A stretch of 64,000 nucleotides of DNA from Siphonodentalium dalli (lineage: Eukaryota; Mollusca; Scaphopoda; Gadilida; Siphonodentaliidae). How positions within the stretch are numbered: the first letter of the stretch is position 1; every line of letters begins with the position of its first letter. A model generated the notes under the pieces. That model was not told the origin of the DNA. It did no database searches and saw nothing but the letters and a program-made list of their open reading frames with translations. Of this stretch, positions 1 through 64,000 are shown piece by piece. The DNA lies in contig CP136065.1 in NCBI GenBank assembly GCA_032622095.1, positions 19,456,134 through 19,520,133 of the forward strand, given 5' to 3'. A program made the translations under genes and the position numbers.

Positions 1-408
1 CGACAGACAGAAAAACAGATGACACAATATAGTAGAATGGTTCATATTCAATGGCGGGAAATGTTGAGATAATAAGTATGGTCGTTTGTTGAATTTATGA
101 TATATATTTATTTATCTTTCATCATGCATGGATGGTCAATCGCATTGAGATATTCACCTGGCCTGATCCGCAAGATTAAACACACCTCGCCCAATAATCA
201 TCTATTCAATCGACCAATTGAGGATTGTGTACGAAGATTGATCACTGATGCATGTGTGATACAAACTAATTGACTGAGTGAGTGTCTGCATCATTAAATC
301 AAGTTTTTGATACAAACCGAAGAAATTCATAACATACCTGTTGTGAAGGTTATAGAACATCACGGCTATATAGTTAGAACAGGAGCCGCCTGAATTTTTG
401 CTAAAACC
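1..408. other. No gene seen
   Basis: AT-rich. The stretch at 57-115 resembles part of the second TTAA MITE family (GGTCGTTTGTTGAA). A ~38-bp segment, TTATAGAACATCACGGCTAT, at 345-380 recurs at 887-922 on the other side of the palindromic element. Confidence 0.5.
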
Positions 409-797
409 CTGTGCCAATACATTCTCTTATATATGCGATTCGACCATAGATCACCTCGCAAATATCAGAGAATGCATTAGCCTAACAAATTTTGATAAAG
501 AATGTAAGAAAACAATCATAAAAAATGATAACAATTGTTGAAGAATGTAAGATAAATGATAAAAAAATATATAATATAAATTGTTATATAATGTAAGAAA
601 CAATTTAAAGAAAATGATAAACATTGTTAAAGAATGTAAGAAAAAATGACAAAAAAATGATAAAAATTGTTAAAGAATATAGGAAAAATTTATATACAAA
701 AATGATAAAACATTGTTAGGTCAATGCATTCTCGAATACATGCGAGGCGACTTATGGTCGACTCGATATATAATAGAATGCATTGGCACAGGGTATT
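409..797. mobile_element. Diverged palindromic-module element, copy A
   Basis: It begins CCCTGTGCCAATACATTCTC and ends GCATTGGCACAGGG, with degraded 67-bp palindromes at about 414-480 and 720-786. The interior is A-rich with several AATGTAAGAAAA repeats. The outer TTAA ends of other copies are absent. Confidence 0.75.
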
Positions 798-799
798 TA

Positions 800-2210
800 A
801 TGTTGCGCCAGCATAGCTCCTGTCATGAGAGGTTAAACCCAGTTGTTGGTACGCACCGGAACAATTGATACCCTATCCGTTGTGACGGTTATAGAACATC
901 ACGGCTATATACAGTTAGAACGTGAGTACACTCTGATGAGATCCTACACATAATTTCATGACGAAGTACCATAAACATATAATCGTAAATTTACCGTGTG
1001 TTTTGTGAAACGTTCCTATTAGCTATGTTTTCCTTAAAGCCATATGGCGGTTTGCACTCCAGAATACACATAATAGTATTCGCTTTTGTATTTTTCTCAG
1101 TATCGAAATAGGTCGATAAATACCCGAACTACCTTTCTACGAGCATCATGTAACCCAAACAGGCGCATTGAAGTAATGAAAAATACAACTGTGAATACGG
1201 TGTTTGGGTCCCACAATACAGCCATTTGCACGACATGGAACAGAAAAGAGCGTTCCGTGGTAGTCTATTCCCGATATGGTAGCAACACAGAGCGTTTGTC
1301 TGACTTCTGGCGAAAAGTTGAAAACGGCTGAAAAATTGCTGTGACTTTGGCAAGTGTTTTTTCAGAGCATATGTAGCCGGTATATCAATTGTTCGTTTAT
1401 TTATCGACCTATCGTATCCGTCGTTCCAATCACGCAGAAATAAATTGGAGGTTCGAATGAGCCATGTCCGTTTAAATACACGCGGAAACGACCAGGGTGT
1501 GTCAGAGTCCATTTCCTGTATGGCAACTAGGCTTATTCTGGATGGCAACAGTGAATGAACCTTGGGTTGTGTCGAAATTCACTTTGTTTCTAAATATTGC
1601 TAAATACGGGATATTGTCATCAATTATGTATATTAGGCATCCAACATATATGTGTGATTGAAATCAGCCGATATATTTGCGGTGGTAATAGAGAAAAACA
1701 CTTAAAAATATGTTGCATTCTACGAAAATAGCAACGTATTCATTCCACTCATAATTGCACATACGGACCTATTTTGACAGATTGAATCGTGGTTTCCGTA
1801 TAATAGATCATACACCAAAACGACATACTGTGGTTACCATGTCAAAGTAACTTTTATTCGCCCTTCTGTTAAATGAATCATAAGATAAATAGGTTATCTC
1901 CACTAAGTTCAGGTATTCGTATTCACGTCTCACTATGCCTTCTCTGGGCGGCATTCGACTCTTCCTGTTGGACTCGTCGATGTACAGCCGAGATGGTAGC
2001 AATACCTGAATACGCATCACTTAAAATTTCTTATCAAGCATACAAAATATTGAAAAAAAATCGTGTCATTTAGTACATGTACCTTAAGTTTAGAAAGTCC
2101 CACCACTAGAACCAAAGAATTATATCGCGAAACGGTGTTATTTGGTTCTCCGATTATTTTATCAATACAAAAGTCTCAACGCACATGGACGACGACATGC
2201 ATGACATACA
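800..2210. other. No gene recognised
   Basis: Only short open frames overlapping on both strands, none with a known motif or repeat structure. Confidence 0.5.
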
Positions 2211-2219
2211 TCTGTCAAG

Positions 2220-2925
2220 TAGTGTTCGGTCCGAATATTCGAATATTCGCTCGTAAAAATAAATATTCGAATAATTATTTGACTATTCGAATATTCGAGA
2301 ATAATCTCCGGGTAATTGTTTCCTGGTTTGTTATTAGCTGAGGGTCTGTTAAAAGTATAGTCTATTTTCCACTGACCATAAACGAATTAATATGACGTAA
2401 CTGTAACGTTCTAATTAGATTGGCGTCGAAATAATTTTATTGGCTAGGGGTATGCTTGCATGTGGTCATAGGAAGTGGACCTATAAGGAATCGTTTTGTT
2501 TTGTTTGCTATGCCATATGGTTTGAAAGTCGCTTGCCATATCGTTGAATGTCAATTCAATGAGTTCTGAAAGGAACCCATATCTTTTGAATATCTGGTTC
2601 AATATAATGCCATATGGTTTAATGTCTGGTTGAATGTTACACTTCGTGAACAAAAACCTTTAAGCCATGCATGGGACATTGACTACTTGAACTTCATAAA
2701 CAGATAAACTCTTGCTTTTAAGCCAAAAGACTTTTTTGTTCTCTCTTTTTTGCGTATAGCATGTGCCTGGATAAATATGCTATTTCATTAATTAATAAAT
2801 TGGTTCCAAAATATGTTATCTATATAATTTTATAATTTATCTAAATATTCGAAGACTATTCGAATATTCGCTCGTTATTCGAACCGAATATTCGAATACC
2901 GAAATCCGTCGAATACCGAACACTA
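2220..2925. mobile_element. hAT-type MITE with 8-bp target duplication
   Basis: Terminal inverted repeats TAGTGTTCGGT / ACCGAACACTA bound a 706-bp AT-rich element, flanked on both sides by CTGTCAAG (2212-2219 and 2926-2933). The 8-bp duplication and short TIR are hallmarks of hAT transposons. The ends carry clustered ATTCGAATATTCG motifs, and no transposase frame is present. Confidence 0.92.
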
Positions 2926-3435
2926 CTGTCAAGTCAAACACAAGAGTTATAAGTTGCTGCCATTTTACTTAGTAGCGTGCGAAAACCGTCAAGAAGACTA
3001 CCGCTCTAATTTTCCATTCTGTCAATAAGTTTTAGTGCAGGAATTGTTCTCAAAACACAAAGGAAATATGACTTTGGGGCGATCTGTTCCGCCATTTTGG
3101 CTGGAAAACCCCGCGCCAAATATGGAAAACCACAGACTATATTTAGTACCCAGCCGATAACAGCGTCAGAAAGCTACAAATGCATAATTTTTTTCTTGAA
3201 AAAAAAATCAATAAAATAATTATCGGTGTCCCACTAAAATATCGGAACTATACAGTATATAAAATAAATGGTTAGAACATTATGTACCAAAGAAGATAGC
3301 GTCCATTACATGTAAGTGGCACATAAATTCCAATTGTTATTATATACAACAGAATCTATGTTAAAAGTAAAATGTGTTGCAATAATGTATGTGAATTTTA
3401 CCCGATTCCCAGTATTAAAAATGAAAAATTCACCT

Positions 3436-3777
3436 TTATCCCTTTTCCCAACAGAAGGGCCCTGTGCCAATGCATTCTCTTATATATGCGAGTCGACCAT
3501 AGGTCGCCTCGCATATATAAGAGAATGCATTGGCTTAACACATTAAAAATTATAAAATTGTTAAAGAATGTAAGAAAAAATGGTAAAAAGTGGTCGACTC
3601 GCATATATAAGAGAATACATTGGCACAGGGCATAAATGTAACTATCACAATGTGGTCAAGGAGCCGGTTCCAATGATATCCATATTTGTATGGTTCTATT
3701 GAGACAGACCGAAGATATTTTAGGCTGTTGAAGCTTTATTTGGCCGGTTTTGGCCGTTTTGTTGGGTAAAGGGTTAA
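3436..3777. mobile_element. TTAA-type MITE, copy B
   Basis: Inverted in orientation relative to copies D and E. It ends with TGTTGGGTAAAGGGTTAA and begins with a degraded TTATCCCTTTTCCCAACA. One full 67-bp palindrome lies at 3467-3533, with a half copy at 3591-3630. Confidence 0.85.
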
Positions 3778-4130
3778 GCATTTTAGAAGCTCAAGTTGGT
3801 CAAGTGTCATAACTATGGTTTGTTGTCAGTACTTACCTGTATCTGAGTATGCGATTCTAATATTACATAACACAGAAGCACATTGTTGGGGATAACTCGA
3901 TCTTGCACGTGCATGTAATGCCGTCATGAGAACAAAGTATCACCGCAGTCGGAAGTTCGGAGCAAATAATAAATAATAACACAACATGAAGATAACTACT
4001 CAACAAATGATTAAAGAACAATCCGAATAAATCTCAATAAGGAACCATCTAAAGTATGAACCATCAGGATAGCGACCAGTCAAAATAACGAAATATCAGA
4101 GTAACGAATCGCACGTTATATATATATATA

Positions 4131-4240
4131 GAGAGTTATTCCTCCTTCCGAAACACTCGTGGAGAACGATGGGTTTCTGAAATCCCCCCAAACCTGCACA
4201 GTTTTGAGGCGTTCGTAATAAATGAAGGCGGAATAACTCT
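4131..4240. mobile_element. Small foldback element
   Basis: AGAGTTATTCCTCCTTC is repeated in reverse at the right end (GAAGGCGGAATAACTCT), giving a ~110-bp hairpin-forming unit. Confidence 0.6.
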
Positions 4241-4699
4241 ATGTGTAATCAGATTGTTTGAGTGGATTACCGTGACGCCTTGCGTGCAATATCAAAAGAA
4301 ATCGGATATCCATTTGCATCTAAATATTATGTATACGTTGTATGGTAGTTTGGGTAATATTAGTCGATACCTACGCGAATTACCACTATATGTAGTTTTA
4401 TGGACCTTATATAAGATAAGTTTAATAGGCAAAACATCCTTATAAGGATAGTATGCAACATAATAACATATAGTTGTACATCGAACAATATAATAAATGA
4501 TATAATAATAGATGGTAATATATAACCTTAGTAAAACTGAATGTGCATAGGTCGTCTTATCTTCATTTATTCATTGATTTGTGAGGCGATGTTCATCGCG
4601 TGCGGAAAATAATTTTCGGATTATATGACAAATTGAAGTGCATGAATTTGAAATATTGTTGGATAAGATTTTGACAAGCTGTTCAGTTTGGGTCATGCT

Positions 4700-5250
4700 C
4701 TAAAAGTCTGGGAACTATGTCTTCATACGAGTTATTAGTTCGAGCCGCGGTGTGCGGTAAGCACTACATGTATATTCCAAAAGAAAGTGTTTTTCATCTT
4801 CAATAGCATCATCGGAACAAAATATACATAGTCTTTGTTCCAATGCCGTCGGTGGCTGGGTGTGGCGTCCCTTTCCAATAGCCAGTTTATGATTACTTAT
4901 ACGCAGTCTAGTAAACACGAGTCTATTTTCTATTGATGGTGTGTGAAGAAGATAAGGTTCTATTTCGTACTTAAGTTTGAAAAGTCGGTATGTTCGTAAT
5001 TTATTACTTCCCGTTTTTGAGCATTCATCAGTGAGATTCTGTCTGAAATATATATAATAATCTTCAATAAGATTTCTTTTGAATTGACTCAGAACGTGAC
5101 CCGGATTGTTCCACCCCAGCCGAGAGATTCTGCCGTTTTGAAGATTGATTTGTTAACCGATACCACTTGTTGTTCCAACGCAGCACTACGGAGCAGATTA
5201 CAGTCCGATCGTGACATTATCTTAATTACATAAGATGAAAGTATGCATGC
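4700..5250 (-). pseudogene. LINE relic: reverse-transcriptase C-terminal region
   Basis: The minus frame 4918-4715 reads RLRISNHKLAIGKGRH, then CIFC with a following HFLL, a decayed C-x2-C...H-x4-C finger. Just upstream, in another frame, EIEPYLL continues the family pattern (compare the relic at 18290). It is truncated. Confidence 0.65.
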
Positions 5251-5385
5251 CACGTCAATAAACAGTGGGTGGATTTATATATGGTATGGAAAAAACGTAT
5301 GGAGGCCACTAGTTAATTATTTAAAAAAATAGTATATTAAAATTGACAATACACATCGTCGTTCTTATATACTAAATAAATGAAG

Positions 5386-5842
5386 TGACTTTCGGTGGCG
5401 AAATCGTTTTGTATCGCCGATAGTTGCGTCCCGAATCGAGAAGTAAATAATTACAATTGAGCATATTTCAGACGATGTTTTCTATGGAGTGGTACTGTCA
5501 ATTTCGGCGATGTTATGCAATGCTTCATTCCTCCGGTTGGCATAGTGCCTGAATACTAACTTACAAGTTCATAATATGTCTTTAATTTATTATTTTTCGC
5601 ACACAGTGAGAGAGACGCTCTTTATTCATACAATATCAGAAGTAGGCCAACAATGACCGCTCTTTGTGGTTTCATTCTGTATACAAATTGCATTTGACGC
5701 AAGCGGGCATTACTATAAGTACAATCTGGCACTCAAAAATCGTCATTTGGCTTTAAAGACATATTATGAACTTGTTCGGGTGCGTGAAACTGATAAACTA
5801 TAGGCGATGAACTAACGAAAACAATTTCGCCACCGAGAGTCA
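5386..5842. mobile_element. Foldback/TIR element, 457 bp
   Basis: Left end TGACTTTCGGTGGCGAAAT and right end ATTTCGCCACCGAGAGTCA are inverted repeats. Secondary inverted motifs (GTATCGCC / GGCGATG) follow inside. No coding frame. Confidence 0.75.
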
Positions 5843-6451
5843 TCTTCAAACCTTCTAGTCACGTCACTCCCCGGGACTTGACATGCTTGCAAAAAGACGA
5901 CCATATCATCGCGATCTAAACCGCCATGGGGGGTTTCAAACTAATTGTGATAGAATTCATGAAAATAATTATATTTCAACAATATGGAAACAATGAAACA
6001 TGAAGACATAAATGTGTATGGAACACAGACTCTGATAAAGTATGTGCGGTCAAAAAATGGAACAAGGCAGCCGTACATACATGTATACATGTTACTATAA
6101 TAATTCCTAGATATTAAACGGACAAATCGCCTTCGTGGGCATGCAAATAAATGGTGTATTGTTCATCTACAGCAAAAGAATTTCGGATTTCGTCAGCAAA
6201 AGTCTCACAATGGCAAGTCGGTGCATATTAAATATTTACATAGCCCGTCTGTTACACTAAATCCTGTTCACTGATTGGTCAACTGACACTTACATACCAC
6301 AACAACACAGACAAACGCAAACACGACTTCACAAAGTGTTCACCTACTCACTAACATGTGCTGCGTGGGCTAGTCTCAAATTCTCGGCGAATTTTGTGAA
6401 AATAAATAAGAATACATTCAGCTTATTATGGGAATAAATCACTAACAAGCT

Positions 6452-6926
6452 ATATGTGTGACCCGCCATATCAAATCCAGTCGTAAGTCGGGATTTTTTT
6501 TTACCCTGCGCCAATGCATTCTCTTATATATGCGAGTCGACCATAGGTCGCCTCGCATATATAAGAGAATGCATTGGCCTAACAATTTTTTACAATTTAA
6601 AACAAAAATTCTTGTATTCTTTAACAATTTTATAAATTTCACCCATACAGAGCCCCAGACAAACATGAGCAGACGACACTCTTCTATATGCATCTATATA
6701 TGTGTGGGGCTCCCTGCAGGGTAATGGATGTGTTTTTTTTATTTTATGTCCTAAAAATTGTAAGAAACATTTATTTTTAAAAAATGATAAAAAATTGTTA
6801 GGCCAATGCATTCTCTTATATATGCGAATCGACCTATGGTCGACTCGCATATATAAGAGAATGCATTGGCACAGGGTACAAAAATCCCGACTTACGACTG
6901 GATTTGATATGGCGGGTCACATATGT
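6452..6926. mobile_element. Long-TIR element carrying two 67-bp palindromes, copy C
   Basis: Outer inverted repeats of about 50 bp (GACCCGCCATATCAAATCC at 6460; reverse at 6898-6918) are unlike those of the TTAA family, but the interior has palindromic modules at 6511-6577 and 6803-6869. The centre (6645-6722) is shared with the element at 55005. The same module therefore sits in two different element types. Confidence 0.85.
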
Positions 6927-9900
6927 GCCCACAACAACCACATTGCCGTATACCCCCCAAAAAACACACACCACAACATGTACACTCATTTCTTAATTGT
7001 TTGGTTCGTCCAAACCCAGTCTGTGTTAACATACATTCAGATTTAAACTGCTACTGACTATGGATATGCAGTTAACATAGATTAGTCGAAACCCATCGTT
7101 ATGCAAAATCTATGTCGGCTATAGATTAACTTCAAATGCTGCATTTCTTTGGAGACAGAATAATTTATCCTCCCTGATATCAACCCTAGAACTGCGGCCT
7201 CATTTTACATTAGACTTCACACTGAAAATGTCCATCGCGTTGCACGATATACGGAATCGCGTGCTATTGGGAAAATAAATTTGGTTTTGTGATATTTCAG
7301 TCATTTTTTGTGGAGTTCGGTTTTGTGAGGGTCAACTTTCCAGTCCTCTCTTTCTCGATATATGGCTCCAAATATGTTGTGAAGAAACGAATTGAAAATG
7401 ACGTAGTCACCAACAATGATGTATCTGTTATAACTTGAAAACGTATCTCCATTTGAACCTGGCGACCACATTCTGAAATAAAAATAGGAAAATCATGTTT
7501 TCACGTTCATAAATATGTGTATAGTGTTGGGAGCTGAGCTGCATTAAGTTCTTACAACTTGTGCCTTAATAGACTTGTTACCTTTGTTGCAATAAAATAT
7601 GTTAACTCTTTCTATACTAACTGCTCATTGACGAGTAGTTCCATTAGGACGTGTTCATATAATAAGTTCAACAAATATAGGTCGTTTGTTGAACTTATTA
7701 TATCTGAATATTTCCCAGCAATGAATTAGTCCAGGATATATTGGTCGACCTCTGCACCCCCCCCCCCAGGACTTAACTTCACCCCACTAATTTTCTTCCT
7801 TAAGGTCTCCTCTAATTTTTTTCACTTGTTAACAAGAAAAAAAAGTGGCCGCAGAGACTCCAGACAAGATGGCGTCCATCATGGCGGCCATTTTTTTAAA
7901 ATGCACCAGGTCTCTTTGATCGCCATTATAGTAAAGATCATAGCACATGCGGTCTTGTTTTCCGCTCGATTCGTTATGCTAATATACAACCCTTACAAAT
8001 TAGCCAAAAATCCGACACCAGAATTCAATATGGCGGACAAGATGGCCGCCGAAATGTGAAAATATGCTATTTTTCTGACATGTTACCACCTTTCGTTTGT
8101 CTCTGTGGGAAAATGTTAGAATTTTTGAGTCATGTTATACATTTATCATATAGAGGAGTCATTGGCGAACACATGGGGACCATAATATGCATTCATTGCG
8201 GGATATTTTTGTCCGATATCACGTTTTCCCAAATGCCGGTATCATAGGTCAAAGCCTAATCTCCGTTAATGACGCGATGTTATGTTTCGAATCAATGAAT
8301 GTTATTGCTATTATAACAACACCCATGCATATATATTTGCAGGAGATACTCGAGCTAGGATTCCTCTTATACCTGAGTTGAGGAATATATACCCAAATTC
8401 AAGATGGCGGCCAAAATGGCCACCAGAAATAAAAAAATCGCCGAAAATCGCTGATTTTAACATCAGTGAGCATTACTGTCATGACAACTCCACACCTGCT
8501 TACTATTGTAAGTTGGGAACACTTAGGCGAAGAACTTTCCTTGTACCATATCCAAATAAAAGTTCCCCAAATCCAAAATGGCGCCCACAATGGCGGACAG
8601 ATTTTGAATAATCACCGAAATTCCCTCATATTCACATCATTGGGAATTATTGTCGAGACAACTCCACCCATGCTTACAATTGAGTTGGAAATACTGAGGT
8701 GAAGTAATTACATTACATCTCATGCAAGAAATTGTTTTCCAAATCGAAGATGGCGGCCAAAATGGCGACCGAAATTTGAAAACAAGTCTACATTCCTTTA
8801 CTTTCTTACGATGGGCGTTATTGTTTCGCGATTTCTATCCTCCATTACATGTTGATGTGGAATAGTGACATGAAGTATTTATTAGGGTTTGGCAATTGAT
8901 ACTCACAGCCAAGATCGCTGCTAAATTGGCGGCTAGAAATTGAAAAGAAATCGATATGTTCACATATTAATTTCAACCTTTTGTCATAATATCGGTATGT
9001 ATGGACAAAACTGTACATAAACCATCTACTAGTTCAACTTAAAGGTATCAACACGCATAACATAGCTCGTATCCTTCTGGAAAGATGAAACACCACAATT
9101 AATATCGCGATGTGGCATTTCGAAATCCAGTCTCCACTTAGCGCCGATAATGGCCGTAAGCGTAGGTGCGCCGAATAGTTATATCAGAACAATTACCTGA
9201 TAACATATTCTGATTTGCCACGTCACGTCCATAATTATCTGGACCAGTTTCCATTTCTTTGTCTGATAAATCTAGGTCGGTCACAACGACAAAGTATTCA
9301 CCACTTCCTGGGAGTAGGGTCCCTCTAATCATAACGTTTCAAACAATTAATTTTCCGGTGTCTAGCTTACAGAATGTCATCTCTATGTATGTGTCTCATA
9401 CCCCATGGGATAACGACATGTACACCTGGCGAACCAGTTAGCTAGTCACTTCTCAATAGATGGTTCGTCAACTCACAAACTCAGCGAACGCATTGGCATA
9501 TGTGGACAACTTCGACAGTGTTTCGAAGGTTGCTAGCTGTCTCTTTCCCTTGGACAGATGTCTATCTGATAAGGAGAAGACCCTAGTGTACAGACTACCC
9601 ACACTTCTTGACCATTATCCGAAGCAAACTGTGTGACGCCCCTCAGTGTCTCGTCGAATATCTCACAGCAGAGAAGAACAATGCTCGCGGTGCTAGTTTG
9701 TGGACATGCGCCATGATAGTGGGAATGAAATGGGCCACTGTATACACCACCCCTATACCTGGTGCATGTTTTAGATATCGAATGGCATGCGTGTCGGTTT
9801 TATTTGGTGTGGTAAGATTGTATTTCCACATCCGTTTCGAAGCCTTTCTGATTCAACTACGTACACTTTTGTCTGGATAATAATATTCTAGCCTCCCTCA

Positions 9901-12488
9901 AAACAGTCGGATGGACTAAAGGATAATGTCTTTATAGCATGAATGTATGCGTGTTTTGTTATCCTCTCTCGGGGTTAGTGTCAGTGTGTGGGCGGTATTA
10001 TTCAAGAAAATGTCAGGAACTGTGGTGCATTTATTTCACTATGTATTTAAAGAACAATTTACAGTCTCGATGGCAATGGCTGTGGCCGTTGGAGAACGCG
10101 ACCTTTTATGATCATATAGCTTTATATATATAATAGAATAGAATATAGTAGTTAATGTCTCATGCAGGAAAATGGTCGCATTGGTGATGTTACCAAGAAA
10201 TCACATGGTGTACCAACGTTTGTTGAACTGAATGCAAGAGCTCATCAACGTAACATTCCTCTGGATGTTCTTCGCGTTGAACATTTCACCCTTTTGTTGA
10301 TGGCATTTGTACTTTTTTGAACCATACCACCCAGCGTGAGTATGACATATCAACCAACTATCAAAGGTATCGCCTTTAAGACTACACCACAGTCTTGGTG
10401 GGGCTTATACAGCAGTAGCCAATGGCATACTGCTGGTCCAGTTATTTAAGAACGGCTTCCAAACGGATGGGAACATACAATCTTAGCATACAAGGAAAGC
10501 AAAGCCACACATGAGATCCTGTCTGAATCTAAAACATAACACAATAAAGGGCGGTGCAGTCATGGTCCAATTTAATTTCCACTATCATGACACATACCCA
10601 CAAACTAGCACCGTGTGTATTGTTATCATCTGCTTGGCTCTGTTCGGTGAGACGATTGCTGGACGCCAACAAGGTTGTTCTTATGATCATGTTCAAGGAG
10701 TTTGGGTATATTATGCATTATGGTCTTCTACGCCTTAGCAGAAATGCATCCGTCAAATGTCGGGCTTTCAACATTCGAAGCCACATACAGAAGTTGTCCG
10801 GGTACATCAGTGCATTAGATGAGTATGTGAATTGATGAACCATATATTGAGAAGTGGCTGTTTGGGAAGATCACCAGGTGTACACGTTCTTATCCCCATT
10901 AGGTCACCAAAGCTGACAATACGCAGATAGATCCTTCTGAAAGCTAGTATACGCATCGACCGAATACCTTTATAGTGTATCGCACAGGATGATGCATATA
11001 CCCCATATGTAGCATCTGAATTATACCATAAGCTATACAACGAATGAAGCTCGCTAAGAATTCCAAGCTTTCGAAACCAACACGTGAGCTGGACACCGGC
11101 ATATGTATTGTTTGAAACATTCCGATTAGTGGCACACTCCTACAAAGAAGAGTAGTGAACTGTTGTTGTGAGTGAGATAGATTAATCTGACGAAGAGACG
11201 GAAACGAGTCTAGATAATGCTGAATGTGGCAATTCAGAATAAGCTCAGGTACTGTTGTTTTGATTATTGGAAGTCATAATATGACTATTCGGCGCACCTA
11301 TTTACGGTTACGGCCAGTATGAACCCTTAGTGGAGAATGGATTTTGAAATGCCACATTGCGATAGTGGGTTTTCATCCTTCCAAAAGGCTACGACTTACA
11401 TTGGAACTAATATATGGCTTATATTATGTACCGTTTCGTTTATACAAATCAATATTATGACAAAAAGTGGAAATTAGTATGTGATAATACCGGCTTCTTT
11501 TAAATTTCTGCCCGCCAGTTTGGCCGCCATATTGACTGTGGGTATCACTTACCAAACCCTAATGGATAATTCATACATATCAACATGTAATGGTGGGTAG
11601 AAATCGCGAAACAATAACGCCCATCCTAAGAAAGTAAAGGAATGTAGGCGTGTTTTCAAATTTCGGTCGCCATTTTGGCCGCCATCTTTGATTTGGAAAA
11701 CCATTTCTTGCATGAATTGTGAGGTAATTACTTCACCTCAGTATTTCCAACTCAACTGTACGCATGGATGGAGTTGTCTCGACAATAATGCCCAAGATGT
11801 GAATATGAGGGAATTTCGGTGATTTTTCAAAATCTGTCCTCCATTGTGGGCGCCATTTTGGATTTGGGGGAATTTATTTGGATATGGTACAAGGAAAGTT
11901 CTTCGCCTAAGTGTTCCCAACTTACAATAGTAAGCAGGTGTGGAGTTGTCATGACAGTAATGCTCACTGATGTTAAAATCAGCGATTTTCGGCGAATTTT
12001 TATTTCTGGTGGCCATTTTGGCAGCCATCTTAGATTTGGGTAAATATTCCTCAACTCAGGTATAAGAGGAATCCTAGCTCGAGTATCTCCTGCAAATATA
12101 TATGCATGGGTGTCGTTATAATAGCAATAACATTCATTGATTCGAAACATAACATCGCGTTATTAACGGAGATTAGGCTTTGACCTATGATACCGGCATT
12201 TGGGAAAACGTGACATCGGACAAAAATATCCCGCAATGAATGCATATTATGGTCCCTCCGTGTTCGCCAATGACTCCTCTATATGATAAATGTATAACAT
12301 GACGCAAACATTCTAACATTTTCCCACAGAAACAAACGAAAGGTGGTAACATGTCAGAAAAATTGCATATTTTCACATTTCGGCGGCCATCTTGTCCGCC
12401 ATATTGGATTCTGGTGTCGGATTTTTGGCTAATTTGTAAGGGTTGTATATTAGCATAACGAATCGAGCGGAAAACAAGACCGCATGTG

Positions 12489-14414
12489 GGTGATTCTCCA
12501 TTAAATGAACAATTTCGTCCAGAAAATTCGGGGGGAAAAAAGTTTGTCACATGCCGATGAATTTTATGTGAGTATGTAGCACAGATATTGGTGACCACGA
12601 AAATGACATTGGGCAAAATTATAGGGCCAGGTCAAGGTCAATCAAGGTCGTTCATTACAGCATGTGCCAATGACGTTTTTTTGGGGTTGAATCAGGGCAA
12701 CGTCATTGTCAAATTCGCTCTTTCTCCAAAACTTGTTGACATGTGCCCTTTAATAGTTGAATTATCGTTATGAGTATATATTGTTTGAGTAGCCGATGAT
12801 GTATCCGTCCAAACGACGTATTGCGTAGCTCCGCACGTTGAGACGTCTATGAGATACAGCCATTTGAATATACGTGGTGGAAATTGATGTGCTTTGTGGG
12901 CGTGACATAGAGTTCAAACTCTCTAAGAGGTCAACGAATACAGCGTTCAGATATGATAATTGGAAACAGATTTTGATCGCATAAAAGGCGATTCCTATCA
13001 AGTCGGGCATGCCCTGGTCCCTCGTACACTTGGTTTGACTCCAAACGATCGAGGAACTCTGATGTAGACAACGTGAACATACGTCAATCAAAGTCTGTTC
13101 CCCAAGGGGTTCGCCAAATTGCAATGATAATTTAGAGTAGAAAACATTGTCGATGGATTTCTCTTACATGTTTCAAGATATTGAACTCAAATTTGGTATT
13201 TGGGGGTTTCTCGGTGCGCTCAATCAGATAGCATTGTCAGTGTGATATTCTGATGGTCCAAGATGTGTATTTTGACGCCGTTGCTATAACACACGAGCCG
13301 GAAATCGCCCCGCAGGCAGAACGATTGTTGAAAAGTACGGAAATAATTGACTTTTCAAACTGTCATCTGCTTCTCACTGAGATTGTTTGATGTAAACGTC
13401 AATCCATTTAGAGAATTCGTTAGATTCCGTTGATCACCCCCCCCCCCCACCCCACCACTCATTCACTCACCCCCCCCCCCCCCGATTTTATATAAACGCA
13501 CTAAAACTAATCCATATGTCATATTTGTTCTTTTTATTTACACCCAGATCATCCCTTAACATGTTTTATTTGTTAGATCGTGTTTGCGTCTCTGGATATT
13601 TCAAAATTAAAATTGCGTCATTACCCAAACAGAAGGAGTGTTTGGGTAATGACGCGTTTGGGTAATGACGATTTTCGTTTCAGCGCGCTCTTATATTTTG
13701 AATACCCATCACCTACGAAAATGAACTAGTTTATGAACAAACAACCGCTGCGAGCTTTCGAAATAAACTTTTAATCGTTCGCCTACAGCATGTAACATTT
13801 AAATGGTCTGCGTTTGTGTAATGACGCTGAATAAATATACGCTAGCGATTTCTAGTTTCAAAGGTTGATTTTGAAAAATTATTCAAGGAAACATAACCTG
13901 GGTTTATTTTTTCTAGACATTAAAGGATATTTACTCCACGATGCAACCATAGATATGAACAAGCTATGTTTCTGGTGAAAATATCAGCCGTCTTTATCGT
14001 GCGTTTGGGTAATGATTCTATATAACGGGACATGCTTTTGGAAGACTTCACATGCTTTCCACTAACTAAATATTTAATTTCATAAAAATTATACGAATTG
14101 CATGGCGTTCAGTGCAAAATCCGCACAAGAATATTAATTGGTTTAAAGATAAATCGTTCGTTGGCGAATGGGAGCAATCAGGGAAGTTGAATGCCTTTGG
14201 TTTGGGACATGCTGTTTCGGGGTGCGTAGTCTATAATATACACATGGCATATATGTTGTCACACGTCCATACTAAACCCGAAATGTCTCTAATAAATGCC
14301 TGTATCGTGAGCTACAAGATCATTACCATCACTTTTATGTATGGTGGCCATTGTTTTTCATAGGATGAACTAATAACGCAGGACATGGGTTTGCTCGTTT
14401 ACGGGAGAATCACC
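12489..14414. mobile_element. 1.93-kb TIR transposon relic inside the palindrome
   Basis: Ends GGTGATTCTCC / GGAGAATCACC (20 of 24 matching beyond that) are flanked by CATGTG on both sides (12483-12488, 14415-14420). The left arm of the palindrome holds the matching uninterrupted sequence around 7950. The interior has poly-C runs and repeated GTTTGGGTAATGACG motifs but no transposase frame I recognise. Confidence 0.9.
13437..13483. repeat. Poly-C low-complexity tracts
   Basis: Two C-runs separated by ACCCCACCACTCATTCACTC. Length is likely to vary and to be prone to assembly error. Confidence 0.8.
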
Positions 14415-14879
14415 CATGTGCTATGATCTTTACTATAATGGCGATCAAAGAGACCTGGTGCATTTAAAAAAATGGCCGCCATGATGGACGCCATCTTGTC
14501 TGGAGTCTCTTTCTTGTTAACAAGTGAAAATTTTTTAGAGGAGACCTTAAGGAAGAAAATTAGTGGGGTGAAGTTAAGTCCTGGGGGGGGTGCAGAGGTC
14601 GACCAATATCTCCTGGACTAAACAGGGCTAAATAGGATTCCTTCTGCACTTTATATTATCTGTCGTCTGCTTATATTTTCTGAACATCCCTCCAGGTGAA
14701 TAATCGACCATTCCAATGTATGCTTTTATAACTAATAGGAGAATCCATTTAGTATAGAAAGGGTTAAACTCCAAAATGGTTCCGTTGGATCTACACTATA
14801 TGAACTATTAATTACAACACACAGGCTCGTTTTGGTAAGAGATTGGTCAGCAATTCTGAGTTTAGTGTGCCTGTCATTT

Positions 14880-14975
14880 GTAGAATGAGGTTCCCAGAGG
14901 GATAATTTAGTGACGCAATCCATCATTGATGGCTAGCATCACTAACTTCACCCTCTGCGAACCTCATTCTGCATG
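14880..14975. repeat. ~95-bp hairpin
   Basis: AGAATGAGGTTCCCAGAGGG is repeated in reverse at the right end (CCCTCTGCGAACCTCATTCT). Its arm recurs at 15189-15225. Confidence 0.7.
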
Positions 14976-15227
14976 GCCTCATCTGCTATGGGAGACATAG
15001 ACTCAGATTTAAGTTCCCAAATGGTGAATCGTTGTGATTTAAACCCACTGGGAACCTCGATTATGCAATGTGTCGTCTGCCAATTTGGGGATATAGAGAA
15101 ACTAAATTAAAAAAGAAATAGAATCTGTGAAGAAGTTTCTATAGAAATTTGATAATAAAGAAACTTTCCAGAGCAGATGGGCCTAAGCAGAATGAGTTCC
15201 CCAGAGGGTGAATTTAGTGATGCTGGC

Positions 15228-15410
15228 CTGTGTCAATACATACAATATTGTAAACGAGGCGGTTTTCAATAAATATACACAGTATGTGACAAACGCCGTA
15301 TTTATAAAGTTGCAATGGACGTTGCGATCTAGAACGGTTGGGATTGTGAGTTGCATGCTGGTCAACATAGAAAAGGAAACAATATTATGAGGATATGACC
15401 TCCAAATACC
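15228..15410. repeat. ~180-bp direct repeat, copy 1
   Basis: Starts GTGTCAATACATACAATATTG, and the segment recurs at 15809-15990 with few changes (581-bp spacing). It contains no recognisable gene. Confidence 0.85.
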
Positions 15411-16285
15411 AACACTAGCCGTACCATTCTTCTACAATCAATGAACTCCAAACACCAACACCAACTGTATATTCTTCTAAAATCAATTAATTCCAATCAC
15501 GACAAGTCCTTTTATAAGAAATTTGGGGCGTTCAAACGTCTTGCCACTCACAGTAAACTGACAATAGATCCGTTTGCCGTAATGTCCGGTAGCATATATA
15601 CGTACTATAATGTCCGGTAGCATATATACGTACTACAATGTCCGGTAGAATATATACTTACTTTTACGACTCAGGCTATACTCGGCTGGTTTGTGACGCC
15701 CGTGGATCCGTGACGTCAAGATAACCCTGGAATCGAGAAGACATATCCTGATTTGTTCTGTTTAACTCTTGGAAATGCAAACTTCAAACTAATATACGAG
15801 GGAGTAAGTGTGTCAATACATACAATATTGTAAACGAGGCGGTTTTCAATAAATATACACAGTATGTGACGCCGTATTTATAAAGTTGCAATGGACGTTA
15901 CGATCTAAAACGGTTGGGATATTGAGTTGCATGCTGGTCAAAATAGAAAAGGAAACAATAATATGAGGATATGATCTCCAAATGCCAACGTTCCATTCTT
16001 CTAAAATCAATGAACTCCAAAAACGAACACTAACTGTATATTCTTCTAAGATCAATGAATTCCAATCACCGACACTAACCGTGCATTCTTCTCACATCAA
16101 TGAACTCCAAACATCAACTCTAACCGTACATTTTTCTAACATCAACAATAACCGTACATTCTTCTGACATCAATGAACTACAGCATCAACACTATATTAA
16201 CCTCACATTCTTCTAACAACACTACTAACCATACAATTGTCTAGCAACATCAACACTAACCACGCATTATTCTAACAGCACCCGT
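15410..16285 (-). repeat. Degenerate relatives of the 28-bp array (longer units)
   Basis: Irregular units of about 38-45 bp share CTAACCGTACATTCTTCTAA with the 28-bp array but carry an extra ATCAATGAACTCCAAAC segment. They look like an older part of the same array, separated from it by the inserted retrotransposon sequence at 16290-19125. Confidence 0.75.
15809..15990. repeat. ~180-bp direct repeat, copy 2
   Basis: Second copy of the segment at 15228-15410, with a short deletion after ATGTGAC. The repeat flanks part of the degenerate minisatellite, so the spacing may come from unequal exchange. Confidence 0.85.
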
Positions 16286-16289
16286 GTGA

Positions 16290-17175
16290 GCCCGCGGTAG
16301 ATTATGCCTACCGCCCCACTGCGACGGGTAAGAATCGCCTAATGTGGCACACTGTTTGCCCTGAGGTGTATCTCGTTAGGTGTGGTGCAGGACCCCTGGT
16401 GGTACTATGGCGGCCGTACCACGTGAGGCATCGACCTGCGTATACGGCTTAGCTCATGGTCCACTTTGGTCTTACATCTCTTCAAGACGGGTGGTTGAGT
16501 TGACCCGGCTCAATCAATAGGCTAGTCACGCCTCTCCACGTATCAGATTCAATTATTGTTATGTGTTGTATTGTTCGTCTGAGCTTTGAAGTACTGTTTT
16601 CTGTTATTTCACGTATGATATTTCTGTTCTCTCCCGTTTTGGTGTTCGTCCTGATGATTGATGCATGTTGAATCCTGTATTGTTCACGCCCGTCTCACTG
16701 TGGAGAGGTACGGGGAGGCTGCTACATACAGTGGCTAAACGGGGGTCACCGCTCCACTATGCACATGACTTTGGTCCTACCAAAATTCGAAGGGTAGTCC
16801 GCAGCAGCTGCTGGTCTAGTTATAGAAACTCAAATAGCAAACACCACGACCTGATCGTAAGAATGATGACACTTAATTCAAAAGATGCTGTTGAATTCCT
16901 TCAGTACTTGGTTCTTAGTTTCGACCCGACTATTAAAAAAACTGTTTGTCGTTTTGTCATATGTCGTTGATAAGACACTTCAAAGTATTGCTGGACAATT
17001 GAATCTGTCACACCGCGCCAGTGACTGGCTTTCTCCTAATTGAATGTTCAAAGATAGTTCAATCTGATGCTTTGTTGCAATTAACAGCTAGTCACGGTCG
17101 CTCATCAACACACTTTTAATAGTAGCAGCGCAGTTTTGAGAACCTGCGATATCTCTGAATCTTCTGGGTAGGAGA
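16290..17175 (+). mobile_element. Probable 5' region of a non-LTR retrotransposon
   Basis: A GC-richer, non-repetitive stretch breaks the minisatellite at about 16287 and leads into the zinc-knuckle ORF1 downstream. No coding frame of note was recognised in it apart from a short one at 16665-16970. The assignment rests on position. Confidence 0.45.
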
Positions 17176-17177
17176 TA

Positions 17178-18005
17178 TTGGCTGAGTTGGCTCCACATGG
17201 AGTTACTGATGTTCGCAGATTTTATAAGACAGTTAATCGACTAAAAGTTCCTTTGCATAGTTATATTTTGATTTTTAAACGGTACGAACATCCGCCGGCA
17301 CTGACGGTTGCATATATGAAGATAGATTTGTCTGCATATGTTCCAAATCCCGTACGAGGTTTTAAACGTCAGGGGTATGGTCATGACAAGGAACATTATA
17401 ACAGTAAAGAAACCATATGTGCACGCTGTTCTATTTTTGGTCCTGATCGTAAGGATTGTACTAAACCAAAAACGTTTTTAAACTGTCAAGAAATGCTGCA
17501 ATGGATCATTCATGTCCCTTAACCCTTTACCCAACAAACCGGCCAAAACCGGCCAAATAAAGATTCAACAGCCTAAAATATCTTGGGTCTGTCTCAATAG
17601 AACCATACAAATATGGATATCATTGGAATCGGCTCCTTGACCACATTGTGATAGTTACAGTTATGCCATGTGCCAATGCATTCTCTTATATATGAGAGTC
17701 GACCATAGGTCGCCTCGCATATATAAGAGAATGCATTGGCCTTTTTTTAACACTTTTTACCATTTGTTCTTACATTCTTTAACAATTTTATAATTTTTAA
17801 TGTGTTAAGCCAATGCATTCTCTTATATATGCGAGGCGACCTATGGTCGACTCGCATATATAAGAGAATGCATTGGCACAGGGCCGTTCTGTTGGGTAAA
17901 GGGTTATGGGACAATGAATTAAAAATTCAACGATGTAAGGCTGAGAAACATCTATCATATTTCGATGCAAAGACATTATTAGTTGGTGTTCGACCATCAG
18001 TTTAG
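17178..18005 (+). pseudogene. Non-LTR retrotransposon ORF1 with zinc knuckles, interrupted by a MITE
   Basis: Residues from 17178 read VTDVRRFYKT, then AYVPNPVRGFKRQGYGHDKE, then TICARCSIFGPDRKDCTKP and FLNCQ. This is the PNP-x-RCFKCQ-x-GH, C-x2-C, C-x2-C layout of ORF1 nucleic-acid-binding domains in jockey/I-like LINEs, with the first knuckle damaged. The frame ends at the MITE (17519-17906). After it, WDNELKIQRCKAEKHLSYFD continues the usual ORF1 ending (IQ..K...+SY.DA). It is a relic, cut by an insertion. Confidence 0.75.
17519..17906 (+). mobile_element. TTAA-type (piggyBac-like) MITE with paired 67-bp palindromes, copy D
   Basis: Ends are TTAACCCTTTACCCAACA and its reverse complement (last A changed). 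Inside are a ~130-bp unique left part (ACCGGCCAAAACCGGCC) and two 67-bp palindromic modules at 17673-17739 and 17810-17876. TTAA target and CCC ends are typical of piggyBac-related non-autonomous elements. It lies within the ORF1 relic. Confidence 0.85.
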
Positions 18006-18289
18006 CTAGTCACATGCTCTGCTGTCGTTTCTACAAACAAGAATACCGATGCCAGCACTCACACAGATAGCAGGCAGACCCACACTACCGTTGTGTATTA
18101 TACCAGATAAATGGTCGTTTGACTCGGAAGTCCCCAAATATAATTAAATTTTCGATAGTGGTGATAAAGCCTTGAAATCCATTAGAAAAATTTGTGATAA
18201 CTTAAAAATTTATCATGTATGCTGTTTCAGACGAGATATATTCAACGACGAAAAACCATAAGGTAAAAACAAGTTGCGAACCTATAGAA

Positions 18290-18784
18290 GGGCGAAAATC
18301 AATTACCAGATAGAACCATATTTGAACTTTGTTGAGTCAGATTATCTTGCACAAAGCTTCGGCTCAGCAACCATACTTTGAAAATTGAGAAAGGCAGACA
18401 CAAACGACCTAAAGTAGCCGCTGACAGAATTTGCAAAAAGTGTGGAATGGAAGTAGAAACAGAAGAACACTTCATTATGAGATGCCCCATTTATAAAAAT
18501 CTAAGAAAACGTTTATTTGCGGAAATAAGTGACAACATTCAGACCTTTAATAATACGGCTGACCAACAGAAATTCTTAATCATCTTGAGAAAAGATGAAC
18601 CCAAAACATGTAATATCATCTGCAACATGGTCCAACTCTTTCTACATAAACGGTGTGAATCACCAAACATTGAACAATAATATATTTATGTTACTATACT
18701 TAGAATAACATTTTATTTATGTAACTCTTTTGACATCGGCCTCGAATGGGCGTATCTGTCAATAAATTTATCTTATCTTATCTA
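18290..18784 (+). pseudogene. LINE 3' end: reverse-transcriptase C-terminal zinc finger and tail
   Basis: The frame from 18378 reads KIEKGRHKRPKVAADRICKKC and then a C-x2-C-x8-H-x4-C finger (HFIMRCP). Just upstream, in another frame, QIEPYLNFV belongs to the same domain. The piece ends in a repeat tail, AATTTATCTTATCTTATCT (18765-18783). It is a 5'-truncated LINE copy lying inside the older retrotransposon. Confidence 0.75.
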
Positions 18785-19130
18785 AGCGACACAACTTGAC
18801 GTAACTGATATAACTCATCTCCCATAATCTGTATCACAGGCCATGGAAACGTCTACTCGAGATGCATCCGTTGTTCACAAACAATCCACTCAAGTTGAGC
18901 CAGTTACTGCAACACAGTCTATTCGTGTTGATTCTATTGTTGCACACAAAAATCGCCTGTTGCTTCGAAACAAAGATCGCCAAACTCCCCAACGTTTAGA
19001 CTCTCAGAAAAAATATCTGAACTATCAAAATGTGACCAGATGCTTGATGAGAAACGTTTAACACTACAAGGCACTCACTTGAGGCTGTCGGTTGTGTGAA
19101 AGATGACATTCTTCTGTCAACCCTCAATCT
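18785..19130 (+). other. Possible continuation of the older retrotransposon
   Basis: After the LINE tail a 72-codon frame starts at 18843 (METSTRDASVV), rich in S, T and Q. It may be the tail of the interrupted ORF1, but no motif decides it. The minisatellite resumes at about 19134. Confidence 0.3.
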
Positions 19131-19204
19131 ATCAATCTTCTAACAACATTAGTAACCGTATGTTCTCCCATACATGTTTAATACACTAAAGATAACAGTA
19201 TATT

Positions 19205-20575
19205 AGTCTAACATGAACTCTAATCGTACATTCTTCTAACATCCGCAATAATCGTACATTCTTCTAACATCCGCACTAACCATACATTCTTCTAACATCC
19301 GCAATAACCATACATTCTTCTAACATCCGCAATAATCGTACATTCTTCTAACATCCGCAATAATCGTACATTCTTCTAACATCCGCAATAATCGAACATT
19401 CTTCTAACATCCGCAATAATCGAACATTCTTCTAACATCCGCAATAATCGTACATTCTTCTAACATCCGCAATAATCGTACATTCTTCTAACATCCGCAA
19501 TAATCGTACATTCTTCTAACATCCGCAATAATCGTACATTCTTCTAACATCCGCAATAATCGTACATTCTTCTAACATCCGCAATAATCGTACATTCTTC
19601 TAACATCCGCAATAATCGTACATTCTTCTAACATCCGCAATAATCGTACATTCTTCTAACATCCGCAATAATCGTACATTCTTCTAACATCCGCAATAAT
19701 CGTACATTCTTCTAACATCCGCAATAATCGTACATTCTTCTAACATCCGCACTAACCATACATTCTTCTAACATCCGCAATAACCATACATTCTTCTAAC
19801 ATCCGCAATAATCGTACATTCTTCTAACATCCGCAATAATCGTACATTCTTCTAACATCCGCAATAATCGAACATTCTTCTAACATCCGCAATAATCGAA
19901 CATTCTTCTAACATCCGCAATAATCGTACATTCTTCTAACATCCGCAATAATCGTACATTCTTCTAACATCCGCAATAATCGTACATTCTTCTAACATCC
20001 GCAATAATCGTACATTCTTCTAACATCCGCAATAATCGTACATTCTTCTAACATCCGCAATAATCGTACATTCTTCTAACATCCGCAATAATCGTACATT
20101 CTTCTAACATCCGCAATAACCATACATTCTTCTAACATCCGCAATAATCGTACATTCTTCTAACATCCGCAATAATCGTACATTCTTCTAACATCCGCAA
20201 TAATCGAACATTCTTCTAACATCCGCAATAATCGAACATTCTTCTAACATCCGCAATAATCGTACATTCTTCTAACATCCGCAATAATCGAACATTCTTC
20301 TAACATCCGCAATAACCGAACATTCTTCTAACATCTACAATAACCGTACATTCTTCTAACATCTACACTAACCGTACATTCTTCTAACATCTACACTAAC
20401 CATACATTCTTCTAACATCTACACTAACCGTACAATATTCTGACATAAACAATAACAGTTCATTTCTCTAACAACAACAACAACAACAATAACCGTACAT
20501 TCTGCTAACATCAATTAACACTACCGGTCTATTCTTCTAATTCCATCACCAACAGTACATTCTTCTAACACCGCA
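19205..20575 (-). repeat. 28-bp minisatellite derived from a RET splice-donor junction
   Basis: About 45 tandem units of 28 bp. On the minus strand the unit matches the end of the exon at 21901 plus the first intron bases at about 24 of 28 positions, and copies at 20338-20440 match at about 26 of 28. Those copies keep the GTTAGT donor hexamer, while most units carry ATTATT instead. A 17-unit higher-order period of 476 bp is visible (the variant ACTAACCATAC recurs at 19275 and 19751). Confidence 0.93.
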
Positions 20576-21483
20576 ACATATACTCGAGGAAATGTGCACA
20601 TAATTGACATATAATGTGAAATAGCTACATAATGTGATTATTTGATTCTGTTATTTCGTTTTAAAGCGCGGGCCACAGTGAAAACACATGTTAAAGAGCA
20701 CCTGAAAAGTCGTGAGTTGGCTTACTTGTGTCATTGTCCGCACAAAATCTGATTAGAATTGCATCATAATGAGTCGATAATGTGACTAAAACGCTCTCAT
20801 TCTGTGCGCATTATTAAAAGTAAACACATGACCTATGATTTTTCTTGCATTTTCGTGATAAACTGGTGTCAATCTAGCTGGGTAAACATCACTGGTATGG
20901 CCTTCAGGCTTCAATTCAGTGAATTTGGCCAAAGCGTTAACAATGTCGCCTATGGGAAACCAGTTAGTTCAGTGATTCCTAAACCCACTGTGGGTCACCA
21001 GTATTCGCCGTGAAAATTTGTGGAGCGGATTAATATGAATCAAGTGAAATCCTCGAGACATACCAGGGCACACCATGAATCACCGCGATCTGTACTGATA
21101 ATCCAGCTTGTTTTTTCAAAAAAACCCGCACATTATCTGCTTATAATAGAATTGTTTTAGGTAGATAATCTACTTAGAATCGCCTCATTTTGATTCGATA
21201 ATATGCTGAAAATAAGTGCGGATTAGTCACATTATCGACTCATAATGAGGCGATAATTCTAAGCAGATTATGAGCGGACGACGCAGGAAGATGACACAAA
21301 AAAGCCAACTCACGACTTTTCAGGTTTAAGCTCTTTAACATGTGTTTTCACTATGGCCCGCGCCATAAAACGAAATAACGGATGTGACTCCATTATCTGC
21401 TTGTGTTATAGAATGAAATAATCACATTATGTTTCATTTTATAGGTCGAATATGTGAGTATTTGCGCGAGGATATGTTGGATA
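20575..21483. mobile_element. Inverted-repeat element with ~340-bp arms
   Basis: The left arm (ACATATACTCGAGGAAATG at about 20578, CACATTATCGACTCATTATG in reverse sense near 20780) is repeated in reverse at 21215-21483, including the AAAAGTCGTGAGTTGGCTTA block. There is no coding frame. It sits within the degenerate minisatellite close to the last RET exon. Confidence 0.8.
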
Positions 21484-21519
21484 ATCGTCTCAAAATATCG
21501 ACAACTATACTGCGTTATT

Positions 21520-21832
21520 TCCAACATATACTCGCGGAAATACGCACATAATCGACCTATATTGGGAAATGGTGATTATTATTACATTCTGATATAAGCA
21601 GATAATGGATTCTTACCGGTTATTTCGTTTTAGTCGTCAGTTGGCATATTTGTCACATTGTCTGCATATAATCTGCTTAGAATCGCTTCATTACGAGTCG
21701 ATAATGTGACTAAAAGTTTCTCATCTTCAGCACATTATTGACGCAAAGTGAGGCGATTCTAAGCAGATTATCTACCTAAACAAGTTCTATTATAAGCAGA
21801 TAAATGTGCTGGTTTTCGGTATAATACACCAA
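21520..21832. mobile_element. Second, partial copy of the same inverted-repeat family
   Basis: It starts ACATATACTCGCGGAAAT and repeats the left-arm order of the 20575 element up to ATTATAAGCAGATAA. A related fragment (TCACTGTGGCCCGCGTCATAAA) appears at 30990-31012. Confidence 0.7.
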
Positions 21833-21837
21833 TTAGC

Positions 21838-21900
21838 ACTAACAGTATATTCCTCTAACACCAATTAACCTAACTGCATTATTCTAACATTAACACTAAC
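21838..21900 (-). repeat. Degenerate array units abutting the RET donor site
   Basis: Immediately beyond the exon end are two or three poor copies of the 28-bp unit (TCTAACAC, TTCTAACATTAACACTAAC). They link the exon to the main array, now separated by inverted-repeat elements at 20575-21835. Confidence 0.75.
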
Positions 21901-22000
21901 CGTACATTCCTCTAACATCCTATCGAAGATGTTGGCCAGTTGTTGGAATGTTGGTCTGTTAATCGGCTCACTCTTCCAGCATTTCTGCATGACGGCATAG
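21901..22000 (-). CDS. RET: RET exon (100 nt): alphaH-alphaI, end of kinase domain, with duplicated acceptor
   Basis: The exon encodes YAVMQKCWKSEPINRPTF, then QQLANIFDRMLEECT. CW...P..RP.F is the conserved kinase subdomain XI. The acceptor used here is TTTACAG at 22007-22001, and the donor GTTAGT at 21900-21895 leaves phase 0. An upstream copy of the acceptor with the first codons lies 48 nt away (22048), so a 148-nt version with 16 extra residues is possible and open. If the donor is not used, the frame stops a few residues later near 21865. The tail of RET that normally follows was not found below this point. Confidence 0.9.
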
Positions 22001-22076
22001 CTGTAAACCGGATTACATATGATATAATATTTCTGCATGACGGCATAGCTGTAAACCGGATTACATATGATATAGT
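21981..22076 (-). repeat. 48-bp tandem duplication of the last exon's 3' splice site
   Basis: Positions 21981-22026 and 22029-22074 are identical, with a 48-bp period. On the minus strand each copy contains the pyrimidine-poor tract, the acceptor GGTTTACAG and the first seven codons of the exon (YAVMQK). The period is a multiple of three and has no stop. Confidence 0.95.
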
Positions 22077-22129
22077 TTAAAATAATCGACATGTTTAGAT
22101 CGAGAACTGCTAGCTCCAACCACAGTCAC

Positions 22130-22700
22130 TGCCAGCCACATACAGTCACTTGACTGACTAAGTCACCATGCTATTTTTGTATGGATACATTCGGTTAATC
22201 TTTGATGATATGCCAGAAAGTCAGGCGATCGCCTACTTTATTAGAAATTTAGTTGACAGCGCCTGAAGTTTTAAGTTCATAATCCAAACCAAGAAACAAA
22301 CACAGTGACCTATGTTTCTTGATAAACTTAACCGGGTCAGCAAGATAAGAGGACACGGCAGCCTCTTCGATACGTAAGTCATGGAAATTAAATACGTATC
22401 TTAACTATTATATTTAAAGCGCTCTATGGGGAATTGCACAAAAATTGCCAACAAAATATTTTCCTGTTTCTTATCGTGCCCTAAATATTCTAAACAATTT
22501 ATTTACATACTTCGAATGAATTTCCCCATTTATCTCAATCTGCCGGAAACGTTAGTTATGAAGATGATTCATCACAATAGACAATGCCATTATATGGTCC
22601 TTTATAATTTTGATCTATTTCTGAATTTTAGGAAAATAACTCAACACGTTAGTGGAGTTGCCACATAACACATGCAAGATGTCTGTAATTTGAATAATAC
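22130..22700. other. Intron of RET, no other feature
   Basis: Intronic sequence between the last two exons found. Short open frames only. Confidence 0.5.
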
Positions 22701-22704
22701 GAAC

Positions 22705-22801
22705 AACTCATCAGAACATCCTTCTGGTTTGTCCATTCTGTAGTCCGTCTGTAATAGCTGGAATAGTCTCTCAGGCACAATTCCGGGGTATGGGTTAGCA
22801 C
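22705..22801 (-). CDS. RET: RET exon (97 nt): alphaG region
   Basis: The exon encodes [18 protein letters not shown], then [13 protein letters not shown] and two bases of a split codon. NPYPGI-PERLF-LL matches RET alphaG. The acceptor is TTTCAG at 22807-22802. I chose the donor GTTCGT at 22704-22699 because it gives phase 2, needed to join the next exon (the split codon becomes phenylalanine before YAVMQKCW). A downstream GTATTA would break the frame. Confidence 0.9.
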
Positions 22802-23936
22802 CTGAAATGTTAAAGGCACGTGCGGCCTTAGTTGTCGAAAATATTCATATTTGTTCCAATCACCGTAAACAGAAAAAACATTAAAACGCATACAGTTCCG
22901 TTCGTATATACCATGACCATCGCGTAAACAGCATGTTATCATAAAGATTTACTATATTTTACCTAAGCAAGAGCCTGATTGTGTTACAGAAGACAGCACG
23001 ATGCTGCTGGCTAATCACACACAAATGGCATAAACGCTCTTTATTCGTTCCATATCAGGAATTCACCCACAAAGAACGCTCTTTATGTTTACCATCATAA
23101 TATAAACAAACACCAGAAAAGTTACTTTTTATGCCTTTGTTTACATAACAATGGTCAAATATATGACAATAACATACTGTTTATGCGATATTTCTTATTT
23201 GTATACGGACAAAGTCTGTCTACATTTTGTTGTTCCACCTGTTTGTGGCGGTTTTTGACGGGTGGAAATATTTTCACAGGATACCCACCGCCAAGGCCAA
23301 CCGTACCTTTAAAGAACAAACACGAATGAAGGCTTCTGTCTAATGCGATGATATAATTGTATCTTACTCTATATAAAGCCACCAATGGCTACCATGTCAA
23401 TATAAATACTAGATCTTTCCACTGCTGTCAATCAAATAATTATTAGCAGCTCTTTAGTTGCTTTAACAATTTTGACGCCATCTTTCTTTACACTAATTTG
23501 ATATCTGCATACTTTCGATGTTAAATTGGCTATTTTCAAAATATATTTTTGATTTCTAATGATAATGTACTGAATGATTTGCACTCTGATGTTGTACTTA
23601 TATATCCATAACATCGTATGTCATGTTGTGTGACATAAATGTACCTCAAATCGTTCAGTTTTAAGACGAGAACAAGGTATGTTATTGTGTGAAATCCAGC
23701 ATAATCGCAGGCTGTAAAATAAATTAATAAATACGACTGCAACCGCTATGCTCATCCCGCTATAGCTGGCTGTGGAATATACATTAATTGTCCTCACGAA
23801 CAGCTCTGGTGGACATCCCAATAAACCAAATATTTTTCTCTCGGTCGCCTGATACTTTTACATTTTCAATTTGCTATATCCCGGAATGACTACTGTATCA
23901 GAACTGACTTCCGGTTCCAGATGCATGATGACTCAC

Positions 23937-23977
23937 CTAATGTCGCAATCTCCCAGAGTGCCACTCCGAACGACCAC
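23937..23977 (-). CDS. RET: RET micro-exon (41 nt): alphaF helix
   Basis: A 41-nt exon encoding WSFGVALWEIATL and one base of a glycine codon, the conserved alphaF helix that follows the DV of DVWSFG. The acceptor is CTTCAG at 23983-23978, the donor GTGAGT at 23936-23931. Phases fit both neighbours (2 in, 1 out). It is easily missed by gene predictors because of its size. Confidence 0.93.
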
Positions 23978-24948
23978 CTGAAGAATAGTGCGGTGAAACT
24001 CGGTGTAATATACAGATAATAACGTAATTACAGGACGTATGGTTATGTTGGAAAAGTATAGCAATTAATATTCATAGAATACATTTTGATTCTCATCAGT
24101 GACCAGCTCAATAAGTTTTTTTATTATTGTTAAACTCTTTTGGTCTCAAATATTCTAATATTGTCTAATCAAATAAATTCAGTTTAATTAGCGCACTTGT
24201 CCAACATAAACAGTCCAGTGTTGACGAAACTACATAGTTCGAATCCTGATGTGATCGGATTTGTGATCCATGTACGCAAAATGGAGGTAACCTGATTGTT
24301 ACCTGATTCGTATAACTGGGCAAATTTGTCACTTGATTTCCGGGAGTCGGTGGTTTCTACCTATATTGCGATGATTTCCCGGTGATTTTAACCGTCAGTT
24401 GAATCCCCCCCCCCATAAAACTGACAACGTGATATGCCTATATATATCGGATAAAACGACAATAAAACAAATACACAACAAACGAGTCCGGTCTGAACGT
24501 CGAAAATATTCGACTCACCATGTCAGTCTAAAGGCAGCTTAATTTACGTTGCATATTAGTCAAAAATAATCTTTCAGAACAATCTCAAGGTATTTTCCAC
24601 TCTGAAATGTACAACATCTGTTGTTCCAATCGTGCAATTTTCAACTGCATTTTTATTGGTGGTCGATGTAAATCTGTCAACAAAGTCGCTGTAGATGCTG
24701 AATCGATGATCGAAAATGTACTTCCGTGAGATCAACTAACTATCACAAACGAAAAGAAAATTTCCTATAAAAAAAATAACACCACTGTTCATAGCTATAT
24801 TCAATATTGATTCCGATCGATCGGCATTGTGAACACTAATGGAAGGATAGCTGTAGAATGAATTACTCATAAATATAATATTTCCCCCAATTTCAAACAT
24901 GCAGAGATGCATCTATCTGGTGATAAACGGCATGACATATATACTTAC

Positions 24949-25019
24949 ACGTCGCTCTGTGTTGTGCACACGTTACTGTATAAAGATTCCGGAGCCATCC
25001 ACTTGACCGGAATCTTACC
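24949..25019 (-). CDS. RET: RET exon (71 nt): P+1 loop
   Basis: A small exon too short to show as a long open frame. It reads GKIPVKWMAPESLYSNVCTT and then QSD plus two bases of a split codon. PVKWMA is the tyrosine-kinase P+1 loop, and the E of PES is the conserved APE-type glutamate (proline here, isoleucine in vertebrate RET). The acceptor is TGCAG at 25024-25020 and the donor GTAAGT at 24948-24943. The split valine codon (GT|G) joins to the 41-nt exon at 23977. Confidence 0.93.
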
Positions 25020-25235
25020 CTGCAAATATATATGTACACACATATTTTCTCCCCGATCAGCTAAAATATATAGATCTTGGTTTAATGTAAATATATTTTA
25101 TTTCAAGAGGTTTACAAGGGGATTGTGGCACAGTTTATAACAACTTGATGCAGCCCCTTTCCAAACAATATATTTGCACACGTTAAACCGAGATATGACA
25201 CAGATAATGTTCAAGAACATGAATCAAAATAGTTG

Positions 25236-25335
25236 AAGGTAGATGCTGGCTGTTGATATGTAATAGGTAAGGTAGATGCTGGTTGTTGATATGTAATAGG
25301 TGAAGGTAGATGCTGGCTGTTGATATGTACTAGTA
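25236..25335. repeat. Short tandem repeat, ~43-bp unit, 2-3 copies
   Basis: GGTAGATGCTGG(C/T)TGTTGATATG repeats at 25239, 25271 and 25307. Confidence 0.8.
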
Positions 25336-25339
25336 ATTT

Positions 25340-25640
25340 TTAATTATCGGTCCGGTGATCCTCTTATAGATGTCATGTCATACCTTGAATAAGTATAACT
25401 TTGGTTGAAACTATGGTATCTGATCCATGTGTCGACTAGTTGTTGGTTTCGATATTGTGGAATATTTGGAACGCCTCCGAGGAAGTGCTCGATGTCAACA
25501 ATTATGAAATCGTATGCCTCTAATTTGTCATATAATGTGGTTCTTTGTAGTCGGAATAATGGACATTCGAAAAAGAAGTGTTGGGCACCCACGAGCGCTG
25601 TTCCACGACTTCACGCCAGATAGATAATGAAACTGTGACG
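25340..25640 (-). pseudogene. LINE relic: end of reverse-transcriptase ORF
   Basis: The minus frame 25592-25344 reads AQHFFFECPLFRLQRTTLYD and then an FLGG block, the post-finger end seen in many LINE ORF2s (H-x4-C-P-L). A frameshift separates it from the sequence upstream (25755-25528). It lies in the RET intron between 27066 and 25019. Confidence 0.6.
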
Positions 25641-26174
25641 TTTGTATCAGGTAACACATATGGGATGGATTTGACACGTTACTAGTAAGCAGATTGTGCC
25701 ATATTTTAATCGGATTGAAAAACAAGTGAAGACTAAAGGTTGCATGCAAATACATGCCACGAACTAATCACATGTTTCTGTCGCATGGCGGCGCTGTAAC
25801 TGGATAATAAGCACTGATGTAGGTTACAAACAACTAATTATACAGAGTTATGCTTCTTGACTGGAGTCAGCATAACAAAACCATCTGGCTGTTGATTGGT
25901 TGATTATCTTTCCGGGAACATTCCCCGAGCGGGAACAGAAAATCATAGCCTACGTAAAGATGTCGATCACTTCTGTTTAGGTTGTCAGGCAGAGTCTGGT
26001 GGGGTTTTGAAGTTATGGAATATGTCTGGGTATTGTTGTGCAGTAAATTGGGTAGTTGTGGAAATGCAAGCTAATCGTATTTTTTAAATACCGAAAAGGG
26101 CGCGTTTGTTGTCACCCAATGGTGTATCGGATGACGTTCTAAGGGAAAATTGACCACTTGAAGTTCAAATAAGC

Positions 26175-26774
26175 TTAAAGGGGTACTGTACGCCATTTTC
26201 AATAAATTCCCGGTGATAACAACGATCTATTATCGATACTATATAGAAATATAAGTAATTTGAGTCGAAGATGTATTCTGTACACGCTCAGGTTAATAGG
26301 CTATCTTAAAATTTAATAATTTAAAAGTTAATAATTTAATATAAATTGATTTTATGGCTCCAGCCATAAAATGGCGTCTCTTAAAATTCGAATTTCCGTG
26401 TACAAAACGTAATCAAATTATAATTGAGGGATATTGGATTAGGAAAACAATTGCACACACGGTCGTTTGAAACATTATGCTTATACGGGGAGAAAACCCA
26501 AGCCACTCATTGACTAGTGACGGTACACTAACTTAAATGAGTATATGGGACTACTAACCATATAATATAATGTTTATTTGATTCATTTGGTTGAAAACTT
26601 TACAAAAATTACTCGACAACGACAATTTGTATTTTTGCATTCCGGTAAATTTGCCATCCGTAACAATACTTCGTACTCAACAAACTTTCAAAAAATGGAA
26701 AAGTTGTTACATTATTCTCCGACTCGGGGATTATAGAAACCAACAACAACATCTTGGGTACAGTACCCCTTTAA
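26175..26774. mobile_element. 600-bp MITE with TTAAAGGGGTACTGTAC ends
   Basis: The left end TTAAAGGGGTACTGTAC and the right end GTACAGTACCCCTTTAA are perfect inverted repeats. The interior is AT-rich with no coding frame. The TTAA edges suggest a TTAA-targeting family. It lies within a RET intron. Confidence 0.85.
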
Positions 26775-27035
26775 CCATTCTCTGGCGGGAATTGCAGTTC
26801 ACACTGTCGCCTATGGAAAATAATTAGTTGTTTATAACCTGTAGTTCGAAACAGATAAACCATTGACTGATAACACAAACAATGTGGTGTTAAAACGTTC
26901 ATTCATTATTAGCGTTACACGTTGTTATGGATAAAATCAAACATGTCTTCGATAACAATTTTCTTAGTGTGTTAGTCCACGTCGATGTATTTGGGAAATA
27001 ATTTAGTGGCTATAGCAAAATAATAATTGAACTCA

Positions 27036-27269
<234 letters not shown>

Positions 27270-27569
27270 TCAACATTGTCACTTAATTATCAAATATCTA
27301 CGACGATGCTTTTATAAGCCTTATAACGTATATATATAAAGATAAATCATCATACGTGCACATATGTGTAACGATTTGGAGTTTAGTTAGTGTAAATTGT
27401 GAAAATAAGAACATTCAAAGAAAGAAACACATTCTTTTTTATTTTCTAAAGACAAAGGCTAAGCCATATCATGGATTATTAAAGGTAATCCAGTAAGGTA
27501 TGTGCATGCAATTGGATTGTTTCTATCGGTTACATTCTTGTTTTTAAAGAAAACCTCTCATGTTACAGG

Positions 27570-27668
27570 GATTGGATCATAATGTACCCAAGGGTATGCT
27601 ACCGTATGTACTGCGTTAAGATTGGATCATAATGTACCCAAGGGTATGCTACCGTATGTACTGCGTTA
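27570..27668. repeat. 50-bp tandem duplication
   Basis: GATTGGATCATAATGTACCC and the following 30 bases occur twice in a row, at 27570 and 27620, almost unchanged. Confidence 0.9.
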
Positions 27669-28058
27669 TGATTTTCAATCGTAAAATAGTGAAATTAACT
27701 TACTTGAATTTGTCACGAGTTCTTAAACTGAGGTGCCAGTTAGAAAACATCGTAAACGGGTGTGCAGTTAAAATTCGAAGCAGGGATGATTCCAATACTT
27801 TGCGAAGTGTAGTGCATCACAATTACCAATAAGCTCAAATTGAGAAGTAATCTATTACCATTGCCGTGATGTTCAAGTGTAATTACCATTACCAGTACTT
27901 TCAAAAGTAATGCATTGCCATTACTTCGAATTGCGAAGTTGGATCCGAAGGAACTATGAATTATTTATTTGTTCCAAATTAGGGAGCGGTGTAGTTACAA
28001 TTCGCAGAGGGACCCGGAGAAGAATACGGATTTACAGGCTTTCGACAAAAATTGCTCT

Positions 28059-28458
28059 TTAACCCTTTACCCAACAAACCGGCCAAAACCGGCCAAATTA
28101 AGATTCAACAGCCTAAAATATCTTCGGTCTGTCTCAATAGAACCATACAAATATGGATATCATTGGAACCGGCTCCTTGACCACATTGTGATAGCTACAG
28201 TTATGCCCTGTGCCAATGCATTCTCTTATATATGCGAGTCGACCATAGGTCGCCTCACATATATAAGAGAATGAATTGGCCTAAAAAAAATCTTTTTTTA
28301 ACACTTTTTACCATTTTTTCTTACATTCTTTAACAATTTTATAATTTTTAATGTGTTAAGCCAATGCATTCTCTTATATATGCGAGGCGACCTATGGTCG
28401 ACTCGCATATATAAGAGAATGCATTGGCACAGGGCCCTTCTGTTGGGTAAAGGGTTAA
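28059..28458 (+). mobile_element. TTAA-type MITE, copy E, next to a RET donor site
   Basis: Perfect TTAACCCTTTACCCAACA and reverse ends. Palindromic modules at 28213-28279 and 28361-28427. It ends 22 nt beyond the donor hexamer of the exon at 28487. It is close to copy D in sequence, suggesting recent activity. Confidence 0.9.
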
Positions 28459-28486
28459 AAAAAAAACGTTTTTTCCAAGAACTAAC

Positions 28487-28704
28487 CTTGATTTCGGATA
28501 GATACCTCATACCCTTCGATATCTGCCACGCAAACCCCATAAGGTCTCGCTGTCGAAGCAGTCTCTCTGATTCTTCTCTCTCGTTCTCATACTTCACGCT
28601 GTCCCACGAGGCACCTTTAATATTCCGGTCCTGCATTCTGCATTTCCTGAGGTAGGACCTAAGTGAGCCCCGCTCACAATATTCAACTATCACATATATA
28701 GGGC
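28487..28704 (-). CDS. RET: RET exon: hinge, kinase insert and alphaE
   Basis: The 72 codons start at the hinge (IVEYCERGSLRSYLRK). A kinase insert of about 30 charged residues (KYENEREESERLL) follows, then MGFAWQISKGMRYLSEIK of alphaE. The flanks match RET closely, and the insert differs in sequence, as it does among vertebrate RETs. The acceptor is TTGCAG at 28710-28705 and the donor GTTAGT at 28486-28481. Phase is 1 in (completing a glycine codon) and 0 out. A TTAA-type MITE ends at 28458, only 22 nt past the end of the donor hexamer. Confidence 0.95.
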
Positions 28705-28759
28705 CTGCAATGACGATATTAAGGTGAAATAAAGCACCAATTTGGTTGAATCATTACCT

Positions 28760-30170
28760 AATTGACGCTAAAATATTAATTATGGCAGCCTACAACAGAA
28801 ATTTAAAAGTGGACATAATTGATTTCATGTTTAGTTTTTAGTTTGTCTGCTAGCATTTTTGTTTTGTTTTATTTTTTGTAATCAAAAATGCGGAAACAAA
28901 ATTCACCATTAACGCCAATATATACAGAAGACAAACACAAATTCCTTGACTATAGATAGCCTACACAGATGAAAGACAATCTAGACTGATAAATAATTAT
29001 CACCACCCCCGTGTATATCCCTAAGATTTGTATTACTAAATTATTAAAAACTTGTATAACCTATATGTGCATCCTATTTAAAACTGGAATAGTTGGAACA
29101 CAGTTACAGTGGACAAATCATCAATAAAATTAATGATCTTCAACGTCTGTTCGTGTTCTGAAATAGGATTAAATTCGTTTTTACCTTCTGCTGAAAGGTT
29201 TTATCTCAAAATGTGTCTATGTACATTGTTTACCAGTCCATAATATCCAGTCTCCGTCTCAATACTTTCATCTACGTCTGAGGACACCGGGATTCTATAT
29301 GATTTCAGAGATGAAGGGGGGTTTCCCTTTTTTTTTTGGTGAAAACTCATTAATATTCAAAAGGCAGTGTTTGTTATTGCGATACACATACATATCTACA
29401 CAGGTCATGTAAACATTTAAGAGTAGTCACTCTTCCTCTAACCAATCTCCGTGCAATAAAATGCTCTCAGGTTAATTGCTTCACCATACATGCAGAATAC
29501 AGGTTTATATATTATAAAGAACAATGTAATGAAAACATAGCGATAAGCACGCTATGATAAATCTTATTGAGCTGTACAGCGGTCATGTTGCGTCATATCC
29601 TTAATTAGAATACGTGCTTGGAATTTGTACGAAGTTGTAATGATCCCTATTTGGCCAGTGACATAATATCCATACGTTAGGAGAACATACTAGTTTTTTG
29701 AATATCGTTGCAAATACAATTATAGTATGTATACTTGTTCTGTCTGATCATTCCCCAATTATGAATAAACGTACGTTAGTTTTGATTTTGAACATTCGAC
29801 GTTTTGTCAGTTAAGATACGCGACGCTAACGTGTAGTTTATACGATAACTTCATGAGATTGCAGTCAAATGCCACGCTTGTATGAATAAGTGAATATTAA
29901 TTGAATTTGCAGGAAGCTATTCATTGGTCACGCAATGCATCGCTCGCTGTGTATTGGCTAGATTTCTCTAGTTTTGGAATAATTTTAACCATGAGAGTCA
30001 TTGGACCGTAAGTTGATTGAAATGAAACACGGTCTAATTTTATTAGATTGATTGTTTACATGCCGTTTCCATGGCAACGGCACATCTTGCAAATTTTACA
30101 AGAGGGCGGAACATGAAGCGAACATCTACTTTCATATGATATATAATTATCCGTGTGTAACAAAAATATA
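28760..30170. other. RET intron, no other feature recognised
   Basis: AT-rich intronic sequence. Short homopolymer runs only (29329-29338). Confidence 0.5.
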
Positions 30171-30174
30171 AACC

Positions 30175-30865
30175 GCCCCTCTATACGTGCGGGTATATGC
30201 ATGCATTCCACAAGAGTTTGATTATTTCCGGGCGTATACATTCCCCTAAGAATTTGATTATGTTCGGGAGTATGCGTGCCCTAATAGTTTGATTACTTCC
30301 GGGTGTACACATGCCTCTATGAGTTTTCTTACTTCCGGGTGTATGCATCCCCCATATTATTATGATTAAATTCGGGTGTATGCATTCTGCTAAGAGTTTG
30401 ATTACTTGCGGGTGTATGCATGCCCCTATGAGTTAAATTACGTCCGGGTGTACACATGCCTCTAAGAGTTTGATTACTTCCGGGTGTATGCATCCCCCCT
30501 AAGATTATGATTAAATTCGGGTGTATGCATTCCGCTAAGAGTTTGATTACTTGCGGGTGTACGCGTGCCCCTAGGAGTTAAATTACGTTCGGGTGTATGC
30601 ATGCCCTTAAGAGATTGGTTACTTCCGGATGTACGCATGCCGCTAAGAGTTTGATTACTTCCGGATGCATGCATGCCGCGAAGAGTTTGGTTACTTCCGG
30701 ATGTATGCATGCACCTAAGTGTTTGATTACGTTCGGGTGTATGTATTCTCCTAATATTTTGACTACGTTCTGGTGTATGCATGCACCTAAGTGTTTGATT
30801 ACGTTCTGGTGTATGTATTCTCCTGATAGTTTGACTACGTTCTGGTGTATGCATGCCGTCTGTTC
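30175..30865 (-). repeat. Second block of the exon-derived 36-bp minisatellite
   Basis: About 19 further units of the same array, more diverged (HPEVIKLLAAC and similar on the minus strand). They are separated from the main block by the LTR element (31146-34797) and a 280-bp non-repetitive segment. Both blocks lie in the same 7.3-kb RET intron. Confidence 0.9.
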
Positions 30866-31120
30866 TGAAAATAAGCTCATATTGAACTTATTTAAAAAAC
30901 ACAAATAACCCCATGTCGGCATTATTTAAATCTGAATTACGCTCTATATTAACCTAAATTACCCAGATGTACGCTCTTTATAATGTGCTTTCACTGTGGC
31001 CCGCGTCATAAAAAGGAATAACGGTATAATTCCAATATGGGCTTATTTCAGAATCAAATAAGTCCAAAATGAACATATGTGAATATATCGATCCAACATG
31101 AACCTATTTCCACGAGGCTA

Positions 31121-31145
31121 TGTCGATGCATGGCTCTAACATTTT
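31121..31145 (-). repeat. Remnant of a 36-bp array unit cut by the LTR element
   Basis: The bases GATGCATGGCTCTAACATTTT left of the LTR element align to the same part of a unit that resumes as TTTTGATTAAGTTCGG at 34798. The element therefore landed inside an existing array unit. Confidence 0.8.
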
Positions 31146-31596
31146 TGTTATAGGTGCCGTTTTTATCTGTTTTAGTACACCGCGGTTGTATATATTCTTG
31201 TATGTATCATGATACTTGCGCGCATCCTGCTTTGTTATTTCAGCCTTTTGTGGGTTAACTGAAATGTGTGTCAGTGTGTATGCGCGTGAGAGTGTGAACG
31301 ATAGTGTCACCTGCACTCTGATTAGCACTCACCTGTTACTGGCGGGAAAATTAGCGCGGTCTGGGGGCAGTCCCTAATTAGTTTTCGAAATGGTCAGACG
31401 TAGTATTTTGGATTACCCATTCTAGATATATATAATGAAATGCAGATTTCATTTTATGGAGTATCTTTAATGGTTTTTAATACTGACTGCTGTGATATGA
31501 TTATTATGTTGATGCCTTTATTTTAAATACACTTTATTAACCCTTTAATGTGTGTGTTGGAGTTACTATATCTACGTTAAATCCAGCCGTACAACA
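31146..31596 (+). repeat. 5' LTR (451 bp)
   Basis: TG...CA ended and collinear with 34347-34797, with few differences over the parts compared. It contains a TATA-like stretch (TATATATAATGAAATG around 31428-31443). Confidence 0.92.
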
Positions 31597-33029
31597 AACT
31601 TGGCGCCCGATATGGGACTAATAAAGTGTAATTCAGTGGCGATTCTAGAGAACGAGTTGGTACCCGATTTATTTCGCACAGAAAATCACCACGGGATTAA
31701 CACCATCGCGGAAGGAATCGGCCCTTGTGACTGTGTTGCTGCGCGTGTAGCCTAAATAGCCGTGCAAAATTCTATATGTGAGAACTACAGATCCGCCTGA
31801 AGATACTCGTTAATATGGTGCACAAAGACTGTTCAAAGATCACAGCATGTATGGATATTCTATGTGTGGTAACTTCAGAGCTTCAGAATCAGAGACCATT
31901 GAGGTAGGGCGAAGTTTTCATACACCCCTCCCATTGACTGAGAAACCCGGATCTTATTTCTCGGACACCGGTGGCGAGTGACGTCACATCTATAAATAAA
32001 TTTGGTTTCCCTGATTTGAACAGATCGGCGGAAAAATATGTCAACACAATTTTTGCCACTTGAAAAGCAACTATTTATTCAAGTTTTACATTTTGTACTA
32101 CTATCAGTGCATTGGTGAGACGGAGTGAGGTATTCATTATAGCCGGCTTCGCGTTAAAACTGTTGCGTAGGCCTACCATTCGCGTTCGCGACCTTCAAAA
32201 CGTGGAACTTCGATCCATATTAAACTTTGGGATACCGTCGCTTGTCGATTCATTGAGATTTGTTCGTCGTTGGAAACTGATGACTTTCATTTCCTTGACA
32301 ATATTTCTCTCAGTTTATAGGTGCTATGAAATAGACACTAAATAATCTTGACTAATAATATTCAAATGTATTTATGATAGTTATTCCATTATTGTCGTAT
32401 TGAAAATATGATGTGATTTGACAGTCAACATTTTTTGAATGTCATTGTTGGTCATAAAGTGATATTTCATATTTGTATGGTGATTTGTTATATGGTGGTA
32501 AATTCCATTCATGGAATTTTTTATATACTAAATTATTGATGTTATTCAGGTAGGCGATATGTGCGTCTGACCAACTTATCGTTAGTAATAGTATATAGGT
32601 TTAAATTCAAAATTTTCCACATTTTTTGGGCCAATTTGGATTTGGCTATTTTTTTTGCCGTCTTTTTATTTCCGCACCAACTAACATGGGTCTCATGCAG
32701 TTTAGCTCCACTTTTCTCCCATGTAGGTTAGCAGTTTTCATTTAACCATTTTCAGTAAGTAAACTTGTGAGTGTGTTTGGTGTAAGTAGTCGCTAGGCGT
32801 GTGAAAATCTTTGTGCATTAGGCTCTCACCCCTGCACCTTTTCTTGCCCTTGTGTGTTTGTTCGAGAATTGCATGATTGTGTTTTGAGTTATTATATGTC
32901 AGCTGCGCTTGCGTCTTTGAAAACTTTCAGAACTATTTAATTGCAATGGTGACGATATTGTCACACTTAATATTTATAACTCAGTTGTCGTTAATTTTTT
33001 TTTTTTTATATTTATTGTCCGTGGCCGCA

Positions 33030-33624
33030 GTACCTTGAGAATAGGAAACTTGTTTCAACTTCAACTAGAGTTTTTTAACTCTACTCAGAAGCCAGGTGAG
33101 TCGGTTACTGCTTTTGGTTGCAGACTAGAATCATTTTTGAAGCTGCAATCGATAGTGGAAATGTGGAGCGCTACGCCAAGAATGACCTGCTCCGGCATAA
33201 GTTCTTCTCGTCTCTACATTCTGAGCAGTTGAAGAGTCAGACTCGTCATAAATATGACCGTATATCAGACTTCGACATGTTGCTGCGAGAAATTCGTATA
33301 GTGGAAAAAGAGCTTAGCGTCCACTCCACTTCTGGTTCTTTGAGGAATAAAGCCCAGCAACATGCATCGCAGACAGATACAACACCAGACAGGTTTGGTG
33401 TGACGGAGAAGAAGTTCGATAGGAAACTTGATGATTTGGAGAAGCGACTGGATACTAAGATCGACCAGAAGCTCGACTTGATTTTGCAGCACCTCGATCG
33501 GACTGCAGTTTCCCAACCACCACCACAGTCTAACTTTGATTTTGGACAAGGACATGGAAACTACACACCACAGAGAGGTTCGGGTTTCGGTCGTGGACGA
33601 GGGCCTGGTAGGAATTTCAGCTGA
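33030..33624 (+). pseudogene. gag-like reading frame of the LTR element, with a frameshift
   Basis: The frame from 33118 gives a capsid-like helical segment (LLRHKFFSSL, then FDMLLREIRIVEKEL), a charged coiled-coil-like region (KKFDRKLDDLEKRLDTKID) and a glycine/arginine-rich end (RGSGFGRGRGPGR). The preceding capsid part (EFFNSTQKPGESVTAFGCRL, from about 33059) is in another frame, so a frameshift lies near 33115-33140. The end resembles an RGG-type nucleic-acid-binding tail in place of a CCHC knuckle. This fits Ty3/gypsy-type Gag by pattern only; the family is not proven. Confidence 0.7.
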
Positions 33625-34346
33625 AGATCCAGTAATGATCAAAACCTACGGAGGTACCAGTTCACGAGAAATGTCCTTTGTAAATCCAGGTATCTCATGG
33701 GATAGTATTGTGCTGCTTTCTCATATTTTAATCTTATTGTGTATTTATTATTATGTAATGACTTGTTATACACACTGTCTCATTCCGGTCAAAGGCCAAG
33801 TAAGATTATTTCAGCTGAAGACCCAGTGCCGTGTAAAAACTGACTGATGTTCCAGCTATGTAAGAAATTTTCCTTTCCAGGTTCAACTTTGGGGATAGTA
33901 TCGTATATACTATTCCACTATTATATAACCACATTCCTTCATTAGTATTTCATGTCAGATATTTGATTTAGAGATAAATCAATTTTATTTGAGCATATTA
34001 ACTTTGCAGAGACTGAACCTATTGCAGAAATGACTTGTAGGTTTTATTTCAGCCTCTCGTGTTAAACTTGTACTACAGATTCCTCTACATGTTACCAGCT
34101 GTAATTATTAGATATTTCATATCTGATACCCGGTTTTTCATTGGATTTCAGGTTGTACAGTTTCAGCAATAATCTGTACTAGTATACATGCTGCCACTTT
34201 TGCAGCTACCGGTTGCAGATTTTGACTTGCAGTTTATTTCAGCATTTACTATTGTAAGATGGTGATATTCTCAATGGAAATGCCTACCTAGATTGTTCAT
34301 ACATTTCAGTGAATGTCAGGAGCCATTCTTCACCTGGGGTGGTGAA

Positions 34347-34797
34347 TGTTATAGGTGCCGTTTTTATCTGTTTCAGTACACCGCGGTTGTATATATTCTG
34401 TTATGTATCATGATACTTGCGCGCATCCTGCTTTGTTATTTCAGCCTTTTGTGGGTTAACTGAAATGTGTGTCAGTGTGTATGCGCGTGAGAGTATGAAC
34501 GATAGTGTCACCTGCACTCTGATTAGCACTCACCTGTTACTGGCGGGAAAATTAGCGCGGTATGGGGGGCTGTCACTAATTAGTTTTCGAAATGGTCAGA
34601 CGTAGTATTTTGGATTACCAATTCTAGATATATATAATGAAATGCAGTTTTTCATTTATGGAGTATCTTTAATGTTTTTAATACTGACTGTTGTGATATG
34701 ATTATTATGTTGATGCCTTTATTTTAAATACACTTTATCAACCCTTTAATTTGTGTGTTGGAGTTACTATATCTACGTTAAATCCAGCCGTACAACA
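34347..34797 (+). repeat. 3' LTR (451 bp)
   Basis: Same length as the 5' LTR and collinear with it. The small number of differences (for example TCTGTTTCAG here, TCTGTTTTAG in the 5' LTR) suggests a fairly recent insertion. Counting the differences would date it. Confidence 0.92.
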
Positions 34798-36050
34798 TTT
34801 TGATTAAGTTCGGGGGCATGCACGCCGCTAAGAGTTTGATTACTTCCGGGTGTACACATGCCCCATATAGTTTTATTACGTTCGGGTGTATGCATGTCCC
34901 TATGATTTTTACTACGTTCGGGTGTATGGATGTCCCTAATATTTTTTACTAAGTTCGGGTATATGCATGTCCCTAATATTTTGATTGCGTTCGGGTATAT
35001 GCATGTCCCTAATATTGTTATTACGTTCGGGTATATGCATGTCCCTAATATTTGGATTATGTTCGGGTATATGCATGTCCCTAATATTTTGATTCTGTTC
35101 GGGTATATGCATGTCCCTAATATTTTGATTACGTTCGGGTTATCCATGTCCCTAATATTTTGATTAAGTTCGGGTGTTTTCATGCCCCATAGAGTTTTAT
35201 TACGTTCGGGTGTATGCATGCCCCTATGATTGTTTAATAAGTTCGGTAGTATGCATGTCTCTAATATTTTTACTACGTTCGGGTGTATGCATGTCCCTAA
35301 TATTTTGATTATGTTCGGGTATATGCATGTCCCTAATATTTTGATTCCGTTCGGGTATATGCATATCCCTAATATTTTTACTTTCGGGTGTATGCATGTC
35401 CCTGACAATTTGATTAGGTTCAGGTGTTTGCATGTTCCTAAGTGTTTTATTTCGATCTGGTGTATGCATGCCCCTGTGAGTTTTATTTCGATCTGGTGTA
35501 TGCATGCCCCTGAGAGTTTTATTTCGATCGGGTGTATGCATGCACCTAAGAGTTGCATTACGTTCGGGTGCAAGCATGTCATTATTTTGATTACGTTCGG
35601 GTGTATGCATGTCATTATTTTGATTACGTTCGGGTATATGCCAGCCCCGAATAGTTTCATTTCGATCGGGTGTATGTATGCTCTAAGAGCTTGATTACGT
35701 TCTGGTGTATGCATGCCCTTGAGATATTGATTACGTTCGGGTATATGCATGCCTCTAGGAGGTTGATTATGATCGGATGTATGCATGCCCATAATATGTT
35801 GCTCACGAATGGGGTGTGCATTTCCCTAATTGGATGACCACGAATGGGGTGTGCATGTCCCTGATATGTTGACCACGAATGGGGTGTGCATGCCCCTAAT
35901 AGGTTGACCACGAATGGGGTGTGCATGCCCATAATAGGAAGACCACGAATGGGGTGTGCATGCCCCTAATATGTTGACTACGAATGGGGTGTGCATACCG
36001 CCGCATGCATGCCCCAATGAGTTTGAATACGTTCGGTGTAAGTAATTCTC
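34798..36050 (-). repeat. 36-bp minisatellite derived from the RET alphaC-beta4 exon
   Basis: About 34 tandem units, mostly 36 bp with some of 33-39 bp. Read on the minus strand, units encode variants of HPNVIKLLGACI in the same frame as the exon at 36053-36163 (for example YPNIIKILGTCI). Because 36 is a multiple of three, the array stays open over long stretches in more than one frame, so long minus-strand open frames here (34773-35792) are by-products and not genes. Units at 35790-36005 form a subfamily with a CACGAATGGGG variant. Confidence 0.95.
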
Positions 36051-36052
36051 AC

Positions 36053-36163
36053 CATCCTCGTTTATGCATGCCCCTAAGAGTTTGATTACGTTTGGGTGTT
36101 TGACTTCTTGTAGCAGATGGAATTCTGATATGAGATCTTCTGAGTCTGTCCCGTGTGCATAAT
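36053..36163 (-). CDS. RET: RET exon: alphaC helix and beta4, source of the 36-bp minisatellite
   Basis: This exon encodes EDLISEFHLLQEVKHPNV, in which the E of SEF is the alphaC glutamate that pairs with the beta3 lysine, then IKLLGACINED of beta4/beta5. Vertebrate RET has the same block with small changes. The acceptor is TTCAG at 36168-36164 and the donor GTGAGA at 36052-36047, phase 1 in and 1 out. The stretch 36064-36098 is almost identical to the unit of the tandem array that starts a few bases beyond the donor and runs to 34798. If the donor is skipped, the frame stays open to about 35826, through array units. Confidence 0.95.
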
Positions 36164-36782
36164 CTGAAGAAGAAAATAATGGCTGGTTCATCCAATTGTA
36201 TATGTACGGACTTGGTATCGCAACGAAAATAACACGTGACCTGCACCAGAATATGTTGGGCACAGTTGATGCTATCAATTAACACTTTCAATGAATGTTC
36301 GTTTACGGATCAGTTATATCTTGCATGTAACGATAATATGATTCAATTGTGGGTGGTTTCATTAGATGTGGGAATTGCGTATAATCATTTCATCACAGGA
36401 TTTTAGGGTTTTGTTCTGATATCGCCAGGCGGGGGCTGACGAAAATAATTAGATTTTCCAGAAATCTAATTAACACACTTTTGGGTTAGCGTGTAACTAC
36501 AGGCGCGGAAATAGCTGCTCCAGTTGTCATCGGATAGATTGAACTGATGTATGAGTTAATTTACTGTCAGTATTGAGTCTAGGTTATCTTAGACTGGTCG
36601 GATGCTCAAGGCCAATATTATTGCTCAACGAGAGTTTTAAATGTCGTCTAGCGATAGGCACCAAGTAACATCAATTTATGCATCGATTACCTGCTTGTTG
36701 TGGGTACTAATTTCCTCTTTTGTGTGTGTTTAGCATACAACCGATGTTGTTGCCGTCTATGAAATTAATCATAGGCCCATCA

Positions 36783-37205
36783 TCTAAACGGTGAGTGATA
36801 AATATTTAAATTACAATTTTAATTAATATTTACATATAAGTAGATACAGGTATGAATCAAACAGCCAATTTCAGCCATATTCTTCTCCCTGCTACTATCA
36901 CTTGGTCATTTTACAGTCTACAAGTGCTATGTCTATTCAACTCTTCACAGGAAATAGCTAACTGTCAACAATTTTCAATTATGTGTTGATATAAATGGCC
37001 AGTACATTGTGTCCACTCACTACTTGCTGTCATCCATGGGAAGTGTTGAAATGGACACAGGACTTGTACACTGTAAAATTACCAGTTGTCAGTACCAGTG
37101 AGAAGAATATGGCTGACATTGGCTGTTTGATTCATACCTGTATCTACTCATAGGTAAATATTAATTAAAATTGTAATTTAATTATTTATCACTCACTGTT
37201 TAGAG
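36783..37205. mobile_element. Foldback element in a RET intron
   Basis: CTAAACGGTGAGTGATAAAT at the left end is matched in reverse by ATTTATCACTCACTGTTTAG at the right. The pairing continues through AATTAATATTTAC and TAGATACAGGTATGAATCAA, so most of its 420 bp can pair. It lies ~55 nt past a RET donor. Confidence 0.85.
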
Positions 37206-37260
37206 GGCCTGTGGAAATACTAGATGATCTGTACTGGCTGTAAACTATTCTCCTTCTCAC

Positions 37261-37411
37261 CTTTTAGCATCTTAACAGCTACCGTAACCTCCCCACTGGA
37301 ACCGCTTAAACCTTTAGCTGTTGCCTTGACAACCATCCCGAATTCTCCTTTCCCCAGAACGTCTCCTAAGGCAAGGTTCTCTCTTGGAAATTTCCATCGA
37401 TTGATAACGAC
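37261..37411 (-). CDS. RET: RET exon: kinase N-lobe, glycine loop and beta3 lysine
   Basis: The exon encodes the start of the kinase domain. [11 protein letters not shown] matches the RET-type entry, followed by the nucleotide-binding loop GKGEFG with its following V, the KATAKGL stretch, and VAVKMLK with the catalytic beta3 lysine. Every residue expected for an active N-lobe is present. The acceptor is CGACAG at 37417-37412, the donor GTGAGA at 37260-37255. Phase is 0 in and 1 out. A 420-bp foldback element lies about 55 nt downstream of the donor. Confidence 0.95.
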
Positions 37412-37469
37412 CTGTCGAAACATGAGGACAGTTATTCGTTTGGGCGACTATTTATTTGTGATGTAGATA

Positions 37470-38290
37470 ATATTTAAACGGACATGGCTCATTTGAACAC
37501 GCAAATCATGTCTGCGCCATTTGATAATATAGAGAAATACCCAAAATCCCGGTAAGTATGCTGGTGCGGGCTGTTACCGCACGCATTCTGAAACATGCCG
37601 GTAGTGGTGGCACCGGTATGACAGTATTGAACAGGCGCCGGATAATGGCATATGCATTGTGCAGGTAGCCAATACCGGCAATGTGAAGGCAAAAAACAAG
37701 TATGCCGACACAAAATCAAAGTTATGTTATTTCACTGTAATCTTTAAATCACCATGCATTAATGTCATAATATGACGGAAGCCGATGTTAAACGTTGTCG
37801 TACCAGCATGGCTTGTTGTTTTCCAGCAGACGACCGGCTCCGGTCAGTATAAAGCGAACGTAATTGCAAATACAAGGTACGGGCGTCAGATGTCGCCCAT
37901 TTACAGGCCCGAAAGTGGCAAGCCGACGCCAAAACAATACTAATGTTATTTCAGTGTAAATAACAACGCGGCAACATTATCTGGCTAGATGTATAGGCTT
38001 TATATACATGTACTACGAACAAGATTCAAATAACCATGGTCATTTTGTTCGCGGGGTGTGATAAACGCTCTCTATTATACCATATTAAGAATAGGATAAC
38101 AAGAAATGCTTTTTATAATTGACGAATAATCGGGAGCCGACTTCTCCAATTGGCTAGTATGTTTGCAAACTACAAGGCAGAGTTCAACCCCCTTGCGTAT
38201 AATGTACATGTATTATAAGGAACTCTTACATGTTTTAATCAAGATTTGTGTCGATTACAATTCATTTTGATATGATTCGGCCAATTTCCA
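37470..38290. other. RET intron, nothing certain
   Basis: Contains CCGGTA/TACCGG-rich sequence (37550-37680) and a weak tRNA-like pair of motifs (TTGGCTAGTATG at 38150, GAGTTCAACCCC at 38181) that could be a decayed SINE. Confidence 0.3.
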
Positions 38291-38458
38291 AATTAATTTG
38301 GATGTTCAATTTCTCAGAATAATGCAATATGGATTATTACCGACTAAAGTTTCAAACAAAAATGTAACATGTCCTAACATTCTTTTTGTCTTTCTGAGGT
38401 ATATTTATATCCAAGAGCGACAACCCCCCACACATCTCAGAGCCATAGAGACACGTAC

Positions 38459-38670
38459 CGTATCCGTTTGCGGTACTGACTGACTGTGTTGTGACACAGG
38501 TAAATCCTTATCGACGTAGTCGTTCGGGATCGGTGTGTGTCGAGCTATGCCCTTTGATCTGCGTCTCAGAACGACCAACATTAGAATGACGATGCAGGTT
38601 GAACTCAACGACGTCGCTATAAGAACCCTACATAGCATGCCACATTCTTCCTCCTGTGGGGCATGTTGAT
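38459..38670 (-). CDS. RET: RET exon: transmembrane helix and juxtamembrane segment
   Basis: The 70 codons begin with an acidic stretch and two cysteines (ECGMLC), then a hydrophobic run (VLIATSLSSTCIVILMLVVL), then a basic stop-transfer RRRSKG. This is one type-I transmembrane helix followed by about 35 cytosolic residues containing one tyrosine (NDYVDKD). The position between the cysteine-rich domain and kinase matches RET. The acceptor is TTTCAG at 38676-38671 and the donor GTACGT at 38458-38453. Phase is 1 in and 0 out, matching the phase-0 start of the next exon. Confidence 0.92.
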
Positions 38671-38759
38671 CTGAAAGAATTAAAGCCAAATATTTACATA
38701 TATTTAATATTGATTCAGCATTTCCAGTAGCGTTATGAGGTACAAACTCCCTGAGCCAA

Positions 38760-39960
38760 TGTGTTTATAGAGTCTATACTCTTAAACGTCAATGTTAAAT
38801 ATATGCCACCTCATCAGGCATAACATATTACAGGCTCGTTTTTCAATATCTTCAATATGGTCTCTCCATTTACCATATGGACTGTGTGGTCAGTTCGCAT
38901 ATTGTTTGGTTTGCATCTTGAGATGATTCAGTTTTGGACGAGTTAAATTTAAAAGACAATTTGTGTTTTTTATATCTTTGTTCAGAACGTTAGCAGCCAA
39001 AAGAGGATCTTCTACGGCAAGCTAAAGGGATGTGTCGTCTGCAAAATGCCATCTGCTCTATCATTGATATATATCAAGATAGAAGGGGGTCAAGTATGGA
39101 CCATTGAGGGACACCAGAAGCTACAGATGACTAGTTATTGTCGATTTTCCACATATCTTTTCAGAAGGTCACATTGACCGCCATATTTTATCTATTATAA
39201 TTCAATAACCGCAATCGGTTCAGGAATAATCGGAGATTGTCGGAAATGAACGATCCATAGACTGCACGGTTGGATCTTACAGTGCATGTGTCGTTAAATT
39301 GTGGATAAATTGAGAGAATACTATACTGGTTACTATTGTCAATTCGCTGATTCCGTTGAAGTTAAATAAATAGTAATGGGAATGATGTGAAATCTATAAT
39401 TTTTTTGTTTTGAATATAAGTAATAAACGGCGGATTCAACGTCGTCATGTGTTTTAACCGTGATATACATTCGGCATGAACCCCTTCGAATTTGTTTTAG
39501 CGTTTAAAATCCATTTACCACATTGAACCCGCCGTTCATTCTAGTCCGTCCTCTGTGGTGTATATTATGGTATTGACATTTTTCATATAATGATGGTTCA
39601 AAGAAACATTACAAATGCATGTTACAAAAGTGGAAAACACCCCAGTGATGAATCGTCGGGCGGAATCGGTTTCTCGGTGTCGCATCCAAAAATCAAAAGC
39701 TGTATAGTATATAGTATCCACCAGGAAAATGATTAATATTCCATTACCTAGTCATTATCTGTTTTCTCCCAAAGATACATATATCAAGATTATTCCATAT
39801 GCACTATACTAGCGCGATCACCGTCATGTGTTGTGTTATAACACATATTTGTATTTATATACAAAAAAATGTAAAATCCATACATTTAAGCAGTAATTAA
39901 CTATTCAATTTCGGGAACCTGGGTAACTTTACCAGAAAATTACAGTGACCAGTTGAGCCA
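38760..39960. other. RET intron, no other feature recognised
   Basis: No repeat or coding motif recognised. Confidence 0.45.
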
Positions 39961-39975
39961 AAGTGATTGGTCTGC

Positions 39976-40217
39976 TTAACCATTCAAATACTAAATACTC
40001 ATTGACGAGTGGTTCACATAGGTCGTTTATTGAACTTATTATCTGAACATTTCCCACCAATGAATATGAATCAGCCTGCTATTGTATTATCTGGTTTTTG
40101 TTCTGTCTGTCGTATGTTTTTATTACCTGAACACTCATCCAAATTAAAATAGACTATTTCAATATCAACTTTTATAATTGAATGGGAGAGTATATTTAGT
40201 CTAGAAAGGGTTAAAGT
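39976..40217. mobile_element. TTAA MITE family 2, diverged copy
   Basis: It begins TTAACCATTCAAATACTAA, contains CTCATTGACGAGTGG and TTTCCCACCAATGAATATG, and ends TCTAGAAAGGGTTAA. It aligns with the intact copy at 43380-43654. Confidence 0.75.
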
Positions 40218-40644
40218 GATGTGGGATACTCCGCTAAGATTTTTGAGTGAGATAGAGAATAATCTTGTCAAATTGTTTATTCGCATAATTTATATATCTA
40301 AATTGGCAACAGACAGTGTTATTCTTATAATGGATTATAAGTATTGATTCTCGACAGGGGAATCATTGTAGATACAACAAGTGCACAGGCAGCACAGCAC
40401 ATAGTGTCCTCCGCATATAGGTGGCTTTTCGTCGGGGTTTATTAATTTTCTCATGTGGCTTAATTCGAAAGATTCCTTTGTCTGGCCATTCATCCCATTG
40501 TTAAATATAAAATTGATAATTCACATCCCATCTAAGATGATGGATATACAGGTTGTGCGTATTTTACAGTCTAAGGGCCATAACATCGGGAACATGTATG
40601 AATAAGATATGTTACATGTGACGAACACAGACGGTCGTTTTCAC

Positions 40645-40812
40645 TTTTAGCCTAAACCGGCCAAAGTGCGGATTTCAGGTTTTTTCGTCCGCCGGTTCTT
40701 TTTTCGATTTCCGCCTCAACGGGGGGGGGGTTAAATTTCGACCTATCGGGGCGATCGATTTGTTTTTTTTTACTTTTAGCCTAAACCGGCCAAAGTGCGG
40801 ATTTCAGTGGAT
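40645..40812. repeat. Direct repeat pair of ~37 bp
   Basis: ACTTTTAGCCTAAACCGGCC and the bases after it occur at 40640 and 40770. Confidence 0.7.
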
Positions 40813-41809
40813 ATTGTTGCCCCATGAGCGTACTAACGCTCAATCCATCATGACATACATGTACGATGACTGGGATATAGAGATCCAAAGTTGGCATAGA
40901 TGAATATACACTTTTTTCCCAAAAACTCAGCAAATATTAATTGACAAAATCAATTGATCATATAGGTATTCTTTCCCACTATTAACATACTTTGTGTGAG
41001 CCGAGCGTTTGTTTATATACATCACGTAAATAGTGAGCGATGATTAAAACACTCAACACCGTGGTGAATTTTTAGGAAAGTGGTTCACGGTGACCCATTC
41101 AACACCGAAATCTTGAGAGACGAGAATTAGCTAGCGCTATATCGGCATGTTGTAAACAACTTGGTGCATTTATAACCAAATTTCACAAGAGGGGTCTCTC
41201 CTGTGTTTAGTGTTTTGCTTATCACATACTCTTTACGTGCTGTTTCTTTGCATACTATGGCGTTTTTTTGTTACATAAGACAGAGTACGATGGCGGTATT
41301 GACGGATGCGTGACTATTTTAACAGCAATACCCAACACCAACGTCTATCGTATCTTTAAGGTGTGTTTGCGGTGAAGTTACACCGTCCAGACACTACCCG
41401 TTTCGAATGTGTAGATGCTTTAACAAGCAATACAAGTACACCATAGTCAGAAATGGTAACGCGCTCGAGATCATATATTATATACCCATGATTGTAATTA
41501 TAGAATATAAAATATATTGGATTCACGAATGACCAACTCATAGAATTAATCGCCTTGCACTTCTTGGCATCCGAATAACAATTGAAATTGAAATTCCCAA
41601 CTACACCTTTTACTGGACTCGACTTTTAATCCGTCCAAAAATTCCCATTCTATAAATAAAACGCCCATGCGCCCACTTTAATTAAGAAAGAGCAGAACAT
41701 TATACACGCGGAGCGCGGAATGAGTAACATGGTCCATAAACCACAGCCGAAGTTTTTCAATCCAAATGTCTTGGTATGGTTCATTTGAACCTTATAATGA
41801 GGCGCCCCA

Positions 41810-42350
41810 TTCGTGAATTTTCAAAAATTCTCAATTTAAAACTATCCATTTGAAGTAAAGACTCATTATCCTTTATAAGTTGTGTATGCTATAGTACTAT
41901 AACAACTTTTGGTTACCCTCACAATGTGACAGATATCTTCTAATTATGTGGGGGGAAAAAACAAGTTATCTTATTGTTTGTTTGAGGTGGCCATTTGAGA
42001 ATTTGACAGGAAATATTAACAAAACATACACTGCATTATCTAGCTTAGGAATCCAACTATGGTCTACACTCTGTCTAGTATCTGAGATCACGACTCTGTG
42101 AGAAAAACATTTTTCAGTGCATATTTTAGTTTTATTGGTTGCCATTTGCAGAACTTTTTTTTGTGAAAAAATGTCGGTAATCAGTATTGAGTGTTTATAT
42201 ATGCCAGGTTATTGCAAACGTGGTCGAAAAAATATTTATGCTGTATTTGTCCTTTGCACCATTATTTCAATAGTTTTGCAAAATAAAATGGCTACCAAAA
42301 AAACTAACGAATTTGTTTTGATTTATTTCTCGCAGACAGCATCATAACTC
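41810..42350. repeat. Dispersed repeat, copy 1 (~500 bp)
   Basis: Segments such as TATGCTATAGTACTATAA, GCCATTTGCAGAACT and TATTGAGTGTTTATAT recur in the same order at 62840-63370. No coding function is seen. Confidence 0.75.
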
Positions 42351-43090
42351 GGTACAATTTGGTACTCCACACCCCTTGAAGCTTTGACAAGTAACGTGAG
42401 ACATTAATGGACCACAAACCCGCGTTCCAATCACTCACATTCAACTTTCGTTGATCTGGAAGTCGTGATCCATCATGTTCGGCGTATTAATAACGTCAAT
42501 AGGATTGGATATCGGATGCGATCATTGGAAATAGTGTTCGCCTGACAGAAATTCAAAACGTGTTAAAACCTTTTTGTAAGTCGATATCTGACCATCAAAC
42601 CTCCCATTAATACGATTTAATTATTTCCTGTAAATATAGAACAGGTATTGTGCGTTAATGGTGTCAGGTAGGGTGGGCAGTCATTAAGTAGATCATGATA
42701 TATTCTAAATTCGCCTGAATTGGTATAGGATCTTCTTAACCAATATTAGAGTAAAGTATTCCGTTTTTTGTCATTGTAATCCCTGTCTGGGTTAATTGAT
42801 ATTACAATATACAGTCAAAATGTGTATCGATCGTCGGGATATAATTTATAACAAACAATGTGAGTAATAATGGACCACAACCCGAGTTGCAATGCAAAGG
42901 TCTCGGGGCCCCATGTGGTCCAGTCGGTAGAGTGCTCAATGCATTACGCCGTCAATGGCCGTCCAATGTAAGAAGTAATACGAGTAATTAATGGACCATA
43001 ACCGAGCGTTCCAATGTAAATGTCTGGATACAATGGAACAAGTAATATGAGGAATTAATCAACAATAAACCAGGTTCTAATTATACTCAC

Positions 43091-43333
43091 ACTCCACGTC
43101 AGATACATTGCTCTCGAAGTCTGGTTCCATCATAATGTTCGCCACTGACACATTTATGATCTCTGTGTTAATGACGGGGCTGGGATTCGGGAGATCTTCC
43201 TCGTATTTCGTGTCGTCATTGGTGTCGTCTTGCCAGCATTGGCACTTGCCATTGTTGTTACACCAACATGTTCCGACTGCGCGTCCTATCCCTCCCCGAC
43301 CTTCGTTTTGTATCACGGATCCTAGTGGTCGGT
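43091..43333 (-). CDS. RET: RET exon: cysteine-rich domain, second part, and membrane-proximal linker
   Basis: The exon holds GTCWCNNNGKCQCWQDD, equivalent to the GTCNC...CFC block that closes the RET cysteine-rich domain. About 40 acidic, N/S-rich residues follow, a longer linker to the membrane than in vertebrate RET. Potential N-glycosylation sequons are visible (NVS, twice). The acceptor is CGCAG at 43338-43334 and the donor GTGAGT at 43090-43085, phase 1 in and 1 out. A 275-bp TTAA-flanked MITE begins only 46 nt upstream of the acceptor, so the branch-point and pyrimidine region lies next to or inside an inserted element. Confidence 0.9.
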
Positions 43334-43379
43334 CTGCGAAAAGAAGAGCAGCGTGTCTCAGTTTGAAGTTTGAAGTGGT

Positions 43380-43654
43380 TTAACCCTTTCTTTACTAAAT
43401 ACTCATTGACGAGTAGTTTTCGCCTTAGGAAATGTTCAGATAATAAGTTCAACAAACGACCCAAGATCGTTTATTGAACTAATTATCTGAACATTTCCCA
43501 CCAATCAATATGAATCCTTGTGTACTTGTATTATCTATTCGTCTGTCTGTCACCTGCTTATATTAGCTGAACATCCCTCCGTATGAATAATAGACCATTC
43601 CAGAATATACGTTTATAACTAAAAGGGAGATCCATTTAGCAAATAAAGGGTTAA
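43380..43654. mobile_element. TTAA MITE family 2, intact copy near a RET acceptor
   Basis: 275 bp bounded by TTAACCCTTTCTTTACTAAAT and TTTAGCAAATAAAGGGTTAA. Internal inverted stretch around TTCAACAAACGACC / GATCGTTTATTGAACT. It lies 46 nt upstream of the acceptor of the RET exon starting at 43333. Confidence 0.88.
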
Positions 43655-44075
43655 AATGTAGCATCGCTTTGTTTATAATAATAATAATAATAATGACCAG
43701 TTTTATTATCGATTAACCAATTACTTGCTCTAACACGCTTGGTACAATATTACCCCAGTCATTTGTACAAGCCAACCAATGAACCGGGTGCATACATTGC
43801 AGGCGCTGCTCTAGTTTGATCAGAACATGCTCTGATACTCATCAGTATGACAAGCTGACTGGTACTCTTTTAACGCCTGAGTGATGCGAAGCCGACACTG
43901 TACGAGTGACCTTGCTCAATGGTGACAGCTTGGCGCGGATTTTGAAACAGCGAGCAATCCGACAATTGCGCGTCGCTCAAAGCGACCAAGACACTGCTAT
44001 ATGGAGACTCAATGACCGGCGACGCGCTGCGAACCCATATCGATGTGTTTACAGCTCCTCTGCATGCTAGATATG

Positions 44076-44510
44076 TCCAATTTTGGTGCAGGAAATATAC
44101 GTTATGCATTTTGTAACCTGGTTACAAAGTTACATTTGGAAGTCGTTTCAAAAATGCGACGTGTTTTCGCGGTTACGGTTACATTTGGAAGTCGTTTAAA
44201 AAATGCGTCGTGCCAACCATTTGTAACCGTAACCGCGAAAACACGTCGCAGTTTTTAAACGACTTGCAAATGTAACCGTAACCGCGAAAACACGTCGCAT
44301 TTTTGAAACGACTTGCAAATGTAACTTTGTATTTCTTAATGTAAAAAAAAAATAGGACGCATTTGTAACCGGGTTACTGGTCGCAGCTAACGTACGGGCA
44401 AACGTTGAGTCGACTTTGAACAAAATCGACTTGGAAAAAAATGCACGACGTATTTGTAACCCAGTAACTGGTTACAATTGCGTCGTATTTTTTTTCTGCA
44501 CCAAAATCTG
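44076..44510. mobile_element. Foldback element with nested inverted repeats
   Basis: The outer pair TTTTGGTGCAG / CTGCACCAAAA encloses repeated, inverted GTAACC-GGTTAC and CGACGTGTTTTCGCGGTTAC blocks. It can form a large hairpin. No coding frame. Confidence 0.8.
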
Positions 44511-44810
44511 CCATATATGCTGCATGCTTAGATTATTTCAAGTAGAATACAAAGTATTATTATGCTTGCCGATAAAATAGCGGGAAATTACCGAAACGTA
44601 GATCGTCGTATTTACTCTCTCAGAAGCCACAGTGAAATACGAATTAGTTATTTACTGTAGCTTTCGTTATTTCACTGTAGATTGCCGGCGGTTTACGCGA
44701 GCGCAAATCAATACGCCCATGCAGTACATACACATGATCTTAAATTAAGTAGAGTTTATACTTTAATTAAGTAACAGTTAATTAAGCAACTGTGAGCATT
44801 AATAAGGCGC

Positions 44811-44842
<32 letters not shown>

Positions 44843-45624
44843 TTAATAATGTTTAAATATCTGAAACATCTTATTCGTTTGTGAAAAGAAATAACGAATT
44901 TTCACTCGCGGCTTGCAGCCGCTGGTGAAAATTCGATATTTCTTTCCAGATACTCATGAAATATTTCCACATTCAAACAAAAACTTAAGGTATTCTCTAT
45001 ATTAATCGAATTAGAATTCACATATATCCAAATCTCTGTTTGATGCAAGAAGGATTACCCAGTGGACTCGAAATCGTAACCGTTTTGCTTATTGCCATTT
45101 TTGAAGACACACTGAACACATTGTGATGCAAGATTTGTCCACTGATTATATACAGTTTGTGGTGATGTTATATCTACAGGCCATATATTAATTGCCATAT
45201 GTTTCTTCTTCCCCGGACCACAAGAGAATAGAATGCTATACCAACTGAAACAGTCATCATCATCCAGTCGATGAGTTCAGGGCCACGATGATGAACCAAC
45301 TAAATCCATGCTGGACGTCCCAGAAAACCGATTTGACTCAATAAAGAATATAACCAACCAATCATGACACTCCAAATTCAAATTAATATCAATTAATTTA
45401 TATTATTACAAATCCTAATCATGAAGAGAAATTATCGCCAGCCATTCCCACAATAAATTTTGTCATAATCACCAGCCTGTTGATGATGGACTGTAAACGG
45501 AATAAGAATATACATTAACAATTATGAACAATTTGGTAGTGGACTAGCCACAATCGACAAAACCACATGCCACGACCAGATGAGATAGAATCAGCTGAAC
45601 GCCTACATCCACAAAATATTTTGG

Positions 45625-45945
45625 AATTTCTGTCTGTCTGTCTGTCTCTGACTGTGTTATAGGGTCGAAAACTGCTCGACCGATCCGACTCAAATTTGGT
45701 ATGTAGGCCTACTTTGATACGTGGAACAACATGGGCGGGTCCCATTTCACGTGCGACCGTGTCCTTGACCTTTACCTTGCTCATATACGCTCATATAGGC
45801 ATGTTTCTGGACCTCGACCGATCCGACCCAAATGTGGTATGAAGGCCTACTTTGATCCCGGGCACAATATGGGCGGGTCCAATTTCACGTATGACCATGT
45901 CCTTGACTTCGCTCATATATGCTCATATAACCATGTTTCTGGCAA
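45625..45945. repeat. ~140-bp tandem duplication with a GTCT microsatellite start
   Basis: CTCGACCGATCCGAC and the following AAATTTGGTATG...GGCCTACTTTGATC block occur twice (45678 and 45817). A (TGTC)n run precedes them. Similar modules recur near 51415. Confidence 0.8.
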
Positions 45946-46137
45946 ATAAATCCCTAAACATTATTCTAAATGTATGTGCTAGTACAATACAATCTGCACG
46001 CATGCGCACAGAATTTATCATATTTATGTATACACATATGATATTGTTCTCTGTATATCTACACGATGATGAGCAAAATAAAACAAAATTTAATTGTGAA
46101 AAATGTGATGGGAATCGACCCTTAGTAAGATACGTAC

Positions 46138-46383
46138 GTTGAGTGCAGTCCTGTGGACATATTCTAGGGTCGAGCGTCTCCACCGCGTCACATTTCTTAT
46201 CCGGGCACGTTAGTGTATTTGGAGAACACGTGGCATACTTCGCAGTCATTCTCGTCGGCGCCTGGTTTTCTCGCCATGAACAAAACCCCTCCTCCGCCCC
46301 GAAACCACAGCCCTGCGTGCAGTCGTTTCTGTTCTTGCTCACAGCACAACTCACACCCGGCGACGGGGATTTTAGTGTCCCAT
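46138..46383 (-). CDS. RET: RET exon: cysteine-rich domain, first part
   Basis: This exon encodes 81 codons plus split codons and is the strongest evidence that the gene is RET. It contains SCAVSK, FCSWRENQ, YATCSPNTLTCPDKKCD, AVET and ICPQDC, a nearly unbroken match to the RET membrane-proximal cysteine-rich domain, which binds ligand/co-receptor and whose cysteines pair in disulphides. The acceptor is GTAG at 46386-46384 and the donor GTACGT at 46137-46132. Phase is 1 in, 1 out. The upstream intron (8,245 nt) holds the 54-bp tandem array, a LINE tail and a MITE. Confidence 0.95.
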
Positions 46384-46759
46384 CTACGAAATAGATCGAA
46401 AATATAGATTATAAGAATTACTTCGAAGAACTCTCAATTTCCGAGTCATTCAGCTACACGTATGTGTGATCTAGTTCACCGTCAACTATATAACTGTGTA
46501 CATGTAATACTACGCTCTGTGATCGAAAGCTTACATGTGAAGAAAAATTGGTATCAAATGTGTTATTCATTGTCTAACTATCCATCACAGATATATACGG
46601 CTAAATCATATACATAGACTGAACACAACGCGCTTGTTAAACGTGAATCGTTTATCGAATGCAATATCGCATGTGTATATTTCGAGAGAACGTAGCTCGA
46701 ACGAAATGTAATTCTGCGCGGTCCGCAACGAGTTCGATAACAAATTCGCGATTGTGATG

Positions 46760-49491
46760 CAAGTTTTGTTGTGTATTTATTATACACCGTTGTGTCAGCT
46801 GGGACCTTCATTGATACTATATAGCTACCACTATTGTGATTTACGTCTGTTGAATAACCAGTAATTATCGGGGTATCACCCAACGCGGATCATTGGTGTG
46901 GTGTACGTCATCATTCTTGGCGCCAAAGTAAACACAATAGTTCCTGCTTGTATTCCACTAGAGGTATATTATATGTATTCAATGGCTGGGATTCCGTTGA
47001 ATACATGCTTCTTGTCAATTGGGTGTGGAATAAATGAATGTACATGGTATGTATCGAAACAAATTATAGAATCGGGTTATACGTATTTAATGTTTTGATC
47101 TACATATTATATTCACCCAATTTTATACATGCACTTATGTCATTCAAGGTTTAGACATATATTCGCCCATATGTATACCGTGTACACAGGGTAGTCGTTC
47201 AGGCATTATCCATATATTCCCCCAATTGAATGCAATGTACACAGTACGGTAATTCTGGAATAGCCATAGAATTAGCCAAATGAATACACTGTACCCAGGA
47301 ATGTCGTTCATGCACTAGCCAAGTATTCACCAAATTGAATGCAATGTGCCCAGCTATTCGCCCAGGCATTAGCCATATATTCACCCAATTAAATGCAATT
47401 TACATAGGGCAGTCGTGTAAATTCACCCAAATGAATACAATGTAACCAGGACAGTTGTTCATGCATTAGACATATATTTATCAAATTGAATATTGAATAC
47501 ACTGTACACATGACAGCATTAGACATATATTCACCCAATCGATGTGCAATGTACCCACGATAGTCGTTCGGGTGTTAGTCGTACGTTCGGTTATTCGCCC
47601 AATTGAGTAGAATGTTACTAGGACACTCGGGCATTGGCCACACATTCGCCCAATTGAATATAACGTACACATGCATGGCAGTCGTCTAGGCATAGCCATG
47701 TATTCACCCAATTGAATTCGCTATATCCAGAACATCGTTCAGGCATTAGCCATGTATTCACCCGATTATATACAATGTACACATGGCAGTCGTCCAGGCA
47801 TTAGCCATGTATTCACCCAATTGAATTCGCTGTATCCAGGACATCGTTCAGGTATTAGCCATGTATTCACCCGATTATATGCAATTTACACATGGCATTC
47901 GTTCATGCATTAGCCGTGTATTCACCCAATTGAATTCGCTATATCAAGGACATCGTTCAGGTATTAGCCATGTATTCACCCGATTATATGCAATGTACAC
48001 ATGGCAGTCGTTCATGCATTAGCCATGCATTCACCCAATTGAATTCGCTGTATCCAGGACATCATTCAGGTATTAGCCATGTATTCACCGGATTATATAC
48101 AACGTACACATGTCATTCGTTCATGCATTAGCCATGTATTCACCCAATTGAATTCGCTGTATCCAGGACATCGTTCAGGTATTAGCCATGTATTCACCCG
48201 ATTATATGCAATGTACACATGGCAGTCATTCATGCATTAGCCATGTATTCACCCAATTGAATTCGCTATATCCAGGACATCGTTCAGGTATTAGCCATGT
48301 ATTCACCCGATTAAATGCAATGTACACATGGCAGTCGTTCATGCATTAGCCATGTATTCACCCAATTGAATTCGCTGTATCAAGGACATCGTTCAGGTAT
48401 TAGCCATGTATTCACCCGATTATATGCAATGTACACATGGCAGTCGTTCATGCATTAGCCATGCATTCACCCAATTGAATTCGTTGTATCCAGGATATCA
48501 TTCAGGTATTAGCCATGTATTCACCGGAGTATATACAATGTACACATGTCATTCGTTCAATGCATTAGCCATGTATTCACCCAATTGAATTCTCTGTATC
48601 CAGGACATCGTTCAGGCATTAGCCATGTATTCACCCGATTATATGCAATGTACACATGGCAGTCATTCATGCATTGGCCATGTAATCACCCAATTGAATT
48701 CGCTATATCCAGAACATCGTTCAGGTATTAGCCATGTATTCACCCGATTATATGCAATGTACACATGGCAGTCGTTCATGCATTAGCCATGTATTCACCC
48801 AATTGAATTCGCTGTATCCAGGACATCATTCAGGTATTAGCCATGTATTCATCGGATTATATGCAATGTACACATGTCATTCGTTCATGCATTAACCATC
48901 TATTCACCCAATTGAATTCGCTGTATCCAGGACATCGTTCGGGTATTAGCCATGTATTTACCCGATTATATGCAATGTACACATGGCAGTCGTTCATGCA
49001 TTAGCCATGTATTCACCCAATTGAATTCGCTGTATCCAGGACATCGTTCAGGTATTAGCCATATATTCACCGGAGTGTATACAATATAAAAATGACAGTC
49101 ATCCATGCATTTGCCATGTATTCACCCAATTGAATTCGCTGTATCTAGGACATCCGAGTGTATACAATGTACACATGGCAGTCGTTCATGCATTAGCCAT
49201 ATAATCACCCAATTGAATTCGCTGTATCCAGGACATCGTTCAGGTATTAGCCACATATTCACCGAAGTGTATACAATATAAAAATGACAGTCATCCATGC
49301 ATTAGCCATGTATTCACCCAATTGAATTCGCTGTATCCAGGACACCGTTCAGGTATTAACCATGTATTCACCGGATTATATACAATGTACACATGGCAGT
49401 CGTCCAGGCATTAACCATATATTCACCCAATTTAATACGCTGTAATCAGGACATCGTTCAGGTATTAGCCATGTATTCACCCAAGTTTTGT
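46760..49491. repeat. 2.7-kb tandem duplication, copy 1
   Basis: The segment starting CAAGTTTTGTTGTGTATTTA is repeated 2,732 bp further on at 49492 with few changes over several hundred bases, followed by the same array of ~54-bp units. Confidence 0.88.
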
Positions 49492-51410
49492 TGTGTATTT
49501 ATTATACACCGGTGTGTCAGCTGGGACCTTCATTGATACTATATAGCTACCACTATTGTGATTTAAGTCTGTTGAATAACCAGTAATTATCGGGGTATCA
49601 CCCAACGCGGATCGTTGGTGTGGTGTACGTCATCATTATTGGCGCCAAAGTAAACACAATAGTTCCTGCTTGTATTCCACTAGAGGTATATTATATGTAT
49701 TCAATGGCTGGGATTCCGTTGAATACATGCTTCGTGTCAATTGGGTGTGGAATAAATGAATGTACATGGTATGTATCGAAACAAATTATAGAATCGGGTT
49801 ATACGTATTTAATGTTTTGATCTACATATTATATTCGCCCAATTTTATACATGCACTTATGTCATTCAAGGTTTAGCCATATATTCGCCCATATGTATAC
49901 CGTGTACACAGGGTAGTCGTTCAGGCATTATCCATATATTCCCCCAATTGAATTTAATGTACACAGTACGGTAATTCTGGAATAGCCATATAATTAGCCA
50001 AAATGAATACACTGTACCCAGGAATGTCGTTCATGCACTAGCCAATAATTCACCAAGTTGAATTCAATGTGCCCAGCTATTCGCCCAGGCATTAGCCATA
50101 TATTCACCCAATTAAATGCAAGTTACATAGGACAGTCGTGTCAATTCACCCAAATGAATACAATGTAACCAGGACAGTTGTTCATGTATTAGACATATAT
50201 TTATCAAATTGAATACACTGTACACATGACAGCATTAGACATATATTCACCCAATCGATGTGCAATGTACCCAGGATAGTCGTTCGGGTGTTAGTCGTAT
50301 GTTCAGTTATTCGCCCAATTGAGTAGAATGTTACTAGGACAGTCGTTCAGGCATTGGCCACAGATTCGCCCAATTTAATACAACGTACACATGGCAGTCG
50401 TCTAGGCATAGCCATGTATTCACCCAATTGAATTCGCTATATCCAGAACATCGTTCAGGCATTAGCCATGTATTCACCCGATTATATACAGTGTACACAT
50501 GGCAGTCGTCTAGGCGTTAGCCATGTATTCACCCAATTGAATTCGCTGTATCCAGGACATCGTTCAGGTATTAGCCATGTATTCACCCGATTATATACAA
50601 TGTACACATGGCATTCGCTCATGCATTAGCCATGTATTCACCCAATTGAATTCGCTATATCCAGGACATCGTTCAGGTATTAGCCATGTATTCACCCGAT
50701 TATATGCAATGTACACATGGCAGTCGTTCATGCATTAGCCATGTATTCACCCAATTGAATTCGCTGTATCCAGGACATCATTCAGCTATTAGCCATGTAT
50801 TCACCGGATTATATACAATGTACATATGGCATTCGTTCATGCATTAGCCATGTATTCACCCAATTGAATTCGCTGTATCCAGGACATCGTTCAGGTATTA
50901 GCCATGTATTCACCCGATTATATGCAATGCACACATGGCAGTCGTTCATGAATTAGCCATGTATTCACCCAATTGAATTCGCTGTATCCAGGACATCGTT
51001 CAGGTATTAGCCATATATTCACCGGAGTGTATACAATATAAAAATGACAGTCATCCATGCGTTAGCCATGTATTCACCCAATTGAATTCGATGTATCCAG
51101 GACACCGTTAAGGTATTAACCATGTATTCACCGGATTATATACAATGTACACATGGCAGTCGTCCAGGCATTAACCATATATTCACCAAATTTAATACGC
51201 TGTAATCAGGACATCGTTCATGTATTAGCCATGTATTCACACAAGCAATGTGCAATGTACGTTGTTCGTACCTTAGCCGTATATCCAGTTATTTGCCCAA
51301 TTGAATAGAATGTTACATGGACAGTCGTTCGGGAATTAGACATTTCGTCACCCAATTGAATACGCTGTACCCAGGAAATCGTTCAGGCATTAGTCATGTA
51401 TCTATATCTA
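47110..51410 (-). repeat. ~54/55-bp minisatellite with a 109-bp dimer period
   Basis: Units begin ATTAGCCATGTATTCACCC. Two types alternate: one continues AATTGAATTCGCTGTATCC, the other GATTATATGCAATGTACAC. Together they make a ~109-bp dimer, repeated about 16 times in the first block and about 7 in the second. It lies in the 8.2-kb RET intron. On the minus strand the core TTGGGTGAATACATGGCTAA resembles sequence just past the donor of the 54629 exon. Confidence 0.9.
49492..51245. repeat. 2.7-kb tandem duplication, copy 2 (shorter)
   Basis: Repeats 46760 onward (ATTTATTATACACCGGTGTG and so on) but holds fewer ~54-bp units, so the two copies differ mainly in array length. Confidence 0.88.
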
Positions 51411-51414
51411 TATT

Positions 51415-52480
51415 TGTCTGTCTGTCTCAGTGTGTTCTATAGAAATTCACAGGGGACCATCTAGATGGCACCAAATGGGTCTAGCATGGGTAACTTTTTA
51501 CGAGAAAGGTAATGGTGTGGGTTAGACTTTTCTAAATTGACGCCGTTGTTGTCAGGAGCAAAAAGGGGAGGGGCAGATTTTTTTGTCGCCGATTGCCACC
51601 AAACTTATATATAATCATCCCCATGATATGAGGACTCTAGTGGTGTGCTTTAAGTATGTCGAAAGTGGCGCCGTTCGAGTTAAAGGTGCACTGAAAGGGA
51701 GAGGGGCACCAAAAATTGATAAAAAATATTTTAGCGCAGATTTCCACCAAATTGATACACATTCTTCTCCTTGATACAAAGACGCCAAATTGGTGTGTTT
51801 GGATGAGAGACTGGGTGGGGTAGGCACTAACTTTGATAAAAATTGGTTTAGTCTCTGACTGCCACCAAACTTACAAAATCATCCACATTGTATGAGGAGT
51901 CTAATTGTGTGGCTTAAAACTGTTAAAAGTTGTGTCATTCGAGTCAGGGGTGGACTGAAAAGGAGAGGGCACCAAAATTGATAAACAATATTTTTAGCGC
52001 CAATTTCCACCAAATTCATACTCATTCTTATCCATGATACGAGGAATCAAATCATATGATTTAAAGACGCCATACTGGTGCTGTTTATGCGAGAGATGGT
52101 GGGGTGGGTGGGGTGGGCACTAACTTTGATAAAACAAATTGTTTAGTTGCCGATTAGCAACAAACTTATAACTAATCATCTCCATGATATCAGGAGTATA
52201 ATTGTGTGGTTTAAAGATGTCAAAAGTGGTGCCATTCGAGTCAGGGGTCCAAAGTGGGTGAGAGAGAGACACACACACACACACAACAATTGATAAACAA
52301 TATGCTTAGCGCCGATTTCCACCAGACTGGTGCATTTCTTCTCCGTGATTCCAGGAATCTAATTGTGTGGTTTAAATACGCCAAATGGATGCCGTTTGGT
52401 GTTAATATTATAACACAATCGAGTCTTCCCCATTCAATATCGTTTTCACAAAAAGAGTTAAAATTTGTCAAGAGATATGC
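51415..52480. repeat. Tandem repeat, ~275-bp unit, about 3 copies
   Basis: TTGCCACCAAACTTATA and CACCAAAATTGATAAA-type blocks recur at 51590, 51870 and 52150. They include a (CA)n run at 52268-52285. Confidence 0.75.
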
Positions 52481-53209
52481 AAATGTATAGAAGTCTGTTC
52501 AACAATAGTGGTCACAGTGTGCAGTCAAATATAATTTCTTCTGAGATAAAAGAAAACGCAGTCAGTGGCACATGACTTTTCACAATCCGTTCAATACTGA
52601 CATCTGACAAGCTTATATCTACCCAATACAGAGGATTTCTTTCGTGTTTTAGAACAGACTCATCGCCTAACATAAACAACTCAAAATATCGCTCTGTGTC
52701 GGGCACATGTAGCTGATATACTTGCATAGCAACATTTCTTTTAAACTGAGATTAATTAGCCAGTATATAGCACCATGAACAGAGGAGCACCTGGCAATTT
52801 CTTTAAAACATCTGTATCTTCATGGAGATATGATAACCAGGTGTCCTCAATATCTTAGTCAAACACACCATATTGATTGATACATCTCTATGTATAACCC
52901 AATTGTCGTCTTTTATTTTTGCGAAGTAATGTTTATGATGTTCATGTTTCATGTTATAACGTCTTAATTGTACGCAGTTGTAAATAAATAAATAGTTCTT
53001 TATTGGTGGGACGGATTAATCGCGATAAACAAAATGACAATCGCTCCGATCTGACAAGGTGGGCTACTACTTATATTCTGCGTGTAAGAATACTGTTTTG
53101 TGATGCTATTTGGATATACAATTTATGACAATACGTGTAACGCTTTGAGCAAGAGTATCATCTATTCCCACCAAATAACCTTGTATTCATAAGGTTTAAC
53201 ATCACTTTA

Positions 53210-53697
53210 ACCTGGACAATGCCGGGTAACCATGCTAGTTATAAATATGGCCATATCACGGAGGACTTGAAAAAAATTCACTGGTTACCGATTGATCGAA
53301 TAAAATATAAATTTGCAATATTGGGCTATCGATATATGGATCCATGTACCAACCTACATGCATTGTATTCTGGATAAATATATAGTACACCTCAACTTAA
53401 CCTGAGGTCAAAGAAAAAGAAACAGTTCGTCGTTCGCAAGAATAACTTCCCTGCCGTCATCTGTGAAAGACTCCCCATCATTTTCGTCTTTTAAAAATAA
53501 AGTGTAAACGCACTACTTCAAATCCAGCCACATTAGGTAATAGAATCAGACACATTTACATCAGTTATAACAAGAAAGTGTCTCGGACCCTGTGAATATT
53601 CACGACTGACATTATGATAGTGAACTACTTTATTGTGCATATTACTTATATATATGTAAAGCGCCTTGAGCCAACTGTGATTTGGCGCTATATAAGA
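53210..53697 (+). pseudogene. LINE (L2/CR1-type) 3' end
   Basis: The plus strand reads ITEDLKKIHWLPIDRIKYKF, the conserved LHWLPI..RI.YK block of CR1/L2-type reverse transcriptases, then LRSKKKKQFVV in the usual position. It ends with GCGCCTTGAGCCAACTGTG and TTTGGCGCTATATAAG, a typical L2-like 3' end. Internal stops mark it as dead. MITE copy F abuts the end. Confidence 0.8.
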
Positions 53698-54084
53698 AAC
53701 CGAAGGGCCTTGTGCCAATGCATTCTCTTATATATGCGAGTCGACCATAGGTCGCCTCGCATATATAAGAGAATGCATTGGCATAATACATTAAAAATTA
53801 TAAAATTGTTAAAGAATGTAAGAAAAAATGGTAAAAAGTGTTAAAAAAAGATTTTTTTTAGGCCAATGCATTCTCTTATATATGCGAGGCGACCTATGGT
53901 CGACTCGCATATATAAGAGAATGCATTGGTACAGTGTATAACTGTAACTATCACAATGTGGTCAAGGAGCCGGTTCCAATGATATCCATATTTGTATGGT
54001 TTTATTGCGACAGACCGAAGATATTTTAGGCTGTTGAAGCTTTATTTGGCCGGTTTTGGCCGGTTTGTTGGGTAAAGGGTTAAA
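53697..54084 (-). mobile_element. TTAA-type MITE, copy F
   Basis: The right end TTTGTTGGGTAAAGGGTTAA is intact. The left TIR is missing where the element meets the LINE end (CGAAGGGCC). Palindromic modules at 53715-53781 and 53863-53929. Confidence 0.85.
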
Positions 54085-54628
54085 CAATATTTGCCCCAAT
54101 ATTACATCTATGATGAACAACATTTAGATGATGGAAACATGAGTAGAATAGAAAAGGGGAAGATGATTTAGCAGCAAGCATATATGTGCTTTTGTTGAGC
54201 TATCTCCTCAGACAAGTAGAAAAATTGTAGAAATCAAGAAAGATCGAGCGAATGGCAAGTGGTCTAGTTAGAGAAACAATAGGTTTAAGAAGTGATGGTA
54301 TATTAATATTATGATGTACAGACGAGTTTACAATAAGTGTTGAAATGATAAATAAGCTTATGTGGATAATAATGAGGGGTGTATTCACAAGGAATACGAG
54401 ACAGAGATAGGTGAAGCGATAGAAATAAAGAGCTTGTATGTGAAAGAAAAGTCGGTACCACTGTTATGAACATTTTTAGACTAACTTGTGGAAAGAATTA
54501 TTTTGAAAATGAATTGTTTTGAAAATAAATGTGGAAACTAAATATGGAAACTAAATATGAAAACTAAATATGAAAACTCCATGGGTTATTATGTATTCAC
54601 CAACTGTTTTAGGATTACGTGTACTCAC

Positions 54629-54857
54629 GACAAACAGCTCTGGTTATGTTTCCGAAAATGACGATTTCGATTCTGTGTGTTGAAGCATGCTTTCCGTCGA
54701 CCATCGTTATATTAATTGTGAGGGATCTGTGTGGCAGGTCTCGGAGCCCCTTCTCGTCTTTCAAGTACACTATTCCCGGCGACCCCGTAACTCCGATTGG
54801 ACCATCAGATCCGTTCATCATAAATGTAGATTTCGGTCCGCCATCCAGCTGCATCAA
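54629..54857 (-). CDS. RET: RET exon: C-terminal part of cadherin-like domain 4
   Basis: This is the most 5' RET exon I can support. It encodes an extracellular beta-sandwich fragment. The middle reads IVYLKDEKGLRDLPHRSLTI and the end IEIVIFGNITRAVC, which follow the pattern of vertebrate RET cadherin-like domain 4 just before the cysteine-rich domain. The donor is GTGAGT at 54628-54623. The exon ends in phase 1, which fits the phase-1 acceptor of the next exon at 46383. The start is less certain: the acceptor I used follows a short pyrimidine run at 54858-54870, and a second AG lies 9 nt downstream in the same frame. The preceding exon was not found. Confidence 0.75.
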
Positions 54858-55004
54858 CTGCAGAGTGATAACTTTATTAACGCACATTGTTTTACATGCG
54901 CATAAGCCTTTCAGTTTAATTTGTATTTTTTTTTTACAGCATATAAAACATCAAACACCATTGTGTCCAGAACCCAGCGTACTTATACCCGGAAGGATCG
55001 TACC

Positions 55005-55222
55005 CTGCAGGGAGCCTCACACATATATAGAAGCATATAGAAGAGTGTCGTCTGCTCATGTTTGTCTGGGGCTCTGTATGGTTGAAATTATAAAATTGTT
55101 AAAGAATATAGGAAAAAATTATTAAAATTGTAAAAACAATTTAGGCCAATTCATTCTCTTATATATGCGAGGCGAGCTATGGTCGACTCGCATATATAAG
55201 AGAATGCATTGGCACAGGGTAT
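55005..55222. mobile_element. Partial element related to copy C, with one 67-bp palindrome (copy G)
   Basis: CCCTGCAGGGAGCC...GTTTGTCTGGGGCTCTG matches the centre of copy C in reverse. A palindromic module (55146-55212) and CACAGGGTA follow. Confidence 0.8.
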
Positions 55223-55224
55223 AC

Positions 55225-56100
55225 ACAAAATTAAATTGCTATGGGATGGAAAATATATATCACCTACATGTATACACTTTAGAAGAGTCAATATCCATAA
55301 ATGGTGAAAAAACCAACTGGAAACCTAACGTTGGGGAAATTTGACCCGCCCTATAAGATGACGTACGCTTTCATTTTGTTGTACACATGCACCCGTGTCA
55401 TTGCCCTATACGACCTGGACATCGCCCGATAACTCATCTAACGGACAAACACACACATGTTGATATAGTCCTTCCCGTCATCATTTGGTTTTGAATGAAG
55501 ATACTACAGTGATTTGAATGACGGTACCACAGTGATTTGATTGGTGATATCGCTAGCATGCTATGTGGTAATTTACAGTGTAATTAATCAACTTTACCAG
55601 TGGGCTTTTCTTCGTTGCATGCACGATATATTTAAATTAATTCGAAAAGGAAATCGTAATGGCACGCAACAATGCATATGATATCGCCCATCAGAATACT
55701 AATGAGGAATGGACTAGTTCAATTCAAGTAGGAACAGTTGCAGCCCAGAGTGCGCCAAAGTACATTTCCGCTGAGGTTTTTTTAATTTCCTGATGTGGCT
55801 TAATTCGAACTATGTCTTGATCTGTGACGACCGAATAACCACCTAATGCGCACGAGTGTAGACTATACACGATATCTGATCCTACGGAGGATAACATAGG
55901 TTTTGATATGCGATCTTTATCTGTTTTAGTGATTTTATATGAAGGGTAATAACTCTATAAAGAATGTCCCTTTACTAAATAACGGCGATTTGTATGAGAA
56001 ATTACAACACCACAATAGATCAACTCTGGTGAAATATAAGTCAAATTCTTCATAGGGTGTGTGGGCTTGGGGGAGGTTTGGGTTAATACAAATATTTTCT
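55225..56100. other. No gene recognised
   Basis: A 44-codon plus frame (ATG at 55660) has no recognisable motif. CCTACGGAGGATAACATA at 55882 recurs in altered form at 56252. Confidence 0.4.
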
Positions 56101-56106
56101 TATTTT

Positions 56107-56192
56107 AGGATCACATATCAAAATGAGAGGATATGGTGATCCCCTTTTCATGGGACCACCATATCCTCTCATTTTGATATATGATCCTGCCT
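56107..56192. repeat. Hairpin with ~33-bp arms
   Basis: ATATCAAAATGAGAGGATAT and flanking bases are repeated in reverse at 56160-56185. The loop is GATCCCCTTTTCATGGGACC. In one frame the plus strand is open across it. Confidence 0.85.
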
Positions 56193-56379
56193 TCATTGAG
56201 CCACGAGTGACTCCTGAGACGATGATCACATATTATATGATACCCTATCCTACGGAGGATCACATATTGTTTGATATCTACACCCGTGCGCATGGCCTGG
56301 AATAACACATGCATGAATACCAACAAATATTGAAATCGGTTCATATTTGTAAAGTCACGAAACATTGACAAACTAATAT

Positions 56380-58250
56380 CGATAACTCAGATAAAATGAA
56401 AGCACACAGTCTTCATTTGGGCACTCTTTTGGAAGCATTCGTTATGACAAACATCCATACCAAATTCCATTCAGTTCCTATAACCCAAGGCTGACATATC
56501 TGTGCGAACGGATAAAAATAAATTATTTTCATATAAACTAGGAAGGATAACAATAAAATGGAAAATGTGAACGTCAGTAGCTCATCTTTTGAAAGCAGTC
56601 ATCATGGTGAACCAAATTTCATTTATATCATTTAACCTTTGCACGGACGGACAGAAACCCGCATTTCGAGATAAACAAGATGAGAAATGTGGCCTGTTGT
56701 GTGACGATCAGAGGAGAGATGTGGCCTGTTTGGTGACGATCGGATGAGAGATGTGGCCTGTTGGCTGTGCCAAATGATTTGGTCAAGGAAATTTCAGAAT
56801 AAAATCCATTTTCACACTAAGTCCCATTGCACAATAAAGGTCGTAACTCTGGGGGAAATCAATGGACGAAACCCGCTGTCTGTAAGTACTCTTTCCACCC
56901 ATGTTGGTTCATCAACATAATGAAGATAACGAAATTCCGACTGACGATTACCAAGATATAGAGCTTCAAAGTTGTTGCGTACGGACGTCTCGATAGACTC
57001 ACGGGTGGACGGAGTCCATTTAAATGGGTATGGTTCTCTATTCCGAAGATTCTCTATTCCGAAGGTTCATTATTCCGTAAGGTTCGCTATTCCGAAGGTT
57101 CTCAATTCTGGGCGTATTTAGTCAGAAATGAATCGAAAGTTCCGTGCCACCCCCCCCCCCCCCCCACCCCCACAAAAACCACATGGGGAATTAAAAATAC
57201 TGTTAAGCTAGTTTTCACATATATAGTACACTTATACTTGGACTTTTCCACCCCATATAATGGACATTTCAGTCTGCAATTTGACTGCAACAAGACATAA
57301 TTTACAGTAGATATGTGTTGGAAATTCAAACTGTCGGGACAATTTCATCTACCGTTGATGCAGATATGAAATTTTCAATTTTTAAAGACATCCCATGGGG
57401 TCACGTCCTGGTCCTATACTCGACTAACAAGCACACGTTAACCATAACAATCTCAGATAAGAAACCCTATCAGAATTATATGTGTATATGCGTCAACCTC
57501 TATTGACGCGAATCAAAGTATGCTAAGACGTTGTGTATAAACTACACACGCACTTAAGAGGGTCACATCCAATTATCTCCGATCGATGCCGGAAAATCTA
57601 GAATGTCCCACATGCCTCTCCAAACGAACTCAATAAAACCAGATAATAAGATTTACTATGTCTGATATAATCATAGATTTCTAAACCCAATTTATATCAG
57701 AAGGGAGGTTATACAGCACACGTCGTCAGCGTCTATAACTATATTGCATCTCACAGTTTAAAATGATTAGGATTTGCGAAGACATTGATTGCTGCGCAAC
57801 ATATGTCGCGTTTAACATGTCAAGGTGGTAAACAGATCAGGGATCAGCTTAGCGCGGGACATGGGGGATTTTCTATCTAATATCAACCAGCTCTTCCTAA
57901 TCGTAAGACACGGATAAGGTTCTCTCTGCTGTTTGGGTATTCTAAATTTCAAGCAAACTAGATAGGGGAAGTTGAAAACATTTAATAGGTTGCTATCGCC
58001 CCGATGAGTTATACAGGGGACGTCTACCTGTAATGCATATCACAGTGTGAAATGGTTATCTGATTGTATCTGATTGCTGAAAAATTCACATAACCTTTAC
58101 CAGGCCCGACCAATCTCTTTTTATTTATCATGTTCTCGGATGGCAGAATTCACGTAACCCTTACCAGGCCCGAGGCCGCCCGACAAATCTCTTATCATCT
58201 CCTCGGATGGCAGAATTTGAAAATTGGTTGACCCAGTGTGGGTTTGGAAA
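56380..58250. other. No gene recognised
   Basis: Short repeats only: GAGAGATGTGGCCTGTT near 56695-56760, TATTCCGAAGGTTC near 57040-57110, a poly-C run at 57149-57171, and a repeat of the AACCCTTACCAGGCCCGA block at 58095 and 58157. Confidence 0.45.
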
Positions 58251-58264
58251 TTTTCGCCGACTTT

Positions 58265-58690
58265 TCGCTCGACAATGCCATAAATTTTGCAATGCATAAT
58301 ACCAGCAAAAACCTTGAAACAGACCCTAATTAAAATCGGATTCACTGACATCAAAGAAGTGATTGAATCACTTAAATCTCGCAAATCCCTCCCGGATATT
58401 CAGAAAAAGATAGGAACAAAGATTTCGAATAGTGCATCGCAAATCAGGAAAGCTTCACAAAAGCCAAAATGTTCTTTCAACTCTTAGATTTCAATCACAA
58501 TTGCCGCAAGACCAAAAACAATTAATCTCAAAATGCAACTCCACGATGAGGAACATTGGGGACAAGAGTAATTTCACAGCAATTTCCTCTCTACCGGAAA
58601 ACCAAATTCGAAAAGTAAATACCGCCAACAAATTAGATGTGTTTGGACACAATCAATCTACCGCCAAGCTTTTTCGTCAGAAATGACTCG
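58265..58690 (+). other. Unidentified broken reading frame
   Basis: Two overlapping plus frames (58287-58487, 58432-58686), K/S/Q-rich, read like one frame with a shift near 58460. They may belong to the retrotransposon starting near 59030, but no ORF1 or endonuclease motif is visible. Confidence 0.3.
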
Positions 58691-59029
58691 AAGTGTTGCA
58701 GATACCATTAAACTAATAACGTCAGCAAACAAATTAGAAGTTACAGAGATACAGGATTAGCCACATAAATTGTTCGAATGTTGCGTGCATAGTTTATAGA
58801 CTTTCGGAACTCTCTCGCAAGATCCTAGTTGGATAAGTCTCTAGACCATACAAGTACATCTTCTGTTTATAATTTTTTTAATATTGCATTTTATTAAGTG
58901 TACATTCGTCATATATTGTGAATATTCGTGTAGTATTGGACTCCGTGTCAGGTGGGCTGCCCGACTCTCGTCCAACGTTCGTCCTAAGTGTCTATACACA
59001 CTTGTATGTACTTTCTGTATGTAAATTGC

Positions 59030-61675
59030 CACCTCAGACCTTTTTGGAATGATATCTTAAAAGAACTGCATCATAAGATGACATCAGCGCGTCAAGTGTG
59101 CATCTCTGCCGGGAGACCAAGGGAGGAATCACACATTGCATATCGATCATATAAAGACGCAAAATGTCTCTTTCGTGCACAATTCCGCAAATCGAATGAG
59201 CTTTATCTCAAAGAAATGGATGACAAGCTAGACAAAATGGCCGAACTTGACATAAACAGCTTTTTTAGGGCTTTCAACAAAAGGAAAGTTCAACGGCAAA
59301 CCGCATCAAATTGTTTATTTGAAGTAAGCGGTTCCACGCTTAGAGACCCACAGGCGGTAATTGAAGCTTGGTCATCTTATTATGAGAACCTCTATTCCCC
59401 ATTAAAATCTAACGATTTTGACGAAAAACAGTTTTCATATGTTAACGCTGAAATAGAGAACATACGCTCGTCGCACGGATATAGCGACCTTGATGCAGAT
59501 TTATGTTTCAATGTATCTATTGATGAAGTACAATATGTACTGCACAATGCCAAGAAAGGCAAGGCTCCTGGATTAGACACCTTAAGTTATGAACATATAA
59601 TTTATGGTGGAGAGCGCCTGCAGAGCACAGTTGCAACATTAATGTCCAAAATGGTTGAACTCAACCATGTCCCAGCACGAGCCAAACTCGGCCTTATGGT
59701 ACCGCTTTTCAAAGGAGGCAATAAATCCAAAAAACAATTCGATAATTATCGTGCTATTACATTGCTCCCTGTTCTATATAAAATTTTTGAAAACAATATT
59801 TTGAACCGTCTTGAAACCTTTTCAACAGATCTCATCAAAGTACATCCACTGCAGCATGGATTTCAAAAAGGTGTTAGCTGCCTCACGTCGTCCTTCATAA
59901 TTCAGGAAAGTATCGCAGCCCACTGTTTGCTTGTTTTTTAGATGTCCGTAAAGCATTTGACACAGTTTGGATTAACGGTCTCCTGCTCAAACTCTAGCAA
60001 CGTGGATTCACTGGTAAAATATGGCATATTATCAGTTCTTTGTTAAGTGGAATAAAATGCTCTGTTCAATTCAATGGTTCGATTTCGCGATACGTCGATA
60101 TACAACAGGGAACGCATCAAGGAAGTATACTCTCCCCCTTATTTTACATGATCTTCATCGATGAGCTAATTTTCCAACTTGAAAACAGTCACCATGGTTT
60201 GCAAGTGGGTTCTGCGTGTTGTGCATCTCCAACCCAAGCCGATGATTTGACTCTCTTGTGTCTAACCTCTTCTGGCCTCCAAACTTTGTGTGACCTATGC
60301 AGTTCATACAGTCAGAAATGGAGATTCAAAGACAGCCAGGATAAATGCAAAGTAGTCATCTTTAATGAACCATCTTCCTTACAAAAATCCCGAGAAACAG
60401 TTGTATGGATTATAAATGATGAACACGTGTCGGAATCAGATCAGGTCACACACCTTGGAATCCCATTACAAAACATTAACATGGGCAACCATCTAACTGA
60501 TCACATATGCCACAAAATACGCTCTACGTATCTCATGTTAAGTAACGCTGGTATGTATGCCGGTGGCATAACGCCCCTCAGTTCAAATACTTTGTACAAC
60601 ACTGTAGTTTTACCCAAAGGCCTATATGGGTCTGAATTCCTTTGCGGCATATCTTTGACAAATGAAAACTCATTGGAAAAAGTTCACAGATTTTGCTTAA
60701 AACAAATTAAAGGACTCCCTTATATGGCGCGCACAGATGTGGTACAAGGCTTGCTAGGACTATCCCCTCTATCAGCAGTTATTGACAAGAGAAAACTTAG
60801 TCTGCTTGGGTGTCTTTGCAGGACGGCACATGAAAAGACATCTAAAACGATTTTCATGTTCCGTCTTAAGAGTCACATTCAACAACCAAATTGTAATGCA
60901 TTGTTTATTTCAGAAATCATGAGAATTCTTGACAAATATAACCTCACACCCTATCTAACATCATTTCTAGAAGAAAGACACTTCCCATCCAAGGAGACAT
61001 GGAAATCCCTCATAGTAGCAGAACTCAAACAGTCAAACGAGCAGTCATGGCAGACAAGATTACGAAATGAACATTCCCTAGTCCCATTCGCAAATAATCA
61101 TAGTTCACTGTCAATTTCACCTTTTTGGCTAGCATGTAGAAGCTATCCTCAACATAAGCTTGAATTTCTAGAAATAGCCAAAATCCTGGCCCGGGCCTTG
61201 TCCCCAGTACACGGGAAGTGTCAGATATGTCATAAACTTTTTGAAAACGAAATCGAGCATGCAATTATCTCATGTCCCGCCTTAGCCGAAACAAGAATCG
61301 AAATATGGTTCAACGTCATAGAGGATTTCGGTATACCATGTTTCTTATATATTGACAACTTGAACCTCATGCATAGATCAATTGATGATATTTCTTGCAT
61401 GTATCCCGCCACCCATTCGCGACCTCGTTAATGCTATTAAGCAATTCGCCTTGTTTCTTGCTCGCATGCATTCAAGCTGTGGAAAATATATACGGATCTG
61501 ATGCGGCTAGAATCTGTGGACTAAATGGATCACATATAAACAGCTGTCGAACCGCTCTGATCGAAGACAGAAAACAAGATATACATGAATAATTTGTATT
61601 TAATCGGAGTGGCATCTAACTAAACGTGATAATAACTCAATAACTCTATAACGCAAATAAAGCTATATCGCAGAC
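59030..61675 (+). pseudogene. Non-LTR retrotransposon: 5'-truncated, broken reverse-transcriptase ORF
   Basis: Frame 1 (to 59941) has the pre-RT linker (LRPFWNDILKEL, FRAQFRKS), then KGKAPGLDTLSYEHI, LVPLFKGG-type and NYRAITLLPVLYKIFE, and LQHGFQKGVSCLTSS. A frameshift near 59915 moves FLDVRKAFDTVW into another frame, which has a TAG at 59996-59998. Frame 3 (60040-61431) has QGTHQGSILSPLFYMIFIDE and the catalytic ADD at 60238-60246 (preceded by Q where Y/F is usual), then a C-x2-C-x9-H-x4-C finger (from 61219). No endonuclease domain lies upstream. The 3' end is near 61670. The clade is not determined. Confidence 0.88.
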
Positions 61676-61679
61676 AATT

Positions 61680-62830
61680 CCGTCTTTCTCCATCAGACAG
61701 ATACTCGTTTAATTATCCAGTTGAAGTGTTCCGCGAAATCATAATTACACGAGGCCAACAGTTGTCATAAGTGTCATTTGAACAGCAGGTGGTGGAATAC
61801 ACATGTAACTCGAATAACCGATATACAAGGTAAATCCCATGTTAAGAGAAAGCACATGCATTCGATCTGTATGTCATTTCTAAAGTTTCGCATGTCATGA
61901 ACGTTCATTGGTCTAATCGACGCACTGTCAGGATTAGGAGATTTGATTTTCGATTATGCATGGTCTGAGCTCAAAGTTTAACAAACAGATATGGTGTTCT
62001 CGTGCCTTGAATAACATGCATGAGGAAATTTCAGAAAGAATATAGGCTGAGAATGCTCGGATATTTTGAGGGAGAGTTCAAGTGACCACATTAATTTACT
62101 ATTGAATGTACATCGTTGCAAGTAGAAAAGAGTGACACCCCCTATACCATTGTTCAGCCACTATTTACAAAAGAATAACTGTCTCAATTTGAACACATTC
62201 CTAACTATCACAATTTAGCCTATACAGCATTGAATTAGAACATTTTCGACAATGATGCAGGAATGGTGGGGATGGGGCTTCGAAAGCGTATAATAGCCAG
62301 GGGACTTAGTTGAATATATCAGTCGGAAAAATCTGGGCAAGAAGGTACAATATAATATTTACTAAAATCGCCCAAAGTTACCCCCCCCCCCCACCTCCGG
62401 TCGGGGAAATCTCTGCAATGGTCAGTCTGGTAGCTTCCGGAATAATATAGGCTTCTTCTACTTCTACATATTACTCCGACGCCTTAAATATACTGAAGAT
62501 TATGCGGAGGTCCAGGTCCATATACCCCCATGTCTGGACGCCGGTGATCATATTGTGCCCCTCCGTCGGGAAATCCTGAGCCAATACTGCTATAAACATC
62601 AATAGAAGACTGCTAATGGTTTTAACAGAACGTCCACCATATGGGTTATCGTGCGAACAATTATTTTAAGCGAAGTGGCGACTCCATCCAATTTAACGGC
62701 CCATGTACATTCCCACTTAATAGGAACTAGAACTCAGTGCGGTCAACCACATATGTAATTCACCAACTTGAAGGACAGTGGAAGAAAGAAGTGATTTATT
62801 CTACTGAGCCTGTGCCACATACCTTTAAAT
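61680..62830. other. No gene recognised
   Basis: Only a poly-C run (62381-62392) and short frames. Confidence 0.45.
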
Positions 62831-62839
62831 ATATATTTC

Positions 62840-63375
62840 TATGGAACTCTTATAGTTAAGAAGGTATCACATTCGTGGATGTTCAAAAAATCTTTTAATT
62901 TCGAACTATCAATTTGAATGACAAAATTATTATCCCTTATTATATAACCAATGTATGCTATAGTACTATAAAACAACTCTTTATCCTCATAATATAAGAG
63001 ATATGTTCCAACTATGTAAAAAAGTGGTTTAAAAATCAACCCCAGATCTTTTAGGTAGGTCGATAGAGAGTTTTAAAGGAAATATTTGCAAAAACACACT
63101 CATTTATCTAGACTATAAACCCAAACTAGGGTATGCCCTCAGTCTACCATCTGAAATCATAACTGTTTGCATGAAAATAAATCAATCATTTTTCATTGCA
63201 TATTTTAGTTTTTTTGGCAGCCATTTGCAGAACTATTTGTTTGAGGAAAAATCACAATAAAACTACATATTATCTGAAAAGATGAATCAGTGTTGAGTGT
63301 TTATGTCTGCCAAATTATTGAAAACGTTGTTGAATAATATGTATGTTATTTTGTGTTGTTTTTGGTCCTTCACAC
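62840..63375. repeat. Dispersed repeat, copy 2
   Basis: Collinear with 41810-42350 (TATGCTATAGTACTATAAAA, GCCATTTGCAGAACTATTTG, GTTGAGTGTTTATGT). Confidence 0.75.
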
Positions 63376-63482
63376 AATAAACAATAGTGAGTTATGTGCA
63401 ACTTGTAACGTGTGCTGTCATTAGCAACGGAGGTCAACTGACTAATGTGATCATCTGGTCTACACGTACACGATCAAACCGT

Positions 63483-63658
63483 TTAACCCTTTCAGTGCCA
63501 AGTCCGATTTTTGTATCAACCCATATGTCCTTGATCATTTTTTTCAAATTTATTGATTATAATAATGTGATACATTGATGGAAAGCGATCTTATATTTGA
63601 AAAATGATCAAGGAAATATGGGTTGATACAAAAACTGACTTGGCACTGAAAGGGTTAA
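63483..63658. mobile_element. 176-bp TTAA MITE, almost a full hairpin
   Basis: The ends TTAACCCTTTCAGTGCC and its reverse are followed by paired AAGTCCGATTTTTGTATC / GATACAAAAACTGACTT and CATATGTCCTTGATCATTTT arms, so the element folds on itself. Same CCCTTT end rule as the larger TTAA families. Confidence 0.9.
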
Positions 63659-64000
63659 ATGTGGTGTGTCCCTCGTGTAGCATACGAAACTAGTAGCGAA
63701 GAGGAATAATACAATCTTCTGATAACCGAATTAGCGACCAACGCTGCATGTGCAGGCTGCGAATCGACTGAAAGAAAATATCTTAATTCGATAGAAGCCA
63801 ATTGAGCGCATCGGTTGTCGCATTGTGGCCGATTGTTCTGGCCACCCGGTATTTACAAGCTTCGCTATAGACATTTACCGATAACTAAAACATGTATGTT
63901 TGGCGCCGTAAAATAATATGATTATTCCCGACATGTGCATCTTCATAGCAATACTATAGGAACACATGTTACACGTGTAACTGAGCCAACCTAATACCGG

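Follow-up and report, generated by a model that had tools for sequence, protein, structure and literature searches.

An intronic minisatellite apparently born from a coding exon of RET in the scaphopod Siphonodentalium dalli

Introduction

In the scaphopod mollusc Siphonodentalium dalli, a minisatellite lies beside a kinase exon of the gene RET, and its 36-bp unit is almost identical to a coding segment of that exon. This arrangement raises the question of which sequence gave rise to the other, and of whether the array does anything for the exon beside which it lies. An earlier reading of the DNA, made from its letters alone (the sequence-only reading), took the exon to be the source and the array to be the product, and suggested that the array could open the way to gene conversion, or to variation in length, at a catalytic exon. 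The window analysed here is a stretch of 64,000 nucleotides (GenBank assembly GCA_032622095.1, contig CP136065.1, positions 19,456,134–19,520,133, forward strand); positions given without a locus name are counted from its first letter.

The RET gene and the source exon

The kinase half of a RET gene lies on the minus strand of the window. The assignment to RET, already made in the sequence-only reading, was borne out by the peptide of the exon in question, for which RET provided the best PDB matches (phmmer, E 3.5e-6), and by eight RET-like kinase exons, collinear and in order from 37399 to 21913, found by tblastn with a human RET kinase probe. The exons around the array are as follows:

37253–37417 (limits approximate), minus strand: upstream RET kinase exon (...VAVKMLK), tblastn match 37262–37399
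36053–36163, minus strand: RET kinase source exon, alphaC to alphaC-beta4 loop/beta4, from phmmer, tblastn and splice signals
36063–36098, minus strand: 36-bp source segment within this exon, coding for HPNVIKLLGACI and ending 10 bp before the donor
28484–28708 (limits approximate), minus strand: RET exon following the array-bearing intron (GPIYVIVEYCERGSLRSYL...), tblastn match 28484–28705

The boundaries of the source exon were read directly from the splice signals of the sequence (acceptor TTCAG/AT, donor GATG/GTGAGA). The exon ends HPNVIKLLGACINED, with 36053 as its last base, and is followed by the array-bearing intron, which extends over about 7.3 kb to the exon at 28484–28708. The source segment, the start of which lies one base away from the 36064 proposed earlier, is a conserved kinase segment, represented in RET by HPHVIKLYGAC in the alignment to the PDB match. 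A search of the animal's genome with the source-exon peptide gave eight matches at E<=10, of which only the exon itself was significant (2e-18; next match, 0.3). A search with molluscan haemocyanin gave no match, which was uninformative as to the phylum.

An open frame at about 46200–46400 may resemble the cysteine-rich extracellular domain of RET. A large array with a 54/109-bp unit, apparently located in an upstream RET intron, occupies 47151–51240, and two similar blocks are found about 2.7 kb apart, around 46.6–47.1 and 49.5–49.8 kb; this array gave no match to the RET exons compared with it.

Extent and composition of the 36-bp array

The minisatellite proved to be real and larger than reported, reaching as far as 30187. 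Its parts, and the elements interrupting it, are listed from the exon outwards:

34798–36038, minus strand: right part of the array, 36-bp units (TRF, cyclic alignment)
35780–35991, minus strand: exon-proximal subfamily with units of about 35 bp (CCCCATTCGTGGTCAAC...; TRF, cyclic alignment)
31146–34797, plus strand: LTR retrotransposon lying within a unit, with LTRs at 31146–31596 and 34347–34797
31121–31145, minus strand: stub of a unit, with the dispersed element on one side and the LTR element on the other, recognised on joining the LTR flanks, which gives unit-like sequence
30858–31120, no strand assigned: dispersed element of about 260 bp, the second interruption of the array, identified from genome matches
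30187–30859, minus strand: left part of the array, with 18 nearly complete units (TRF, cyclic alignment)

TRF described the right part as a 36-bp array at 34797–35801 (28.2 copies) and a 35-bp variant at 35782–35996 (6.1 copies, 86% matches), and placed a second array of the 36-bp unit at 30201–30857, outside the interval covered by the sequence-only reading. By cyclic alignment, the intron following the source exon contains 56 unit segments, end pieces included, 52 of which have at least 33 bases. The array was said to start a few bases past the donor, and the first intronic unit, which carries extra (inserted) bases, does indeed begin at 36038, past 14 intron bases. In the left part, a four-unit block of 145 bp is present twice.

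The consensus of the 56 segments, CACCCGAACGTAATCAAACTCTTAGGGGCATGCATA, translates to HPNVIKLLGACI and is identical to the exon at 35 of 36 positions, the single difference being synonymous. Most of the units translate to variants of this peptide when the homologous minus-strand frame of each is used. On average, a single unit shares 84% identity with the consensus and 81% with the exon, and two units share 73% with each other.

The left and right parts once formed a single array, which an LTR retrotransposon and a dispersed element have split. The LTR retrotransposon is short (3.65 kb). It is flanked by a target duplication, TTTT, and has a primer-binding site, TTGGCGCCC; its two LTRs, of 451 bp each, are about 97% identical (437 matches, 12 mismatches, 4 gap columns). 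Copies of the LTR are dispersed in the genome (at least 40 matches listed, from 317 candidates), as are copies of the second element, with at least 42 matches, on all nine contigs (40 scored of 3195 candidates). Joining the flanks of the LTR element restores a unit-like sequence. As this element interrupts an existing unit, and the pattern and whole-array searches described below found the unit nowhere else, the LTR element entered the array and did not bring it.

The exon as the source of the array

With up to three mismatches allowed, the unit pattern, which at this stringency misses diverged units and detects three intronic ones here, has four matches in the 2.2-Gb assembly, all in the window: the exon, which is the best, and three intronic units. 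The reversed pattern, used as a control at the same stringency over the same 2.2 Gb, gave no match. The whole right array used as a DNA query (2.2 Gb, nine contigs) gave two matches, one to itself and the other, at 74%, to the left array; diverged arrays elsewhere would be detectable by this whole-array search alone, which skips common words, and some stretches of the assembly read N. The same array elsewhere in the genome, with units no closer to the exon than expected by chance, would have spoken against an exon origin, as the sequence-only reading pointed out; the array was instead found at this locus only, and no rotation of 2000 shuffled exon 36-mers matched at more than 23 of 36 positions. 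The unit motif is a conserved kinase segment, which makes the exon the ancestor. The near identity of the consensus to the exon, together with the lack of any other match within three mismatches in the assembly, identifies the exon as the probable source and the array as the product, as had been proposed.

Alternative explanations

It is hardly credible that the array came from elsewhere, as a satellite or as transposon cargo, with the exon resembling it by chance or having been overwritten by it. Transposons are present within the array and tandem repeats are abundant in the window, which would suit such an origin; against it stand the 35/36 identity to a conserved RET motif, the failure of the pattern and whole-array searches to find another copy in the assembly, and the fact that the LTR element breaks a unit instead of carrying the array. 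A satellite from elsewhere is rejected on the pattern, whole-array and exon-peptide searches, within the limits of these searches. Very unlikely, too, is a coding role for the array, as a repeated alternative exon or a read-through extension of RET. The right part has one minus-strand frame open for 342 codons, codon position 2 is the least divergent (0.130, versus 0.191 at position 1 and 0.168 at position 3), and the frame of the exon, when continued into the intron, remains open down to a stop at 35826–35828. This last point had been made in the sequence-only reading and it stands, but the units near the exon are read there in shifted frames, due to the 35-bp units and small indels, and not as HPNVIKLLGACI; the product of intron retention would be a truncated RET, terminated before most of the kinase domain. 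Furthermore, the 73 distinct changes from the consensus (53 nonsynonymous, 17 synonymous and 3 nonsense) match those of a neutral simulation (52.8, 17.8 and 2.4, respectively), as they do without the 35-bp units (51, 15 and 3, versus 50.0, 16.7 and 2.3), the frame is broken by 35-bp units and indels, and all three minus-strand frames of the left part contain stops (5, 20 and 12). Nonsense changes occur a little less often than expected (6 of 302, versus 4 of 108 possible changes; P 0.07). Taken with the low divergence at position 2 and the open frame, this leans towards coding constraint, which would be faint at most; these features are not read as selection, because no excess of synonymous over replacement change was found in the units. 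We take the 342-codon frame to be an expected vestige of the coding founder, few codons of which lie a single step away from a stop. The array as coding sequence is rejected on the spectrum of changes.

There is a small chance that the array works together with the exon, as a conversion donor, a recombination hotspot, or a selected intronic splicing or enhancer element. Minisatellites are generally unstable, and exon-like sequence has been kept beside the donor here, the first intronic unit being identical to the exon in 91% of aligned columns. However, the next seven units are only 69–81% identical to the exon, and units farther from the exon are no less identical to it (Spearman 0.21, P 0.14). 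Consensus identity to the exon is highest in the far left part (34/36), lower in the right part (32/36) and lowest in the adjacent 35-bp subfamily (28/36), and local copies occur more often in non-coding DNA than at exons. The units do resemble their neighbours. Pairwise distances were used in place of a unit tree, 36 columns being judged too few for a tree, and mean divergence rose from 0.198 between adjacent units to 0.284 at a separation of 30 units and 0.341 at 40; none of 2000 permutations gave neighbours as alike. This likeness of neighbours, with divergence rising with separation, is as unequal exchange or slippage would give. Continuing conversion between exon and units is not indicated, because the changes fit the neutral expectation, neighbours are alike and most of the units near the exon match it poorly. 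The special role in conversion or length variation at a catalytic exon that the sequence-only reading had envisaged is therefore not supported. Nor is the local duplication of exon pieces peculiar to this exon; it occurs at other exons and is more frequent in non-coding DNA.

Proposed history of the array

The preferred reading is local duplication of exon sequence, followed by tandem turnover and drift, and this account is very probable. A piece of the RET kinase exon of about 36 bp, or 12 codons, would have been copied locally into the following intron, perhaps by template switching or slippage. Head-to-tail growth, through unequal exchange or slippage during replication, would then have produced an array of at least 50 units. 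These units, being dispensable for the protein, would have drifted, the exon copy presumably being held by purifying selection, and because the units drift while the exon is held, the exon sequence can still be retrieved as the consensus of the units. The LTR retrotransposon and the dispersed element then inserted into the array and divided it. Most probably the array itself serves no function, and it is presumably neutral for splicing. Short-word BLAST found no convincing copy in the intron of the exon tail plus donor or of the 5' part of the exon (only 8–9-base matches outside the unit), and the founding step is, thus, not visible; no convincing remnant of a larger exon-plus-donor copy, as a possible seed, came out of this search. 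The case also suggests that arrays of this kind may be annotated as exons by gene predictors.

Further duplications at another RET exon

A RET exon further downstream is the source of two further local duplications:

21902–22013, minus strand: RET kinase exon YAVMQKCWKSEPINRPTFQQLANIFDRMLEECT, tblastn match 21913–21999, limits from splice-like signals
21981–22074, minus strand: 48-bp duplication in two copies (TRF, 100% matches), spanning the acceptor of this exon
19221–20446, minus strand: 28-bp array of 43.8 copies (TRF), the unit of which spans the end plus donor of this exon

The units of the 28-bp array are 82–91% identical, over 42–44 bp, to the exon end plus its GTTAGT donor. With up to two mismatches allowed, the 28-bp pattern has 46 matches in the genome, all within the window, one of which is the exon end itself. 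Relatives of this array, from the same exon end plus donor, are found at 20321–20570 and 16026–16277. In the 48-bp duplication, the acceptor TTTACAG/CTATGCC has been copied at 100%.

Local copies of exons across the genome

Local copies were scored as ungapped same-strand diagonals within 4.5 kb, exons being flanked by 30 bp, with a threshold of 29/36; the maximum score in 36 shuffled neighbourhoods (kinase/RET set) was 25. The kinase sample comprised 22 short exon-like matches picked from 147, plus four from the exon-peptide search, in 18 pieces, and the chaperonin sample consisted of 25 of 53 matches, falling in 11 pieces; ten RET exons were scanned, a set that does not include an open frame near 54.7 kb. 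Local copies were found for 3 of 26 kinase matches and 2 of 10 RET exons, versus 87 of 250 random non-coding segments, and for 4 of 25 chaperonin matches, versus 37 of 150. Exons thus have fewer local copies than the surrounding non-coding DNA: 9 of 61 versus 124 of 400 in the pooled data, with a Fisher P of 0.009 that serves as a guide only, as the controls overlap each other and share loci. Without RET, 7 of 51 exon-like matches have local copies, 'exons' in this set being the limits of profile matches rather than annotated exons; stop codons occur in 4 of the kinase and 3 of the chaperonin matches (7 of 51), 4 chaperonin matches lie below the family cut-off, and none of these gave a local match. 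At a threshold of 30, the counts were 5/36 (kinase and RET) versus 80/250, and 3/25 (chaperonin) versus 34/150. An earlier BLAST version (3/26 exons, 1/10 RET exons, 118/312 non-coding segments, 58/190 window segments) was superseded, having missed the adjacent 48-bp tandem copy and truncated the RET exon near 21900.

The individual cases differ in what has been copied. A 37-bp coding piece of the alphaC exon of another kinase has a single copy 337 bp away, at 97% identity and apparently intronic (L016:4742-5115), and this plausibly represents a seed stage through which the RET array could have passed. Acceptor-spanning repeats (ATTCAG/GAATACCTC...) precede an HRDLAA kinase exon at two loci (L003:4800-5090 and L004:4550-4740), which are apparent paralogues and, therefore, probably reflect one event. 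Chaperonin acceptors have been copied upstream at three loci, 155 bp (L019), 55 bp (L023) and 83 bp (L027) away, and at the last of these the exon end has also been copied 48 bp downstream. At L005, the exon flank has repeat matches below the scan threshold. At C2:149826765-150592731, many kinase frames, each of about 281 aa and scoring nearly the same, are packed into less than 1 Mb.

The local copying and tandem turnover proposed for RET would act in the same way in non-coding DNA, reaching pieces and boundaries of exons in other genes. It is possible, although we advance the idea only tentatively, that local copying throughout the genome keeps placing exon or boundary pieces of about 30–60 bp in the introns of this lineage, some of which become arrays, such that introns would hold fossil records of exons and a supply of decoys. 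If this were true, the consensus of an array would be an internal outgroup recording the past sequence of its exon, and new splice sites or introns would have decoy exon sequence to draw on outside cephalochordates too. The local copies at about one in seven of the sampled exon-like matches outside RET are the part worth following.

Comparison with known systems

In a literature search judged by titles and the starts of abstracts, no other exon-born intronic minisatellite was named. In its unit length, the similarity of neighbouring units, its higher-order block and its drift, the RET array resembles ordinary intronic minisatellites (VNTRs), from which it differs in that its unit has an identifiable ancestor: coding sequence that is conserved, belongs to the same gene and lies only a few bases off. 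With coding minisatellites, such as mucin repeats, it shares a period that is a multiple of three and an open frame in the founder, but the RET array is intronic and has no excess of synonymous change.

The amphioxus mirages are described as tandem repeats spanning exon/intron boundaries, in Adh3, globins, troponin C and PGBD5 among the genes mentioned in the accounts drawn on here; they reportedly leave splicing undisturbed and vary in length, and it has been suggested that new introns could arise by way of them (PMC3087553, PMC3902484). As in mirages so described, minisatellite-like copies of exon-derived sequence lie in the RET intron beside an intact exon, and neighbouring units have been homogenised (PMC3087553, PMC3902484). 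Unlike the boundary-spanning units of these accounts, the 36-bp RET unit is wholly coding and has no splice site, stopping short of the donor. The 28-bp array and the 48-bp duplication of RET do span exon boundaries, as read from splice signals, as do several of the repeats in other genes, and these are closer to the published description. The 36-bp array, measured against the same accounts, works like a mirage but is a variant, its unit crossing no boundary. The explanation is ordinary in kind, consisting of local duplication, tandem turnover and drift, and the array is probably neutral. The interest of the locus lies in a minisatellite traced to a nearby source of known function, a fixed reference against which its birth, drift and homogenisation can be followed; it extends the mirage idea to a wholly coding unit, in an animal other than amphioxus.
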